DNA of 64,000 nt from Aliihoeflea aestuarii (GTDB lineage Bacteria; Pseudomonadota; Alphaproteobacteria; Rhizobiales; Rhizobiaceae), in NCBI RefSeq assembly GCF_024105665.1, contig NZ_JAAAMK010000003.1, positions 310,001-374,000 of the forward strand. Direction: 5' to 3'. Position 1 is the stretch's first letter, and each line of letters opens with the position of its first letter. The notes below the pieces were generated by a model, which was given only the letters and a program-made list of their open reading frames with translations, did not search any database and had not been told where the DNA came from. Shown in pieces: positions 1-64,000 of this stretch. The position numbers and the translations under genes were made by a program.

Positions 1-874
1 GCGCGCCGAGATAATTGCCGAGGATCGACCCCAACCCACCGATGATCGCGATGAAGAGCACGCGGAAGGAGAGCTGGATGTCGAACAAATCCGCCTCGGC
101 CGCACCGCGCCACAGGAAAACGAACATCGCGCCGGCGATGCCCACGATGTAGGACGACACGAAGAAGGCCGAGAGCTTCGCCTTCATCAGGTTGATGCCG
201 ACGAGTTCGGCCGCAATGTCCATGTCGCGCACGGCCTTCCATGTCCGTCCGATGCGCCCGCGCGTGATGTTGATGGCGAAGAAGGTGACGACGCAGACGA
301 TCGACAGGACCACGAAATACTGGCTGAGTGCCGACGCGCGCGCGCCGGTGACGGTGACGCCGAACATCTGCGTGTTGGGCACCTGGATCGCGCCCGAGGC
401 GTTATAATTGTAGAGCCACGCCCATTTCTGGAAGAGCCAGACAAGGAAGAACTGCGCCGCGAGCGTGGCGATGGCGAGGTAGAAGCCCTTGATCCTGAGC
501 GAGGGCAGGCCGAAGGCGACCCCGACCATGGCCGAGAAGAAGCCCGACAGCGCGATGGCGACGAGCACGTTCATCTCGGGGAAGATCGTGACGAGCTTGT
601 AGCAGGCATAGGCGCCGACGCCCATGAATGCGCCGGTGCCGAGCGAAAGCTGGCCCGCATAGCCGGTCAGGATGTTCAGCCCCAACGCTGCGAGCGCATA
701 GATAAGGACGGGGATCAACAGCGCGCGGAAGGTGAAGTCGCTCGCCGTCAGCGGGAAGACGACGAAGGCGACGAGCAAAATGATGGCCAGCAGGATCGCG
801 TCCTGCCGGACGGGGAAGAGGGCGTAATCCGCCTTGTAGCTGGTCTTGTACTGGCCGGCGATGCGATAGAACAT
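1..874 (-). CDS. livM: Branched-chain amino-acid ABC transporter permease, LivM type (3' end cut by window edge)
   Basis: Inner-membrane permease of a HAAT-family (Liv) importer. Reading the minus strand from an ATG at 874 gives 291 codons without a stop, beginning MFYRIAGQYKTSYKADYALF. Several hydrophobic helices follow, with the LivM-typical run ALGLNILTGYAGQLSLG and a later conserved VGINLMKAKLSAF. The frame runs off the left edge, so the C-terminus is missing. It starts only 4 bases after the livH stop and is clearly co-transcribed with livH and livG. Because the operon also contains an acyl-CoA ligase, the substrate may be an aromatic or fatty acid rather than leucine; that is inference. 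Confidence 0.9.
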   Translation of the reverse strand, partial: MFYRIAGQYKTSYKADYALFPVRQDAILLAIILLVAFVVFPLTASDFTFRALLIPVLIYALAALGLNILTGYAGQLSLGTGAFMGVGAYACYKLVTIFPEMNVLVAIALSGFFSAMVGVAFGLPSLRIKGFYLAIATLAAQFFLVWLFQKWAWLYNYNASGAIQVPNTQMFGVTVTGARASALSQYFVVLSIVCVVTFFAINITRGRIGRTWKAVRDMDIAAELVGINLMKAKLSAFFVSSYIVGIAGAMFVFLWRGAAEADLFDIQLSFRVLFIAIIGGLGSILGNYLGA

Positions 875-878
875 TGGC

Positions 879-1838
879 TTACACCCGCTCGATGATCTTT
901 TCGCCGAACAGACCTTGCGGTCTGACGAGCAGGACGAGAAGCGCCAGGATATAGGCGAACCAGGCTTCCGTATTGCCGCCGAGAAGCGGCTGGCCCCAAT
1001 AGATCTCGAAGACCTTTTCGAGGATGCCGATGGCAAGGCCGGCGACGATGGCCCCGGTCACGCTTTCCAGCCCGCCGAGCATCAGCACCGGGAGTGCTTT
1101 CAGCGCGATCACTTCCAGCGCGAAGGAAACGCCCGCCCGCGCACCCCATGCGATGCCGGTGGCAAGCGCGATGATGCCGGCGATGAACCAGACGATGACC
1201 CAGATGGTCGACAGCGAGATGCCGACCGACAAAGCGGCCTGATGGTCGTCGCCGAGCGCGCGGATGGCACGGCCCATGCGCGACTTGTTGAGGAAGATAA
1301 GGAGGAGCACGACGAGCGCGACCGCACCGACGACGGCGGTCACGTCGCGCTGTTCGATGGAGACGAAGCCGCCGAACGGCTCCAGCATCCAGCTCCCGGT
1401 GGGGATGTAGAGCTCGCTCGTTATCATCCTTTTGTTCTCGCCGCCGAAGATCGTTTCGCCGAGGCCGATGAGAAACAGCGTGATGCCGATCGTCGCCATG
1501 AAAAGGATAATGTCTGGCTGGTTGACCAGCGGGCGCAGGACGACGCGCTCGATGGTGACGGCCAGCACGAACATGACGCCGAGCGTCAGGATGACGGCAA
1601 GCAGCGCGGGCACGCCCATCTGATAGAGGCCGACCAGCGTCAGGGCCGCGAAGACGACCATGATGCCTTGAGCGAAATTGAAGATGCGCGAGGATTTGTA
1701 GATCAGCACGAAGCCGAGCGCGATCAGCGCATAGAGCACGCCCGAGACGAGCCCTTCCCAGACGACCTGGATGAGGAAGTCGGGCGCAGCCGCCATATCG
1801 GCGAAGGGAGCTATGAGGATCGAATGCAAGCTTTCCAT
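879..1838 (-). CDS. livH: Branched-chain amino-acid ABC transporter permease, LivH type
   Basis: Second permease of the Liv-type importer, 319 residues, the usual size for the family. After a short N-terminal stretch the conserved run GVLYALIALGFVLIYKSSR appears at about residues 34-52, followed by FNFAQG, a LivH hallmark. Around eight hydrophobic segments are visible. Late in the protein LPVLMLGGLESVTGAIVAG matches the conserved permease loop that contacts the ATPase. The gene sits 13 bases downstream of livG on the same strand and 4 bases upstream of livM, so the three are one transcript. Substrate is not determined by the sequence. Confidence 0.93.
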   Translation of the reverse strand: MESLHSILIAPFADMAAAPDFLIQVVWEGLVSGVLYALIALGFVLIYKSSRIFNFAQGIMVVFAALTLVGLYQMGVPALLAVILTLGVMFVLAVTIERVVLRPLVNQPDIILFMATIGITLFLIGLGETIFGGENKRMITSELYIPTGSWMLEPFGGFVSIEQRDVTAVVGAVALVVLLLIFLNKSRMGRAIRALGDDHQAALSVGISLSTIWVIVWFIAGIIALATGIAWGARAGVSFALEVIALKALPVLMLGGLESVTGAIVAGLAIGILEKVFEIYWGQPLLGGNTEAWFAYILALLVLLVRPQGLFGEKIIERV

Positions 1839-1851
1839 TTTCCCTCTCCGA

Positions 1852-2679
1852 TCAGTGCGACACGCCGAGATAGGCGTCGATGACGGCCTGGTCGGCCTTG
1901 ACCTGGTCCGGCGGCCCGTCGGCGATCTTCTTGCCGTAGTCGAGCACCACCACCCGGTCCGACAAATCCATGACGACGCCCATGTCGTGTTCGATGAGCG
2001 CGATGGTCGTTCCGCGCTGCTGATTTACGTCGAGGATGAAGCGGCTCATGTCCTCTTTTTCTTCAAGGTTCATACCGGCCATCGGCTCGTCGAGCAGGAG
2101 AAGCGATGGTTCCATCGCGAGCGCGCGGCCAAGCTCGACGCGCTTTTGCAGGCCGTAAGGCAGCTTCCCGACCGGTGTGTGCCGGATGTGCTCGATCTCG
2201 AGGAAGTCGATGATCTCCTCGACCTTCTCGCGGTGCTCGATTTCCTCCGCGAGCGCCGGGCCGTGCCACAGCATCTGCCACACGATGTTGCGCTTCATCA
2301 GCACCGACCGGCCTGCCATGATGTTGTCGAGCGTCGACATGCCCTTGAAGAGCGCGACGTTCTGGAACGTGCGGGCGATTCCCTGCCGCACGGCATGGTG
2401 CGGCTTCATCGCGCGGCGGGCATGGCCGCGGAAGGTGATGGTGCCGGTCTGCGGCGTGTAGAAGCCGTTGATGACGTTGAGCATCGACGTCTTGCCCGCA
2501 CCGTTGGGGCCGATGATGGCGCGGATTTCGCCCTTGCGCACGTCGAACGAGATGTCGGTGATCGCCTTCACGCCGCCAAAGGCGAGCGAAACGTTCTTCA
2601 CATCCATCAGCAGCGCACCTTTGGCGATGCCGTCATCATCGGGTGCCACGATCAGATCGTTGCCGGGGTGCGCGTTCAT
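1852..2679 (-). CDS. livG: Branched-chain amino-acid ABC transporter ATP-binding protein, LivG type
   Basis: ATPase subunit, 275 residues, powering the LivHM permeases. Walker A GPNGAGKT is at residues 57-64, the family insertion VINGFYTPQTGTITF follows, then a degenerate signature region (YGLQKRVELGRAL), Walker B LLLLDEPMAGMN and the switch histidine in IALIEHDMGVVM. The C-terminus AVIDAYLG is characteristic of LivG. The start codon overlaps the acyl-CoA ligase stop by four bases (ATGA type), which implies translational coupling. The second ATPase (LivF) and the binding protein (LivK) are not in the window and probably lie beyond the left edge. Confidence 0.93.
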   Translation of the reverse strand: MNAHPGNDLIVAPDDDGIAKGALLMDVKNVSLAFGGVKAITDISFDVRKGEIRAIIGPNGAGKTSMLNVINGFYTPQTGTITFRGHARRAMKPHHAVRQGIARTFQNVALFKGMSTLDNIMAGRSVLMKRNIVWQMLWHGPALAEEIEHREKVEEIIDFLEIEHIRHTPVGKLPYGLQKRVELGRALAMEPSLLLLDEPMAGMNLEEKEDMSRFILDVNQQRGTTIALIEHDMGVVMDLSDRVVVLDYGKKIADGPPDQVKADQAVIDAYLGVSH

Positions 2680-4649
2680 TCGGCTGCCTCCCTGACCGGG
2701 TCGGCCGCGCCGAAGACCGGAGCATCGGCGATCTTCACGGTCGCGCGGATCTTGCCCTTGCGCCCGTCCTCATAGGTCACTTCCGTTTCGACGAATTTCT
2801 CGGACGAGCCGTCATAAAGCGCCTCGATCAAAGGTGCATAGCGCTCTGCCACATAGGAGCGGCGAACCTTTTGCGTGCGCGTCAGCTCACCGTCATCGGC
2901 GTCGAGTTCCTTATGGAGAATGAGGAAGCGCCGGATTTGCGCGGCGGCCATCATCGGCTCCTTGGACAGACGCCGGTTCGTCTCTTCCACATTCGCCGCG
3001 ATCATCTCGTAGACGAGCGGGTGGCCGGCCAGTTCCTGATAGGACGCATAGGCGATGTTGTTGCGCTCGGCCCAGTTGCCGACCGCCTGCAGGTCGATAT
3101 TGATGAAGGCTGCGGCATGCTCGTGCCCATCGCCATAGGCGACCGCTTCCTTGATATTTGGGAAGAATTTCAGCATGTTTTCGAGATATTTCGGCGCGAA
3201 GAGCGCGCCGGATGCGAGCTTCCCGACATCCTTGGCGCGGTCGATGATTTTCAATTGGCCGTCCGTGTCGAAGAAGCCGGCGTCGCCGGTCTTCACATAG
3301 CCGTCCGGCGTCATCGTCTCGGCGGTCTTTTCGTCTTCCAGATAATAGCCGGAGAACATGCCCGGCGAACGGAACTGCACCTCGCCATCATCCGAAATGC
3401 GGATGTCGACATTGGGCGCGGGCGGGCCGACCGTGTCGGAGCGAACCTCGCCGTCCTTCTGGCAGGTCACGTAGAGAAACGCTTCGGTCTGGCCGTAAAG
3501 CTGTTTCAGGTTCACGCCGAGCGAGCGGAAATAGGAGAACAGGTCCGAGCCGATCGCCTCGCCGGCCGTGTAGGCGACGCGGATGTTCGACAGGCCGAGG
3601 ACGTTCTTCAGGGGACCGTAGATGAACAGGTTCCCAAACGCGTAGGACAGCCGCGCACCGAGCGGCACATTGCGGCCTTCAAGGATCGCTTCGCCATGTT
3701 TGCGGGCCACTTCGATGAAATATCGATAGAGCCAGCGCTTGAGGCGCGAGGCGTCTTCCATGCGGATCGTGACGGAGGTCAGCAGACCCTCGAAGACGCG
3801 CGGCGGCGCGAAATAGAAGGTCGGGGCGAGTTCGCGCAAATCCTGCGCGACCGTCTGGCCGCTTTCCGGGCAGGCCATGGTGAAGCCCGACACGTAGCCT
3901 TGGGCGTAGTTCAGATAATGATCGCCGACCCAGGCGAGCGGCAGATAGGCAAGCACGCTGTCCTTCTCGGTCAGTCTGTCGAAGGCGACCGTGTCCTGTG
4001 CGGCTTTGACGGCGTTCTTCGCTTTCAGCATCACGCCTTTGGAGCGGCCGGTGGTGCCGGACGTGTAGAGCATGATCGAGATGTCGTCGCCCGAGGCGCT
4101 GCGGATGCCGTCTTCCCATGCCTTCGCGCGCCCGGCATCTTCTTCCTGCGCGCTGCGGCCCATTTTCTGGACGTCGGCAAAGTCGTGCAGGGCGGAAAGA
4201 TCGTAATCGGCAAGTCCGCGCGGTTCGTCATAGATCATCGCGACGAGGTCGGTGAGTTTGTCGGCGAAGCTCCCGAGCTTGTCGACCTGCTCCTGATCCT
4301 GCACGACGGCGAAGCGGACGCCGGCATGGGACAGCACATACGAAAGCTCTTCCGCCACCGCGTCGGCATAGACCGGAACGGGTATGCCGCCGAGCGACTG
4401 GACGGCGCAGACGGCCCAGTAGAGTCGTGGCCGGTTCGCGCCGATGATGGCGACCTTGTCGCCGTGCCGGCAGCCGAGTTCGGCAAGGCCGATCGCGAAA
4501 TCGCGGATCTCGCCCTGCTGTTGCGACCAGGTCCAGCTTTGCCAGATGCCACGATCCTTGTGGCGCATCGCCCACTGCGATCCGAACAGCTCCGCATTGC
4601 GCAGGAGATATTTCGGGAACGTATCGGGCAAGGCATGTGCCTCAGCCAA
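2676..4649 (-). CDS. Long-chain acyl-CoA synthetase (AMP-forming)
   Basis: 657-residue member of the ANL adenylating superfamily, which activates a carboxylic acid to acyl-AMP and then acyl-CoA. The P-loop-like motif MLYTSGTTGRSKGVML lies at about residues 193-208; YGQTEAFLYVT and a GYVKTGDAGFFD / IDRAKD pair mark the adenylation core and hinge. The length and the long C-terminal region fit long-chain (FadD15-like) ligases rather than acetyl-CoA synthetase. It is the first gene of the transcript that continues into livG, livH and livM, an arrangement that suggests uptake followed by CoA activation of an acid. The substrate is unknown; fatty acids and aromatic acids are both possible. Confidence 0.88.
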   Translation of the reverse strand: MAEAHALPDTFPKYLLRNAELFGSQWAMRHKDRGIWQSWTWSQQQGEIRDFAIGLAELGCRHGDKVAIIGANRPRLYWAVCAVQSLGGIPVPVYADAVAEELSYVLSHAGVRFAVVQDQEQVDKLGSFADKLTDLVAMIYDEPRGLADYDLSALHDFADVQKMGRSAQEEDAGRAKAWEDGIRSASGDDISIMLYTSGTTGRSKGVMLKAKNAVKAAQDTVAFDRLTEKDSVLAYLPLAWVGDHYLNYAQGYVSGFTMACPESGQTVAQDLRELAPTFYFAPPRVFEGLLTSVTIRMEDASRLKRWLYRYFIEVARKHGEAILEGRNVPLGARLSYAFGNLFIYGPLKNVLGLSNIRVAYTAGEAIGSDLFSYFRSLGVNLKQLYGQTEAFLYVTCQKDGEVRSDTVGPPAPNVDIRISDDGEVQFRSPGMFSGYYLEDEKTAETMTPDGYVKTGDAGFFDTDGQLKIIDRAKDVGKLASGALFAPKYLENMLKFFPNIKEAVAYGDGHEHAAAFINIDLQAVGNWAERNNIAYASYQELAGHPLVYEMIAANVEETNRRLSKEPMMAAAQIRRFLILHKELDADDGELTRTQKVRRSYVAERYAPLIEALYDGSSEKFVETEVTYEDGRKGKIRATVKIADAPVFGAADPVREAAE

Positions 4650-4883
4650 GCGCGTTTCCTCCCGGACCGCCGCCTGCTCCTCAACAGCAGGCTTGAAACG
4701 GTCCCGTCATGGTCGGATACAATCGAGCGTCCTGCGCGTGCAGGCTCCTCTCGCTCGAAACCATCCTTGTAGCGAAGTTTCCACGAATCACGATGCCGGG
4801 CAATACGGGCCTTGACAGACAGGCGCGGGAATAGTCTGTTGGATCGGCAGCGCGTCTGCGCTAAATCCCGACATTGCCGAATT

Positions 4884-5558
4884 TCACGCGCCGTAATCGC
4901 CGAGCGCGGCAATGTCGAGCGGCCGGATCGTGCCCGGCCCGATCGCGATGAGCCCTTCGTCGGCCAGTTCCGCCAGACAGCGGTTCGCCACCTGCCGCGA
5001 CACGCTGGCGAGAAGCCCGACTTCTTCCTGCGTGATCTCGATGATGTCGCCGACGCGCGGGCTCAGGACCGGATTGCAGATCCACGAGAGGTTACGCGCC
5101 ACGCGCGCCTTGGCATCGAAGGATCGGTCGTGCTCGGTGATCGCGATGAATTGACCGAGCCGTTCGTTCAGTTGCCGCACGAGGAAGCGATTGAAGCCGA
5201 CGCTGTTCTCGCATAGCCAGACGAAGGTCGCGCGGGTCATCAGATTGATGCGGGTGTCGCGTAGTGCAACGAGGTCGTATTTGCGTTCCTCGTTCTTCAG
5301 CATCGAGCCTTCGCCGAACCAGCCGCCCGCGCCGATGCCGGCAAAGGTGATCGCCTTGCCGGTGCGGGCGACCGCGCTCATCTTGACGAGGCCGGTGGCG
5401 ACGCCCGTCCATGAATCGAGCCGGTCGCCGCGATGGCAGATATAGCTGCCCTTGGCGTAGGCGCGCTCCGACATGCCGCGGGCGGCGCGCTCGACTTCCT
5501 CGTCGGTGAGCTCGCCCGCCCATATCTCCGTTCTTACGAACTCGACTTTAGCCGCCAT
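4884..5558 (-). CDS. Crp/Fnr-family transcriptional regulator
   Basis: 224-residue regulator with an N-terminal cyclic-nucleotide-binding fold (about residues 25-140, including GSYICHRGDRLDSWTGVATG and GGWFGEGSML) and a C-terminal winged helix-turn-helix (ITQEEVGLLASVSRQVANR, about 173-191). The N-terminal cysteine cluster of oxygen-sensing Fnr is absent; only isolated cysteines are seen, so an iron-sulfur sensor is unlikely. It lies upstream of the acyl-CoA ligase and Liv genes on the same strand, separated by 234 bases, and is a plausible local regulator of them. The effector cannot be told from the sequence. Confidence 0.85.
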   Translation of the reverse strand: MAAKVEFVRTEIWAGELTDEEVERAARGMSERAYAKGSYICHRGDRLDSWTGVATGLVKMSAVARTGKAITFAGIGAGGWFGEGSMLKNEERKYDLVALRDTRINLMTRATFVWLCENSVGFNRFLVRQLNERLGQFIAITEHDRSFDAKARVARNLSWICNPVLSPRVGDIIEITQEEVGLLASVSRQVANRCLAELADEGLIAIGPGTIRPLDIAALGDYGA

Positions 5559-5627
5559 GGTCTTCCCAAGCTCTTCCTGAACTCAAGAGACGACTGGCTT
5601 GAGGCTGCGAAGTCAAGTCCGACGCGC

Positions 5628-6821
5628 CTACTTCGCCAATGCGGCGACGCCGGGAAGTTCCTTGCCTTCCATCCATTCGAGGAATGCACCGCCTGCGGTC
5701 GAAACATAGGTGAAATCGCTTGCGACGCCTGCCTGGTTGAGCGCCGAGACGGTATCTCCGCCGCCTGCGACCGATACGAGTTTTCCGGCCTTCGTTTCAT
5801 CGGCCGCGAAGCGCGCAGCCGCCATCGTCGCCTTGTCGAACGGCTCGATCTCGAAGGCGCCGAGCGGACCGTTCCAGACCAACGTGTTTGCGCGGCCGAT
5901 CCACTCATTCACCTTTTCGACGGTCTGCGGACCGGCATCGAGGATCATCGCGTCGTCGGGCACCTGATCCACCGACACCACTTCGCTGGCAGCGCCCGCC
6001 TTGAACTCGCGGGCGACGACCGCGTCGACCGGCAGGATGATGGCGCAGCCGGTTGTTGCGGCTTCCGTCATGATGGTCTTCGCCGTGGCGGCCAGATCGT
6101 GCTCGCACAGCGACTTGCCGACCTTCGTGCCGCGCGCGGCGAGGAACGTGTTCGCCATGCCGCCGCCGATGACGACCGCATCGACCTTTTTCACCAGATT
6201 GAGCAGGAGGTCGATCTTGGTCGAAACCTTCGCGCCGCCGACGATCGCGACGACGGGCTTTTGCGGCTTGCCGAGGCCCTTTTCCAGCGCTTCGAGCTCT
6301 TCCTGCATGGTGCGGCCGGCATAGGACGGCAGCAAGCGCGCCAGCCCTTCCGTCGAGGCGTGGGCGCGGTGCGCAGCGGAGAACGCATCGTTGACGTAGA
6401 GATCGCCATTGGCGGCGAGCGCCTTGGCGAAGTCGGCGTCGTTCTTTTCCTCGCCGGCGTGGAAGCGGGTATTTTCCAAAAGAAGCACGTCGCCGTCCTT
6501 CATCGCCGTGACCGCCTTTTCGGCCGCCGGGCCGATGCAGTCGTCGGCGAAGGCGACCTCGCGCCCGATCGCATCGGCAACGCCCTGCGCGATCGGCGCG
6601 AGCGACATGTCCTTGACGACGGTGCCCTTCGGTCGGCCGAAATGGGCGAGCAGGATGACCTTGCCGCCTTTTTCCGACAATTCCCGGATCGTCGGGGCGA
6701 CGCGCTCGATGCGGGTGGCATCGGATATCGTGCCGTCATCGTTCAGCGGCACATTCAGGTCGACGCGAACGAGGATGCGCTTGCCGGCGGCGTCGATGTC
6801 GTCAAGGGTGCGAAAGCTCAT
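5628..6821 (-). CDS. pgk: Phosphoglycerate kinase
   Basis: Cytoplasmic glycolytic and gluconeogenic enzyme: 1,3-bisphosphoglycerate + ADP to 3-phosphoglycerate + ATP. 397 residues from the ATG at 6821, which has a GGAGAC ribosome site four bases upstream; the frame stays open much further 5' but that part overlaps the preceding gene. Conserved [16 protein letters not shown] at the N-terminus binds the triose substrate, then [24 protein letters not shown], and the glycine-rich nucleotide loop [17 protein letters not shown] near the C-terminus. It is the last gene of the tkt, gap, pgk group. Confidence 0.97.
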
Positions 6822-6844
6822 GAAAGTCTCCGGTCGTGCAGCGG

Positions 6845-7408
6845 TCAAAGCCGCGCGAAAAGGGTTGGGTAATCGAGGACGAGCCCGTCCTCGTCGAGCG
6901 GCAGATCGGCCGCGAAGGTACGGTCCGCCGCCTCGTAGCGGTAGAGGCGGGACTCTTCGAGGCAGGTGTAGTTCTGCCCATCGACGAAAGGTTCGAGCGT
7001 ATCGAAGGGAACGTAGATCATCGACAGACGCACGCTTTCGGCATCGCGTCCAAGTGCGAGCCGGCGGATCGGCAGCGTGTTGGTGAACGGCGTGACGGAC
7101 AGATCGATGTCGATGCAGCCGTCGAATTCGGGCCGCGAAGCCCCCGAGGCATCGCGCCAGTTTCCCGCGCCATCTCCGGTCATGGCAAGACTGCGACCGT
7201 CCGTCGTTTGGATGCGGAACGCACGGACAGCCCAGCCCGCATCGCATTCGATGGTGTAGCGCGCGCCGAAGGTGCGGCCTTCGAAGTCGCCGATCACGAC
7301 GCTCGTTGCGGTAACGCCGTCGCCCTTGGGCGACAGCGTCAGATGTTCCAGCCCCGCGCCCTCAAGCGGACGCCAGCGAATGGTTCGCGTGGCGAGGGCG
7401 CGGAACAT
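6845..7408 (-). CDS. Putative glycolipid-binding-fold protein (PF06475-like)
   Basis: 187 residues from the ATG at 7408. The sequence begins [20 protein letters not shown] and contains [20 protein letters not shown] and [20 protein letters not shown], the pattern of the putative glycolipid-binding family (PF06475) as I recall it. That family has no firmly established enzymatic role. No signal peptide or membrane helix is visible, so it is probably cytoplasmic. It is squeezed between gap (stop 5 bases upstream) and pgk (start 23 bases downstream) on the same strand, and so must be co-expressed with the glycolytic enzymes. Confidence 0.72.
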
Positions 7409-7413
7409 GTCGC

Positions 7414-8421
7414 TCAGATGAGCTTGCCGAAGGCGACCGCCGTGTCGCTCATGCGGTTCGAGAAGCCCCATTCATTGTCGTACCAGGTCAGGATGCGCAC
7501 GAAGGTACCATCCATGACCTTGGTCTGGTCGAGCGCGAAGATCGAGGAATGCGGGTCGTGGTTGAAGTCGATCGACACGTTCGGGTCGGTGGTGAAACCG
7601 AGAACCCCCTTGAGGCGGCCATTGGCGGCGGCCTTGATGGCGTCGTTGATCTCCTGAACCGTCGTGGCGCGCTTGGCGACGAACTTGAAGTCCACCACGG
7701 AGACGTTCGGCGTCGGAACGCGGATCGAGGAGCCGTCGAGCTTGCCGTTGAGTTCCGGCAGGACGAGGCCGACGGCCTTGGCCGCGCCGGTCGAGGTCGG
7801 GATCATCGACAGGGCCGCCGCGCGGGCGCGGTAAAGGTCCTTGTGCATCGTGTCGAGCGTCGGCTGGTCGCCCGTATAGGAGTGGATCGTCGTCATGAAG
7901 CCGTGGTCGATGCCGATGGCTTCGTTGAGGACCTGAGCGACCGGAGCCAGGCAATTGGTCGTGCACGAGGCGTTCGAAATGACCATGTGGTCCTTCGTCA
8001 GCTTGTCGTGGTTGACGCCGTAGACGACGGTCAAATCGGCGTTGTCTGCCGGGGCCGAGACGATGACGCGCTTGGCGCCCGCTTCCAGATGCGCGGACGC
8101 CTTGTCCTTCGACGTGAAGATGCCGGTGCATTCGAGGGCGATGTCGACGCCTTCAGACTTCCACGGCAGTTCGGACGGGTTGCGAACGGCATGGACCTTG
8201 ATCGGACCGCGACCGGCGTCGATCGCATCGCCGACCACCTTCACTTCGCCCGGAAAGCGGCCATGGACGGAATCGTAGCGCATCAGATGCGCATTGGTCT
8301 CGACCGGGCCGAGATCGTTGATCGCGACGACTTCGATGTCGGTGCGGCCCGATTCGTAGATCGCGCGCAGAACGTTACGGCCGATGCGGCCAAAACCGTT
8401 GATGGCAACTCTCACAGTCAT
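7414..8421 (-). CDS. gap: Glyceraldehyde-3-phosphate dehydrogenase, type I
   Basis: 335 residues. It oxidises glyceraldehyde-3-phosphate to 1,3-bisphosphoglycerate with NAD(P). N-terminal Rossmann motif [18 protein letters not shown], active-site [12 protein letters not shown] with the catalytic cysteine at residue 153, and the C-terminal [12 protein letters not shown] signature are all intact. It is separated from the upstream tkt by an intrinsic terminator at 8505-8531, so it probably has its own promoter between 8422 and 8504, and is followed directly by the glycolipid-binding-fold gene and pgk. Confidence 0.98.
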
Positions 8422-8504
8422 TCGCTGTCTCCCGGGAGAAATAATGGCTTGGGTGCGGGTGTCTTAGCTAGGCAAGGCGGCAGAATCCAGCGCCAGACAA
8501 GCGA

Positions 8505-8531
8505 AAAGGGCGGGTGCAGCACCCGCCCTTT
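8505..8531 (-). terminator. Intrinsic terminator after tkt
   Basis: A perfect 13-base inverted repeat around a single central base (AAAGGGCGGGTGC arm), followed on the minus strand by a TTTT run. It lies between the tkt stop and the gap start and should uncouple the two transcripts. Confidence 0.85.
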
Positions 8532-8554
8532 CGAACTTAATCGGTTTTATTGCC

Positions 8555-10546
8555 TCAAGCCTTGGAAAGCTTCGCCTCGACGGCAGCGACCGTCGCCTCC
8601 GGCGTGATGCCGAAATGCTTGTAGAGCTTTTCATAAGGACCGGATGCGCCGAAGGACGACATGCCGACGAAGATACCATCCGAACCGATCAGTTGATCCC
8701 AGCCCATGCGGATTCCGGCCTCGATCGCGACCTTGAGTGATCCGTCATTGAGGATGGCGGCGCGATAGTCCTCGTCCTGCTCGGCGAAAAGCTCAAAGGA
8801 CGGGACCGAAACGACGCGGGTCGGATGGCCCTTGGCTTCGAGGATTTCGCGCGCCTTCATCGCGATTTCGACCTCGGAACCTGATGCGAAGATCGTGACC
8901 TTCGCGGCGGCGCTTGCGGTCGCGAGTTCGTAGGCGCCGAGCGACGACAGATTGTCCTCGTTGTGATCGGTGCGCAGCGTCGGCAGGTTCTGGCGCGTAA
9001 GCGCCAGGGTGGACGGGGTGGTGTCCGATTCCAGCGCGATCTGCCAGCATTCGGCTGTTTCGACCACGTCGGCGGGGCGGAAGACGTAATGGTTCGGGAT
9101 CGCGCGCAGGGCTGCGAGCTGCTCGACCGGCTGGTGCGTCGGACCGTCTTCGCCAAGTCCGATAGAATCATGCGTCATGACGAAGATCGAGCGGATGCCC
9201 ATCAGCGAGGCAAGCCGCATCGCGGGGCGCGCATAGTCGGAGAACACAAGGAACGTGCCACCATAAGGAATGACGCCGCCATGCAGCGCCATGCCGTTCA
9301 TGGCGGCCGCCATTCCGTGCTCGCGGATGCCGTAATGAAGGTAGCGGCCGGAGAAATCCGTCGGCGTGATCGGCTTGGTCTGCGAGGTCTTGGTGTTGTT
9401 CGATCCGGTCAGATCGGCCGATCCGCCGATCGTGTCGGGAAGCAGCCCGTTGATGACTTCGAGCGCCATTTCCGAAGCCTTGCGGGTCGCGACCTTCGGC
9501 TGGTCGGCCGACAGCTTCTTCTTGTAGTCGACGATCGCCGCGTCGAGGCCATCGGGCAATTCGCCGCGCATGCGGCGCTCGAACTCGGCGCGCTTGTCGG
9601 CGTCGGCCTTGCCGAGACGCTCTTCCCAGACCTTTTTCGCCTTGGCGGCATTGAGGCCGGCCAGACGCCAGGCATCGAGAATATCGGAGGGAACGACGAA
9701 GGGCTCGTACTCCCAGCCGAGCGCCTTGCGCGTCGCGGCGATTTCCTCGGCACCCAGGGGCGAGCCGTGGGCCTTGTTGGTGCCGGCGCGGGTCGGCGCG
9801 CCGAAGCCGATCGTCGTCTTGAAGGCGATGAATGTCGGGCGATCCGACGTTTTGGCGCTTTCGAGCGCGGCGGCGACGGCTTCGGGGTCGTGGCCATCTG
9901 CCGACAGGGTGTTCCAGCCCGACGCCTTGAAGCGCGCGATCTGGTCTGTCGAATCGGCTAGCGAGACCGGGCCGTCGATCGAGATGTTGTTGTCGTCCCA
10001 CATGACGATCAGCTTGCTCAGCTTCAGATGCCCGGCCAGCGAGATCGCCTCCTGGCTGATGCCTTCCATGAGGCAGCCGTCGCCGACGAGCGTATAGGTG
10101 TGGTGGTCGACCAGGTCGTCGCCGTAATGCGCATTCAAGATGCGCTCGGCGATCGCCATGCCGACGGAATTGGCAAGCCCCTGTCCCAGCGGGCCGGTGG
10201 TCGTCTCGATGCCGGCGGCATGCCCGTATTCGGGATGGCCGGCGGTCCTTGAGCCGAGCTGGCGGAAATTCTCGATCTCGTCGAGGGTGATGTCCTCGTA
10301 GCCGGTCAAATAGAGCAGCGAATAAAGCAGCATCGAGCCATGGCCGGCCGACAGCACGAACCTGTCCCGGTCGGCCCAGTTCGGATTCTGCGGGTCGTAT
10401 TTCAGGAAGCGGGTAAAGAGCACCGTAGCGATGTCGGCCGCCCCCATCGGCAGTCCGGGATGGCCCGAATTCGCCTTTTCGACCGCATCCATGGAAAGGA
10501 AGCGGATCGCATTGGCCATGCGGTCGTGCTTGTCGCGTGTGGTCAT
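8555..10546 (-). CDS. tkt: Transketolase
   Basis: 663 residues from the ATG at 10546 ([20 protein letters not shown]); an upstream in-frame start adds 22 residues not typical of the family. Thiamine-diphosphate enzyme of the pentose phosphate pathway that moves two-carbon units between sugar phosphates. Visible motifs: [17 protein letters not shown] with the catalytic histidine at 29, [13 protein letters not shown] (TPP/metal motif), and [20 protein letters not shown] in the pyrimidine domain. It heads the tkt-gap-pgk cluster on the minus strand and has its own terminator. Confidence 0.97.
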
Positions 10547-10778
10547 GATCGCTCTGTCCTGCCGAAATAAAGGAGATTTATGGGCCAAAAGGCCGTCAGG
10601 CAGGCGACACATAGCCGTTCGGCACAGGGAGTCAACGCCCGGTCCGCCTTGATCCTGGCGGAATGACGGGGATAGTGGCGCGCTTCAGTTGACTGCCGAT
10701 TCGTCCGACGCCTAATGTTTTTCGATTAAAGTGTTCTCGCGTCACAATGATTCGGTTGCGACCCAGGGATCGGGAGCC

Positions 10779-11051
10779 ATGACCGGGGAAACCACGCTCA
10801 GAGAAGTGATCGGCCGTTTGGGCGCCGCCGTCGAAGCGCTGGAAAGCGCAGCTTCGGGCCGGCTCGAAAACGATCAGGATTATCAGGAAGCCGACGCAGA
10901 GGTGCAGCGCATGAATGCCGACCGCACGCGGCTCGCGCAGGAACTCGACGCATCCGAAGCGCGCGCCGAACGGCTCGAGGACGCCAACAAGGAAGTCTCG
11001 CGCCGGCTCGTAACCGCGATGGAAACGATCCGCGCCGTGCTGGACAGGTAG
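10779..11051 (+). CDS. Small coiled-coil protein, DUF4164-like
   Basis: 90 residues from the ATG at 10779. Almost entirely charged heptad-like sequence (alternating E, A, R, L; for example RTRLAQELDASEARAERLED), predicted to form one long coiled coil with no membrane segment. The family usually precedes zapA in Rhizobiales, as here with a 5-base gap. This suggests a partner of ZapA or the cell-division machinery, but no direct evidence is present. A longer frame upstream exists but lacks a better start. Confidence 0.75.
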   Translation: MTGETTLREVIGRLGAAVEALESAASGRLENDQDYQEADAEVQRMNADRTRLAQELDASEARAERLEDANKEVSRRLVTAMETIRAVLDR

Positions 11052-11056
11052 GAACC

Positions 11057-11428
11057 ATGGCTCAGGTCACCGTGACGATCGACGGCAAGGCTTACCGGAT
11101 GGCCTGCGACGAAGGGCAGGAAGAGCACCTGATTTCGCTCGCCAGCCGCTTCGACCGCTATGTCTCGCATCTCAAGGATTCGTTCGGCGAGATCGGCGAC
11201 CAGCGGCTCACCGTCATGGCCGGCATCATGGTCATGGACGAACTGGCCGAATTGCAAAAGCGCATGAAGGGCTTCGAGACCGAGATCGGCACCTTGCGCA
11301 AGACGCGCGACGATGCGCTGACCAAGGCCGACAAGAACGACGCCGCGCTGACCGGCGCGCTCGCCGGTTTCGCCGAGCGGATCGAGATCCTCGCCGACCG
11401 GCTGGCCGGACGGCCGCGGCAGGTCTGA
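11057..11428 (+). CDS. zapA: Cell division protein ZapA
   Basis: 123 residues. ZapA binds FtsZ and promotes bundling of the Z-ring. The N-terminal globular part (VTVTIDGKAYRMACDEGQEE, residues 4-23) matches the ZapA head domain, followed by HLISLASRFDRYVSHLKDS and a long coiled coil (about 60-120). It lies 5 bases downstream of the small coiled-coil gene in one transcript. Its stop codon directly abuts the convergent ccdB stop (TGATCA), with no intergenic space. Confidence 0.9.
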   Translation: MAQVTVTIDGKAYRMACDEGQEEHLISLASRFDRYVSHLKDSFGEIGDQRLTVMAGIMVMDELAELQKRMKGFETEIGTLRKTRDDALTKADKNDAALTGALAGFAERIEILADRLAGRPRQV

Positions 11429-11725
11429 TCAGAACCCTTGAAAGAGCATGTCGAGCGCGGCGGTGATTTCGTCGGCATTGGCTGAAAGCGTCGCAACGCG
11501 AACGGTAAGTTCCGCTTCAGGCATCGCTGAAATCAGGTGGGTCGCACAGAGATAAGACGTGCCTTCAACGTCGAAAACCGGATGCAGGCGCGGAAGTTTT
11601 CTTGGTGTAGAATTTGCAGGCAGTAGCGGGATGACGACGCGCGACCCGATTATATCCAGAAGGGATGATTGAACGTCGAGAACGAAGCTGCCATCGGCAA
11701 GTCGATAGATGTCATGGCGCCCCAT
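11429..11725 (-). CDS. ccdB: CcdB-family toxin
   Basis: 98 residues beginning MGRHDIYRLADGSFVLDVQS, with SRVVIPLLPANSTPRKLPRL and the C-terminal pattern of CcdB. Members inhibit DNA gyrase by trapping the cleavage complex, the key contacts being made by the last residues. The classic C-terminal Trp-Gly-Ile is not present here (it ends DMLFQGF), so the toxic activity or target of this copy is uncertain. The start overlaps the antitoxin stop (ATGA), so production depends on antitoxin translation. Chromosomal location directly behind zapA. Confidence 0.85.
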   Translation of the reverse strand: MGRHDIYRLADGSFVLDVQSSLLDIIGSRVVIPLLPANSTPRKLPRLHPVFDVEGTSYLCATHLISAMPEAELTVRVATLSANADEITAALDMLFQGF

Positions 11726-11979
11726 CAGAACATACGATACCTGGCAAGGGGCAGACCGTGCTCATTGACCCAGGCGTTCCAACCCTCCAACGCTTCTCGG
11801 TTTTCTTCGACCCAGCGCCGCTTCTTTTCGGCGCGCACTGCTTCAGCGATGCCTGTCTCTGCTGCGCGAGAAACGTTCACCGATAGAGCCTTCGCCTCGG
11901 AAAGAAGATCGACATCGATCGTCAGATTGGTCGCCTTGCGAGCGGCGGACGGTTTTTCATGGCGCATGGCAAACTCCAT
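11725..11979 (-). CDS. ccdA: CcdA-family antitoxin
   Basis: 84 residues (or 80 from the second ATG at 11967). N-terminal ribbon-helix-helix DNA-binding region (ATNLTIDVDLLSEAKALSVN, about 16-35) and a disordered C-terminal tail with WVEENREALEGWNAWVNEHG, the part that wraps CcdB and carries the family signature. It neutralises the toxin and, with it, should repress its own promoter. Its gene lies upstream of and overlapping ccdB. The ABC-F gene ends 42 bases upstream on the same strand. Confidence 0.88.
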   Translation of the reverse strand: MEFAMRHEKPSAARKATNLTIDVDLLSEAKALSVNVSRAAETGIAEAVRAEKKRRWVEENREALEGWNAWVNEHGLPLARYRMF

Positions 11980-12006
11980 CGATTATGCACATAATATATG
12001 CGCACT
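11980..12006 (-). promoter_or_regulatory. Candidate ccdAB promoter/operator
   Basis: The 42-base gap before ccdA is sharply AT-richer than its surroundings and contains overlapping -10-like hexamers on the minus strand (TATATT, CATAAT) within an imperfect palindrome (GCACATA / TATATGC). This is what an autorepressed toxin-antitoxin operator would look like, but no -35 is convincing. Confidence 0.4.
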
Positions 12007-12021
12007 ACGATTTCGCTGCAA

Positions 12022-13830
12022 TCAGCTTTCGATTTCCTCGCGCAGCATTTCCAGTTCCAGCCATTCCTCTTCCATCCGTCCGATATCCGACCGGAGGGCA
12101 TCAAGCGATGCGGCGGTTTTGGCGAAGCCGTCCGGATCGCGCGTGTAGAAAGCTGCATCGGCCATCTTGATTTCCAGTGCCGCGATCTTTGCGGCGGTCG
12201 CCTCCATCTCGCCGGGCAGTTTTTCGAGCGCGAACTTCTGTTTGAACGAAAGCTTCCTCGACGAGGAAAGCGCGGCCGGTTTCGAGGTCGCCTGAGCGGG
12301 CTTTGCCTTCGGTTCGCCCTTCGGCACCTTCTGGCCGAACGACTTCGTGCCGCGCTGGGTAAGCATGTCGGTGTAGCCCCCGGCATATTGGGTCCAGCTT
12401 CCGCCGCCATCCGGCGCAATGGTGCTCGTGACCGTGCGGTCGAGAAAGTCGCGGTCGTGACTGACGAGGATGACCGTGCCGGGAAAGCCGGACACGAGTT
12501 CCTGCAAAAGGTCCAGCGTTTCCATGTCGAGATCGTTGGTCGGCTCGTCAAGGACGAGCAGATTGGCCGGTCGCGCGAGAAGCCGCGCCAGAACGAGGCG
12601 CGCACGTTCGCCGCCGGACAATTCGCGGATCGGCGTTCGTGCCTGTTCGGGCTTGAAGAGGAAGTCCTTCATGTAGGAGACGACGTGGCGCTCTTCGCCG
12701 TTGACGACGACGCTGTCGCCGCGCCCATCGGTCAGATAGTGGGTCAGTGTTTCCTCAAGGTCGAGGTCGCGCTTCTGGTCGAGCGTGGCGATCTCCAGAT
12801 TGACGCCCAGGCGAACTTTCCCGCTGTCCGGCGCAAGTTCGCCGGTCAGCATCTTCAGGAGCGTCGTCTTGCCCGAGCCGTTCGGACCGACCAGGCCGAT
12901 CCGGTCTCCGCGCTGGATGCGGATCGAGAAATCGCTGACGATCGGCCGTTCGCCATATGCCTTTGAGATGGATTTCGTCTCGATGACGAGCTTGCCGGAC
13001 TCGGCGGCGTCGCTCGCCTGCAATGTCGCCTTGCCTTCCGCGCCGCGATGAGTGCGGAATTCCTGGCGCATGGACTGGAGTTCGCCCAGACGACGCATGT
13101 TGCGCTTGCGCCGCGCGGTCACGCCGTAGCGCAGCCAGTGCTCCTCGCGCATGATCTGGCGGCCGAGCTTGTGCTGGTCGCGTTCTTCTTCTTCGAGGGT
13201 CCGGTCGCGCCATTCCTCGAAATGGGCGAATCCTTTTTCGAGGCGGCGGGTCTGGCCGCGATCGAGCCATACCGTCGATTTCGAGACCCGTTCGAGAAAG
13301 CGCCGGTCGTGCGAAATGACGACCATGGCCGAGGTCGAGCGAACGAGTTCGCCTTCGAGCCATTCGATCGTGGCGAGGTCCAGATGGTTGGTCGGTTCGT
13401 CGAGAAGGAGGATATCGGGCTGCGGGGCCAGCACGCGTGCGAGGGCCGCGCGGCGCGCCTCTCCGCCCGAGAGGCTGTCGGGCATTGCCGTGGGATCGAG
13501 ATCGAGGCTTTCCACCAGATAGGAAGCGCGATGCGGATCGTCGGTCGGGCCAAGGCCGGCTTCGACATAGGACAGCACCGTCGCAAAGCCCTCCATGTCC
13601 GGCATCTGCTTCAGATAGCGGATAGTGGCGGAGGGCTGGCGGAAGATTTCGCCGTCCTGCGCCTCGACGATGCCGGCAGCGATTTTCAGGAGCGTCGACT
13701 TGCCCGACCCGTTGCGGCCGACAAGCGCGATGCGATCGCCTTGCGTCGCCATGAGGGAGGCGCCATCGAGAAGCGGCGTGCCGCCGAAGGTCAGCCTGAT
13801 GCCGTCGAGATTGAGAAGCGGGGGTGCCAT
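12022..13830 (-). CDS. ABC-F family ATPase (Uup-like)
   Basis: 602 residues with two ABC ATPase domains and no membrane segments. The first has GRNGSGKST, LSGGEARRAALARVL and LLLDEPTNHLDL; the second has GPNGSGKTTLLKML, LSGGERARLVLARLL and LVLDEPTNDLDM. The DEPTNHLD form is typical of ABC-F proteins, which act on ribosomes or DNA intermediates rather than transport. The C-terminal part (about 515-602) is a lysine-rich linker and coiled coil, as in Uup. It is followed by ccdAB on the same strand. The exact ABC-F subtype is inferred from the C-terminal coiled coil. Confidence 0.88.
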   Translation of the reverse strand: MAPPLLNLDGIRLTFGGTPLLDGASLMATQGDRIALVGRNGSGKSTLLKIAAGIVEAQDGEIFRQPSATIRYLKQMPDMEGFATVLSYVEAGLGPTDDPHRASYLVESLDLDPTAMPDSLSGGEARRAALARVLAPQPDILLLDEPTNHLDLATIEWLEGELVRSTSAMVVISHDRRFLERVSKSTVWLDRGQTRRLEKGFAHFEEWRDRTLEEEERDQHKLGRQIMREEHWLRYGVTARRKRNMRRLGELQSMRQEFRTHRGAEGKATLQASDAAESGKLVIETKSISKAYGERPIVSDFSIRIQRGDRIGLVGPNGSGKTTLLKMLTGELAPDSGKVRLGVNLEIATLDQKRDLDLEETLTHYLTDGRGDSVVVNGEERHVVSYMKDFLFKPEQARTPIRELSGGERARLVLARLLARPANLLVLDEPTNDLDMETLDLLQELVSGFPGTVILVSHDRDFLDRTVTSTIAPDGGGSWTQYAGGYTDMLTQRGTKSFGQKVPKGEPKAKPAQATSKPAALSSSRKLSFKQKFALEKLPGEMEATAAKIAALEIKMADAAFYTRDPDGFAKTAASLDALRSDIGRMEEEWLELEMLREEIES

Positions 13831-13842
13831 TTCGATGTCCGT

Positions 13843-14493
13843 TCAGGTCGCGCCGAGGGGATGCGCTATGAGAATTGCCCGCCCGCTTCGAAGCGAGACC
13901 GCGAGATCGCCGACGACCTCATTGGACAGCGTCAGCGACGAGCCGAAGGGAACGTCGCGTTCGGTGAGCGGCCAGCGCGCGCCGACCAGCGTAAGACCGT
14001 CCAGATCGGTCATCGCCAGGACGGAGAAGAGCGATCCGGAGGGCAGGTCGAACCCTTGCTTACCGAAGCGCAGGGGTATTCCTTCTTCCGTACCGCTCGT
14101 CAGGCGCATGTCGATGCCGCTTTCGGACAGTCTGATTGCAAGCGCCAGATGCAGAAAGGCGTGATCGGCGCGTGGACCGCCGAAGGCGCCGACGAGGGTC
14201 AGCGATTTCGCACCGCGGGCGAGCGCCGCCTCGACGGCGATCTCGCCATCCGTCAGGTCCTTGGCGGCCGGGAAAACCTCACGCTCCACATCGGGGAAGG
14301 CGGCGTCGAGACGATCATCGACCGAATCGAAGTCTCCGGTCCACAATTCGGGGCGCAGGTTCAAGATGCTGGCATGGCGCATACCGGAATCAGCAGCAAT
14401 GACGCGGCTGCCGGCGATCTGTCGTGCCAGACGATCTGTTGGTACGACATCGCCGCCGAGAAGGATCGTGAAATGTGTGGAAGGCGCATTCAT
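13843..14493 (-). CDS. Thiamine pyrophosphokinase
   Basis: 216 residues from the ATG at 14493; the frame extends upstream but that part overlaps the sigma-factor 3' region and lacks family similarity. Transfers pyrophosphate from ATP to thiamine to make thiamine diphosphate, the cofactor of the transketolase encoded nearby. Motifs: VIAADSGMRHA, ELWTGDFDSVDD (metal/ATP site), KDLTDGEIAVEAAL and GAFGGPRADHAFLHLALAI, the core of the TPK catalytic domain. It ends 12 bases before the ABC-F gene on the same strand. Confidence 0.87.
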   Translation of the reverse strand: MNAPSTHFTILLGGDVVPTDRLARQIAGSRVIAADSGMRHASILNLRPELWTGDFDSVDDRLDAAFPDVEREVFPAAKDLTDGEIAVEAALARGAKSLTLVGAFGGPRADHAFLHLALAIRLSESGIDMRLTSGTEEGIPLRFGKQGFDLPSGSLFSVLAMTDLDGLTLVGARWPLTERDVPFGSSLTLSNEVVGDLAVSLRSGRAILIAHPLGAT

Positions 14494-14545
14494 GGTGCGC
14501 CCGTTTAGCAAGCCGAACCGAAAAGCGGAAGCGACGTCGGAAAGA

Positions 14546-15403
14546 TCAGGCGGTCGCGGCCATTTCAGGGTTGCCGTCGACGAGCGCCGCGCGAAGCTTT
14601 TCCAGAGCACGGCTTTCGATCTGGCGAACGCGTTCTTTCGAAATGCCGAGACGTTCGCCCAGCGATTCCAGCGTCGCGCCGTCCTCGCGCAGTCGGCGTT
14701 CGCGGATGATCTTCAGTTCGCGCGGGTTGAGCGCCGTCAATGCGCCGGACAGCCATTTGGTGCGTCGCTCGCCATCGATCGCCTCGGTGACGACTTCGTC
14801 GGGCAGCGGCGCGTCGGAGGGAAGAAGCGACATGCGATCGGAACTGCCCGAATCTTCCATAACAGGGGCATTGAGGGATGTGTCGGCGCCCGAAAGGCGG
14901 GCATCCATGATCGCCACATCGGCTTCGTTGACGCCGAGCGCGAGCGCGACCTGACGATAAAGATCGGTGTTGGAGAGGTTCTCCGTTCCGCTTTGCAATT
15001 TCGCGCGAAGCCGGCGCAGATTGAAGAACAAAGCCTTTTGCGCGGAGGACGTGCCGCCGCGAACGATCGACCAGTTACGCAGGATGTAATCCTGCATCGA
15101 CGCGCGAATCCACCATGTCGCGTAAGTCGAAAAGCGTACTTCGCGATCAGGCTCGAAGCGCGCGGCAGCCTCGAGCAGGCCGACATGGCCTTCCTGGATG
15201 AGATCGCTCATCGAGAGGCCGAAATGACGGAATTTCGAGGCCATGGAAATGACCAGGCGCATATGCGCCGTGGTGATCTTGTGAAGCGCCTGCTGGTCCC
15301 GGTTTTCTTTCCACTGGATCGCCAGTTCCATTTCCTCGTCGCGCGCGAGGTAAGGCGCCTTCATGGCGGCCCGGATCATCGACCTTCTAGAGCTGGTTTC
15401 CAT
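14546..15403 (-). CDS. rpoH: RNA polymerase sigma factor, RpoH (sigma-32) type
   Basis: 285 residues from the ATG at 15403, which has GGGAG nine bases upstream; an ATG 21 bases further up is possible. Region 2 is intact (HMRLVISMASKFRHFGLSMS, DLIQEGHVGLLEAAARFEPD, RFSTYATWWIRASMQDYILR), the RpoH-box-like QKALFFNLRRL follows, and region 4 ends with ESLGERLGISKERVRQIESR. These features mark a heat-shock-type sigma. Alphaproteobacteria often carry two RpoH paralogues with different stress roles; which one this is cannot be decided without comparison. Confidence 0.9.
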   Translation of the reverse strand: METSSRRSMIRAAMKAPYLARDEEMELAIQWKENRDQQALHKITTAHMRLVISMASKFRHFGLSMSDLIQEGHVGLLEAAARFEPDREVRFSTYATWWIRASMQDYILRNWSIVRGGTSSAQKALFFNLRRLRAKLQSGTENLSNTDLYRQVALALGVNEADVAIMDARLSGADTSLNAPVMEDSGSSDRMSLLPSDAPLPDEVVTEAIDGERRTKWLSGALTALNPRELKIIRERRLREDGATLESLGERLGISKERVRQIESRALEKLRAALVDGNPEMAATA

Positions 15404-15627
15404 ACCCGATCGCTCCCAATTCATTATGTGGTCTTGCCATCGGTATGATCTGCGCCAGATACTGGATCATCGAACTTCCATTGCCGACATTACCGACGTG
15501 GCGCGCCACGTCGCACGCCTGCTACGCAACGCGGGATGTCTGTGCAGGTTCCACAATCGCCGCATTTTTGCCCAGATGCGGATGGGCCGGGGCAGCGTCT
15601 ATCGAAGGATCGGCAACCCGGAAATGA

Positions 15628-15652
15628 AAGACCCGGCGCAAGGCCGGGTCTT
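15628..15652 (-). terminator. Probable terminator after carD
   Basis: Ten-base inverted repeat AAGACCCGGC / GCCGGGTCTT with a five-base loop, 22 bases beyond the carD stop on the minus strand. The following T-tract is interrupted (TTTCATTT), so its strength is uncertain. Confidence 0.6.
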
Positions 15653-15674
15653 GAAGAACGCTCGGACGGGCGGC

Positions 15675-16253
15675 TTATGCCGCTTCTTCCTGTTCGGTCT
15701 CCGCTTCCTCGTTGTCGGCCTTCGCGCCGCGCTTGGGACCCTTGTTCAGGTTGAGCTCGATGAGACGCACCGCTTCCGTCTCGGACACGCGGTTGACGGC
15801 TCCGATCTCGCGGGCCATGCGGTCGAGCGCGGCCTCGTAGAGCTGGCGTTCGGAATAGGACTGCTCGGGCTGGTTCTCGGCGCGGTAGAGGTCGCGCACG
15901 ACTTCCGAAATCGAGATCAGATCGCCCGAATTGATCTTTGCATCATATTCCTGAGCGCGGCGCGACCACATGGTGCGCTTCACCCGCGCCCGGCCCTGAA
16001 CGACCTTGAGGGCGCGATCCACATAATCCGTCTCGGACAATTTGCGCATGCCGATCGACGTCGCCTTGGCGACCGGCACCTTGAGGCGCATCTTGTCCTT
16101 CTGGAAGTCGATGACGAAGAGTTCCAGCTTGTGACCTGCGACTTCCTGATCTTCGATGGCCGTGATCTGACCGACGCCGTGAGCAGGGTAGACGATGTAT
16201 TCGCCGGTCTTGAAACCGTTCTTGGTCGCGGACTTCTTCTGTTGGGTTGCCAT
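15675..16253 (-). CDS. CarD family transcriptional regulator
   Basis: 192 residues from the ATG at 16253. The N-terminal RNA-polymerase-interacting domain (FKTGEYIVYPAHGVGQITAI, residues 14-33) is characteristic of CarD/CdnL, followed by the helical promoter-binding domain with WSRRAQEYDAKINSGDLISI. CarD-type proteins bind RNA polymerase beta and stabilise open promoter complexes, especially at rRNA and ribosomal genes. The last 25 residues are low-complexity and acidic (AKADNEEAETEQEEAA). Monocistronic, with its own terminator; located near the sigma factor gene. Confidence 0.92.
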   Translation of the reverse strand: MATQQKKSATKNGFKTGEYIVYPAHGVGQITAIEDQEVAGHKLELFVIDFQKDKMRLKVPVAKATSIGMRKLSETDYVDRALKVVQGRARVKRTMWSRRAQEYDAKINSGDLISISEVVRDLYRAENQPEQSYSERQLYEAALDRMAREIGAVNRVSETEAVRLIELNLNKGPKRGAKADNEEAETEQEEAA

Positions 16254-16699
16254 ACGCCCGATACTCCCTGTTGCGATACCGGCCTCTTCAGGACCGGTCA
16301 TCCGGAATGGCCGGAATGCCGGCCGGCATAGTGTCGGGACAAATGCGGAGGTCGGTGCCAGGAGCTTTGCGGCCAAGTCCACTCACATGAGTTGACTGCG
16401 GCCCAGATCGCCTGGTCCGTATTCAATTCCGCCTCTCAGTGATTAGTGCGCTTGCGCAATGAATCGACGTTTGTCACCGGTATTTCGTAAATGTGTAACA
16501 CAAAATGTGGACAGAATCAACCATTTGCACTAAGTGGCGCGCCGCGTGCGCCCCATCGGTCGCCGATGATTCGCCGCGCTGCGGCGTGATGCCGCAACCG
16601 GCAGGCGCAAAATTACGGCGCGTCATGCGCAAAAAGACGCCCGGCGCTCATTGCAGGCAGGTTTTGCGGCCAGTCGCCGCATAAAGCTGCATTCTGGGT
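16254..16699. other. 446-base intergenic region between carD and fdxA
   Basis: No supportable gene. The part from about 16430 to 16530 is clearly AT-richer than the flanks and, on the minus strand, must hold the carD promoter; no hexamer pair is convincing. The part nearer fdxA (16540-16680) is GC-rich with several short GCGC-type palindromes and may carry the fdxA terminator, but I see no clean hairpin with a T-tract. Confidence 0.5.
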
Positions 16700-17038
16700 T
16701 CAGTCGCCGGTGCCGGGCTCGCCCGAAAAATACTTTTCGAACTTGCCCTCTTCGCCGTCAAATGCCTTGGCATCCTCCGGCGGCTCTTTCTTGGCCGTGA
16801 TGTTCGGCCATTTCTGGGCATATTCGGTGTTGATCTCGAGCCATTTGTCGAGACCCGGCTCGGTATCCGGCTTGATCGCGTCGGCCGGGCATTCCGGCTC
16901 GCAGACACCGCAGTCGATGCACTCGTCGGGATGGATGACGAGCATGTTGTCGCCTTCATAGAAGCAGTCGACCGGACATACCTCGATGCAGTCCATGTAT
17001 TTGCATTTGATGCAATTGTCGGTGACGAGGTAGGTCAT
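16700..17038 (-). CDS. fdxA: 7Fe ferredoxin (FdxA family)
   Basis: 112 residues from the ATG at 17038. Low-potential electron carrier with one 3Fe-4S and one 4Fe-4S cluster. The cysteine pattern [20 protein letters not shown] followed by [12 protein letters not shown], and the conserved tail [20 protein letters not shown], match the Azotobacter ferredoxin I type rather than a plain 2x4Fe-4S ferredoxin. It is followed on the opposite side by the S4-domain gene 123 bases upstream on the same strand. Its electron partner is not obvious in this neighbourhood. Confidence 0.95.
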
Positions 17039-17161
17039 GCGCCGGCTCCGGCCTTCCAAGCTTGCAAGTCTGTCCGGCAGGTCAGGTAGACCCTTGCTCG
17101 CTCGCTTGCAAGAGGCGTCCAATGCGCCACAAACGCGCGCAGCGGAATGGATTTCTACGGA

Positions 17162-17542
17162 TCAGTCCCTGCCTTCGAACCGATCGATCGCCCGGCGTTC
17201 CCGCTTCGTCGGCCGGCCGGTGCCAGGGTCGCGTTCGGCAGTCGGCACTTCGGCGGGCAGCTTTGCCTCCAGAGGCGATGACAAATCCTCATAAAGCGTG
17301 CGCGCTTCTTCCGCCGGTCCGCGACGGGTCCCAGGCGCGACGACCTTCAGGACGAGGATACGCCGGTCGAGCGTGACGGTCAGCACGTCGCCCGGCTTCA
17401 CATTGTGGGCGGCCTGGTCGATCTTTTCGCGGTTCAACCGAACCTTGCCTGCCTGAACGATCTTCGCGGCCAGCGAGCGCGACTTCACCACGCGGGTGAA
17501 GAACAGCCATTTGTCGATGCGCTGGCGCGCGGCGTCGGTCAT
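17162..17542 (-). CDS. S4-domain RNA-binding protein (HslR/Hsp15-like)
   Basis: 126 residues. The N-terminal S4 RNA-binding fold is clear: QRIDKWLFFTRVVKSRSLAA, VQAGKVRLNREKIDQAAHNV and KPGDVLTVTLDRRI. The remainder is a basic and acidic tail (RPTKRERRAIDRFEGRD). HslR-type proteins bind 50S subunits carrying stalled nascent chains. The gene starts 15 bases after the helicase stop and is likely co-transcribed with it. Confidence 0.88.
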   Translation of the reverse strand: MTDAARQRIDKWLFFTRVVKSRSLAAKIVQAGKVRLNREKIDQAAHNVKPGDVLTVTLDRRILVLKVVAPGTRRGPAEEARTLYEDLSSPLEAKLPAEVPTAERDPGTGRPTKRERRAIDRFEGRD

Positions 17543-17557
17543 TGCGGGTTTCCGGCC

Positions 17558-20500
17558 CTATTTCTTCAACTGCTCCTTGAGCGCGGCAAGCTTTGCGAAG
17601 GGCGAATCCGGGTCGATCTTCGCAGGACGTGCTTCGCGTGGCGGCTGTGCTTCCCAACGACGATCCCCGCCCGGCTTTCCGTCCGGCCGTCCCTGTGGCT
17701 TTCCACCCTTGCGCGGCGCGCCCTTGGCGCCATCGCGGCGCTCGTCCCGGCCCTTGCCGCGAAAGCTCCGCTTCTCGCCCTCGACCTTGCCGTCCTCGGT
17801 GCGAGCGCCCTGCTGCGGACGCTGGTTGTTGGTGCGCGCGTTGCGATTGCCGTGCTCGCGGCGCGGCCGGCCGTCGAAGCGACCCTGACGCCAGACGGTG
17901 ATGGTCTTCGGCTCTTCCGGTTCGGTCGCAACAGCTTCGGCGGTAGTGGCTTCAACAGGTGCTTCGGGCGTCGTTTCACCAGTGCTTTCGACGGGCGCGA
18001 CCTCTTCGGCGGCAGTTGCAGGCTCGGTCGCCTCTTCGCCCGCCGGCTCGGCTTCAGCCTGTTCTCCTGCCGCCTCACTCGGAACGACCGCTTCCTCAGC
18101 CGGCTTTTCCGCCTCTGCTTTCGCCTTCACTTCCGCGTCAAAAGCCTCGAGCTTCGCCTTCACTTCCGCTTCCGGCTTCACGTCGCCGCGATAACCAAGC
18201 CCTTTCAGGATCTCGTCCATATCCTCGGCAGTCGCGCCGAGGATCGACATCATGGCGGGGGTGACGATGAACGCATTGCCGTCGAACGCGCCGTCGGGAC
18301 GCGCGCCTGTGCCGGCCTTCCAGCCGAGCGCGGGACGGATCAAATCGGCGAGGCGTTCGAGGATGTCGACGCGGACGGCTCGCCGACCGAGATTGCGATA
18401 GCCGGCAAGGCGGTAGAATTCCTTGTCGATCGCCTGATCGATCACCAGCGACGTGCGGCCCGATGCCAGCGCGTTGACGACGTCGCCGAAGCCGGGCTTT
18501 TCCTTGCCGTCGTTCTTCAGCGCCCACAGGAGCGTCACGATTCCCGCGGGTCCGGGCTTCAAAAGCGCGGGCACGAAGACATGGAACGCGCCGAAGCGTA
18601 CGCCCAGACGGCGAAGGGCCGCGCGCGCTTCCTGGTCAAGGCCGCGCACGTCCTCGGCCACGTCGCGCCGGCTCAAAAGGCCGAAGCTTTCGACGAGCCG
18701 GAAGGCGATGCCGCGCGCCATGCCCGACAATTGCTCGGCGGCGGTCAGGTCGAACAGCGGTTTCAGCGCCGTCTCGATCTGGTAATTGACGAAACGGTCG
18801 ATGCGCGCGGCGACCTTGTCGCGCGCCGCACCCGTCAATTGTTCGTCGGCAAGCAGGATCGCGCGCGGACGCAGCGCGTCATCACCGGCCGTCAGAACGG
18901 CGACGGGCGCGCCCAGCCAGCGCACGAGGCCGTCGGCCGTCAGCGCGAAATCGCCATTGCCGCAGGCCGCGAACCGCTCGGCGCGCGTTTCGAATTCGCC
19001 CGCGAGGATTTTCTGCGCGGCGGCGCGCACGGCCTTGGCGTCCTCGCCCTCCGCCTTCTGGTCGGCGGTGAAGCGGAAGCCCTGCAGCTCGCCCACATGA
19101 TGGCCTTCGACGAGAACCTCGCCGGCCGGATTAATTTCAGCTTCAAGCATGCTATTTTCTCTTAAGCGCCGCATCAGCACCGATGTCCTGCGGTCTACGA
19201 AGCGTTTCGTCAATCGTTCGTGGAGCGCATCGGACAGTCTGTCCTCGATATCGCGTGTTTTTTCCTGCCAATGGACCGGATCGGCAAGCCATCCGGGCCG
19301 GTTCGAAACAAAAGTCCAGGTCCTGATCTGCGCGATCCGGTGCGAGAGCGCGTCGATGTCGCCGCCGGTCGCGTCTGCGCGACGCACCTGCTCGGCCATG
19401 TAATCTTCATCGACATGCCCCTTGGTGGCCAGATCGATGAAGATCGATCCGATGAGTTCGGCGTGCTGTGCAGGCGCGATGCGGCGATAGTCGGGCAAAG
19501 CGCAGGCGTCCCACAAAAGAGCGACGCGCTTTTGCGTATCGGCCAGCGCGCGGATGCGCTCGTCCTGCGCCAGAATATCCAGTGCCTTCGCATCGATGGC
19601 CGGCAGCGCGCGTGCCAGCCCTTCGATAGGCGGCGGCGTATCGATCGAGCGCTTCAGCGCATCGATGGAGGAGAAGTCGAAGACGGCGCTGCGCCATTGC
19701 AGGACTTTCACGCTGTCGAAATTATGCGCCTCGATGCGCTCGACCAGTTCGTCCGGCAGCGGATCGACCCGACCGGTCACACCGAACGTCCCGTCGCGCA
19801 AATGGCGGCCGGCGCGACCGGCGATCTGGCCGAACTCGGCCGGCGTCAGTTCGCGATACTGGAAACCGTCGAATTTGCGGTTCTGGGCGAAGGCGACGTG
19901 ATCGACATCCAGATTGAGCCCCATGCCGATCGCATCGGTGGCGATCAGGTAATCGACGTCGCCGGACTGATAGAGCTGAACCTGAGCATTGCGCGTGCGT
20001 GGGCTGAGCGCGCCGAGCACGACGGCCGCACCGCCGCGTTGGCGGCGGATCAGTTCGGCGATGGCATAGACCTCGTCTGCCGAGAACGCGACGATGGCCG
20101 TGCGGCGGGGCAGGCGCGTCAGCTTCTTGGAACCGGCATAGGCCAGATGCGACATGCGCGGGCGTGTGACGACCGAAATGCCGCGCAGGAGCTTTTCGAG
20201 GATCGGGCGCATGGTCGCCGCGCCCAGAAGCAGCGTTTCCTGACGTCCGCGCAGATTGAGAATGCGATCGGTGAAGATATGCCCGCGCTCGAAATCGGCG
20301 GCGAGTTGCACCTCGTCGATGGCGACGAAGGCGGCATCCGTCTCGCGCGGCATCGCCTCGACCGTGCAGACCGAATAGCGCGCGCCGGCCGGGACGATCT
20401 TTTCCTCTCCGGTGACGAGCGCGACCTTGGCCGCGCCGACCTTCTCGCAGACGCGGGTGTAGACTTCACGCGCGAGCAGCCGCAGCGGCAGGCCGATGAC

Positions 20501-20629
20501 GCCCGATTCATGCGCGACCATGCGCTCGATGGCCAGATGCGTCTTGCCTGTATTGGTCGGACCGAGGATCGCGGTCACGTCGCGGCCGGAGACGATGAAA
20601 GGCTGCGACGGGCGAGGCTGAATGTTCAT
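17558..20629 (-). CDS. SUV3-like superfamily 2 helicase with long charged C-terminal tail
   Basis: 1023 residues. The N-terminal helicase core has Walker A GPTNTGKT at 23-30, a DEVQ box (VAIDEVQLAADFERG) in place of DEAD, and in the second RecA-like domain TDAIGMGLNLDVDHVAF and FGQIAGRAGRH. This DEVQ plus QIAGRAGR combination is that of the mitochondrial RNA helicase SUV3, whose relatives are common in Alphaproteobacteria. After the core comes a helical region, then from about residue 818 an acidic Ala/Glu/Pro tract, then a basic Arg/Gly/Lys/Gln-rich tract, ending DPDSPFAKLAALKEQLKK. An RNA-processing or degradation role is inferred. The S4-domain gene follows by 15 bases. Confidence 0.88.
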   Translation of the reverse strand: MNIQPRPSQPFIVSGRDVTAILGPTNTGKTHLAIERMVAHESGVIGLPLRLLAREVYTRVCEKVGAAKVALVTGEEKIVPAGARYSVCTVEAMPRETDAAFVAIDEVQLAADFERGHIFTDRILNLRGRQETLLLGAATMRPILEKLLRGISVVTRPRMSHLAYAGSKKLTRLPRRTAIVAFSADEVYAIAELIRRQRGGAAVVLGALSPRTRNAQVQLYQSGDVDYLIATDAIGMGLNLDVDHVAFAQNRKFDGFQYRELTPAEFGQIAGRAGRHLRDGTFGVTGRVDPLPDELVERIEAHNFDSVKVLQWRSAVFDFSSIDALKRSIDTPPPIEGLARALPAIDAKALDILAQDERIRALADTQKRVALLWDACALPDYRRIAPAQHAELIGSIFIDLATKGHVDEDYMAEQVRRADATGGDIDALSHRIAQIRTWTFVSNRPGWLADPVHWQEKTRDIEDRLSDALHERLTKRFVDRRTSVLMRRLRENSMLEAEINPAGEVLVEGHHVGELQGFRFTADQKAEGEDAKAVRAAAQKILAGEFETRAERFAACGNGDFALTADGLVRWLGAPVAVLTAGDDALRPRAILLADEQLTGAARDKVAARIDRFVNYQIETALKPLFDLTAAEQLSGMARGIAFRLVESFGLLSRRDVAEDVRGLDQEARAALRRLGVRFGAFHVFVPALLKPGPAGIVTLLWALKNDGKEKPGFGDVVNALASGRTSLVIDQAIDKEFYRLAGYRNLGRRAVRVDILERLADLIRPALGWKAGTGARPDGAFDGNAFIVTPAMMSILGATAEDMDEILKGLGYRGDVKPEAEVKAKLEAFDAEVKAKAEAEKPAEEAVVPSEAAGEQAEAEPAGEEATEPATAAEEVAPVESTGETTPEAPVEATTAEAVATEPEEPKTITVWRQGRFDGRPRREHGNRNARTNNQRPQQGARTEDGKVEGEKRSFRGKGRDERRDGAKGAPRKGGKPQGRPDGKPGGDRRWEAQPPREARPAKIDPDSPFAKLAALKEQLKK

Positions 20630-20955
20630 CTGTCCAAAAAAATCTTTCGGGCGGGCATCGCGTCGAGAACGGTTAGCATCGTGGTCCTGTCAAGTGAATG
20701 GCCGGACGGCACGCGCGCCCCACATAGTGTGTCGGCTCGACATGCGCCAGCCATTGCCGCGACAGAGCGCTGCGGAACGGGACCCGAACGAACCGGGACC
20801 GAATCGCTGACTCTTGTGATTCACGTTCTGTTCCGATTCGGATTTCGCGCCTTCACACCGGGACATTTTATCCACTGCTTGTCCACAGGCTTCGCACTGC
20901 ATGTCCACATCGTCGCGACGCCCGCAGCCGGGCGTCGCGCGCGCGATCGGCACGA
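20630..20955. other. 326-base intergenic region between phaB and the SUV3-like helicase
   Basis: No supportable gene. It must contain the helicase promoter. At 20915-20938 a perfect 10-base hairpin (GCGACGCCCG, 4-base loop) follows the phaB stop on the minus strand but lacks a T-tract. At 20868-20909 three sequences near the DnaA-box consensus TTATNCACA occur on the plus strand (TTATCCACT, TTGTCCACA, ATGTCCACA) with starts 11 and 22 bases apart. Confidence 0.5.
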
Positions 20956-21684
20956 TCAGGCGACGAATTGCCCGCCATTGGCCGAAATCGTCGAGCCGGT
21001 TATGAAGCTTGCGTCGTCGGAGGCCAGGAAGACAACGCAGCGCGCGATTTCCTCCGGTTCGCCCAGCCGTCCGACCGGAATCTGCGCGATGATCCCCTCG
21101 CGCACCTTTTCCGGTACAGCCATGACCATGTCGGTGCCGATATAGCCGGGGCAGATCGCGTTGACGGTGATGCCGGCCTTCGCGCCTTCCTGCGCCAGCG
21201 CCTTGGTGAAGCCGATATCGCCGGCCTTGGCGGCGGAATAGTTTGCCTGTCCCATCTGCCCCTTCTGGCCGTTGATCGACGAAATGTTGATGACACGACC
21301 GAATTTGCGCTCGCGCATACCGCTCCAGATCGGGTGCGTCATGTTGAACAGACCCGTCAGGTTCGTATCGATGACCTCGTTCCACATATCGGGCGTCATG
21401 CGGTGGAACATGGCGTCGCGCGTGATGCCGGCATTGTTGACCAGCACGTCGATCGGCCCGATTTCCGCCTCGACCCTTGCGATGCCGTCCTTGCACGCCT
21501 CGTAGCTCGAAACGTCCCATTTGAAGACCGGAATTCCGGTCTCGGTCTTGAAGGCGTTCGCCTTCTCGTCATTGCCCGCATAGGTCGCGGCAACCTTGTA
21601 GCCGGCGGCCGTCAGCGCCTGCGAGATGGCTGCGCCGATACCGCGCGAGCCGCCGGTGACGAGTGCTGTGCGTGTGGTGGTCAT
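20956..21684 (-). CDS. phaB: Acetoacetyl-CoA reductase
   Basis: 242-residue short-chain dehydrogenase that reduces acetoacetyl-CoA to (R)-3-hydroxybutyryl-CoA with NADPH, the second step of polyhydroxybutyrate synthesis. Cofactor motif TGGSRGIG at 10-17, NNAG at 83-86, catalytic Tyr149 and Lys153 in QANYSAAKAGDIGFTKALAQ, and the conserved end TGSTISANGGQFVA. It lies 96 bases downstream of phaA on the same strand. The synthase gene phaC is not in this window, as is usual in Rhizobiales. Confidence 0.95.
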   Translation of the reverse strand: MTTTRTALVTGGSRGIGAAISQALTAAGYKVAATYAGNDEKANAFKTETGIPVFKWDVSSYEACKDGIARVEAEIGPIDVLVNNAGITRDAMFHRMTPDMWNEVIDTNLTGLFNMTHPIWSGMRERKFGRVINISSINGQKGQMGQANYSAAKAGDIGFTKALAQEGAKAGITVNAICPGYIGTDMVMAVPEKVREGIIAQIPVGRLGEPEEIARCVVFLASDDASFITGSTISANGGQFVA

Positions 21685-21725
21685 CTAGAGTGTTCCTCCC
21701 CTTTTTGTTGAGGGAAACACGGAAT

Positions 21726-21772
21726 GAGGAAATAGGGAAAGAGAGCCCCTATTTCCCTTCTCCCTATTTCCC
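21726..21772. repeat. Inverted/direct repeat between phaA and phaB
   Basis: GGAAATAGGG at 21728-21737 is the exact inverse of CCCTATTTCC at 21747-21756, and a second direct copy of CCCTATTTCC lies at 21762-21771. The hairpin could modulate phaA-phaB read-through; no T-tract follows on the minus strand. Confidence 0.6.
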
Positions 21773-21780
21773 GTCTTTCC

Positions 21781-22968
21781 TTAGTTCATGGCTTCCACGC
21801 ACATGGCGACGCCCATGCCGCCGCCGATGCACAGCGTGGCAAGTCCCTTTTGTGCGCCGCGGCGCTTCATTTCGAAGAGCAGCGTATTGAAGACGCGCGC
21901 GCCCGATGCGCCGATCGGGTGGCCGATGGCGATCGCGCCGCCATTGACGTTCACGATGTCCGGGTTCCAGCCCATATCCTTGTTGACCGCGCAGGCCTGC
22001 GCGGCGAAGGCTTCGTTGGCCTCGACGAGATCGAGGTCCGCGACCGACCAGCCGGCCTTGTCCAGCGCCTTGCGCGAGGCGGGAATCGGACCGGTGCCCA
22101 TGATCTGCGGGTCGACGCCGGCCGTCGCCCAGGAAACGATGCGGGCCAGCGGCTTGATCCCGCGCTTGGCGGCTTCATCCTCGCTCATCAGCACCACGGC
22201 GGCCGCGCCGTCATTGATGCCGGACGCGTTCGCCGCGGTGACCGTGCCCTCCTTGTCGAAAGCGGGTTTCAGCTTCTGCATCGCCTCGATCGTCGCGCCG
22301 TGACGGATATATTCATCGTCCTCGACCACGACGTCGCCCTTGCGGGTCTTGATCGTGAACGGGACGATCTCGTCCTTGAACTTTCCGGCCTTCTGTGCGG
22401 CTTCGGCCTTGTTTTGCGAGGAAACTGCGAACTGATCCTGTTCCTCGCGGGTCAATTGCCACTGGCGTGCGACGTTCTCGGCCGTGTTGCCCATGTGGTA
22501 GCCGTGGAAGGCGTCCCACAACCCGTCCTTGATCATCGTGTCGATCATCTTGAAGTCGCCCATCTTCTGGCCGGCGCGCATGTGCGCGGCGTGGGGGGCC
22601 ATCGACATGGATTCCTGACCGCCGGCGACGATGATCTTCGCATCGCCGGTGGTGATCTGCTGCATACCCAGCGCGACCGCGCGCAGGCCGGAGCCGCAAA
22701 GCTGGTTGAGGCTCCAGGCGGTCGCCTCCTGCGGAATGCCGGCGGCCATAGCGGCTTGCCGCGCCGGGTTCTGTCCCTGCGCCGCCTGCAGGATCTGGCC
22801 CATGATCACCTCATCGACATCCGCACCGTCGATGCCGGCGCGCTCGAGCGCGGCCTTGATGGCGGCAGCGCCCAGTTCATGGGCGGGAACGGTCGCAAAC
22901 GCTCCATTGAACGAGCCGACGGGTGTGCGCGCCGCGCTGGCGACGACGATGGAAATTTTCTCGGACAT
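21781..22968 (-). CDS. phaA: Acetyl-CoA acetyltransferase (beta-ketothiolase)
   Basis: 395 residues, the usual thiolase length. Condenses two acetyl-CoA to acetoacetyl-CoA. Acyl-enzyme cysteine at 91 in [46 protein letters not shown] with the catalytic histidine; and the C-terminal catalytic cysteine in [15 protein letters not shown]. It is first in a phaA-phaB transcript and divergent from phaR, the standard PHB arrangement in this order. Confidence 0.97.
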
Positions 22969-23059
22969 GTAGGTTACTCCGGTCAGAACGGGCGCATGCG
23001 GCGCTTTTGTCCATTTCTTGCCGGTTCGCCGCCGTTAGTCAAACCGGCAAAGGAAGAAC

Positions 23060-23080
23060 GTGCACTGCACAAAGCGCTTT
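23060..23080. promoter_or_regulatory. Candidate PhaR operator in the phaA/phaR divergent region
   Basis: The spacer between phaA and phaR holds GTGCACTGCAC at 23060-23070 directly followed by the perfect palindrome AAAGCGCTTT at 23071-23080. PhaR proteins of related bacteria bind TGC/GCA-rich sites and repress their own gene; these sequences are suitable candidates, not proof. Confidence 0.35.
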
Positions 23081-23156
23081 CATTTGCACGCCTTTTGCGC
23101 ATATCCTTTGCGCTTGCCGAGCGGAAACAGTCGGTTAATCCCTGGGAGCCAGCCTT

Positions 23157-23768
23157 ATGCCCGCAAAGAAGAACGAACCGGTCGTCATCAAGAAATATGC
23201 GAACCGGCGGCTCTACAATACGGGCACGAGCACCTATGTGACGCTCGAGGACCTGGCCGAGATGGTCAAACGCGGCGAGGAATTTTCCGTGCAGGATGCG
23301 CGCTCTGGCGACGACATCACCCATTCCGTCCTGACGCAGATCATCTTCGAACTGGAGAACCGCGACGGACAGAACATGCTGCCGATCCCGTTCCTGCGCC
23401 AGTTGATCGCCTTTTACGGCGACCAGATGCAGATGGTCGTGCCGAGCTTCCTCGAACAGTCGATGGTGGCCTTCGCCAAGGAACAGGAGCGGTTCCGCCA
23501 GCAGATGAAGGATGCGGTCGGCAAATCGCCGATCGGCATGATGCCGATGGCCGCGCCCTTGAAGGCGATGGAGGAGCAGGCGCTGCGCAATGCCGAACTC
23601 TTCCAGAACGCGATGCGCATGTTCACGCCGTTTCCGGTTCCAGGTGCGCCGGACGCCGGCAAGCCGGACACCGCAGGCGACAGTGATGCGAAGGGCGGTG
23701 ACGACCTTTCCGAACTGAAGGAGCAGATCGCCGCGATGCAGCGCAAGCTGGACCAGATGGGGAACTGA
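23157..23768 (+). CDS. phaR: Polyhydroxyalkanoate synthesis repressor PhaR
   Basis: 203 residues. The N-terminal PHB/PHA accumulation DNA-binding domain is obvious: VVIKKYANRRLYNTGTSTYV at 9-28, then TLEDLAEMVKRGEEFSVQDA and THSVLTQIIFELENRDGQNM. Members bind both DNA and PHB granules, releasing phasin and biosynthetic promoters when polymer accumulates. The C-terminal part ends in a short coiled coil (LKEQIAAMQRKLDQMGN). Divergent from phaA with 188 bases between them. Confidence 0.94.
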   Translation: MPAKKNEPVVIKKYANRRLYNTGTSTYVTLEDLAEMVKRGEEFSVQDARSGDDITHSVLTQIIFELENRDGQNMLPIPFLRQLIAFYGDQMQMVVPSFLEQSMVAFAKEQERFRQQMKDAVGKSPIGMMPMAAPLKAMEEQALRNAELFQNAMRMFTPFPVPGAPDAGKPDTAGDSDAKGGDDLSELKEQIAAMQRKLDQMGN

Positions 23769-23817
23769 GGCGACTGACGGTAAGACGCGAGGTCTTTACC
23801 CGGTCGAACCGTCAAGG

Positions 23818-23963
23818 CCTGGATTCCTGTGACCCCCGTGACAAGCACGGGGGCAGGCGAGCACAGGAATGACGATTGCAGTTTTGTTGAGGTGAAATTT
23901 CGAAGTTTGCGGTTGGCATCAACCTAGATGCCGTCATTCCTGTGCTTGTCACAGGAATCCAGG
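23818..23963. repeat. Pair of inverted palindromic (REP-like) units between phaR and ggt
   Basis: The unit ATTCCTGTG-CTTGT-CACAGGAAT is a 9-base stem with a 5-base loop at about 23936-23958. A second, oppositely oriented copy occupies 23818-23873 and is interrupted by its own hairpin CCCCCGTG / CACGGGGG (23833-23853). The outer arms (16 bases, 23818-23833 and 23948-23963; 13 bases, 23861-23873 and 23933-23945) match perfectly. Such palindromes are scattered between genes in Rhizobiales genomes. Confidence 0.85.
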
Positions 23964-24008
23964 TTTCGACGGATGATGTAGATCGTTACGTCTGAGAATA
24001 TTCAGGGT

Positions 24009-25598
24009 TCACCACCCCATCGCGCAGCCGTCCTTGCGCGGGTCGGAGCCGCCGATCAGGAAGCCCGAAGCCTCGTCGATGACGATCGCCTGGCCGCCGC
24101 CATGCGGGCTTTCGGCATCTCTTACCGTGTGACCGCGCGCTTCGAGGTCCGAGCGAACGGCGGAACCGATGCCCGCTTCGACACGTAGCGCCTCGTCGTC
24201 ATCGCCCCAGAAGATGCGCGGATGATCGATCGCCTGTTGCGGATCCATGCCGTGATCGACCATGTTGGACATCACATGGGCGTGGCCCATCGGCTGGTAG
24301 TCGCCGCCCATCACGCCGAAGGAGATTGCCGGTTTTCCGCCGCGTGTCGCCATTGCCGGGATGATCGTGTGCATCGGCCGCTTGCCCGGTCCGATCTCGT
24401 TGGGATGGCCCGCAACGAGCGAGAAGCCCGCGCCGCGGTTTTGCAGGGCGATGCCGGATTTCGGCGTCACGACGCGCGAACCGAACGCATGATAGGTCGA
24501 ATTGATGAAGGAAACCGCGCGCCGGTCGCGATCGACCACCGTCAGATAGACGGTGTCCGATGCGGGCATGTCGGGCGGCGTCACGTCCCCGATGCGCCGC
24601 GCAGGATCGAAGCGCGCCGCGAGGCGGTCGATATAGGCGTCGGACAGAAGTTCGGCCGGCGTGACGGTCATCGTTTTCGGGTCGGCGACGAGGTGGTCGC
24701 GGACCGAATAGGCGAGGCGTGCGGCTTCGATTTCCAGATGCGCGCGTTCGGCCGAGTCCGGAGCAAGTTCCGCCGCACCGAGCTTCGCCAAAAGGCGCAG
24801 GAGGATCAGGGCGGTTATGCCCTGTCCGTTGGGCGGAATTTCGTGCACGTCGAGATCGCCATAGCTGACCGAGATCGTGTCGACCCAGTCGGCCGAGACG
24901 GCGGCGAGATCATCTTCCGTCAGGAAGCCACCCTTGGCTTTCACTGTCGCGGCGATCTCGGCGCCGATTTCGCCCTGATAGAATGCCTTCGCGCCGTCCT
25001 TGGCGATGGCGCGGAAGGTTGCAGCGAGCGCCGGGGCGCTGTGGCGCGAGCCGACGATCGGGGCCTTGCCCCCCGTCAGATAATGCTGTGCGCCGCCCTC
25101 GTCCTTCGCCAGCCATTCGACGGCCTTCGGCCAGTCGCGTGCGACGCGGCCATGGATCGCATAGCCGTCTTCGCCATAGCGGATCGCATCGGCGAACAAT
25201 TCGTCGAACCCTTTCGTTCCGAAGCGCCGGGCGAGCTTTTCCCAAGCGTCGATCGCGCCCGGCACGGTGACGGCGAGCGCGCCGAATGTCGGCACCTTGT
25301 CATGTCCCAGCGCGCGATAACGCTCCGCCTCGGCACCCATCGGCGCACGGCCGGAGCCGTTGAGGCCATGGATCGTGCCGTCGGGCTCGGCGAGGATGAC
25401 GAAGCAGTCGCCGCCGATGCCGGTCATGTGCGGTTCGACCACGCACAGCGTCGCGCAGGCGGCGATCGCCGCATCGACCGCATTGCCGCCCGACTTCAGC
25501 ACAGACAGCGCCGTCATGGTCGCCAGCGGGTGCGAGGTCGCCGCCATGCCGTTCTCGGCATAGACGGCCGAGCGGCCGGGCAGGTCGAAATTGCGCAT
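24009..25598 (-). CDS. ggt: Gamma-glutamyltransferase
   Basis: 529 residues, an Ntn-hydrolase that cleaves gamma-glutamyl bonds (glutathione and related compounds) and transfers the glutamyl group. N-terminal GMAATSHPLATMTALSVL and GGNAVDAAIAACATLCVVEP are typical, as is EIPPNGQGITALILLRLL. The processing and nucleophile threonine is probably Thr349 in SDTVYLTVVDRD; the glycine pair of the oxyanion region is in ISFGVMGGDYQPMGHAH. No signal peptide is seen, so unlike the E. coli enzyme it may be cytoplasmic or a GGT-like acylase. Single gene, convergent with phaR. Confidence 0.9.
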   Translation of the reverse strand: MRNFDLPGRSAVYAENGMAATSHPLATMTALSVLKSGGNAVDAAIAACATLCVVEPHMTGIGGDCFVILAEPDGTIHGLNGSGRAPMGAEAERYRALGHDKVPTFGALAVTVPGAIDAWEKLARRFGTKGFDELFADAIRYGEDGYAIHGRVARDWPKAVEWLAKDEGGAQHYLTGGKAPIVGSRHSAPALAATFRAIAKDGAKAFYQGEIGAEIAATVKAKGGFLTEDDLAAVSADWVDTISVSYGDLDVHEIPPNGQGITALILLRLLAKLGAAELAPDSAERAHLEIEAARLAYSVRDHLVADPKTMTVTPAELLSDAYIDRLAARFDPARRIGDVTPPDMPASDTVYLTVVDRDRRAVSFINSTYHAFGSRVVTPKSGIALQNRGAGFSLVAGHPNEIGPGKRPMHTIIPAMATRGGKPAISFGVMGGDYQPMGHAHVMSNMVDHGMDPQQAIDHPRIFWGDDDEALRVEAGIGSAVRSDLEARGHTVRDAESPHGGGQAIVIDEASGFLIGGSDPRKDGCAMGW

Positions 25599-25724
25599 GG
25601 GTCATCCTTTCGCCAAAAGGGATAGTTCGCATGTTCAGTTCATGAAGATCAATGATCGATTTTTGTGCATTTGACCTTGCGTCGGCTTCGCATTGCGCTG
25701 CACCATGCGCCGTCTTGTTTCTGT

Positions 25725-25769
25725 GCATGTCTTTATCCCGAAACCGGTTCCCACTTTCGGGAGACATGC
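25725..25769. repeat. Palindromic intergenic mosaic element of rhizobial type
   Basis: 45-base palindrome with outer arms GCATGTC / GACATGC and inner arms TCCCGAAA (25736-25743) / TTTCGGGA (25755-25762). It closely resembles the abundant intergenic palindromes of Rhizobium and relatives. It lies just upstream of pyc, and the ATG at 25766 that could be taken as the pyc start falls within its right arm. Confidence 0.8.
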
Positions 25770-25792
25770 CTGGATCACCCGGAGAGCCTGCC

Positions 25793-29254
<3,462 letters not shown>

Positions 29255-29259
29255 AAGCG

Positions 29260-29286
29260 AAAAAGCCCGGCAATGCCGGGCTTTTT
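29260..29286 (+). terminator. Intrinsic terminator after pyc
   Basis: Twelve-base perfect stem AAAAAGCCCGGC / GCCGGGCTTTTT with a three-base loop, 5 bases after the pyc stop. Because both arms end in A/T runs it can also serve the convergent SH3-domain gene. Confidence 0.93.
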
Positions 29287-29306
29287 CAAGTTCATTCGAT
29301 ATGCGA

Positions 29307-30128
29307 TCAGCGCGCGATGAAGGACTGGAAGATATAGCCTTTCTGGCCGTCATAATTGACCTCGCACCAGCGGCAGTCGGTTTCGGCCTCGATCGCGGCG
29401 TTCGCGGGAACGACGGCGAGCACGCTCGCGTCATCGGCCGGGGCCGAGCGCATGTTCACATATTGCGTGGCCTTGGCGGGCTGGAGATCGCTTGCCGTCG
29501 CCACGGCAGGTTCGGGCCGGGCCTCTTCTTGCCCGTTCAGCGCGGCGTCGAACGCACTGCGCTCGCGGGCGGGCGTCGCCGGCCGCTCGGGCGCAAACCC
29601 GGCCGCCTGTGCGGGGATCGTGGAGGTGAACAGGCCGTCGGTTCCATCCGAACCCATGGCGCTTGCGATCTCGGCGGCTGCGACCGTTTCGTCGACGGCC
29701 TTCTTGAGTTCGGCAAGCTTGTCTTCATCGACCGCGAGCGCATCCGCGCTCCAGCGGGGATCGTTGGCGGCGAGGCCGGGCGAATCCGTTGCGCTCGTCA
29801 TACGCGCGGCCGTGGTCGTGCCGGGCGCTGGATCGGCCGCCGGTTCGATGGCGGCGGCCGGTTGCGCGACGGGTGCTTCGATGGCGGCTGGCGTCACGGA
29901 GGCGGTCTGAACCGAGGCGACCTCGACGGTCGGGGCGTCGGACGCCGTCAGGCTGCGCGTGAGAGGACCAGCGGCAAGCGCTCCGACCAGAGCGAGGCCG
30001 ACGAAGCCGATGGCGACAGGTGTCGCCGCCTTGCGGATGAGATTTCTGGATTTCAGGATGCGGCCGACTTCCCGTTCATTCCCCTCGCCGTTCCAATCGA
30101 TACGGCTGCGCGGCGTGTCTGCGGACAT
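29307..30128 (-). CDS. Membrane-anchored bacterial SH3-domain protein
   Basis: 273 residues. A cytoplasmic N-terminal stretch is followed by one membrane helix (VAIGFVGLALVGALAAGPL, about 39-57), a long Ala/Pro/Glu-rich low-complexity linker, and a C-terminal SH3-type domain (QYVNMRSAPADDASVLAVV ... CRWCEVNYDGQKGYIFQSFI). Such domains often bind peptidoglycan or stem peptides in the periplasm. The topology suggests a cell-envelope role, but no specific function can be assigned. Divergent from the MFS gene, convergent with pyc. Confidence 0.78.
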   Translation of the reverse strand: MSADTPRSRIDWNGEGNEREVGRILKSRNLIRKAATPVAIGFVGLALVGALAAGPLTRSLTASDAPTVEVASVQTASVTPAAIEAPVAQPAAAIEPAADPAPGTTTAARMTSATDSPGLAANDPRWSADALAVDEDKLAELKKAVDETVAAAEIASAMGSDGTDGLFTSTIPAQAAGFAPERPATPARERSAFDAALNGQEEARPEPAVATASDLQPAKATQYVNMRSAPADDASVLAVVPANAAIEAETDCRWCEVNYDGQKGYIFQSFIAR

Positions 30129-30312
30129 GCGATTACCTCAGGTTACTGCTCGCGCGTTCGTTGCGGCTCTACAGGTCGTCGACGCTGGGCGAAGCAGGTT
30201 CGTGAATCCCTCTTGGCGACAACATAGCATCGATTGTGGCGGTGATGAGCCGGGTTAAGCCGACGTTAAGGCTCGACCTTCCTGTTACAGGACTGCAACG
30301 CAATAAAATAAT

Positions 30313-30346
30313 TTGACTGGATCGAGTTAAATCGATTTAGATTAAC
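30313..30346 (+). promoter_or_regulatory. AT-rich promoter/operator candidate for the MFS gene
   Basis: TTGACT at 30313 could be a -35; near 30336-30343 TTTAGATT is a weak -10. The stretch 30326-30346 contains the perfect palindrome AAATCGATTT (30329-30338) flanked by GTTAA and TTAAC, a plausible repressor site. Evidence is positional only. Confidence 0.35.
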
Positions 30347-30378
30347 CAATTAGCTCCTATTGGGTATTGCACGGCGTA

Positions 30379-31542
30379 ATGAAACGTGAATTTTCCTTTC
30401 CCTCGACGCGCGTTGCGGTCGCGCTCGCCTTCGTCGCGAACGGTCTGGTGATCGGTGCATGGGCGCCCCAGATACCCGCGCTCGCCGACCGGCTCGAGCT
30501 GTCGGAAAGCCGGCTCGGCCTTCTGATCCTCGTTTTCGGCCTCGGCGCGCTCGCGGCCATGCCATGGTGCGGTGGGTTGATCGCCAGATACGGCTCGCGC
30601 CGTCCGCTCGTCGCCTTCGCCGCGCTCATGCCGCTCAGCCTGCCGGCCGTGGTGCTTGCGCCCGATTTCACGGTCGCGGCGTTCGCGATGTTCGGATTCG
30701 GCGCATTGATCGGTGGCATGGATGTCGCGATGAACGCCAATGCGGTCGCTGTCGAGCGGCATCTCGACCGCGCGATCATGTCGTCGTCGCACGGATTCTG
30801 GAGCCTCGGCGGCTTTGCCGGTGCCGCTGCCGGCGGCTTTGTGCTGCAGGCCAGTGGCGCGCTTGCGCAGTCGGTTCTGGCCGGGTTCATTGCCGGGCTC
30901 CTGAGCCTCGGCGTCGCGCGCTATGCCTTGCGGGACGCGCCGCCTCCAGCCGAGGCTGTGCAACGTGCCCGCTGGCCGCTGAAGCCGCTGCCCTACCTGC
31001 TGGGGCTTGCCGCGCTGCTCGGCATGATTCCCGAGGGCGCGGTGCTCGACTGGGCCGCGCTTTATCTCCAGCGCGAGCACGCGGCGGGTCTGGCACAAGC
31101 GAGCCTCGCCTTCGCGCTGTTTTCGGCGGCGATGGCGCTGATGCGGTTTTCGGGCGATGCGGTCCGCGACCGGTTCGGTGCGGTCGCGACATTGCGCGCG
31201 TCCTGTCTCGTCGCGGGTGTCGGTCTCGTAGGAGCCGGGCTGTCGCCTTCGCCCGAGCTTGCCATCGCCTTTTTCGCTCTCGTCGGGCTCGGCCTTGCCA
31301 ATATCGTGCCGATCGCCTTCTCGGCCGCAGGCAACCAGACCGGGCTCGCACCCGGCGTGGGCATGAGCGTCGCCACCACGATGGGCTATTCCGGTATCCT
31401 CGTCGCGCCTTCCGCCATCGGCTTCATCGGCGAGTACACGGGTTTCGCGCCGATCTTCGTCGTGCTCGCCCTGGTCATTCTCTTGCTTGCGATCTTCGCG
31501 CCGGTGGTGTCGATCGCCGACCGGCAAAAGCCGGTCCCGTAA
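30379..31542 (+). CDS. MFS transporter (YbjJ-like)
   Basis: 387 residues from the ATG at 30379. About twelve hydrophobic helices; the loop after helix 2 contains the MFS motif GGLIARYGSRRPLVAFAAL, and GGMDVAMNANAVAVERHL followed by MSSSHGFWSLGGFAGAAAG is the pattern of the YbjJ/FucP-like subgroup. Substrate unknown; the family includes putative sugar or drug exporters. Divergent from the SH3-domain gene. No obvious partner gene. Confidence 0.85.
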   Translation: MKREFSFPSTRVAVALAFVANGLVIGAWAPQIPALADRLELSESRLGLLILVFGLGALAAMPWCGGLIARYGSRRPLVAFAALMPLSLPAVVLAPDFTVAAFAMFGFGALIGGMDVAMNANAVAVERHLDRAIMSSSHGFWSLGGFAGAAAGGFVLQASGALAQSVLAGFIAGLLSLGVARYALRDAPPPAEAVQRARWPLKPLPYLLGLAALLGMIPEGAVLDWAALYLQREHAAGLAQASLAFALFSAAMALMRFSGDAVRDRFGAVATLRASCLVAGVGLVGAGLSPSPELAIAFFALVGLGLANIVPIAFSAAGNQTGLAPGVGMSVATTMGYSGILVAPSAIGFIGEYTGFAPIFVVLALVILLLAIFAPVVSIADRQKPVP

Positions 31543-31549
31543 ACCAAAA

Positions 31550-31576
31550 CGCCCGGCAGGTCGTGACCGCCGGGCG
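31550..31576 (-). terminator. Intrinsic terminator between MFS gene and DUF3309 gene
   Basis: CGCCCGGC / GCCGGGCG stem with an inner GGTC-GT-GACC extension; on the minus strand it is followed by TTTT. It lies beyond the DUF3309 stop (minus) and 7 bases after the MFS stop (plus), so it can act for both. Confidence 0.75.
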
Positions 31577-31601
31577 AAGGGGTGCTCCGTCTCGCAGAGG
31601 G

Positions 31602-31760
31602 CTAGATTCGGCCCATCAATACGAGGATCAGCACTACTACCAGGACGACCCCGAGAATGCCCGAAGGGCCATAACCCCAGCCGCGCGAATGCGGCCAGGC
31701 CGGAATGGCGCCGAGCAGGATCAGGATCAGAATGATGATCAGAATTGTTCCGAGCGACAT
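31602..31760 (-). CDS. Small membrane protein, DUF3309 family
   Basis: 52 residues. It begins MSLGTILIIILILILLGAIP and continues with a central PAWPHSRGWGYGPSG loop and a second helix ILGVVLVVVLILVLMGRI. The two-helix hairpin with the W-x-HSR-x-WGYGPSG loop is the DUF3309 pattern. The family is widespread in Proteobacteria and of unknown function; members are often seen as stress-induced small membrane proteins, which is not established here. Lies alone between the MFS gene and the RND operon, with its own terminator. Confidence 0.85.
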   Translation of the reverse strand: MSLGTILIIILILILLGAIPAWPHSRGWGYGPSGILGVVLVVVLILVLMGRI

Positions 31761-31866
31761 GGCAAAGTTCCCCAACTCTCCTCGAACAGGATGATCCTGT
31801 CCTGCGCCCTAAATGCGCGAGGGCGCCCGCAGGTTCCGCAGGCGCCCTTGCCGGTTGCAATGAGGT

Positions 31867-34800
31867 CTATTCGGCAGGCAAGGGTTGTGCGTCCGATTCC
31901 GGTTCGGGTTTCGGCTTGCGCCGGAAAAGCCGGGACCAGAAGCTGCGTCGCGTCTCGCCGGCCTTGGGATGCTCGCGGGTGAAGACCATCAGCGCGGCCG
32001 GCGTCACGATCAGCGTCAGGACCGTCGCAAACGACAGACCGAACACGATCGCGGAAGACAGCGAAATCCACCACTGGGTGGACGGCGCGTTGATCGTGGT
32101 TTCATGATGAAACAGTTCCAGTCCGATGCCGAAGGCAATGGGAGCGACACCAAATATGGCGGCAAGCGCCGTCAGGACCACCGGACGCGCGCGCTCGCGG
32201 CAGGTCTGAAGGATCGCGTCGATCTTGTTCATGCCCTCGTGGCGCAACCGGTCGTAAGTATCGATCAGGACGATGTTGTTGTTGACGACGACGCCTGCCA
32301 GCGCAATGACGCCAATTCCCGACATCACGATGCCGAACGGCTGCCCCATGATCAGCAAGCCGAGGAACACACCGATCGTGGACATGACCACGGTTATGAG
32401 CACGAGCAGCACGCTGGTGAACTTGTTGAACTGGGCCAGAAGCACGATAAAGATCAGGAAGATTGCGGCGCCGAAGGCGTTCATGAGGAAGGCGCTCGCA
32501 GCGTCGCTTTCCTCGCTCGAGCCGGCAAGCCGCCATTTGGTCGAACCCAGGTCGAGTTCGCCTACCGCCTGCGCCACTTGCGCCTGCACTTCGGCGACCT
32601 GATAGCCATGAGCGATATTCGACTGGACGACGATGGTCCGCTCCGAGTCGATGCGGTTCAGGATGCCGGTTCGCTGCTGCGGTTCGCGGGTGACGAAATT
32701 GGCGAGCGGGACCGAGCCTTCCGGCGTTTGAACCCGCAACTGGTCGAGGCTGGACAACGTCCGGCGGTCGTCGGGCAGGCGCAGGCGGATGTCGACGGCA
32801 TCGTCGACGCCGGCCGGCCGGTAGTCCGAAAGCTTGAGGCCGACGGTTACGAGTTGGACCACGGTGCCGACCTGGCTGGGACTGACGCCGTATTGCGCGG
32901 CCTTGGCACGATCCACCTTCAGCGCCCAGTCGACGCCGGGCGGCGGCAGGCCGTCGGATATCTCGATGACACCCGGCACCTGTGCGATCCGCGCCGCGAC
33001 CGCGCGGGCGTGATCGTTCAGATATGTCGGGTCGGCTGCCGAGAGCCTGACCTGAATCGGCTGGCCGGTCGGCGGGCCCGCATCGGGCACGCGCACCTGA
33101 ACCTGAATACCGGGCAGGTTCGCCATCTCGACGCGCAGATCGTCGAGAATCTCGCTGGCCGCCTTGCGCTCGCGCCAGTCCAGGAACTCGTACTGGATGA
33201 CGCCGATGACGTCCTCGTCGATGTCCTGCCCGCCGCCCCGCGTCATTCCCACGCGCGTATAGACAGATTCCAGGCCCGGCCAGCCAAGGAGACGGTTTTC
33301 GGCAAGCCGTGTCGCCGCATCCATTTCCTCCAGAGAGAGATTGCCGCGCGCATGTACGTACATCAGTCCGTATTCGGGCTCGACATTGGGGAAGAACTCG
33401 ACGCCCGCGCCATATTGCGAATAGGCGTATTGGACACCGACCAGAAGGCCGACGGCCAGAAGCAGAACGGTCTTGGGATAGGCGACTGCCTTCTTGACCG
33501 CACCCATATAGAGGCCGTCGGGCTTGCCTTCCGGCTCGGGATGGGCCTTGGCGAAAAGCGCTCCCAGCGTTGGCGTGAAGACCAGCGCGTAGAGCAGCGA
33601 CGCGGACAGGGTCATGATCAGCGTCAGCGGCAGATACTTCATAAACTCGCCGACGACGCCCGGCCAGAAGAGCAGCGGCGAGAAGGCGGCGATGCGCGTC
33701 AGCGTCGCGGCGGTGACGGGGCCGGCCATGCGGCGCGCGGCCAGATCGAACGCCTCGACGCGGTCCATGCCCTCCGACATGCGCCGTTCGGCGAATTCGG
33801 TGACGATGATCGCGTCGTCGACCAGCATGCCCACAGCGAGGATCAGCGCGAACAGCACGATCATGTTGACCGTGTAGCCGAGCATGGCAAGGGCCAGGAT
33901 GCCCATCAGGAACGAGACCGGGATCGACAGGCCGATCAGGATCGAGGAGCGGCCCGACAGGGCATACAAGATGACGATGAAGACGAGGATGACGGCGATC
34001 AGGACGTGGTTCTGGAGGTCGCTCAGAAGCTGGCGGACCATGTCCGACTTGTCCTGGCTGAAGCCGATCGTGACGGGAACCGGCAGGTTCTCCTGAAAGG
34101 CTGTGGCGATCTCCTTCACCGTGTCGACGGTCTCGATCAAATTCGCACCGGCGCGTTTCTTCACCTCGATCGCGATGGCGGGCTTGCCGTCGAGGCGGGT
34201 GATCGTTTCGGCCTCGGCGAAGGTCGAGCGGATCGTGGCCAGATCGCGGGCGCGCACGACCGCATTCGGCCCGGCGACGATCGGCAGGTCGGCGACGTCC
34301 TCGACGGTCTCGATCAGCGAGGGGACCTTGACCGGGAAGCGGCCTTCGGTGCCTTGCAGAGCGCCGGCGGCGACGAGGCTGTTGCCGGCCGAAACGCCCT
34401 GGATGAGCTGGTCGAGCTGCAAACCGTAGGAAGACAGCTTGACCGGATCGACGATGACGTCGACCTGTTCGTCGCGGGTGCCCTGAAGCGTGCCTTCGAG
34501 CACGCCGGGCACCTCTTCGATGCGGTCGCGCAATTCGCGCGCGGTCGAGGCAAGGAGGCGTTCGGGCAGGTCGCCCGAAAGCGTGACGACGAGAACCGGG
34601 AATTCCGAGACGTTGACCTCGTTGACGGTCGGCTCGTCGACGCCTTGCGGCAGGTCGCGCCTTGCGTCGGACACCTTGGCGCGCACGTCTTCCAGCGCGT
34701 TGGAAAAATCGAAGCCCGGCTGAAACTCGATCAGGACGTAGCCGCCGCCCTCATAGGCGGCCGAGCGCATCTCCTTGACGCCGGACAGGCCCTTCATCTG

Positions 34801-35007
34801 CAATTCGACCGGGCGCAGCAAAAGCCGCTCGGAATCCTCCGGCGAAATGCCCTGATAGGTCAGGCTGACATAGATGATCGGGATCGGAATGTCAGGCTCT
34901 GCTTCCTTCGGGATCGCCTGATAGGCGAGCGCGCCCGCCACGATCATGAAGATCATGACCGACAGGGTCAGCCTTGCATTGTCGATTGCCAGTCGGACGA
35001 GGTTCAT
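31867..35007 (-). CDS. RND-family efflux transporter, inner-membrane permease
   Basis: 1046 residues, the normal AcrB-class length, with two repeated halves of six helices and large periplasmic loops. The proton-relay DD pair is visible in LAVGMLVDDAIIVTEFAER, and the second-half GVVVNNNIVLIDTYDRLR matches the family. The N-terminus MNLVRLAIDNARLTLSVMIF and the PKEAEPDIPIPIIYVSLTYQ loop belong to the hydrophobe/amphiphile efflux group rather than heavy-metal CzcA. It follows its membrane-fusion partner by 62 bases. No outer-membrane TolC-like gene is adjacent. The cytoplasmic tail is charged. Confidence 0.93.
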   Translation of the reverse strand: MNLVRLAIDNARLTLSVMIFMIVAGALAYQAIPKEAEPDIPIPIIYVSLTYQGISPEDSERLLLRPVELQMKGLSGVKEMRSAAYEGGGYVLIEFQPGFDFSNALEDVRAKVSDARRDLPQGVDEPTVNEVNVSEFPVLVVTLSGDLPERLLASTARELRDRIEEVPGVLEGTLQGTRDEQVDVIVDPVKLSSYGLQLDQLIQGVSAGNSLVAAGALQGTEGRFPVKVPSLIETVEDVADLPIVAGPNAVVRARDLATIRSTFAEAETITRLDGKPAIAIEVKKRAGANLIETVDTVKEIATAFQENLPVPVTIGFSQDKSDMVRQLLSDLQNHVLIAVILVFIVILYALSGRSSILIGLSIPVSFLMGILALAMLGYTVNMIVLFALILAVGMLVDDAIIVTEFAERRMSEGMDRVEAFDLAARRMAGPVTAATLTRIAAFSPLLFWPGVVGEFMKYLPLTLIMTLSASLLYALVFTPTLGALFAKAHPEPEGKPDGLYMGAVKKAVAYPKTVLLLAVGLLVGVQYAYSQYGAGVEFFPNVEPEYGLMYVHARGNLSLEEMDAATRLAENRLLGWPGLESVYTRVGMTRGGGQDIDEDVIGVIQYEFLDWRERKAASEILDDLRVEMANLPGIQVQVRVPDAGPPTGQPIQVRLSAADPTYLNDHARAVAARIAQVPGVIEISDGLPPPGVDWALKVDRAKAAQYGVSPSQVGTVVQLVTVGLKLSDYRPAGVDDAVDIRLRLPDDRRTLSSLDQLRVQTPEGSVPLANFVTREPQQRTGILNRIDSERTIVVQSNIAHGYQVAEVQAQVAQAVGELDLGSTKWRLAGSSEESDAASAFLMNAFGAAIFLIFIVLLAQFNKFTSVLLVLITVVMSTIGVFLGLLIMGQPFGIVMSGIGVIALAGVVVNNNIVLIDTYDRLRHEGMNKIDAILQTCRERARPVVLTALAAIFGVAPIAFGIGLELFHHETTINAPSTQWWISLSSAIVFGLSFATVLTLIVTPAALMVFTREHPKAGETRRSFWSRLFRRKPKPEPESDAQPLPAE

Positions 35008-35069
35008 GTCCGCATATCCTCAAAAATCGGATCGGTCGCGAGACGACCGCGCCGCCTGTCGCGTCTCGT

Positions 35070-36203
35070 TCAGTCGAGCCCCGCCACTTCGCCGGCCAGC
35101 CCGCGGATCGTCTCTTCGTCCGCCTCGACGGCATTCACCAGGTCGCCTTCGGCCACGAAATCCTGTCCGGACACGATCACCCGCGCATCCGCCGGAATGC
35201 CCGCGAGAACGAGACCCTCGGGCGTATCGTCGACTAGATCGATCATGTGGAACGCCACCTTGCCGTCCGGGCCGACCGTGCGAATGCCGAGGTCGCCCTT
35301 TGCGGAAAGCGTGACGACCGAACGCGGCAGGCGGACCGATTCCACCGGTCTGGCGCGCAGCGTCATCTCGGTTGTCATGCCGGCCGGGATATCGTTGTCC
35401 TCATTGTCGATCGCGACCTCGACCTGAAAGGTTCGGGTCTGCGCGGAGGCATCGCGCGAAATGTAGCTGATCTCGCCCTCGACAATGCGGCCGTCGACGA
35501 GGCGGACATCAGCCCGGTCACCGGTCGTGAGATGGCCGAGGTCGCGTTCGCCGACCTCGCCCGTCGCGACGATCGGGTCGAGCGCCAGGATCGTGGCGAT
35601 TTCGGTGCCGGCCATGACCGAGCCGCCGATCTCGACATTCACGCGGTCGACGAGCCCGCTGAACGGCGCGCGCACCTCGTTGCGGGTAAGCTCGGCCTGT
35701 GCCGCCTCGAGCTGCGAGCGGGCGGAGGCAAGCGCCGAGCGGGCATTGTCTGCCTGAAGGCGCGGCAGGGAGCCGGACTGGACGAGGCGTTCGGCAGCTT
35801 CCGCTTCGGCTTGACGCTGGCTGAGCAATTGCTGCGCCGTCGCGATCGCGGCTTCCTTTTCTTCGGCATCGAGGCGGATAATCAGGTCGCCGGCCTCGAC
35901 CATCTGCCCCTTCGAAAGGGGCAGTTCGGAAACGATGCCGGCGGAACGGGCGGCCAGCACGGCGCGCTTGTCGGCTTCGGTCAGACCTGACATGCGGATG
36001 GCGCGCGAATGCTCGAAACGCGGCGGCCTTATGACAGCCACCGTGTGACGTCGTTCCTCGACCTGAGGCGCGGCATCGCCCGGCTGTGCGGATTCGCTGT
36101 CCTGTGCGGAGCCAACGGACGAAAACTCGCCGGTCGCGACCCAGACGGCCGTCATCGCGAACACGGCGACAGCCGCGATTTGGTGGAATTTGAATTTCGA
36201 CAT
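35070..36203 (-). CDS. RND efflux membrane-fusion (periplasmic adaptor) protein
   Basis: 377 residues from the ATG at 36203. One N-terminal hydrophobic segment (IAAVAVFAMTAVWVATGEF) anchors or exports it. Then come the lipoyl-like half motif (GIVSELPLSKGQMVEAGDLI), a coiled-coil hairpin rich in Ala/Glu/Gln/Arg (about 95-160), and the second half motif RAPFSGLVDRVNVEIGGSVM, followed by the beta-barrel domain. This is the HlyD/AcrA architecture. It pairs with the RND permease directly downstream; an outer-membrane channel must be encoded elsewhere. Confidence 0.92.
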   Translation of the reverse strand: MSKFKFHQIAAVAVFAMTAVWVATGEFSSVGSAQDSESAQPGDAAPQVEERRHTVAVIRPPRFEHSRAIRMSGLTEADKRAVLAARSAGIVSELPLSKGQMVEAGDLIIRLDAEEKEAAIATAQQLLSQRQAEAEAAERLVQSGSLPRLQADNARSALASARSQLEAAQAELTRNEVRAPFSGLVDRVNVEIGGSVMAGTEIATILALDPIVATGEVGERDLGHLTTGDRADVRLVDGRIVEGEISYISRDASAQTRTFQVEVAIDNEDNDIPAGMTTEMTLRARPVESVRLPRSVVTLSAKGDLGIRTVGPDGKVAFHMIDLVDDTPEGLVLAGIPADARVIVSGQDFVAEGDLVNAVEADEETIRGLAGEVAGLD

Positions 36204-36362
36204 GTCGGTCAATCCGTTTCGGGACACGCCTCGCGTCAGCGCAGATGGTACGGCGTGATCCTGAATTCAATTCGGCGCGGTGCGCAGGGCAAAATCCCTA
36301 CATCAGCGCGGTGCGGCGCAACAGTCACGTTTTTTCATCGATCGATCACTCCTGCCAAAATG

Positions 36363-36914
36363 TCAGCCCTGCGGGCACGGCGCGCCGAGTTCGGCCCAGC
36401 GCTTCAAGGCTTCGTATGTCTCTTCCGCGCTGCCTGGCGCGGGCTCGCGGCCCGGTCCCGGTTCCCAGCCCCACGCGACCAGCGCATCGTCGCGCAAATG
36501 GACCGCGACCTCATCGAGCGTCTTGCCGCCATTGCGCGCCGGATCCTTGATCTGGGCGCAGATTTCGCCCGAACTCTTTTCGAACCAGACCATTTCCTGC
36601 GGCGCCAGATGCCAGTCGGGCGATCCTGGCGGCCCGTGGAGGACCGGCGAATTCGTTTCCTGATGACAGGTCCGGCATGTCATGCCCGGATTGCCGAAGC
36701 CGTCCGGTCCGCGCCGCACATTGAACGGGTGAATGCGCGCTTCGCCATAATGGGCGCCGGACCAGCGCGGATGGTCGTCCTCGGTATGGCAGTTGGCGCA
36801 GCGCGGATGCGAAAAGACACGATAGAGCCCCTCCCATTCGATAAGGCCCGGTTCGTCCTGCGCAAAAGCTGGGCCCGGCATCAGGAAAAGCGCGATGGCG
36901 AAAAGGCGTCTCAT
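36363..36914 (-). CDS. Periplasmic dihaem c-type cytochrome
   Basis: 183 residues from the ATG at 36914. A signal peptide (MRRLFAIALFLMPGPAFAQ) is followed by two haem-binding motifs, CANCH at 39-43 and CRTCH at 80-84. The rest has no second recognised domain. The start overlaps the stop of the molybdenum hydroxylase gene by four bases, so it is translationally coupled and very probably accepts electrons from that enzyme in the periplasm, as cytochrome partners do in other exported members of the xanthine oxidase family. Confidence 0.85.
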   Translation of the reverse strand: MRRLFAIALFLMPGPAFAQDEPGLIEWEGLYRVFSHPRCANCHTEDDHPRWSGAHYGEARIHPFNVRRGPDGFGNPGMTCRTCHQETNSPVLHGPPGSPDWHLAPQEMVWFEKSSGEICAQIKDPARNGGKTLDEVAVHLRDDALVAWGWEPGPGREPAPGSAEETYEALKRWAELGAPCPQG

Positions 36915-39187
36915 GCGAAATCCACCTCGCGCGCCAGCGGCAATTGCCGGATCCGCTTTCCCGTCAGCGCGAAGATCGCGTTGGCGAGTGCGGGCGCTGC
37001 CGGCGGCGTGCCGATTTCGCCGACGCCGCCCATCTTCGGTGCGTTCTGAAGGATCGCGACCTCGACATCGGGCGATTGGTGAATGCGCAGCGGATCGTAA
37101 TCGTGGAAATTGGTCTGGACGGCCCGGCCATCGGCGAAATTGACCTCCTCGAACATCGCCGCCGACAGGCCGAACAATGCGCCGGACATCAATTGCGCCT
37201 CGATGATGCTTGGGTCGAGCGCGCGTCCCACATCGGCCGCAATCCATACCTTCTCGAGGCGAATGCGCCCTTCAGTTTCCGAGATTTCCACGATCTCGGC
37301 GACCCAGGAGCCGAAGCTTGTGGCGAAGGCGAAACCTTTCGCGCGGTTCGCCGGCAGGGACGCGGACCACTCGGCCATGTCCGCCACCTTTTCGACGACG
37401 CCGACGGCAGCGGGATGATCGGCCATCAGGGAAAGCCGCAACTCGACCGGATCGATGCCGCCAGCCGTCGCGATCTCGTCCATGAAAGCTTCGTGGAAGA
37501 AACCGTTGAAGGAATTGCCGACCGCCCGCCAGAAGCCGACCGGAACGCCGGGATTGTCGGCGACGACACCCGAGACGCGATAATTCGCGATCGAATAGGG
37601 TTGGTTGAAAGACCCGTCGACGATTGCGGTGTCGGAGCCGGGGACCGGCAGGCGCGGATAAAGACGCGGCAGGAGCGAGGCGATGATCGACGGGGAGGCG
37701 ATCTTCATGTCGAGCGCCTGCGGCATGCCGTCCTCGCCGAGCCGCGCCCGGAACCGGCCCATCGCGGCAGGACGATACATGTCATGCGTCATGTCTTCCT
37801 CGCGCGTCCAGGTCACCTTGACGGGCCGCCCGTTCGTCTCCATCGCAAGGCGCGTCGCATAAACGGCGTAGTCGACCTCCAGACGGCGGCCGAACGCGCC
37901 GCCGAGGCTGGTCGTGTGGACGCGGCAATTCTCCTGCGAAATGCCTGCTTCGCGGGCGCAGGCCATGCGCGTCAGCGTCGGCGACTGGTTCGGTGCCCAC
38001 ACGTCCAGCTCGCCGTCGCGGAACCGCGCGGTCGCGTTCATCGGCTCCATCGCGGCATGGGCGAGGAAGGGTACGCGATACTCCGCTTCCACCATCCGCT
38101 CGCGCGGCGCATCGGCGAAGACGGTTTCGACGTCGCCGTCATCGCGGAAATTCGACCCGCGTCCCGCCACCGCCGCCTCAAGTCCCGCCCAGATGGCGTC
38201 GTCGTCAACGGCGCGGTCGGGGCGCTCCCATTCGACCTGGACGGCATCGGCAGCGCGCATCGCGTGCCATGTCGAGCGCGCGATCACGCCGAAGCCGTTG
38301 CCGAGATGGGTTTCGATGATCACGAGCTTTTCCACGCCGGGCATCGCAAGCGACCCTGCATCGTCCAGCGTGCGGATTGTGCCGCCGAAATGCGGATTCA
38401 TGCGGATCGTCGCGAAGACCATGTCGGGCAAGTCGACATCGACGCCGAAGATCGGCGCGCCGGTGACCTTGGCTTCCATGTCGAGGCGCGGTTGGGGCCT
38501 GCCAAGCAGTTTCCACTCGGCCGGATCGCGCAATATGGGGTCGGCGGTCAGGTCCACGCGCGCCGCATCAAGCGCCAGTTCGCCATAGGCGACGGTTTCA
38601 CCTGTCGCGGGGTTGGTAACGAAGCCCTCGGCGGTGGTCAGCGAGGCGGCGTCGACCTGCCATCGTCGGGCGGCCTGCGCTTTCAACGCCTCGCGGGCGA
38701 GCGCACCGGCCTGCCGCATGCGCGTGAATCCGTCCGTCGTGGAGGACGAACCGCCCGTCGCCTGCATGGCCAGGAACCTGCCGACCACGCCCATGCCGCC
38801 GCGCATCATTTCGGCAATGGTCGAATCGTCGAAGCGGGGGAACGGCACGCCTTCTTCCAGCATACCGATATTGGCGTAGGCGGACGCCGCCGGCCCGTGC
38901 TCGACCGTGACCTGATCGAGCCGCACGTCGAGTTCTTCGGCAATTAGCGCGGCGAGCGTCGTCGTCACGCCCTGCCCCATCTCCGCACGCGGCACGATGA
39001 CCGTGATCGGTCCCTCGGTCGGGATTTTCACGAAGGGGTTGAAGACGGCCTCGCCTTCGCCAGCCTGTGCCTCCAGCGGATTGGGGAACGGGCGGCGATA
39101 GACATAATAGCCGACGGCAAGCCCCGCCGCTGCCGCCCCGGCAGCTCCCAGAAATACGCGCCGTGTGATTTTGCCCGCGCGCGACAT
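36911..39187 (-). CDS. Tat-exported molybdenum hydroxylase, large subunit (IorB-like)
   Basis: 758 residues from the ATG at 39187. The N-terminus has a twin-arginine signal (ITRRVFLGAAGAAAAGLAVG, RR at 9-10). The body belongs to the xanthine/aldehyde oxidase molybdopterin-binding family, isoquinoline 1-oxidoreductase beta type: PRAEMGQGVTTTLAALIAEE, the repeated-half layout, and the C-terminal PKMGGVGEIGTPPAAPALAN carrying the conserved glutamate. Such enzymes hydroxylate N-heterocycles or oxidise aldehydes using water. It is flanked by the 2Fe-2S subunit gene (3 bases) and the cytochrome gene (overlap). The real substrate is unknown; the IorB name indicates similarity only. Confidence 0.88.
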   Translation of the reverse strand: MSRAGKITRRVFLGAAGAAAAGLAVGYYVYRRPFPNPLEAQAGEGEAVFNPFVKIPTEGPITVIVPRAEMGQGVTTTLAALIAEELDVRLDQVTVEHGPAASAYANIGMLEEGVPFPRFDDSTIAEMMRGGMGVVGRFLAMQATGGSSSTTDGFTRMRQAGALAREALKAQAARRWQVDAASLTTAEGFVTNPATGETVAYGELALDAARVDLTADPILRDPAEWKLLGRPQPRLDMEAKVTGAPIFGVDVDLPDMVFATIRMNPHFGGTIRTLDDAGSLAMPGVEKLVIIETHLGNGFGVIARSTWHAMRAADAVQVEWERPDRAVDDDAIWAGLEAAVAGRGSNFRDDGDVETVFADAPRERMVEAEYRVPFLAHAAMEPMNATARFRDGELDVWAPNQSPTLTRMACAREAGISQENCRVHTTSLGGAFGRRLEVDYAVYATRLAMETNGRPVKVTWTREEDMTHDMYRPAAMGRFRARLGEDGMPQALDMKIASPSIIASLLPRLYPRLPVPGSDTAIVDGSFNQPYSIANYRVSGVVADNPGVPVGFWRAVGNSFNGFFHEAFMDEIATAGGIDPVELRLSLMADHPAAVGVVEKVADMAEWSASLPANRAKGFAFATSFGSWVAEIVEISETEGRIRLEKVWIAADVGRALDPSIIEAQLMSGALFGLSAAMFEEVNFADGRAVQTNFHDYDPLRIHQSPDVEVAILQNAPKMGGVGEIGTPPAAPALANAIFALTGKRIRQLPLAREVDFA

Positions 39188-39189
39188 CG

Positions 39190-39645
39190 TCAGGCTCCGG
39201 TCGAAGCGGCGGCGCGCTTGATGGCGGCGCGGATTTTCGGATAGGTCGCGCAGCGGCACAGATTGCCGCCCATGGTACGGTCGATATCCGCGTCGGACGG
39301 GTTCGGGATTTCATCCAGAAGCGCCACCGCGCTCATGATCTGGCCGGCCTGGCAATAGCCGCACTGGGCTACCTGTTCGACGATCCACGCTTCCTGGACG
39401 GCATGCAGCGCGCCCGGACGGCCGATACCCTCGATCGTCGTGACATCGCCCTCGACCTGTCCGAGCGGCAGCACGCAGGAGCGCACCGGCTGTCCCGCGA
39501 CGAGCACGGTGCAGGCGCCGCACGCGGCGATGCCGCAGCCGAATTTCGGTCCCTTGATGCCGGCAAGATCGCGCAACGCCCACAAGAGCGGCATCTCCGC
39601 TTCGGCGTCGATTTCGATCGGATTGCCATTGACGGTCAGGCGCAT
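39190..39645 (-). CDS. 2Fe-2S subunit of molybdenum hydroxylase (IorA-like)
   Basis: 151 residues. The N-terminal plant-type 2Fe-2S site has cysteines at 37, 42, 45 and 57 ([20 protein letters not shown]), and the C-terminal helical 2Fe-2S domain has [16 protein letters not shown] and [19 protein letters not shown]. This double-cluster arrangement is standard for small subunits of the xanthine oxidase family. It carries no signal peptide and should be exported together with the Tat-tagged large subunit. First gene of the three-gene operon, divergent from the TetR gene with a palindromic site between them. Confidence 0.93.
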
Positions 39646-39677
39646 GAAGAGCGATCCGGTTGTCGTTGACGATACGT

Positions 39678-39704
39678 ATTGACAAAATTCGTCAATTTGT
39701 CAAT
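39678..39704. promoter_or_regulatory. Probable TetR-family operator in the iorA/tetR divergent region
   Basis: Perfect 9-base inverted repeat ATTGACAAA / TTTGTCAAT with a 9-base spacer (ATTCGTCAA), located 10 bases before the TetR start and 33 bases from the iorA start. Both arms contain TTGACA-like hexamers that may be the -35 boxes of the two divergent promoters, so a bound repressor would block both directions. Confidence 0.75.
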
Positions 39705-39713
39705 TACCAGTGA

Positions 39714-40304
39714 ATGACACAGAAGCTTTCGGCTTTACTCTTCGCGAAGATTGACGACGAGCGCCGCGTCCGCATCCTCGACGGCGCGATGGGCTGCTTC
39801 CTTGCCTATGGCTACCAGCGCACGACGATGGACGATATCGCCAGGGCGGCCGAGATTTCGAGGCCCGCGCTCTACCTGCAATTCAGGAACAAGGCGGACA
39901 TCTATCGTGCGCTTGCCAGCGCCTTCATGGAGCATGCGCTGGAGAATGCCGTATCCGCCTTCCAGGCTGCGGGCGATCTCGAAACCCGGCTCCGTTCCGG
40001 GCTGTCCTGCGTGATGGACCTCGTCGGCGCGGTCGAGGCGTCGCCGCACGGCGCGGACATTCTCGATATGAAATCGAGCCTCGCCGCCGACATTGTAGCG
40101 AGCGGCCGGGCGAAAATGCGCGCGACGATCGAAGGCGCGATCGCGGCGAGCGGTGCGACGGCATGTTCCGCGCGCGTTTGTGCCGAAATGCTGCTCGACG
40201 CGATGGACGGGATGAAGCAGCGCATGCCGCCCTCCGCCGAGCAGGCGAAGCTCAAGGACGACTATATCGCGGTCCTGATGGCGGCGCTTGCGCGTCCATC
40301 CTGA
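39714..40304 (+). CDS. TetR-family transcriptional regulator
   Basis: 196 residues. The N-terminal helix-turn-helix is clear (RILDGAMGCFLAYGYQRTTM then DDIARAAEISRPALYLQFRN, about 19-59), followed by a divergent all-helical ligand domain. It is transcribed away from the molybdenum hydroxylase operon, and a strong palindrome lies in the 68-base gap between them, so it most likely represses iorA-iorB-cytochrome and itself until the substrate or its product binds. Confidence 0.9.
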   Translation: MTQKLSALLFAKIDDERRVRILDGAMGCFLAYGYQRTTMDDIARAAEISRPALYLQFRNKADIYRALASAFMEHALENAVSAFQAAGDLETRLRSGLSCVMDLVGAVEASPHGADILDMKSSLAADIVASGRAKMRATIEGAIAASGATACSARVCAEMLLDAMDGMKQRMPPSAEQAKLKDDYIAVLMAALARPS

Positions 40305-40349
40305 CGTCGCCGTCTTGCAAGCTGCGCGCGGCTCGGCCACAAAGCCGTC

Positions 40350-41222
40350 ATGACATCCCGTCCCCACCGCCCGCGCCGTTCGGTGCTCTACGTTCCCGCG
40401 ACCAATGCGAAGGCGCTGGCCAAGATCGCCAGCCTCGATTGCGACGCCGTCATCGTCGATCTGGAAGATGCCGTTCTGCCGGACGAGAAGAAGGCGGCGC
40501 GCGACGCGGCGATGCGGTTCGTGGCCGAACGCGGCGCGGGCGCGAAGGAAACCGTCATCCGCATCAATGCCTTGTCGAGCGAATGGGGCCGCGACGACTT
40601 GAAGGCGGCGCGCGAGGCGCGGCCGGATGCGATCCTCCTGCCCAAGGTCGACGGTCCGCGCGACATTCTCGAAGCCGACCGTATGCTCGACCGGTCCGAG
40701 ACCGACCCGTCGCTCTGGCTGTGGGCGATGGTCGAGACGCCGCGCGCCATGCTCAATCTCGGCGCCATCGCCGAGCTTGGCCGGGACAACGCCGCGCGGC
40801 TTGCCTGCCTCGTCGCCGGCACCAACGATCTGGTCAAGGAAACCGGCGTTCTCTCGACCCCCGACCGGCGCTATCTGACGGCCTGGCTGATGCAGATGGT
40901 GCTCGCCGCCCGCGCGGGTTCGCTCGACATTCTCGACGGCGTGTCCAACGATTTTCGCGATCTCGATGCCTTTGGCGCGGAATGCGGCGAGGCGGCGAAT
41001 ATGGGTTTCGACGGCAAGACGCTGATCCATCCCGCGCAGATCGAGGCGGCGAACCGTGCGTTTTCGCCGGGAAGCGAAGCGATCCTGGAGGCGGAAGCCA
41101 TCCGCGTCGCCTTCGCCGCGCCGGCCAATCGCGGCAAGGGCGTTCTGTCGCTCGACGGCCGTATGGTCGAGCGGCTCCATCTGGAACAGGCCGAGCGGCT
41201 CCTCGCCCGCGCCGGCAAATAG
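40350..41222 (+). CDS. CoA-ester lyase (HpcH/HpaI aldolase, CitE-like)
   Basis: 290 residues. A TIM-barrel lyase of the citrate-lyase-beta/malyl-CoA-lyase family: RRSVLYVPATNAKALAKIAS, DAVIVDLEDAVLPDEKKAAR with the metal-binding acidic residues, then LWAMVETPRAMLNLGAIAEL and MGFDGKTLIHPAQIEAANRA. Possible substrates include citramalyl-CoA, malyl-CoA and methylmalyl-CoA; the sequence alone does not choose. No CitD/CitF partners are present, which argues for a stand-alone CoA-ester lyase. It is followed by the DUF1737 gene 12 bases later. Confidence 0.88.
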   Translation: MTSRPHRPRRSVLYVPATNAKALAKIASLDCDAVIVDLEDAVLPDEKKAARDAAMRFVAERGAGAKETVIRINALSSEWGRDDLKAAREARPDAILLPKVDGPRDILEADRMLDRSETDPSLWLWAMVETPRAMLNLGAIAELGRDNAARLACLVAGTNDLVKETGVLSTPDRRYLTAWLMQMVLAARAGSLDILDGVSNDFRDLDAFGAECGEAANMGFDGKTLIHPAQIEAANRAFSPGSEAILEAEAIRVAFAAPANRGKGVLSLDGRMVERLHLEQAERLLARAGK

Positions 41223-41234
41223 GAGATTCATCGC

Positions 41235-41441
41235 ATGCGTCTTTATCGCCTTTTGACCGGTCCCGACGATTCGAGCTTCTGCCATAAAGTGTCCAACGCG
41301 CTCGCCAAGGGCTGGCATCTCTATGGATCGGCCACCTACGCATATGATGCGGAAGCAAAAGCGATGCGCTGCGGACAGGCCGTGGTCAAGGACGTTCCAG
41401 GCGTCGAATACAATCCGTCGATGAAGCTCGGCGAGCAGTAG
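41235..41441 (+). CDS. Small DUF1737-like protein
   Basis: 68 residues with an AGGAG ribosome site upstream. MRLYRLLTGPDDSSFCHKVS followed by NALAKGWHLYGSATYAYDAE matches the short DUF1737 family, in which a conserved GW-x-LYG segment recurs. Function unknown; no signal or membrane segment. It is probably co-transcribed with the CoA-ester lyase. Confidence 0.8.
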   Translation: MRLYRLLTGPDDSSFCHKVSNALAKGWHLYGSATYAYDAEAKAMRCGQAVVKDVPGVEYNPSMKLGEQ

Positions 41442-41444
41442 CTT

Positions 41445-42476
41445 TTAACGCGGCGGCGCGGAGCTTTCGCGCGCGACGAGGCGCACCGGCAGGGTTTGCG
41501 AGACCGATGTCGCCACGTCCGTCGTCCGGCCGTTCTCGAGCAAGGCGAGCAGCGTGCGTGCGGCCGTTTCGCCGATCAGCGCGCGGGGCTGCGCGATGGT
41601 CGTCAGCGACGGCACGAAATGGGCGGCGATCTCGATATCGTCGAAACCGACAACCGACACGTCGTCCGGCACCGACACGCCGCGCTGGTGAAGCGCGCCG
41701 ATGAAGCCGCAGGCCATGGCGTCCGACGCGCAGAAGACCGCGCTCGGTCGCTCGGAGAGCGCCAGCCAGTGGACCGCGAGTGCCGCGCCCGAAGCGAGCG
41801 AGAAGTCGCCTTCGAAGAACCAGTCCTCACGGACGGTCAGATTTCGTGCGGCCAGCGCGGCACGGGTTCCGCGCGCGCGGGCGATCGTGAGGACGTTGTC
41901 CGGCGGTCCGGTCAGATGGCCGATGCTCCTGTGCCCCAGATCCGCGAGGTGATCGACGGCGAGCCGCGCGCCCTCGAAATTGTCGATGGTGACGGTGGGG
42001 CGCGGATCGTCGTCCAGCCATTCGCAGGCGAACACGATCGGCGGGCGGCGGGCCGCCGTCTCGCCAGCCGAAAGCACGTCGGGCGGCAATTGCGCATCGA
42101 GGACGATCAGTCCGTCCGACCGGTTGTTGTGCAGATAATCGGCGATGCGGTGGTCGGCATCGCCCGCATGCCGCGTATCGGCGATCAGCACATTGTAGCC
42201 GGACGTTGCCATGGCGGAGGTGATGCCTGACAGGATTTGCGAAAAGAAGGGGTTGGCAAGGTTGGGCACCAGAACGACGATGCCGCCTGCCTGCCGGCGG
42301 CGCAGGTTCCGCGCCGCGTGGTTGATCCGATATCCGGTCTCTTCGATCGCTCGTATGACGATGGCGCGCGTGGCCTCCGACACGCGATCGGGTGCCGAAA
42401 GCACGCGGCTGACGGTCGCCGTCGAAACCCCCGCAGCCGTCGCCACATCGCCGATATTTGGGAATCGTGCCGTCAT
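41445..42476 (-). CDS. LacI-family transcriptional regulator of the sugar operon
   Basis: 343 residues from the ATG at 42476 (an in-frame TTG lies 24 bases upstream). N-terminal LacI helix-turn-helix: IGDVATAAGVSTATVSRVLS at about 8-27, then the hinge helix region RRRQAGGIVVLVPNLANPFF and the periplasmic-binding-protein-like effector domain (VSVVGFDDIEIAAHFVPSLT). It is divergent from the sugar isomerase operon, whose upstream region has a consensus LacI operator, so it is the probable local repressor. The effector is unknown. Confidence 0.93.
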   Translation of the reverse strand: MTARFPNIGDVATAAGVSTATVSRVLSAPDRVSEATRAIVIRAIEETGYRINHAARNLRRRQAGGIVVLVPNLANPFFSQILSGITSAMATSGYNVLIADTRHAGDADHRIADYLHNNRSDGLIVLDAQLPPDVLSAGETAARRPPIVFACEWLDDDPRPTVTIDNFEGARLAVDHLADLGHRSIGHLTGPPDNVLTIARARGTRAALAARNLTVREDWFFEGDFSLASGAALAVHWLALSERPSAVFCASDAMACGFIGALHQRGVSVPDDVSVVGFDDIEIAAHFVPSLTTIAQPRALIGETAARTLLALLENGRTTDVATSVSQTLPVRLVARESSAPPR

Positions 42477-42593
42477 TCGCAATCCTGCATGCAGGGCCAA
42501 TAGCCCGAGGCGATGACGCCGTCACGCCCGTCATTATTTCGAAGCCCGCAAAAAATCGGCTTGTCAGCCATTAAATTCTGTGTTTGCATCTGA

Positions 42594-42607
42594 TGCAATC
42601 GATTACA
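42594..42607. promoter_or_regulatory. LacI-family operator
   Basis: TGCAATCGATTACA matches the LacI-family consensus TGNAANCGNTTNCA at every fixed position. It lies between the divergent LacI gene and the isomerase gene, 80 bases before the isomerase ATG. An overlapping perfect palindrome TTGCATC-T-GATGCAA is at 42584-42598. Confidence 0.85.
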
Positions 42608-42686
42608 TCGCTGCAACGCAGCAGTTTTACGCTGCAAATGCGAGATATCGACGAGGTCGGGCGTGGAGGCGTCCGGGAGGAGATTT

Positions 42687-43742
42687 ATGAAGACGATCAA
42701 AGGCCCGGCGCTTTTCCTTGCGCAGTTCGCGAGCGACGAAGCGCCGTTCAATTCCTGGGATTCCATTACCAAATGGGCCGCCGATTGCGGCTATAAAGGC
42801 GTGCAGGTTCCCAGCTGGGACGCACGGCTGATCGATCTCGACAAGGCCGCATCCTCCAGGGACTATTGCGAAGAATTCGCCGGCAAGGCGAGCGAGAACG
42901 GCGTCGAGGTGACCGAGCTTTCGACGCATCTTCAGGGCCAGCTCGTCGCCACGCACCCGGCCTATGACGAGGCCTATGACGGCTTCACCGTGCCGGCGAT
43001 GCGCGGCAATCCGAAGGCACGGCAGGAATGGGCCGTCGATCAGGTGAAGAAGGCGCTGACCGCCTCGAAGAATCTCGGCCTCACCGGCCTCGCCTCCTTC
43101 TCAGGCGCGCTTGCCTGGCCGTATCTCTATCCGTGGCCGCAGCGGCCTGCGGGGCTGATCGAGACGGCGTTCGACGAACTCGCACGCCGCTGGAAACCGA
43201 TACTCGACCATGCGGATTCGTGCGGCGTCGACGTCTGCTACGAAATCCATCCGGGCGAAGACCTTTTCGACGGCGCGACGTTCGAGATGTTCCTGGAGCG
43301 CGTCGGCAACCATGCCCGCGCGAACATGCTCTACGACCCGTCGCACTACGTGCTCCAGTGCCTCGATTATCTCGACAATATCGACATCTATGCCGAGCGC
43401 ATCCGCATGTTCCACGTCAAGGACGCCGAGTTCAATCCTACCGGCCGGCAGGGCGTCTATTCGGGATACCAGCCCTGGGTGAACCGGGCCGGCCGCTTCC
43501 GCTCGCTCGGCGACGGACAGGTCGATTTCGGCGCGGTCTTTTCCAAGCTCACCGCCAACGATTTCGACGGCTGGGCCGTGGTCGAATGGGAATGCTGCCT
43601 CAAGCATCCCGAGGACGGCGCGCGCGAGGGCGCGGAATTCGTCAAGAGCCACATCATCCGCGTGACGGAAAAGGCGTTCGACGATTTCGCCGACGGTGGG
43701 ACCGACGAAGCCGCCAACCGCCGCATGCTGGGGCTCGGATAA
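42687..43742 (+). CDS. Sugar phosphate isomerase/epimerase-like TIM-barrel protein
   Basis: 351 residues from the ATG at 42687, preceded by GGGAGGAG. It belongs to the AP-endonuclease-2-like/IolE-type xylose isomerase superfamily: CGYKGVQVPSWDARLIDLDK, VDVCYEIHPGEDLFDGATFE with metal-binding Glu and His, NMLYDPSHYVLQCLDYLDNI and MFHVKDAEFNPTGRQ. Members isomerise or dehydrate inosose-like and keto-sugar substrates. First gene of a LacI-controlled operon that continues, with 1-base spacing, into a Gfo/Idh/MocA oxidoreductase and a sugar ABC transporter. Confidence 0.88.
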   Translation: MKTIKGPALFLAQFASDEAPFNSWDSITKWAADCGYKGVQVPSWDARLIDLDKAASSRDYCEEFAGKASENGVEVTELSTHLQGQLVATHPAYDEAYDGFTVPAMRGNPKARQEWAVDQVKKALTASKNLGLTGLASFSGALAWPYLYPWPQRPAGLIETAFDELARRWKPILDHADSCGVDVCYEIHPGEDLFDGATFEMFLERVGNHARANMLYDPSHYVLQCLDYLDNIDIYAERIRMFHVKDAEFNPTGRQGVYSGYQPWVNRAGRFRSLGDGQVDFGAVFSKLTANDFDGWAVVEWECCLKHPEDGAREGAEFVKSHIIRVTEKAFDDFADGGTDEAANRRMLGLG

Positions 43743-43743
43743 C

Positions 43744-44913
43744 ATGGCGATCATCGGCACTTCGGAAACCCGCACCGGTCCCATTCGCCTCGGCATGGTG
43801 GGCGGCGGCAAGGATGCGTTCATCGGCGCGGTCCATCGCATCGCCGCGCGGATCGACGGCGAATACCAGCTCGTCGCCGGCGCGCTGTCGTCCACGCCGC
43901 AAAAGGCGCTGGAATCGGGCCGCGCGCTCGGGCTGGACGAGAAGCGCATCTACGGCTCCTATCGCGACATGGCTTCGCGCGAGGCGCGGCTGAAGGACGG
44001 TATCGAGGCGGTCGCCATCGTCACGCCGAACCATATGCACTATCCGATCGCGCGCGAGTTCTTAAAGCGCGGCATCCATGTCATCTGCGACAAGCCGCTG
44101 ACCTCGACGCTGGCCGATGCCAGAAAGCTTGAAAAGCTTGCGGGCGAGAGCGAAGCGCTGTTCGTCCTGACCCATAACTATACCGGCTATCCGATGATCC
44201 GGCAGGCGCGGGAGATGATCGCGAATGGCGACATCGGCGAGATTCGCGTTGTGCAGGCCGAATATGCACAGGACTGGCTGACGGAAGCTGCCGAGGAAAG
44301 CGGCTCCAAACAGGCCGCATGGCGCACCGATCCGGCGCAATCGGGCGCGGGCGGGTCGATCGGCGATATCGGAACGCATGCCTTCAATCTTCTGTCCTTC
44401 GTGACCGGGTTGCAGACGGAGGAGCTTGCGGCCGAACTGCATCGCTTCGTGCCGGGGCGGCGCGTCGACGACAACGCGCATATCCTCCTGCGTTTTGCCG
44501 GCGGCGCGCGCGGCATGCTCTGGTCGAGCCAGGTGGCTCCGGGCTGCGAGAACGGCCTCAAGCTGCGCGTATTCGGCGACAAGGGCGGCATTGAATGGTG
44601 CCAGGAAGAGCCGAACAAGCTCTGGTTCACGCCGTTTGGCGAGCCGAAGCGGCTGATCACCCGCAACGGCGCGGGCGCGGGCGCGGCGGCAGCGCGCGTC
44701 AGCCGCATCCCGCCGGGGCACCCGGAAGGCTATCTCGAAGGATTCGCCAACATCTATGCCGAGGCTGCCCGCGCGATCCGCGCGAAACAGGTCGGGGACA
44801 AGCTGCCGGCGGAGGTTGTCTATCCGACCGTCGCCGACGGTGTCGAAGGTCTGAAATTCATCGACGCCTGCGTTCGTTCGTCGGCAAAGAACGGGAGCTT
44901 CGTCAAGCTGTGA
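43744..44913 (+). CDS. Gfo/Idh/MocA-family oxidoreductase
   Basis: 389 residues from the ATG at 43744. The NAD(P)-binding start IRLGMVGGGKDAFIGAVHRI and the conserved VAIVTPNHMHYPIAREFLKR with ICDKPLTSTLADARKL (the catalytic lysine of the EKP-like motif is in DKP) are clear; GSIGDIGTHAFNLLSFVTGL carries the substrate-binding His/Asp. Such enzymes oxidise the ring or side-chain hydroxyls of inositols, glucosides and amino sugars. Its partner is the preceding isomerase. The next gene starts with GTG inside its stop codon region (GTGA overlap). Confidence 0.93.
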   Translation: MAIIGTSETRTGPIRLGMVGGGKDAFIGAVHRIAARIDGEYQLVAGALSSTPQKALESGRALGLDEKRIYGSYRDMASREARLKDGIEAVAIVTPNHMHYPIAREFLKRGIHVICDKPLTSTLADARKLEKLAGESEALFVLTHNYTGYPMIRQAREMIANGDIGEIRVVQAEYAQDWLTEAAEESGSKQAAWRTDPAQSGAGGSIGDIGTHAFNLLSFVTGLQTEELAAELHRFVPGRRVDDNAHILLRFAGGARGMLWSSQVAPGCENGLKLRVFGDKGGIEWCQEEPNKLWFTPFGEPKRLITRNGAGAGAAAARVSRIPPGHPEGYLEGFANIYAEAARAIRAKQVGDKLPAEVVYPTVADGVEGLKFIDACVRSSAKNGSFVKL

Positions 44914-46415
44914 GCGACAGCCCCGCCATTCTCGAAGCACGCGACGTGTCCCGGTCCTTCGGCCCGGTCGAGGTGTTGCATGGCGTGGAGATCGCGCTGC
45001 GCGCCGGCGAGGTTCACGCGCTGATCGGCGAGAACGGGGCTGGCAAGTCGACGGTGATGAAAATCCTGTCGGGCTATCTGGAGCCGACCACGGGCGAGTT
45101 GCTGCTGGACGGCAAGCCCGTTCGATTTTCCTCCAGCGAAGAGGCCGAAGACAAGGGCGTCATCCTGATCCATCAGGAATTCAACCTCGCCGAACAATTG
45201 ACCGTCGAGGAGAACATCTTTCTCGGCCGCGAGCTCAAGCGCGGCATCTTCCTCGACAAGAAGCGCATGCAGACGGAAGCCTCGCGGCTTTTGTCGGCGC
45301 TGGAGACGCGGGTTAGCCCTAATGCCCGCGTCTCCGACATTTCCGTTTCCGACAAGCAGATGGTCGAGATCGCCAAGGCTTTGTCGCGAAATGCCCGCGT
45401 CCTCATCATGGACGAGCCGACGGCGGTCCTGACCAACCGCGAGGCCGAGGTGCTGTTCCGCCAGATCGAGCGCCTGAAGGCCAGCGGCACGGCAATTCTC
45501 TATACCTCGCACAAGCTCGACGAAGTCGCCCGGATCGCCGACCGCGTCACCGTGTTTCGCGACGGTGCACGCGTCGCTGCTGTCAAGGCGGGCGAGATGA
45601 ACGAGGACCAGATGGCGCAGGCCATGGTCGGGCGCGAATTGTCCAACCTCTTTCCGGCCAAGTCCCCCATGGCGGATCGCAAGACCGTTCTTGCGGTGCG
45701 CGATTTCGATGTGGAGAACATCGTCGCCGATGCCTCCTTCGACCTTCGGCGCGGCGAGATTCTCGGCTTTGCGGGTCTTGTCGGGGCGGGGCGCACCGAA
45801 CTCATGGAGGGGCTGATCGGGGTTCGCGCGGCGCGCGGAGCCGTCGAGATCGACGGAAAGAAGGTGGCGATAAGCAACGTCAAGGACGCGCGCCGGCTCG
45901 GCCTCGTCTATCTGACCGAGGATCGCAAAGGGCGCGGCCTCGTTTTGACGCAGGGCATGCGCGAGAACCTGACCTTGCTCGCGCTCGACCGGTTCGGCCG
46001 CTACGCGCTCGACGCAAAGGCCGAGGATGCGGCGCTGACCAAGGCGATTTCCGAGTTCGACGTGCGCGCGCCGACGCGCGACGTTCGCGTCGGCAACCTT
46101 TCGGGCGGCAACCAGCAGAAGCTGCTTCTGGCAAAGACCATGCTGGCCGAGCCCGACATCGTCATCATCGACGAGCCGACGCGCGGCATCGACATCGGCA
46201 CCAAGCAGCAGATCTACGAATTCATCCACAAGCTCGCCGCTTCCGGCAAGAGCGTCATCGTCATCTCCTCGGAGATGGCCGAGATCATCGGTCTGTCGCA
46301 CCGGGTCGTCGTGATGCGGTCAGGCCGCATCACCGGCATCCTTCAGGGCGACGACATCAACGAGGACCAGATCGTGCGCTACGCCATGGGCCTCGAAGGC
46401 AGGGCCGCAGCATGA
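44910..46415 (+). CDS. Sugar ABC transporter ATP-binding protein (RbsA/XylG-like)
   Basis: 501 residues from a GTG at 44910 that overlaps the preceding stop. Two fused ABC domains: the first with GENGAGKST and Walker B VLIMDEPTAVLTNRE, the second with the degenerate P-loop GLVGAGRTE typical of RbsA-class proteins and the signature LSGGNQQKLLLAKTML. Energises carbohydrate import with the next gene's permease. Four-base overlap with the permease gene. The operon context gives sugar or polyol as the substrate class; the exact compound is open. Confidence 0.95.
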   Translation: MSDSPAILEARDVSRSFGPVEVLHGVEIALRAGEVHALIGENGAGKSTVMKILSGYLEPTTGELLLDGKPVRFSSSEEAEDKGVILIHQEFNLAEQLTVEENIFLGRELKRGIFLDKKRMQTEASRLLSALETRVSPNARVSDISVSDKQMVEIAKALSRNARVLIMDEPTAVLTNREAEVLFRQIERLKASGTAILYTSHKLDEVARIADRVTVFRDGARVAAVKAGEMNEDQMAQAMVGRELSNLFPAKSPMADRKTVLAVRDFDVENIVADASFDLRRGEILGFAGLVGAGRTELMEGLIGVRAARGAVEIDGKKVAISNVKDARRLGLVYLTEDRKGRGLVLTQGMRENLTLLALDRFGRYALDAKAEDAALTKAISEFDVRAPTRDVRVGNLSGGNQQKLLLAKTMLAEPDIVIIDEPTRGIDIGTKQQIYEFIHKLAASGKSVIVISSEMAEIIGLSHRVVVMRSGRITGILQGDDINEDQIVRYAMGLEGRAAA

Positions 46416-47416
46416 CCAGCGAAACCGCAACCATCGCCCCCGCACGCAAGGGCTTTCGCATCGACTTCCACGTCTGGGGGCCGGTGATCGCGCTTCTGGC
46501 GCTGATCGCGCTCGGCGCGTTCCTGAACCCGAATTTCCTCAGCTACGGCAACGTGACGAACGTGCTCGCGCGCTCGGCCTTCATCGGCATCATCGCCGTC
46601 GGCATGACGTTCGTCATCACCTCCGGCGGGCTCGACCTGTCGGTCGGCTCGATGGCGGCTTTCATAGCGGGCGTGATGATCATGGTCATGAACGCGCTGG
46701 TGCCGTCGATGGGCGTCGGCTGGGGCGTCATCTTCGTCGGCATGGCGGCCGCGCTTGTCGTCGGCGTCGCTGCCGGTCTCGTCAACGGCCTTCTCATCAC
46801 GCAGGCGCGGATCGAGGCTTTCATCGTCACGCTCGGCACGATGGGCATCTTCCGCTCGCTGATCACCTGGCTGGCGGATGGCGGTACGCTGTCGCTCGAC
46901 TTCGCCGTGCGCGAAGTCTACCGGCCGGTCTATTACGGCGGCATTCTCGGCGTCGCGTGGCCGATCATCGTCTTTGCGCTGGTCGCGATCATCGGCGAGG
47001 TCATCATGCGCAAGACGCCGTTCGGTCGCCATTGCGCGGCAATCGGCTCCAACGAACAGGTCGCGCGCTATTCGGCGGTTCATGTCGAGCGGGTGCGGCT
47101 TGCCGCCTATGTGCTGCTCGGCGTTCTCGTCGGCATTGCGACCATCATGTATGTCCCGCGCCTCGGCTCGGCGTCGAGCTCGACCGGCGTTCTGTGGGAA
47201 CTGGAAGCCATCGCCGCCGTCATCATCGGCGGCACGGTGCTCAAGGGCGGCTTCGGCCGCGTCTGGGGCACGGTGGTCGGCGTCCTGATCCTCAGCCTGA
47301 TCGGCAACATTCTCAATCTCGCGAACCTCGTCAGTCCCTATCTCAACGGGGCGATCCAGGGCGTGATCATCATTCTGGCCGTCGTCTTGCAGCGGCAGAA
47401 GAAGACGGAGCGATAG
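46412..47416 (+). CDS. Sugar ABC transporter permease (RbsC-like)
   Basis: 334 residues, about ten hydrophobic segments. Carries the RbsC-family motif IGIIAVGMTFVITSGGLDLS VGSMAAF around residues 48-75 (written here in two parts) and the coupling region VERVRLAAYVLLGVLVGIAT, then EAIAAVIIGGTVLKGGFGRV, which is diagnostic of ribose/xylose/inositol-type permeases. Its start overlaps the ATPase stop; the binding-protein gene follows after a 42-base gap. Confidence 0.95.
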   Translation: MTSETATIAPARKGFRIDFHVWGPVIALLALIALGAFLNPNFLSYGNVTNVLARSAFIGIIAVGMTFVITSGGLDLSVGSMAAFIAGVMIMVMNALVPSMGVGWGVIFVGMAAALVVGVAAGLVNGLLITQARIEAFIVTLGTMGIFRSLITWLADGGTLSLDFAVREVYRPVYYGGILGVAWPIIVFALVAIIGEVIMRKTPFGRHCAAIGSNEQVARYSAVHVERVRLAAYVLLGVLVGIATIMYVPRLGSASSSTGVLWELEAIAAVIIGGTVLKGGFGRVWGTVVGVLILSLIGNILNLANLVSPYLNGAIQGVIIILAVVLQRQKKTER

Positions 47417-47458
47417 GCAATGTACGCTCCAACGAATTCAACCAAGGGAGGAAAAACC

Positions 47459-48412
47459 ATGAAATTGACAGCATTGGCAGGGGCGCTGGCCCTCGGCGTC
47501 GCATTCGCAACGCCGCTTTACGCACAGGACGCCGAGACGGCGGTGATCGGCGTGTCGATCCCGGCCGCTACTCACGGCTGGGCCGGCGGCATGAACTTCC
47601 ACGCGCAGGCCACCATCGCGGCGCTGGAAGAACGCTATGAGAACCTCGACTTCGTGCTTTCGACGGCGAGTGATCCGGGCCAGCAGGTCTCGGACATCGA
47701 GGACATGATGGCGACGCGCAACATCGACGCCCTCGTCGTGCTGCCGTTTGAATCCGAGCCGCTGACCGGGCCTGTCGCCCGCGTCAAGGAAGCCGGCAAA
47801 TGGGTGACGGTCGTCGATCGCGGCCTCAGCCAGGAGAACATCGAGGACCTCTACGTCGCCGGCGACAATCCGGGCTTCGGACGCGTGGCGGGCGAGTTCT
47901 TCAAGCAGCAGCTTCCCGATGGCGGCAACGTCCTCGTCCTGCGCGGAATCCCGACCACGATCGACAATGAGCGCGTCGAGGCGTTCGAGGCCGCGATCGA
48001 GGGATCGGGCATCGAGATCGTCGGCATGGAGCACGGCAACTGGAACCGCGACGACGCATTCGAGGTCACACAGGACCTTCTGTCGCGCAATTCCGACGTC
48101 GCGGCCATCTGGGCGTCCGATGACGACATGGCCGTCGGCGCCATCGAGGCGATCAACCAGGCCGGCCGCGAGGGCGAGATGTGGGTGCTCGGCGGCGCCG
48201 GCATGAAGGAAATGATCGAGCGCGTGCGCGATGGCGACGAGATGGTTCCGGCCAACGTCACCTACCCGCCGGCGATGATCGGCACGGCGATCGAACTCAC
48301 CGCGCTCAACTTCGTCGGCAATGCGCCGGTCTCGGGCGAGTTCATCATCGGTTCGGTCCTGATCACGCAGGACAATGCCGAGCAGTATTACTACCCCGAC
48401 AGCCCGTTCTGA
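47459..48412 (+). CDS. Sugar ABC transporter substrate-binding protein
   Basis: 317 residues from the ATG at 47459, which has GGGAGG seven bases upstream. Signal peptide MKLTALAGALALGVAFATPL with cleavage after AYAQ-like LYAQ. Mature part is a type-I periplasmic binding fold: VIGVSIPAATHGWAGGMNFH, DIEDMMATRNIDALVVLPFE, VDRGLSQENIEDLYVAGDNP, and AIWASDDDMAVGAIEAINQA. It resembles ribose/galactose binding proteins (peripla_BP_4 type). Last gene of the operon, ending at a strong hairpin. Confidence 0.93.
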   Translation: MKLTALAGALALGVAFATPLYAQDAETAVIGVSIPAATHGWAGGMNFHAQATIAALEERYENLDFVLSTASDPGQQVSDIEDMMATRNIDALVVLPFESEPLTGPVARVKEAGKWVTVVDRGLSQENIEDLYVAGDNPGFGRVAGEFFKQQLPDGGNVLVLRGIPTTIDNERVEAFEAAIEGSGIEIVGMEHGNWNRDDAFEVTQDLLSRNSDVAAIWASDDDMAVGAIEAINQAGREGEMWVLGGAGMKEMIERVRDGDEMVPANVTYPPAMIGTAIELTALNFVGNAPVSGEFIIGSVLITQDNAEQYYYPDSPF

Positions 48413-48433
48413 TCGGCTGAGACGACGTTACCG

Positions 48434-48466
48434 AAGGGGCGGCTCGCACAAGCGGGCCGCCCCTTT
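48434..48466 (+). terminator. Terminator at the end of the sugar operon
   Basis: Ten-base perfect stem AAGGGGCGGC / GCCGCCCCTT with a 13-base loop, 21 bases after the binding-protein stop, followed by a short T run. It separates the operon from the convergent aldo/keto reductase gene and may work in both directions. Confidence 0.75.
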
Positions 48467-48470
48467 CCAT

Positions 48471-49454
48471 TCAGCAATAGCGCTCAGGTCCGTTCGCCTG
48501 CGCGTCGTTGTAGCGGTCGCCATGGGCGAAGCCTGCGGGCATGATCTCGTCGATCTCGGCAAGGTCGGAAGCCGACGGGTCAAGGTCCGCGCCGGCTGCG
48601 CATTCGTCCAGATGCCCGGCCGTGCGGGTGCCGGGAATGGCGACGATATGCGGCGCGCGCGACAGCACCCAGGCGATGGCAAGAGCCGCCGGGGGCTGGC
48701 CTTTCGCTTCGGCGAAAGCGCGGAAACGGTCGAACGCCTTTTGATTGTAGGCGAAATTCGGAGCCATGAAGCGCGGATTGGTGCGGCGGAAATCGAACGG
48801 GCCGAAGCGCTCCGGGTCGAGCGGGGCTGTCGAGAACATGCCGCGCGCCAGCGGCGAGAACGCCACGAGCGCCGTGCCGTTGCGCCGGCACGCGTCGACG
48901 AGGCCGAGTTCGGGCAGCCGCGTCCACAGCGAATATTCGTTCTGCACGGCGGCGACGGGATGAACGGCCGAGGCGCGTTCCAGCGTCGAAGGTGCGATTT
49001 CGGACAGGCCGATCGCGCCGATCTTGCCCTCGTCCTTGAAGCGGACGAGCGTTTCCATCACGTCCTCGATCGGACGCGACTGCTCGCGTCGGTGGATATA
49101 GAACAGCGCAACATGATCGACGCCGAGCCGGCGCAGCGAGGCTTCGAGACTGGCACGCAGATATTCGGGCGAATTGTCGAACCGACGCGGTGGCCCATTT
49201 TCGATCCCGGCCTTGGTGGCGATGGTGAAGCGGTTGCCGTTGGCGCGGATAAAGGAGCCGATTACATCTTCCGAAGCGCCGTTGCCGTAGATGTTGGCCG
49301 TATCGAGATGATCGATGCCCAGATCGAGCGCGCGGGCAAGAGTTCGGTGGCTCTCGGCCTCGTTGGTCGGGCCGAACATGCCGCCGAAACTCATGCAGCC
49401 GAGGCCGACCGCTCCGATCTCCACCCCGTTCTCTCCGAGCCTGCGCTTCTTCAT
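48471..49454 (-). CDS. Aldo/keto reductase
   Basis: 327 residues. NADPH-dependent TIM-barrel oxidoreductase. N-terminal RRLGENGVEIGAVGLGCMSF, catalytic DTANIYGNGASEDVIGSFI (Asp and Tyr), the lysine in FTIATKAGIENG, and HRREQSRPIEDVMETLVRFK with the histidine; GAIGLSEIAPSTLERA and IPGTRTAGHLDECAAG complete the AKR signature. It is close to the YakC/AKR13-like aldose reductases. Convergent with the sugar operon, so a metabolic link is possible but not shown by co-transcription. Confidence 0.92.
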   Translation of the reverse strand: MKKRRLGENGVEIGAVGLGCMSFGGMFGPTNEAESHRTLARALDLGIDHLDTANIYGNGASEDVIGSFIRANGNRFTIATKAGIENGPPRRFDNSPEYLRASLEASLRRLGVDHVALFYIHRREQSRPIEDVMETLVRFKDEGKIGAIGLSEIAPSTLERASAVHPVAAVQNEYSLWTRLPELGLVDACRRNGTALVAFSPLARGMFSTAPLDPERFGPFDFRRTNPRFMAPNFAYNQKAFDRFRAFAEAKGQPPAALAIAWVLSRAPHIVAIPGTRTAGHLDECAAGADLDPSASDLAEIDEIMPAGFAHGDRYNDAQANGPERYC

Positions 49455-49561
49455 GCCGTTCTCCTGCCAAAATCAATTCGCTTCTCACATAAACCGTCGC
49501 GCCGCCTCGTGCGAGGGAACATGCGTCGCCATTCGCGCGTCATGTTCGAAAGGAGACGATC

Positions 49562-49726
49562 ATGACCGCCAACACCATGCCCGACCCGAGAAAGCCGGAC
49601 GAGGCGCCGGACCTGCCGCCGGTGCCGCGTCCCGCGCCGATCGAAGAGCCGCAGCCCGATACGATGCCCGACGAAACGCCGACACCCAATCCGGACGAAC
49701 AGGACGATCCGCCCCTCCATGTCTGA
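49562..49726 (+). CDS. Small proline- and acid-rich protein
   Basis: 54 residues, beginning MTANTMPDPRKPDEAPDLPP and ending DPPLHV, with a good AAGGAGA ribosome site 6-8 bases upstream. About a third of residues are proline and the sequence looks disordered, with no signal or membrane segment. Its last eight bases (ATGTCTGA) contain the start of the DNA glycosylase gene, so the two are translationally coupled. I recognise no family; the ribosome site and the coupling are the main reasons to call it a gene. Confidence 0.6.
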   Translation: MTANTMPDPRKPDEAPDLPPVPRPAPIEEPQPDTMPDETPTPNPDEQDDPPLHV

Positions 49727-50318
49727 CGCATTGACGGAGGCATTCTTCGACCGTCATCCGGCGGAAGTCGCGCGGGACCTGATCGGCATCCGGCTCGACG
49801 CCGGCGAGGTTGCCGGGATCATCGTCGAGACGGAGGCTTTTGCGCCCGACGATCCGGCCTCGCATTCCTTCGGCGGCCCCAAACAGCGCAATGCGGCCAT
49901 GTTCGGCGATCCGGGCACAGCCTATGTCTATCGGTCATACGGCCTGCACTGGTGCCTGAACCTCGTGTGCATGCCGGGTAGCGCGGTTCTCCTGCGTGCG
50001 CTGGAACCGGTCGGCGGGCTCGATCTCATGCGGGCGCGACGCGGACTCGACACCGCGCGGCTCCTATGCGCAGGCCCCGGCCGGCTGGCGCAGGCGCTCG
50101 GCGTCGATGCGGGTTGGAACGGCGTGGCCATGCACGCCCATATGCGACGATATACGCAGCCGGAAATCGTCGTCGGCGTCCGAATCGGAATCTCGAAGGC
50201 CATCGATATCGAATGGCGCTTCGGCGAGGCGGGATCGGCCTATCTGAGCCGGCCTTTCCGAGCCGTTCAGCCCCAGGCGAAAGAGGCGAGGCTTCGCCCC
50301 GCGAACAGCACCAGATAG
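49719..50318 (+). CDS. 3-methyladenine DNA glycosylase (AAG/MPG family)
   Basis: 199 residues. Excises alkylated purines in base excision repair. IIVETEAFAPDDPASHSFGG carries the catalytic glutamate (in VETEAF), PGTAYVYRSYGLHWCLNLVC is the family hallmark, and AVLLRALEPVGGLDLMRARR with LCAGPGRLAQALGVD are conserved in AAG proteins. The start overlaps the small proline-rich gene; the 3' end overlaps the convergent ExoD gene by 52 bases. Confidence 0.93.
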   Translation: MSDALTEAFFDRHPAEVARDLIGIRLDAGEVAGIIVETEAFAPDDPASHSFGGPKQRNAAMFGDPGTAYVYRSYGLHWCLNLVCMPGSAVLLRALEPVGGLDLMRARRGLDTARLLCAGPGRLAQALGVDAGWNGVAMHAHMRRYTQPEIVVGVRIGISKAIDIEWRFGEAGSAYLSRPFRAVQPQAKEARLRPANSTR

Positions 50319-50905
50319 GCAAGCGCGCCGAAATAGACCGTGGTCGCCGCAAGCATCGCATAGCCGGCAATGACGAGCAGCCCGTCGCGCTGCGCCATGC
50401 CCAGTGACAGGAACAGGATCGCGAATGCCGGCAGCGTGTTGGAGAACGGCACCAGCCCAAGCGGAAACATCAGGAGAACCGCTCCGGCGAAGATCGCCGT
50501 TCCGTTGACGCGGTTCGCGAAAGCGGTTCGCGTCAAGGTTTCCATGCGTTGGCGGATGAGGCGCTCGATGCGCTCGATGATGCCGAGACCACGCTGGAGG
50601 ACGGACTTCAATGCCGAAGCGTCGAGCGTCCGGTCCATGATGCGGGACGGCAGCCAAGGCGTCCGGTTGGCGACGATCCCGACGGACAGAAGCAGGATGG
50701 CGAGGCCGAAAACCGTGCTGACTCCCGGAATGGAAACCGGCAGCAGGAAGGGGATCGACAGAAGCGCACACAACAGGAGCGATCCGTGATCGCCGAGCCG
50801 TTGCAGGATTTCGCGCAGCGTCACCCGCGGCGTGTCAAGCGACGCGATCATCCGGGCGACGGCTTCGCCGACCGTTTCGGTGCGTTCGGGGTAGGAAAGC
50901 GACAT
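50267..50905 (-). CDS. ExoD-family membrane protein
   Basis: 212 residues from the ATG at 50905 with AGGA five bases upstream. Conserved LREILQRLGDHGSLLLCALL, then SIPFLLPVSIPGVSTVFGLA, and FPLGLVPFSNTLPAFAILFL: the ExoD pattern, with about four membrane helices. ExoD was first linked to exopolysaccharide synthesis and alkaline tolerance in Sinorhizobium; its biochemical role is unknown. It follows the TRAP permeases on the same strand, but a terminator lies between them. Confidence 0.88.
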   Translation of the reverse strand: MSLSYPERTETVGEAVARMIASLDTPRVTLREILQRLGDHGSLLLCALLSIPFLLPVSIPGVSTVFGLAILLLSVGIVANRTPWLPSRIMDRTLDASALKSVLQRGLGIIERIERLIRQRMETLTRTAFANRVNGTAIFAGAVLLMFPLGLVPFSNTLPAFAILFLSLGMAQRDGLLVIAGYAMLAATTVYFGALAYLVLFAGRSLASFAWG

Positions 50906-50921
50906 CAAGTCCTCGACAAGT

Positions 50922-50954
50922 AAAAAAGGCCGGCGATCGGATGACCGCCGGCCC
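50922..50954 (-). terminator. Intrinsic terminator after the TRAP permease genes
   Basis: Eight-base perfect stem GGCCGGCG / CGCCGGCC (50928-50935 and 50946-50953) with a ten-base loop, followed on the minus strand by TTTTTT. It ends the dctQ-dctM transcript before the ExoD gene. Confidence 0.85.
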
Positions 50955-50976
50955 GATTTATCACTCGCGTCGCCGA

Positions 50977-52368
50977 TCAGCTATAGAGCCAGCGCGGCAG
51001 CCAGGTCGCGATCGCGGGGAAGGTGAAGATGATCGCGAGAGCAACAAGCTGGAGAAGGACGAACGGAATGACGCCGCGATAGATCATGCCCGTCGACACG
51101 CTGTTGGGCGCGACGCCGCGCAAATAGAAGAGCGAGAAGCCGAAGGGCGGCGTCATGAACGATGTCTGCAGATTGACGCCGATCATCACGCCCAGAAGGA
51201 TCGGATCGATGCCAAGCGTCAAAAGCACGGGAGCGGTGATCGGGACCACGATGAAGATGATCTCGAAGGCGTCCAGAATGAAGCCGAGGACGAACATCAG
51301 TGCCATCACGACCAGGATCGCCATACCGAGACCACCGGGCATGTTGACCAGGAATTCGTGTACGAGATCCTCGCCGCCCATCATGCGGAAAACGATCGAA
51401 AATACGGCCGCGCCGAACAGGATGACGAAGATCATCGTCGTGATTGTTGCGGTCGACTGAACGGCTTCACGCAGCATCGTAAAGCTCATGCGCCCGCGCA
51501 GGATCGCGAGAAGCATCGCACCGACGGCACCGACCGAGGATGCTTCGGTTGGTGTTGCGATGCCGCCGAGGATCGAGCCGAGCACCGCCATGATCAGCAG
51601 AAGCGGAGGAACGAGCGCTGTGACGACTTCCAGCAGCAGGCCCTTCTTCTCGCTTTCGGGAACCGGGGTCGCCGGACAACTTTGCGGATCCAGCACAGCC
51701 TTGACGAGCATCCAGCCGAGATAGAGCACGATCAGAAGCGCACTTGGAACGAGTGCGCCCGCGAACAGATCGCCCACCGACATCGGCACGGGTGCGAAAT
51801 TGCCTTGCGCCATCTGAACCTGCGCGTTGATGCCCGAGAGCATGTCGCCCATAAGGATCAGCACCGTGGAGGGCGGAACGATCTGCCCGAGCGTGCCCGA
51901 GGCGCAGATGATGCCACAGGCGAGTTTCGGATCGTAGCCGGAGCGCAGCATGGCCGGCAACGAGATCAGTCCCATGGTGACGACGGTCGCGCCGACGACG
52001 CCCGTCGATGCCGCAAGAAGCGCACCGACAAGAATGACGGAGATGCCAAGGCCGCCGCGCACATTGCCGAAGAGCTTTCCCATCGTCGTGAGAAGCTGCT
52101 CGGCAATCTTGGAGCGCTCCAGAACGACGCCCATGAAGACGAAAAGCGGCACGGCAACGAAGACTTCGTTGGTCATCGTTCCAAGGAAACGATTTGCCAG
52201 AGACCCGAAATTGGATGGATCGAAAACGCCGAAAAACATGCCGATCGCGCCGAAGATCAGTGACACGCCGGCCAATGTGAACGCGACCGGGAAGCCCAGC
52301 ATGAGGAAGCCGATGATGCCGAAGAACATCAGGCCGGAAAGAATTTCACCGAGGAGTACGGGATCCAT
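50977..52368 (-). CDS. dctM: TRAP transporter large permease (DctM family)
   Basis: 463 residues with about twelve hydrophobic helices, the size of large permeases of the mannitol/chloroaromatic TRAP subgroup. MDPVLLGEILSGLMFFGIIG at the start, GVVLERSKIAEQLLTTMGKL, GVVGATVVTMGLISLPAMLR and CASGTLGQIVPPSTVLILMG are family-conserved. It uses the sodium or proton gradient to import organic acids presented by a periplasmic binding protein. The small permease gene lies 6 bases upstream. No binding protein gene is adjacent in the window. Confidence 0.93.
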   Translation of the reverse strand: MDPVLLGEILSGLMFFGIIGFLMLGFPVAFTLAGVSLIFGAIGMFFGVFDPSNFGSLANRFLGTMTNEVFVAVPLFVFMGVVLERSKIAEQLLTTMGKLFGNVRGGLGISVILVGALLAASTGVVGATVVTMGLISLPAMLRSGYDPKLACGIICASGTLGQIVPPSTVLILMGDMLSGINAQVQMAQGNFAPVPMSVGDLFAGALVPSALLIVLYLGWMLVKAVLDPQSCPATPVPESEKKGLLLEVVTALVPPLLLIMAVLGSILGGIATPTEASSVGAVGAMLLAILRGRMSFTMLREAVQSTATITTMIFVILFGAAVFSIVFRMMGGEDLVHEFLVNMPGGLGMAILVVMALMFVLGFILDAFEIIFIVVPITAPVLLTLGIDPILLGVMIGVNLQTSFMTPPFGFSLFYLRGVAPNSVSTGMIYRGVIPFVLLQLVALAIIFTFPAIATWLPRWLYS

Positions 52369-52374
52369 TATGTA

Positions 52375-52926
52375 TCAGTCCTGATGTACCGGGTAGCGCA
52401 GATCGGCCGGCAGGAGATGTTCCTTGCCCATCAGCACGAGAATTGAGCGGAGCGCCATGGCGACGCCTTGGATGAACACCACGAATGCGAAGACCAGGAT
52501 GAAGCTCTTGAGGATGTAGAGGCCCGGCATGCCGCCGAAATTCGCCGACCCCTCCGATATACGCCAGGAACGGGCGATGTAGGTCCAGCTATAGACATAG
52601 GTGATCCAGCAGAACGGGATTAGAAAGACCACGACGCCGATCAGGTCGATCAGGGCTTTCCTTTGCACGGAAGCCGGCCGGTAGAAGATGTCCACGCGCA
52701 CATGCGAATCCTTCAGCAGCGCATAGCCCGCTACCGCAGTGAACATCGCACCGTTCAACCATACATAAAGGTCTTGCATCCAGATGATGGAGAACCCGAA
52801 CACGTAGCGCTGTACGACCACCGTGAAGCATACGGCGACCATGACCAGCGAAAGCCATGAAAACGTATTGCCGAGCAAGCGGTTGAAACTGGCGATCGCC
52901 CGGATCAGGAACACGATCAGTCCCAT
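52375..52926 (-). CDS. dctQ: TRAP transporter small permease (DctQ family)
   Basis: 183 residues from the ATG at 52926; a longer frame upstream codes for a non-conserved basic stretch. Four membrane helices; LLGNTFSWLSLVMVAVCFTV, FGFSIIWMQDLYVWLNGAMF and LLKDSHVRVDIFYRPASVQR are characteristic of the DctQ small subunit. It forms a complex with the large permease encoded 6 bases downstream. Divergent from the indolepyruvate oxidoreductase gene, separated by a 415-base gap. Confidence 0.92.
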   Translation of the reverse strand: MGLIVFLIRAIASFNRLLGNTFSWLSLVMVAVCFTVVVQRYVFGFSIIWMQDLYVWLNGAMFTAVAGYALLKDSHVRVDIFYRPASVQRKALIDLIGVVVFLIPFCWITYVYSWTYIARSWRISEGSANFGGMPGLYILKSFILVFAFVVFIQGVAMALRSILVLMGKEHLLPADLRYPVHQD

Positions 52927-53341
52927 CAATTTGTCCTCGAAGGGCGTGCGGCGGCCATCGCATGGCGTTCGCACGCGCAATTCCTCATTGCGTGAAACAT
53001 AGATCCTCCACTTTTTCGCCGCCTGCCGCGTTTCACGGTCTGTTTCGGCGGCGATTGCTCCCACACTCGAATTGCGACAATGCGACCGGGACCGCTCTTG
53101 TCAACGCTGCGCATCAAAATCTGGCGGCTCCTAACAGCTTTACCGGCTCGACAGAAGCCTTTTTGACACGACGCATTGTTTAGACATGTGACGGCGACAC
53201 AATATTGCGCACATCATACGCAAACCTTGCCGGAGATTGCTCTTTTGCGTTCCGTTGGGAAAAGGTTTGACGGATTTGCAGTGGCAGCGAAAATTGGCGC
53301 AGCCAGTCGGCCCTCGGGTCGTGCCAGCGGGGAGGAATTCA
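52927..53341. other. 415-base divergent intergenic region (dctQ / indolepyruvate oxidoreductase)
   Basis: No supportable gene; in particular no TRAP binding protein. The stretch 53150-53230 is AT-richer and likely holds the promoter of the oxidoreductase, for example TTGTTT and CAATAT 18 bases apart, a weak match. A GGGGAGGA ribosome site precedes the ATG at 53342. Confidence 0.45.
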
Positions 53342-56300
53342 ATGACGCTTCACGACGTTGCGCTGAACGACAAATACGATTTGACCAAGGAACGGATATT
53401 CATTTCCGGGTCGCAGGCGATCGTGCGCATGCTGATGATGCAGCGCGAGCACGACCGGCGCAGCGGACTTAATACGGCAGGCTTCGTGTCCGGCTATCGC
53501 GGATCGCCGCTCGGCGGGCTCGACCAGCAATTGTGGAAAGCGCGGCGCGAACTGAAAGAAGCCGACATCGTCTTCCAGCCCGGCCTCAACGAGGAACTCG
53601 CGGCGACCGCCTGCTGGGGTACGCAGCAGACCGAGCTTCTCGGCGAAGGCAGGCATGACGGCGTCTTTTCGCTCTGGTACGGCAAGGGACCGGGCGTCGA
53701 CCGGTCCGGCGACGTCTTCCGCCATGCCAATCTCGCCGGCACCTCGCCGCATGGCGGCGTGCTCGCTTTGATGGGAGACGACCATACGGCCGAATCCTCT
53801 ACCAACGCGCATGCGACCGAATTCCTGTTCGTCGACACGATGAGCCCGATCTTCAATCCGGCCGGCGTGCAGGAACTCGTCGATTACGGCCTCTACGGCT
53901 TCGCACTGTCGCGGTTCGCGAGCGTCTGGTCGGCGATGAAATGCGTCAAGGACAATATCGAATCCACCGCGTCCGTCGACGTTTCGCTCGACCGCCTGAA
54001 CATCGTCCTGCCGGAAATCGAGCTGCCGCCAGGCGGCCTGGCGATCCGCCACGAAATCGACCAGATGGGGCAGGAGGCGCGGCTTCACGAATACAAACGA
54101 GCTGCCGCCGCCGCCTTCATCCGAGTCAACACGCTCAACCGGATCGTCTATTCGGGCGGATCAGGCGCGAGGCTCGGCATCGTCACCGTGGGCAAATCCT
54201 ATCTCGACGTGCGCCAGGCGCTCGACGATATCGGCATCGGCGAGGCCGAGGCCAACCGGCTCGGCATCCGCCTCTTCAAGGTCGCCTGCCCGTGGCCGCT
54301 CGATTACGAGCACATCGCCGAATTCGCCGAGGGGCTGGAAACAGTCATCGTCGTCGAGGAAAAGCGCTCGCTGATCGAAGTGCAGATGCGCGAGCATCTT
54401 TATGGCACCGCCAACCAGCCCTCGATCGTCGGTAAGAAGGACGAGCGGGGCGACTGGCTCTTTCCCGCGCCCGGCGCGCTCGATCCGAACGACATCGCGA
54501 TCGCGATCGGCGAACGTGTCCTGAAGACCATCGGTCATTCGGAGGAGATCGCAGCCCGCGTCGCGCAGATGCGCCAGTTCCAGGCGATGATGGCCGAGAC
54601 GAAGAACGTTTCGAGCCGCACGCCCTATTTCTGCTCCGGCTGCCCGCACAATTCCTCGACCAAGTTACCGGAGGACTCGATCGCCGGCGGCGGCATCGGC
54701 TGTCATTTCATGTCGCTGTGGATGGATCGCGGCACGGTCGGCTTCACGGCCATGGGCGGCGAGGGCGCGCAATGGGTGGGCCAGGCCCCGTTCTCGAAGC
54801 GCGATCACATCTTCCAGAATCTCGGCGACGGCACCTACAACCATTCCGGCTCGCTGGCGCTGCGCTTCGCGCTCGCGAGCGATGCGAACATCACCTACAA
54901 GATTCTTTACAATGACGCCGTCGCCATGACGGGCGGGCAGCCGCATGAAGGCGGGCTGACCGTCGACATGATCGCGAACCAGGTGCGCGGCGAAGGCGTC
55001 GAGCGGATCGCGGTCGTCACCGACGAGCCGGACAAATATGGCGGCCGGGTGCAGTTTCCCGCCGGTGCCACGATCCACCACCGCGATGACCTTGACGCAG
55101 TCCAGCGCGAATTGCGCGACGTCGAAGGCGTGTCGGTGCTGCTCTACGACCAGACCTGCGCCGCCGAAAAGCGCCGCCGGCGCAAGCGCGGCACCTTCCC
55201 CGATCCCGACAAGCGCGTCATCATCAACGAACTCGTCTGCGAAGGCTGCGGGGATTGCGGAGTGAAGTCCAACTGCGTGTCCGTCCAGCCCCTCGAAACC
55301 GAGTTCGGCCGTAAAAGGCGCATCGATCAATCCTCGTGCAACAAGGATTTTTCCTGCGTCAACGGCTTCTGTCCGTCCTTCGTGACGGTCCACGGCGCGA
55401 AGATCAAGAAGGCAGAGGGCCGCGCCGCCGGGGGCGATCCGCTGGACGGCGTGCCGGAGCCGATTCTCGCCGCGCTCGACACCGGATGGTCGGGCATCGT
55501 CGACGGCATCGGCGGCACGGGCGTCGTGACCATCGGGGCCGTGATCGGCATGGCGGCGCATCTGGAAGGCAAGGGCTGCGGCGTCATCGACATGGCGGGG
55601 CTCGCGCAAAAGGGCGGCGCGGTCTTCAGCCATATGCGCATCGCCAGAACGCCGGAGGACATCCACGCGATCCGCGTCTCGGCCGGCAAGGCGGACATGG
55701 TGCTCGGCTGCGACCTCGTCGTCTCCGGCAGCGCCAAGATCCTGTCATCCGTGCGCGAAGGCAAGACGATATTCGTCGGCAACACGGCCGAAGTCATGCC
55801 GGGCGATTTCGCGCGTTCGGCAGATTTCTCGCTGCCCGTAGAGCGGGTGAAGCGCGCGGTCAGCCGTGCGGTCGGCGAGCAGAACGCGCATTTCATCGAT
55901 GCCACGCGCACCGCTCAGACCCTGTTCGGCAATGCGCTCGCCGCTAACATGTTCATGCTCGGCTTTGCCTATCAGAACGGCGCGCTTCCGCTCTCGGCCG
56001 CCGCGATCGAAAAGGCGATCGACCTCAATGGGCAGGCGGTCGCGATGAATGTCGCGGCGTTTCGCTGGGGGCGCCGCGCCGCCGTGAAGCCGCAGGAGAT
56101 CGCCGGGCTTCTCGATGCCGATGCCACGCAGGCGACGAAGATCAGTGACACGCTCGACGAGATCGTGGCGCGCCGGGTCGAGTTCCTGACGGATTACCAG
56201 AACGCCGCCTACGCGCGGCGCTATGCCGACAAGATCGCGGCGATCCGCGTGGCCGAGGAAGCCGCCGATCCGGGCTCCACGGCCGTTACGGAGGCGGTCG

Positions 56301-56812
56301 CGCGGTCGCTCTTCAAGCTTATGGCGATCAAGGACGAGTACGAGGTGGCGCGTCTTTATACCGACGGCAATTTCAAGCGGCAGCTCGCGCGCGAATTCTC
56401 GGGCTACGAGCGGCTCGAATTCCATCTGGCCCCGCCGATCCTGGGCCGCATGGGGACCGACGGCCAGCCGCGCAAGTCGACCTTCGGCCCTTGGATGATG
56501 AAGGCGTTCGGCCTCCTGGCGCGCTTCAAGGGGCTGCGAGGCACGCCGCTCGATCTGTTCGGTTATACCGCCGAGCGTCGACACGAGCGCGCCTTGCTGG
56601 CGAATTTCGAAACCGATCTCGACCTGATCCGCTCGCTTCTGGCCCCCGGCCGCATCGTGGAGGCGACCGCGCTCGCGGCCCTGCCGCAAACGATACGCGG
56701 CTTCGGCCACGTCAAGGAGGCCAATGCCGCGCGCGCCGACGCGGAGCGCCGCCGCCTCACCGAACGCCTCAAGGCCGCGCCCGCCGAGCGACGTCTTGAG
56801 GCGGCTGAATGA
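53342..56812 (+). CDS. Indolepyruvate ferredoxin oxidoreductase, fused alpha/beta/gamma type
   Basis: 1156 residues from the ATG at 53342, preceded by GGGGAGGA. Thiamine-diphosphate and iron-sulfur enzyme that converts aryl-pyruvates (from aromatic amino-acid transamination) to aryl-acetyl-CoA with ferredoxin. The N-terminal pyruvate-binding domain has NTAGFVSGYRGSPLGGLDQQ; TPP-domain motifs include FCSGCPHNSSTKLPEDS and ITYKILYNDAVAMTGGQPH. Cysteines in CEGCGDCGVKSNCVSV and CNKDFSCVNGFC bind Fe-S clusters. The final part is the gamma domain (GIGGTGVVTIGAVIGMAAHL). Single-gene version, common in Alpha- and Betaproteobacteria. Physiological link to the upstream TRAP genes (aromatic acid uptake) is speculation. 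Confidence 0.93.
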   Translation: MTLHDVALNDKYDLTKERIFISGSQAIVRMLMMQREHDRRSGLNTAGFVSGYRGSPLGGLDQQLWKARRELKEADIVFQPGLNEELAATACWGTQQTELLGEGRHDGVFSLWYGKGPGVDRSGDVFRHANLAGTSPHGGVLALMGDDHTAESSTNAHATEFLFVDTMSPIFNPAGVQELVDYGLYGFALSRFASVWSAMKCVKDNIESTASVDVSLDRLNIVLPEIELPPGGLAIRHEIDQMGQEARLHEYKRAAAAAFIRVNTLNRIVYSGGSGARLGIVTVGKSYLDVRQALDDIGIGEAEANRLGIRLFKVACPWPLDYEHIAEFAEGLETVIVVEEKRSLIEVQMREHLYGTANQPSIVGKKDERGDWLFPAPGALDPNDIAIAIGERVLKTIGHSEEIAARVAQMRQFQAMMAETKNVSSRTPYFCSGCPHNSSTKLPEDSIAGGGIGCHFMSLWMDRGTVGFTAMGGEGAQWVGQAPFSKRDHIFQNLGDGTYNHSGSLALRFALASDANITYKILYNDAVAMTGGQPHEGGLTVDMIANQVRGEGVERIAVVTDEPDKYGGRVQFPAGATIHHRDDLDAVQRELRDVEGVSVLLYDQTCAAEKRRRRKRGTFPDPDKRVIINELVCEGCGDCGVKSNCVSVQPLETEFGRKRRIDQSSCNKDFSCVNGFCPSFVTVHGAKIKKAEGRAAGGDPLDGVPEPILAALDTGWSGIVDGIGGTGVVTIGAVIGMAAHLEGKGCGVIDMAGLAQKGGAVFSHMRIARTPEDIHAIRVSAGKADMVLGCDLVVSGSAKILSSVREGKTIFVGNTAEVMPGDFARSADFSLPVERVKRAVSRAVGEQNAHFIDATRTAQTLFGNALAANMFMLGFAYQNGALPLSAAAIEKAIDLNGQAVAMNVAAFRWGRRAAVKPQEIAGLLDADATQATKISDTLDEIVARRVEFLTDYQNAAYARRYADKIAAIRVAEEAADPGSTAVTEAVARSLFKLMAIKDEYEVARLYTDGNFKRQLAREFSGYERLEFHLAPPILGRMGTDGQPRKSTFGPWMMKAFGLLARFKGLRGTPLDLFGYTAERRHERALLANFETDLDLIRSLLAPGRIVEATALAALPQTIRGFGHVKEANAARADAERRRLTERLKAAPAERRLEAAE

Positions 56813-56883
56813 ACCTTTGGCGGTCAATGATTGTTTAAGCAGGGTCTGTCACAGCTTGTAACGCAACTTGACGGGACCTGGCG

Positions 56884-59184
56884 GTGAAACCGGAAAAGAC
56901 ATCAGTTGACCGGCATATCCATGTTGGCTTCGTACGCTCGTTGTTCGAAGATCCTGGCGTGCTTTTGACCGCAGGTGTGTGCAACGGCCTGATCGCGATA
57001 CTGGTCTACGGGACGACACGGCACCCGATCTATCTGATTCTCGGCGCGGCGCTGCTCGTGTCGTCCACATACCGCTACCTGACGATCCGCCACGTCAAGA
57101 AGACCAATGCGATCACGGATATGGCGTCAGCCCGACGGGCTGAACGAGCCTATATTCTGGGAGGCATCGTCCAGAGCGCCTTCATGGGCGCCTTCGCCTT
57201 CACAGCCATCGTGCTCGTCCCCGACGTTTTCGGAGAACTGGCCGCCATCGCCGTGATCATGGCGGGCGCGGCGACGGTCGTCGGGCGCAATTACGGCTCG
57301 CGGCCGATGGTCGCCGTGTTCGGCTTCACCAGCGTGCTGCCGGTCGCTGCCGCGCTGATGCTGAAGGGCGAGTTCAACTATTTCCTGCTCGGCCTCTACA
57401 TCGTTCCGTTCATGATCATCCTGATGCGCATGGCCGCCAATGTGCGCGGCATCCTGATATCGGCGATCTCGGAAGAATTGAAGACCAAGGACATCGCCCA
57501 GCGCTTCGATCGCGCCCTGAACACCATGCCGCACGGGCTCGTCATGCTCGACGCCGAGGGCAAGACCGTGGTGGCGAACATGCGCGCGGCCGAAGCGCTG
57601 CGTTTCGAAGACGCCTCGCTGTTGCAGCGCCGCACCTTGAAGGCGCTGCTGCTGCGTGTCGCGGCAAGCGGCCTTTTGTCGACGAAGGATGCAAGCTTCG
57701 CGGATGCCGAATTGATGAAGGCGATCCGCGACGGGCGCGAGCGCCGCCTGCGGCTCAAACTGACCGATGGCCGTCATCTGGAATTCACCGCGCGTGCGGG
57801 GCGGGACGAACTGGGTGTCATCACCTTCGAGGACGTCACGCGTCGCGTCGAATCGGACGACAAGATCAGGCATATGGCCCGCTACGACAGCCTGACGGGA
57901 CTGCCGAACCGGGACTACTTCAACGAACTGATGATCGAGGCGAGCGAAACGGGCGACCGGCGGCGCACGATCGGCCTGGTTATCCTCGACCTCGACGATT
58001 TCAAGACCGTGAACGATACGCTCGGCCACCCTGTCGGCGACGGACTGATCGACGCGATCGCCCGGAAGCTGAAGCCGTTCGAGAGCAGGGACATCGTCAT
58101 CAGCCGCTTTGGCGGCGACGAATTCGCGCTCTATTTCGACAATGTCCCGGATGCCGACACCTTTACCGAGCGCATGAACGTCATTTTCGACACGCTCACA
58201 GGCGATGCGCATGTGGCAGGTCACGTTTTGCGCATACAGGCATCGGGCGGCGCGGTTCTGGTCCCGGTTCATGGCGCCGATGTCGACGGCATGGTGGTGA
58301 AGGCCGACCTTGCCCTTTACCGGGCAAAGGAACTCGGCAAGGCGTCCTGGTATCTCTTCGAGGAGGAGATGGACCAGGCATTCCGCCGCAAGCAGCGTCT
58401 CAAGATCGATCTGCGCGCCGCCATCGAAGACAAGGCCCTTCGCGTCGTCTATCAGCCGATCGTGTCGATGGAGACGATGCAAATCGCCGGTTGCGAGGCG
58501 CTTTGCCGGTGGGATCATCCGGAACTTGGAGCGATCTCGCCCGCAATCTTCATTCCTCTGGCCGAGGAGATGGGTATCGTGTCCCGGATCAGCGAATTGG
58601 TGCTCGACACGGCATGCCGGCAATGCGTGCTTTGGCCCGAGCATATCGGCGTCTCCGTCAATCTGTCGGCAAAGGATTTCCGGTCGGGCGACATCGTCGC
58701 GACGATCGAAAGGGCGCTTGGCGACAGCGGGCTTTGCGCGCGGCGTCTCGAACTGGAGGTGACCGAAACCGCGCTTCTCGACGACAAGGCAATGACGCGG
58801 CGCTACATCGAGGACATGAAGCGGATGGGCGTCCGGATCGCGCTCGACGATTTCGGAACCGGCTATTCGTCGCTCAGCTACCTGCACAATCTGCCGCTCG
58901 ACAAGATCAAGATCGACCGCTCCTTCCTGATGGACGTGACGCAGAACCGGCGCGCGCTCGACCTGTTGCGCGGAATCGTCGACATGTCGCGCCCGCTCGG
59001 CCTCGCGGTCACGATCGAGGGCGTGGAGACCTTCGAGCAGTTGAAGACTCTGGCCGAACACGTCCGCCCGGACCTTTTGCAAGGCTTCCTGTTCGGCGCG
59101 CCGCTCACGGCGTCGGGCATCGACGCGCTGGCACATACGACCTGGCCGTTCGCGAAGGATCTGAAGGCTTCGAGGCGGTCTTAA
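56884..59184 (+). CDS. Membrane-bound GGDEF-EAL cyclic-di-GMP enzyme
   Basis: 766 residues from a GTG at 56884. Five to six N-terminal membrane helices (about 25-185), a PAS-like segment (ALNTMPHGLVMLDAEGKTVV onward, about 212-325), a GGDEF domain with intact GGDEF at 410-414 in SRFGGDEFALYFD, and an EAL domain with EAL at 538-540, plus NLSAKDF, ELEVTETALL, DDFGTGYSSL and EGVETFEQLK. Both active-site sets look complete, so it may make and degrade c-di-GMP. An inhibitory-site RxxD is not obvious. Monocistronic; the CRISPR locus begins just downstream. Confidence 0.94.
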   Translation: MKPEKTSVDRHIHVGFVRSLFEDPGVLLTAGVCNGLIAILVYGTTRHPIYLILGAALLVSSTYRYLTIRHVKKTNAITDMASARRAERAYILGGIVQSAFMGAFAFTAIVLVPDVFGELAAIAVIMAGAATVVGRNYGSRPMVAVFGFTSVLPVAAALMLKGEFNYFLLGLYIVPFMIILMRMAANVRGILISAISEELKTKDIAQRFDRALNTMPHGLVMLDAEGKTVVANMRAAEALRFEDASLLQRRTLKALLLRVAASGLLSTKDASFADAELMKAIRDGRERRLRLKLTDGRHLEFTARAGRDELGVITFEDVTRRVESDDKIRHMARYDSLTGLPNRDYFNELMIEASETGDRRRTIGLVILDLDDFKTVNDTLGHPVGDGLIDAIARKLKPFESRDIVISRFGGDEFALYFDNVPDADTFTERMNVIFDTLTGDAHVAGHVLRIQASGGAVLVPVHGADVDGMVVKADLALYRAKELGKASWYLFEEEMDQAFRRKQRLKIDLRAAIEDKALRVVYQPIVSMETMQIAGCEALCRWDHPELGAISPAIFIPLAEEMGIVSRISELVLDTACRQCVLWPEHIGVSVNLSAKDFRSGDIVATIERALGDSGLCARRLELEVTETALLDDKAMTRRYIEDMKRMGVRIALDDFGTGYSSLSYLHNLPLDKIKIDRSFLMDVTQNRRALDLLRGIVDMSRPLGLAVTIEGVETFEQLKTLAEHVRPDLLQGFLFGAPLTASGIDALAHTTWPFAKDLKASRRS

Positions 59185-59207
59185 CCGTGCGGATTGCAGT
59201 ATCAAAT

Positions 59208-59232
59208 AAAAAGCCCCCGCCGTGGCGAGGGC
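59208..59232 (-). terminator. Intrinsic terminator of the candidate tracrRNA
   Basis: Minus-strand stem GCCCTCGC / GCGGGGGC (59232-59225 and 59220-59213, one G-U pair) with loop CACG, followed by TTTTT at 59212-59208. Confidence 0.85.
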
Positions 59233-59294
59233 CTTATCTGGTGCTGTCGAAGCTTGTTAACGGCCAGACCGCGTTTTCTGAACTGCTAAGCAGT
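59208..59294 (-). ncRNA. Candidate tracrRNA of the type II-C CRISPR locus
   Basis: A small RNA can be read on the minus strand, divergent from cas9. Promoter: -35 TTGCAT (59328-59323), 16-base spacer, -10 TATAGT (59306-59301), giving a start near 59294. The predicted 5' part (59294 to about 59261) has the form ACTGCTTAGCAGTTCAGAAA, then CGCGGTCTGGCC, which would be the anti-repeat. The body continues GTTAACAAGCTTCGACAGC and ends in a hairpin with GCCCTCGC / GCGGGGGC arms and a TTTTT run. Length about 87 nt, normal for tracrRNA. No array is in the window to confirm pairing. Confidence 0.72.
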
Positions 59295-59300
59295 GACCGC

Positions 59301-59328
59301 ACTATAGCGTATGCGCGACGAAATGCAA
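59301..59328 (-). promoter_or_regulatory. Promoter of the candidate tracrRNA
   Basis: TTGCAT and TATAGT, 16 bases apart, on the minus strand; each hexamer differs from the sigma-70 consensus at two positions. Start expected at about 59294, just inside the ACTGCTTAGCAG segment. Confidence 0.6.
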
Positions 59329-59337
59329 GTAATGTTT

Positions 59338-59356
59338 GTTAGTCTTTCAGACTAAC
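59338..59356. repeat. Palindrome between tracrRNA promoter and cas9
   Basis: Perfect eight-base inverted repeat GTTAGTCT / AGACTAAC with a 3-base loop, lying ten bases upstream of the tracrRNA -35 and about 95 bases upstream of cas9. It could be a protein-binding site acting on either promoter; no regulator is known. Confidence 0.6.
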
Positions 59357-59427
59357 GAGGCGGTGGTCTTCACGTTGCCCATGAACTTTCATGTCAAACT
59401 TTACTTTGAAGTCGTGATCGATAAAAA

Positions 59428-59447
59428 TCCCCGCCTGGGCAGGGGGA
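59428..59447 (+). promoter_or_regulatory. Hairpin covering the cas9 ribosome binding site
   Basis: TCCCC (59428-59432) pairs with GGGGA (59443-59447), extended by GC/GC (59433-59434 with 59439-59440) around loop CTGG, leaving a two-base bulge. The right arm includes the AGGGGGA ribosome site of cas9, whose ATG is at 59452. If it forms in the RNA it would limit cas9 translation. Confidence 0.5.
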
Positions 59448-59451
59448 CGGC

Positions 59452-62400
59452 ATGCACAATACGCTCTTTTCATTCGATATGGGCACCAACTCGATTGGCT
59501 GGTGCATTTTTGCGCTGAACGCAAAGAGCGAGCCCTACCGGATCGTCGATGCCGGCGTGCGCATTTTTTCTGATGGCCGTGAGCCAAAATCAGGAAATTC
59601 GCTTGCCGAAGGGCGACGCATCGCCCGGGGCATGTCACGTCGGAGGGAACGCTACAAGCGACGACGCAAGGCGGTGCTGCGCACCTTGAGCGAATATGGC
59701 TTGATGCCGGTCGATACCGCCGCGCGTCACGCTCTGGTTTCGGAGACGCGCGACCGCGGAAGAACAATCGACCCGATTGCACAGGCGGATGTCTACAATC
59801 TTCGCTCGCGGGCGCTGGATGCGGAATTGCCGCCGTTTCACGTCGGACGTGCACTCTTCCATCTCAATCAGCGGCGAGGGTTCAAATCCAATCGCAAGAC
59901 CGACAAGCGCTCGAACGAAAAGGGTGCGATCGAGCTGGGAGCGGAAAGACTCCATCTTGCCATTAAAGAGGCCCGCGCCAGAACGCTCGGCGAATTTCTT
60001 GCCGGGCGACGTGGCTACGATCCGGTCCAGTTGGGGCAGGTGCGCGTGCGGGCGGGCTCGGTGGACGGGGAAGACACGGTGCCGGCGAGCGCCAAACAAG
60101 GGTATGATTTCTACCCCCAGCGCAAGATGCTTGAAGACGAGTTCAACGCGATCTGGCATGCGCAGGCAAGGTTTCAGCCGCATATCTACACTGAAGAGCG
60201 CCGTGCGCACCTGTTCCGCGTCACGTTCTTTCAGCGGGAACTCAAGCCGCAGAAGCCGGGCAAGTGCAGTTTCAACTCCCTTGAGAACCGCCTGCCAAGA
60301 GCGCATCCGCTGTTCCAGACTTTTCGACTTTACAAGGAAGTCAACGAGCTTGAGTTGGTATTGCCCGACCTCTCGCAGCGCAAGCTGTCGCCGGACGAAC
60401 GTGACAACCTCATTCGCAAGCTGCGTTCGACACGCAAGGTTACATACGGGGCGTTGCGACAGGTCCTGAAGCTCGGCTCCGACATTCGCTTCAACAAGGA
60501 AACGGAAAGCCGCAAGGATATGGCCGGAGACGAGGTCTCGGCCGCTCTGTCCGCAAAGGACGCCTTTGCGAACGCCTGGTCCTCATTGTCGCTCGACGCG
60601 CAATGGGAGGTGGTCAGCCGGCTGCGGGAAGAGCAGGATTCGGCCAAGCTGCATCGATGGCTGGTCGAGACCCACGCCCTGTCAGAAGGTGCGGCAGAAG
60701 TCGTTGCGTCGATCGATCTGCCGGAAGGCTACGGGCGGCTCGGTCCAAGTGCGCTTTCTTCGCTCCTCGATCATCTGGTCGACGGTACCGACACGGACGA
60801 AAACGGTCGACAGGTCGTCATAAGCGAGGCCAAGGCTGCCGAACGAGCCGGGTACGATCACGCACTCGCACGGCAAGGCGAGGGGCTTGATCGTCTGCCG
60901 AAATATCAGGAGGTGCTGGAGCGCCGCATTCCACCCGGCAGCGGAGAGTCCGGTGATCCCTATGACGTGCGGATGGGCCGCATCACCAATCCGACCGTGC
61001 ATATCGGGCTCAATCAGCTTCGCCGCCTCGTCAACCGATTGATCGCGCGCCATGGAAAGCCGAACCGGATCGCACTTGAACTGGCACGCGAACTTAACCA
61101 GAGCGACGAGCAGAAGAAAAAGATCAACACCCTCATCGCGCGCAACACGCGCGACGCGGAGCGCCGCTCTCAAAAGCTGCGTGAGGAAATTCGCGTCGCT
61201 GACAACGGCTATAACCGGATGCTTCTGCGGCTGTGGGAGGATCTGAACAAGGAAAACCCGCTCGACAGGCGATGCGTTTACAGCGGAACGGTCATCACCG
61301 TCGAAATGCTGTTCTCCGGAGCGGTCGATATAGACCATATCCTGCCATGGTCCCGCAGCCTCGACGACAGCCAGGGCAACCGAATCCTGTGTACGCGCGA
61401 AGCGAACCGCCAAAAAGGCAACTGCATTCCGTCCGAGGTTCCGCAGTGGATGGATCGCTATGACGACATATTGGAGCGCGCCGCGCGGCTGCCTGAAAAC
61501 AAACGCTGGCGGTTCGCTCGCGACGCGATGGAGCAGTTCGAGAAAAACCGAGATTTCCTCGACCGGCAACTGACCGACACGCAATATCTTGCGCGCCTGG
61601 CGCACGACTATCTGGGTGCCCTCTACGGTGATGAGGAGCCGGACGGCGACGGCGTGCTCAAGCGCCGCAACCACGTCATCGTCGTCACTGGGCAAATGAC
61701 CGAGATGCTGCGTCGCAAATGGGGCCTCAACAATCTTCTTCACGACCACAATTACGGTCAGACGGCAAAAGGCAAGAACAGAAAAGATCATCGTCACCAT
61801 GCGATCGATGCGGCCGTCATCGGTGTGTCGACCCGAAGCCTTTTGCAGAAGATCGCCACCGCTGCCGCACGCAATGAGGAAAACGGCGCCGAAGATGCGC
61901 TTCGCCACATAGATCCGCCATGGCCGTCTTTCCGCGAGGAGTTGAAGGCAGTCGCCGGTCGGATCATCGTAAGCCACAAGCCCGATCGTGGCACTCTGCC
62001 CGCCAATGGCTCGACCGGTCCGACGGTGAGCCGGCTGCACAACGATACCGCTTACGGGCTGACTGGCCAGACGGACGAAAATGGAAACATGGTCGTCGTG
62101 CGCCGCAAGCCGTTCCTGTCCCTGACGGACAAGGATATCCCCTCGATCCGGGATGGCGATCTCAAGGCTGCCCTCGATCCATTCGTGGCAGGTTTGAGCG
62201 GCGCGGCTTTCACGCAGGCATTGATGAAATTTCAGAAGGCGGAAGGGCCGTTTCACCGAATTCGCCGCGTTCGTCTGGTCGACGGGCTGAACGTGATCGC
62301 GATTCGTGACAAGGAGGGCCGACCCTACAAAGGCTATATGGGCGGCTCCAACTATCGATACGACGTCTGGGAACTGTCGGATGGGCAATGGGACGCAGAA

Positions 62401-62778
62401 GTCGTTTCCATGTTCGATGCGCATCAGCCTGGCTGGAAGCCGGCGATGCGCGAAAAGCACCACAACGCCCGCAAAGTGCTCAGCCTTCGGCAAAACGACA
62501 TGGTCGCCTATCAGGAAGGGGACACCCGAAGCATCGCACGGGTCCGCAAGTTTGGTCAGAACAAGCAAATCTGGTTCGATGGACACCTAGAAAGCGGAAA
62601 CCTGAGCGAGCGCCACAAGGACGTGGACGACCCGTTTCGCGATTTCAGCAAAATGCCGAATGGCTTGAAGCAGATCGGTCTTCGCCAAATTCGCGTCGAT
62701 GAAACCGGCCGCGTGTTCGATCCCGGACCGCAGGATGCGCAATCGCGTGCGGCAAAAAGATCAAGGCCGCACCCTTAA
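59452..62778 (+). CDS. cas9: CRISPR-associated endonuclease Cas9, type II-C
   Basis: 1108 residues from the ATG at 59452. RNA-guided double-strand DNA nuclease. RuvC-I FSFDMGTNSIGW with Asp9; arginine-rich bridge helix at about 54-80 (RRIARGMSRRRERYKRRRKA); recognition lobe with LFHLNQRRGFKSNRK; RuvC-II IALELAREL with Glu543; HNH motif VDIDHILPWSRS with His629 and the QGNRILCTREANRQKGN end; RuvC-III DHRHHAIDAAVIG with His783 and Asp786. All nuclease residues are present, so it should be active. About 850-1108 is the PAM-interacting region. The absence of csn2 or cas4 beside cas1-cas2 indicates subtype II-C. Base composition is a little lower in GC than neighbouring housekeeping genes. Confidence 0.97.
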   Translation: MHNTLFSFDMGTNSIGWCIFALNAKSEPYRIVDAGVRIFSDGREPKSGNSLAEGRRIARGMSRRRERYKRRRKAVLRTLSEYGLMPVDTAARHALVSETRDRGRTIDPIAQADVYNLRSRALDAELPPFHVGRALFHLNQRRGFKSNRKTDKRSNEKGAIELGAERLHLAIKEARARTLGEFLAGRRGYDPVQLGQVRVRAGSVDGEDTVPASAKQGYDFYPQRKMLEDEFNAIWHAQARFQPHIYTEERRAHLFRVTFFQRELKPQKPGKCSFNSLENRLPRAHPLFQTFRLYKEVNELELVLPDLSQRKLSPDERDNLIRKLRSTRKVTYGALRQVLKLGSDIRFNKETESRKDMAGDEVSAALSAKDAFANAWSSLSLDAQWEVVSRLREEQDSAKLHRWLVETHALSEGAAEVVASIDLPEGYGRLGPSALSSLLDHLVDGTDTDENGRQVVISEAKAAERAGYDHALARQGEGLDRLPKYQEVLERRIPPGSGESGDPYDVRMGRITNPTVHIGLNQLRRLVNRLIARHGKPNRIALELARELNQSDEQKKKINTLIARNTRDAERRSQKLREEIRVADNGYNRMLLRLWEDLNKENPLDRRCVYSGTVITVEMLFSGAVDIDHILPWSRSLDDSQGNRILCTREANRQKGNCIPSEVPQWMDRYDDILERAARLPENKRWRFARDAMEQFEKNRDFLDRQLTDTQYLARLAHDYLGALYGDEEPDGDGVLKRRNHVIVVTGQMTEMLRRKWGLNNLLHDHNYGQTAKGKNRKDHRHHAIDAAVIGVSTRSLLQKIATAAARNEENGAEDALRHIDPPWPSFREELKAVAGRIIVSHKPDRGTLPANGSTGPTVSRLHNDTAYGLTGQTDENGNMVVVRRKPFLSLTDKDIPSIRDGDLKAALDPFVAGLSGAAFTQALMKFQKAEGPFHRIRRVRLVDGLNVIAIRDKEGRPYKGYMGGSNYRYDVWELSDGQWDAEVVSMFDAHQPGWKPAMREKHHNARKVLSLRQNDMVAYQEGDTRSIARVRKFGQNKQIWFDGHLESGNLSERHKDVDDPFRDFSKMPNGLKQIGLRQIRVDETGRVFDPGPQDAQSRAAKRSRPHP

Positions 62779-62835
62779 GTATAATTCAACGATTTTGTTT
62801 CAACCATTGCGGGTATTCATGGGTCTTGCAATGTC

Positions 62836-63753
62836 ATGGAACGCGTTGTCGATATCGAAACCGACGGTCTTTTCCTTGCTGTCCATCGCGGGTTTCTGAC
62901 CGTCAGTTCGGCCGGTGAGGAAAAGGGCCGCATCCCGCTCGACGATATCGGTGCGCTGATCGTTCACGCGCATGGCACGAGCTGGTCGAACTCGGTGATG
63001 GTGCGGCTTTCCGAGCGCGCCGTCCCCATCGTCATATGCGGCAGCAACCACGCACCGGTTGCCTGCATCTGGCCGCTGCACGGCCATCATGCGCAAGGCG
63101 CGCGCATGCGGGCGCAGATCGGCGTTTCAAAGCCGCTGACAAAACAGATCTGGCGGCAGATCGTGGCTGCGAAAATCCGCATGCAGGGCCATGTTCTTTC
63201 GGGAAATGGGGGCCAAGCCGGCGCTTTCGACCTTCTGGCGCGCAAGGTCCGCTCGGGCGATCCCGACAATATCGAGGCGCAAGCCGCGCGACGCTACTGG
63301 AAGGCGCTTTTCGGGCCGGGCTTTTCCCGCGACAGGTCGGCCGAAGGTGCGAACGCATTGTTGAACTATGGCTATACCGTTCTGCGCGCCGTGGTTTCGC
63401 GTGCTATCTGCGCGGCCGGCCTGCATCCCACGATCGGCGTTTTCCATGCGAACCGAACCAATGCCTTCGCGCTTTCAGACGATTTGATGGAACCCTACCG
63501 GCCTCTGGTCGACCAACTCGTCCTCGATCTCGTCGCAGCCGGCGAACAAGGCGTGAGCGCCGAAGCCAAACATCGTCTTGCGGCCATGACGGCGGTCGAT
63601 CTCGACAATGGCGACGGGACAATCTCGCCTCTTGGCGTACAGGTGCAGCGTTTCGTGCATTCCGTGGCCGAGAGCTTCGTCACGGGGCGCCGAAATCTCG
63701 TTCTGCCGCTTCGTCCAGCCGTCCGCTCCGGCCTCCTTCCGTCCGATCCATGA
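62836..63753 (+). CDS. cas1: CRISPR-associated endonuclease Cas1 (type II)
   Basis: 305 residues. Integrase that, with Cas2, inserts new spacers at the leader end. The predicted metal site is intact: Glu147 in PDNIEAQAARRYW, His204 in IGVFHANRTN and Glu219 in DDLMEPYRP. The N-terminal beta domain starts MERVVDIETDGLFLAVHRGF. It lies 57 bases after cas9; TATAAT at 62780-62785 hints at a promoter of its own but no good -35 is seen, and there is no strong ribosome site. Its stop overlaps the cas2 start (ATGA). Confidence 0.96.
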   Translation: MERVVDIETDGLFLAVHRGFLTVSSAGEEKGRIPLDDIGALIVHAHGTSWSNSVMVRLSERAVPIVICGSNHAPVACIWPLHGHHAQGARMRAQIGVSKPLTKQIWRQIVAAKIRMQGHVLSGNGGQAGAFDLLARKVRSGDPDNIEAQAARRYWKALFGPGFSRDRSAEGANALLNYGYTVLRAVVSRAICAAGLHPTIGVFHANRTNAFALSDDLMEPYRPLVDQLVLDLVAAGEQGVSAEAKHRLAAMTAVDLDNGDGTISPLGVQVQRFVHSVAESFVTGRRNLVLPLRPAVRSGLLPSDP

Positions 63754-64000
63754 CGCGGCGCGAGGACAGGGCCAATACGGGCTTTTCCCATTTGAGCGGA
63801 TATCAGCTGATGTGGATATTGGTGACGTTCGATCTTCCGGTGGAGACGAAAAAGCAGCGCGCGGCCGCAACGAAGTTCAGGCATTACCTGCTTGATCTCG
63901 GCTTCGAGATGAGCCAACTTTCGAATTATCTGCGCTTTTGCAACGGCAAGGAACAGTTCGAGGCACACCTTCGCAAGATCGAGCGCAACCTGCCTGCCTG
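63750..64000 (+). CDS. cas2: CRISPR-associated Cas2 (3' end cut by window edge)
   Basis: 83 codons to the window end from the ATG at 63750, which overlaps the cas1 stop. The recognisable core starts at LSGYQLMWILVTFDLPVETK, then KFRHYLLDLGFEMSQLSNYL and RFCNGKEQF, the type II Cas2 pattern with the metal-site aspartate in FDLP. Because other family members begin at SGYxLMW, a TTG at the L of LSGY is an alternative start; the ATG would add about 15 residues. The array and its leader should follow outside the window. Confidence 0.94.
   Translation, partial: MTRREDRANTGFSHLSGYQLMWILVTFDLPVETKKQRAAATKFRHYLLDLGFEMSQLSNYLRFCNGKEQFEAHLRKIERNLPA

Follow-up and report, generated by a model that had tools for sequence, protein, structure and literature searches.

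A probable complete type II-C CRISPR-Cas9 locus in Aliihoeflea aestuarii, with a conserved hairpin over an IHF-like site at the cas2 side of its array

The window analysed here is a 64,000-nt stretch of the Aliihoeflea aestuarii contig NZ_JAAAMK010000003.1 (positions 310,001 to 374,000), and its right end holds, in order, a tracrRNA gene on the - strand, cas9, cas1 and cas2, followed by a CRISPR array in the continuation of the contig. The window ends within cas2, and the rest of the locus was read from the contig of the same genome in L002 coordinates, to which 55999 is added to give the continued window numbering. The genes cas9 (59452..62778, 1108 aa), cas1 (62836..63753, 305 aa) and cas2 (63810-64115, 101 aa, within the window to 64000 and ending at L002:8116) all lie on the + strand, in keeping with the single orientation that an initial annotation had given for cas9, cas1 and the start of cas2, and cas2 is complete past the window end. 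After cas2 there are 75 nt (L002:8114-8188) and then an array of 32 repeats and 31 spacers (64188-66267; L002:8189-10268), which came into view when the contig was extended rightwards and is neither missing nor decayed. The 36-nt repeats are identical in all 32 copies, the 31 spacers all differ, and a stretch of 31 nt (L002:10269-10299) was delimited past the last repeat.

Cas9 matches NCBIfam TIGR01865 at 565 bits (cut-off 100) as well as PF18541 and PF13395, with the RuvC and HNH nuclease parts present, and Cas1 matches the type II Cas1 model TIGR03639 at 247 bits (cut-off 120). Twenty-five loci were chosen for a Cas9 alignment, two of which (L078 and L163) gave no row; in all 23 rows D9, E543, H629, H782, H783 and D786 are identical. 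These are the positions that we take to be catalytic from the RuvC and HNH motifs, and their constancy agrees with the earlier statement that the catalytic residues all appear to be present.

The candidate tracrRNA gene, placed opposite to the cas genes in the initial annotation and likewise here, occupies 59208..59294 on the - strand, with a start probably near 59294. Its anti-repeat (59292-59257, - strand) has 7 mismatches to the repeat, and no other match of this kind appears in the window even with 14 mismatches allowed. The repeat:tracrRNA duplex has a predicted energy of -58.9 kcal/mol, whereas 400 random window stretches reach -40.4 at the lowest; a tracrRNA with an anti-repeat, as expected of type II, is thus indicated by both pairing and energy. 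The terminator scan places a terminator-like hairpin and T-run at 59233-59208 (- strand), with a TTTTT end at 59208, and a second terminator-like hairpin (59429..59444, L002:3445-3430, - strand) between cas9 and a promoter-like TTGCAT-16-TATAGT (59301..59328, - strand). The latter was recognised by reading the sequence against the consensus, and a scan for promoters listed none in front of the tracrRNA. The crRNAs would presumably be read on the - strand, in which sense the repeat begins GTTG and ends TGCTAAGCT. Read in this way it is similar to the promoter-in-repeat form of other II-C arrays, and its 3' end resembles an extended -10. Once paired with the tracrRNA, the crRNAs would direct Cas9 to cleave phage DNA.

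The make-up of the locus is that of subtype II-C, with cas9, cas1 and cas2 only and with csn2 and cas4 absent. NCBIfam includes a II-B Cas9 model, to which this Cas9 gave no match. In a tree of 23 rows, comprising one II-A row, zero II-B rows and no row labelled II-C, the window's Cas9 falls within a 9-row clade (support 100/100), grouping with Cas9s whose loci are made up alike and away from the csn2-bearing II-A row, so that the tree proposed earlier as a check on subtype did not place it with II-A. The nearest row is the family member G073 (L065), which is 62% identical (the fork has 93/87 support and is not starred), and the locus adds one natural 1108-residue Cas9 with complete guide RNAs. 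Both G073 and Pelagibacterium sediminicola L041 (Cas9 58% identical) have the same gene order and the same 75-nt cas2-repeat gap with a hairpin, and their 36-nt repeats have 3 and 2 mismatches, respectively; an anti-repeat upstream of cas9 was seen in L041, and the scan showed none in G073. According to PMC5156944, a Rhizobiales bacterium from the ant gut likewise carries cas9, cas1, cas2 and array in this order, but its 9-repeat array lies next to a second, I-C system, whereas searches of the window's genome matched neither Csd1 nor Cse1. The EH CRISPR-Cas9 system (PMC10281378) is also II-C, with cas9-cas1-cas2, a tracrRNA upstream of cas9 and 36-bp repeats; it differs in being metagenomic, in its two-repeat array and in having a tested PAM, NGG.

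The initial annotation had held that I-C and I-E systems are commoner than type II in this order, which the family samples do not bear out: type II-like Cas1 (counted at E <= 1e-40 to the window's Cas1) occurs in 26/394 genomes, Csd1 (I-C) in 20/356 and Cse1 (I-E) in 11/356 (7 of the 11 matching genomes over the cut-off), a comparison that is rough because the kinds of query differ. Its description of the surroundings as ordinary chromosome stands, with ordinary genes on both flanks of the locus within a 564-kb contig and the genes past the array syntenic in relatives. Gene order common to relatives and the reading of translations likewise agree that no integrase or transposase is seen beside the locus. 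The suggested comparison of the left junction with Cas9-less relatives was carried out and did not resolve into a simple insertion: the four other genomes of the genus all lack Cas9, no simple empty site was found among them, and in each the two flanking genes are on different contigs.

Spacer 25 (L002:9807-9836) matches, at 28/30 bases including all 11 repeat-adjacent ones, the head maturation protease gene of the family genome G167, which is identified by PF10123 (Mu-like prophage I protein, 175 bits) and as a PHROG head protease; the same gene in G194 matches at 25/30 bases, with the same 11 matching. By base composition, 0.007 matches with 2 mismatches are expected over 31 spacers x 300 genomes, a figure that rises for the full search to 2.6 at 4 mismatches and 32.8 at 5 (spacer 25 taken singly has expectations of 0.006 at 2 mismatches and 21.6 at 5); given the counts at 4-5 mismatches, only the match at 2 mismatches can stand alone. 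One of the 31 spacers likely has a target in a Mu-like prophage, which gives the locus one likely phage target. PMC5156944 reports that a spacer in the I-C array of the ant-gut bacterium also matches a Mu phage. On the expected PAM side of the two prophage sites stand TGGTTGGATC and CGGCTGGATC, which serve as a lead, since two related sites do not suffice to define a PAM.

The search of relatives gave matches at E <= 0.01 in 69/301 genomes, one of them the source genome itself. When 51 of the listed places (11 + 40 of the relatives' matches) were re-scored with whole spacers, 13 had a spacer at <=6 mismatches and 38 none; reversed spacers gave 0/51 loci, which is not a fair null because the loci were picked by the real spacers. 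Dismissing all of these matches as chance was considered and abandoned, the best one having proved to lie inside the Mu-like prophage gene. Spacer 14 has 4-5 mismatches to a gene resembling serine acetyltransferase in L193, L194 and L196, and at that distance the match is left as chance or host-like. No convincing target was found among phages (14 matching records, all E >= 2) or in 40 of 67 plasmid records (only arrays of plasmids bearing Cas9 relatives, or E >= 0.6), and the exact 20-nt starts of 8/31 spacers had 0 matches in viral contigs. Self-targeting was set aside, since the array searched against its own genome returned itself, the anti-repeat and one orphan repeat-like stretch, with the rest at E >= 0.09.

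Taken together, these features suggest that the locus is most probably a complete type II-C CRISPR-Cas locus, to which we assign a probability of about 0.92 from sequence evidence. That 30/31 spacers have no convincing target could point instead to a relic, in which the genes are intact and the array or its expression is dead. This we regard as very improbable, given that the 32 repeats are identical and the 31 spacers different, that all three genes are open and the tracrRNA complementary, and that one spacer matches a Mu-like prophage. The apparent intactness proposed at the outset is thus upheld by the open genes, the complementary tracrRNA and the presence of the array, and the locus appears to be an ordinary, complete and apparently working member of a well-known CRISPR-Cas9 kind. 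The unusual part of it is a folding element at the presumed spot of spacer acquisition, which is common to many related bacteria.

Cas1-Cas2 would insert new spacers at the cas2-side end of the array. Of 16 loci with >=2 repeats, 8 have a degenerate final repeat at the end far from cas2, and 0 have a degenerate repeat on the cas2 side; the window's locus, with its identical repeats, counts among the 8/16 without a degenerate end, L076 was left out of the degenerate loci because its mismatches are masked N, and in L070 and L083 the contig stops close to the last repeat seen. It should be noted that, in PMC12638026, tools are said to disagree over the direction of II-C arrays, and that II-C may contain subgroups differing in acquisition end.

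The gap between cas2 and the first repeat, measured from the stop codon, is 74-76 nt in 40/47 distinct gaps. Scored against the IHF consensus, an IHF-like site with <=2/9 mismatches stands exactly at -24 in 28/40 leaders of the clade, against 4 at the next best offset and at most 2/40 in the shuffled control. The window's own site (-24 to -12 relative to the repeat) is weaker than most, with 3/9 mismatches, and belongs with the other 12/40, whereas the proteobacterial plasmid loci of Azospirillum and Limnohabitans, scored afterwards, have 1 mismatch at exactly -24. The gap also has a conserved TTT (-59 to -57) and a conserved ATC (-4 to -2), and the source genome has IHF alpha and beta genes, both over the cut-off. 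In the 75-nt gap, IHF would bend the DNA for Cas1-Cas2, and the hairpin over this site would stop array transcripts heading to cas2. Work by Santiago-Frangos in 2021 reportedly described leaders that depend on IHF in I-E and I-F, as well as IHF sites in some II-C leaders. In those leaders, too, an IHF-like site reportedly precedes the repeat at the acquisition end, with conserved motifs farther out; in the present type the site also bears a covarying hairpin that shares its centre.

This hairpin (L002:8146-8182 in the window's locus) shares one centre with the IHF-like site, its arms covary in relatives, and its centre lies at -25 to -23.5 from the repeat in 34/41. With three registers allowed in data and null alike, Watson-Crick pairing averages 8.65/13 against 5.52 (maximum 6.33) with the 3' arms dealt anew, and a single ungapped register over all leaders pairs 210/520 cells against 160 when shuffled, the latter test understating the hairpin because its centre shifts by up to one base. 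Neither null preserves sequence relatedness. No account of a hairpin superposed on an IHF-like site was found in the literature searched, which covered titles and the starts of abstracts, mostly without subscription papers.

The hairpin may be an intrinsic or bidirectional terminator between convergent transcripts, with the IHF-like site there by shared position only, a reading to which we give even odds. Five or more T among the 9 nt past the stem are found on the - strand in 12/38 centred hairpins and on the + strand in 0/38, L140-L142 have a short stem with a T-run after it on the - strand, and G-U pairing is more frequent when the - strand is folded (53 vs 19 over 41 sequences; in a thinned set of n=29, 38/453 pairs vs 13/414 on the + strand). 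However, 26/38 centred hairpins, including the window's, have no T-run and are mostly long stems at a fixed place, and the single G-U pair of the window's hairpin is in the + strand fold, not the - strand fold. The centre shared with the IHF-like site, the constant spacing to the repeat in those 34/41 and the conserved TTT and ATC would instead suit an element of spacer acquisition, as extruded or bent DNA or as RNA made there, acting with IHF and Cas1-Cas2. We consider this rather doubtful, as the G-U asymmetry favours RNA of the array strand and 3/41 leaders (L116, L117 and L148) have no hairpin on either strand, though the IHF-like sites of L116 and L117 are perfect.

A tentative proposal is that the newest array end of proteobacterial II-C systems is a composite switch, in which a single DNA site serves as an IHF-bent docking site for Cas1-Cas2 and, on transcription, gives a hairpin of conserved structure at the 3' terminus of the array transcript. 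If the composite switch is true, array transcription and spacer insertion would compete over, or control, one and the same 40-base stretch. A covarying hairpin over an IHF-like site at a fixed repeat distance in many genera offers a handle on how the cas2-side 3' end comes to be chosen for new spacers in II-C systems, and on how convergent array and cas transcription are kept apart. RNA helices beside II-C arrays are likewise described in PMC12080349, where hairpins and terminators restrain extraneous crRNAs. By that account they lie upstream of the array, at its oldest end, whereas the covarying hairpin described here is on the cas2 side. The window's cas2-distal array end may carry an RNA helix of that kind, and some of the helices of PMC12080349 could be the same element as the hairpin found here, if array directions were misassigned in some systems.

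At the right end of the window (G000:C19:310001-374000, from a genome of 4.11 Mb in 25 contigs), and running on past its edge, lies an ordinary, complete type II-C locus, of which only the composite leader might surprise a specialist. The cas9 (59452-62778), cas1 (62836-63753) and cas2 genes (from 63810, ending past the window edge at 64115 on the same contig) are present as the initial annotation had described them, and it had recognised the locus correctly. It had also proposed looking for an array to the right; the contig continuation L002 holds one at 64188-66267 in continued window numbering, with 32 repeats of 36 nt, none differing, and 31 distinct spacers, 30 of them 30 nt long and one 28 nt. 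The last repeat stops 31 nt short of the stop codon of a minus-strand gene, labelled epimerase-like from a reading of its translation, and ARAGORN and Rfam gave no matches on L002. Cas9 matches the TIGR01865 model, and Cas1 matches that for type II Cas1. By sequence, the solved structures closest to Cas9 are chains of 1082-1095 residues (about 200-203 bits), whereas chains of SpCas9 length score only about 34 bits. In a 23-row Cas9 tree, rooted on a csn2-bearing Nicoliella II-A Cas9 with a very long branch, lacking a II-B row and unsure in its placement of long rows, the window protein pairs with that of G073, a member of the same family (support 93/87). The pair falls within a nine-row clade (100/100) of sequences from the family, the order and Pelagibacterium.

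A single anti-repeat was detected in the window, at 59292-59257 on the minus strand, with seven mismatches. Its repeat:tracrRNA duplex is predicted at -58.9 kcal/mol, against a best of -40.4 among 400 random window stretches. The tracrRNA is followed by a terminator-like hairpin with a T-run and preceded by a promoter-like TTGCAT-16-TATAGT, read by eye and not called by the promoter scan. A second terminator-like hairpin lies on the minus strand at 59429-59444, between cas9 and this promoter, and could protect the tracrRNA from read-through. Pairing with this tracrRNA would require the array to be transcribed from the minus strand, toward cas2 and opposing the cas genes. Read this way, the repeat starts with GTTG and ends with TGCTAAGCT, a form similar to that of promoter-bearing repeats elsewhere in subtype II-C. 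PMC8616872 reviews promoters of this kind.

Among 16 loci with at least two repeats, the last repeat distal to cas2 is degenerate in eight and the cas2-side repeat, at the presumed acquisition end, in none; one locus with masked bases (L076) was left out of this count, and L069 and L077 have an additional altered repeat within the array. PMC12080349 describes II-C acquisition via the last repeat; PMC12638026 cites acquisition at the 3' end but also suspects II-C subgroups with differing ends. The 31 nt that follow the cas2-distal repeat can fold into a hairpin of eight pairs (-5.2 kcal/mol). Guide-sequestering helices against extraneous crRNAs are described in PMC12080349 at the matching place, the oldest array end; that this one weak fold acts likewise is only a suggestion.

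The leader has a nearly constant length. Across the initially compared loci with cas9, the gap between the cas2 stop codon and the first repeat is repeatedly 75 nt, unlike the variable spacings between cas9 and cas1 (15-186 nt) and between cas1 and cas2 (45-202 nt), measured between alignment ends. For the main leader set, two Cas1 searches provided loci from all 27 family matches and 30 of 42 order matches (one shared; the 12 omitted are mostly the most distant), and with 18 earlier loci added, 74 were screened. Three lacked cas2, eight had no readable repeat after it (because of masking, a contig end or a missing array) and 63 yielded a gap, reduced to 47 by removing identical ones; 40 of these 47 are 74-76 nt long. 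When the leaders are aligned on the first repeat, many columns are near random and some blocks are conserved: TTT at -59 to -57, an A/T-rich block at -37 to -34, WTCAR at -23 to -19 accompanied by TT at -14/-13, and, closest to the repeat, ATC at -4 to -2. The third of these corresponds to the IHF consensus, WATCAR-N4-TTR. Scored at -24, it shows a mean of 2.1 mismatches in nine positions (median over offsets, 6.0), and 28 of 40 leaders have two or fewer, compared with 4/40 at the runner-up offset and a maximum of 2/40 in 500 rounds of base shuffling. The window's own site has three mismatches, and its genome encodes IHF alpha and beta above the NCBIfam cut-offs. Ten named regions were also fetched, with cas1 and cas2 annotated and followed in three; Azospirillum thermophilum and Limnohabitans, to which IHF scoring was confined, have one mismatch exactly at -24, and the gap in the fusobacterium Ilyobacter is 100 nt. 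IHF sites were reportedly found in some II-C leaders by Santiago-Frangos in 2021.

The same stretch also folds, with a hairpin centred at -25 to -23.5 in 34 of 41 sequences and a fold z below -2 in 36/41 on the plus strand and 38/41 on the minus strand. Its arms differ between lineages yet keep pairing: Watson-Crick pairs average 8.65 of 13, against 5.52 when the 3' arms are redealt (1000 rounds, maximum 6.33), and at least nine pairs form in 25/40 leaders against a shuffled maximum of 7. The IHF site alone could partly explain the inner AA/TT pairing but could not explain the outer G+C arms, and the two features are separable, since a perfect IHF-like site is present in L116 and in L117, although neither these two nor L148 shows a hairpin on either strand. 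G-U pairs are commoner in minus-strand than in plus-strand folds (53 vs 19; in a thinned set, 15 sequences vs 5, p 0.04), and a T-run follows the stem in 12/38 cases on the minus strand and 0/38 on the plus strand. Both signs point to an RNA of the array strand, so that the plainest function of the hairpin would be to terminate array transcripts or cap their ends. However, the T-run is absent in 26/38, including the window's locus, whose single G-U pair belongs to the plus-strand fold. L140-L142 have a short leader hairpin with a T-run after it on the array strand; the hairpin stem overlaps the IHF-like site, the terminator and site using the same bases.

One spacer has a likely target; no convincing one was found for the others. 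Spacer 25 (65806-65835) matches 28/30 bases in G167, a genome of the same family, within a gene for a 369-aa Mu-like prophage I protein (PF10123, 175 bits; cut-off 25.2) that is also a PHROG head maturation protease. The adjacent gene encodes a PHROG virion structural protein; others further on encode tail, connector and GTA-like tail proteins. The mismatches fall at crRNA positions 16 and 19, and all 11 repeat-adjacent bases match, which should be the seed position if the array is read on the minus strand. The homologous gene in G194 (PF10123, 195 bits) keeps the same 11 bases in a 25/30 match that on its own is at chance level. The target slightly raises confidence in a working locus. In the G167 prophage (L216), a Mu-like head protease thus occurs together with tail genes of GTA type (PF13547, PF23666).

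Type II-like Cas1 occurs in 26/394 genomes of the family sample and 39/397 of the order sample, the window's genome included in each, and Cas9 in one of the five genus genomes examined. In the family, Csd1 (I-C) is found in 20/356 genomes and Cse1 (I-E) in 11/356, seven above cut-off. Type II-C is thus a minority, as initially supposed, but the accompanying view that I-C and I-E are commoner is not supported in these samples. Two family members, G009 and G075, have such a locus and in addition an I-C Csd1 gene.

In four genus relatives, gene order is kept for the left oxidoreductase and GGDEF-EAL genes and for the epimerase-like gene and its right-hand neighbours, with the two flanks on separate contigs. 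In three relative loci (L085, L086, L088) the GGDEF-EAL gene is followed by a 319-aa gene and a short gene, whose counterparts in the window's genome lie about 63 kb off (C19:304502-306328). Gene order departs from that of the genus relatives at window 59184-59452 and, beyond the array, at L002:10299. The comparison of the left junction proposed initially therefore places the locus on a rearrangement breakpoint, and a clean empty site cannot be shown. Cas9 relatives occur on plasmids in other Alphaproteobacteria and Limnohabitans, making plasmid carriage a plausible route of arrival. A relative of the window Cas9 is contained in 37 Pseudosulfitobacter plasmid records; in the one fetched (L155), IS21 and IS66 genes flank cas9 on both sides, and the incomplete plasmid gene table lists no cas1 or cas2 for this stretch. 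A lone repeat-like stretch, 8.7 kb left of the window (C19:301255-301290; L064:2256-2291, plus strand), differs from the 36-nt repeat at 11 ungapped positions, ranks second to the anti-repeat outside the array in 104 kb, and may be what is left of an earlier array or tracrRNA. A tRNA-Gly gene (L064:1823-1897) lies about 360 bases away, and the stretch adjoins fragments that, on reading the sequence, resemble a broken IS5-type transposase.
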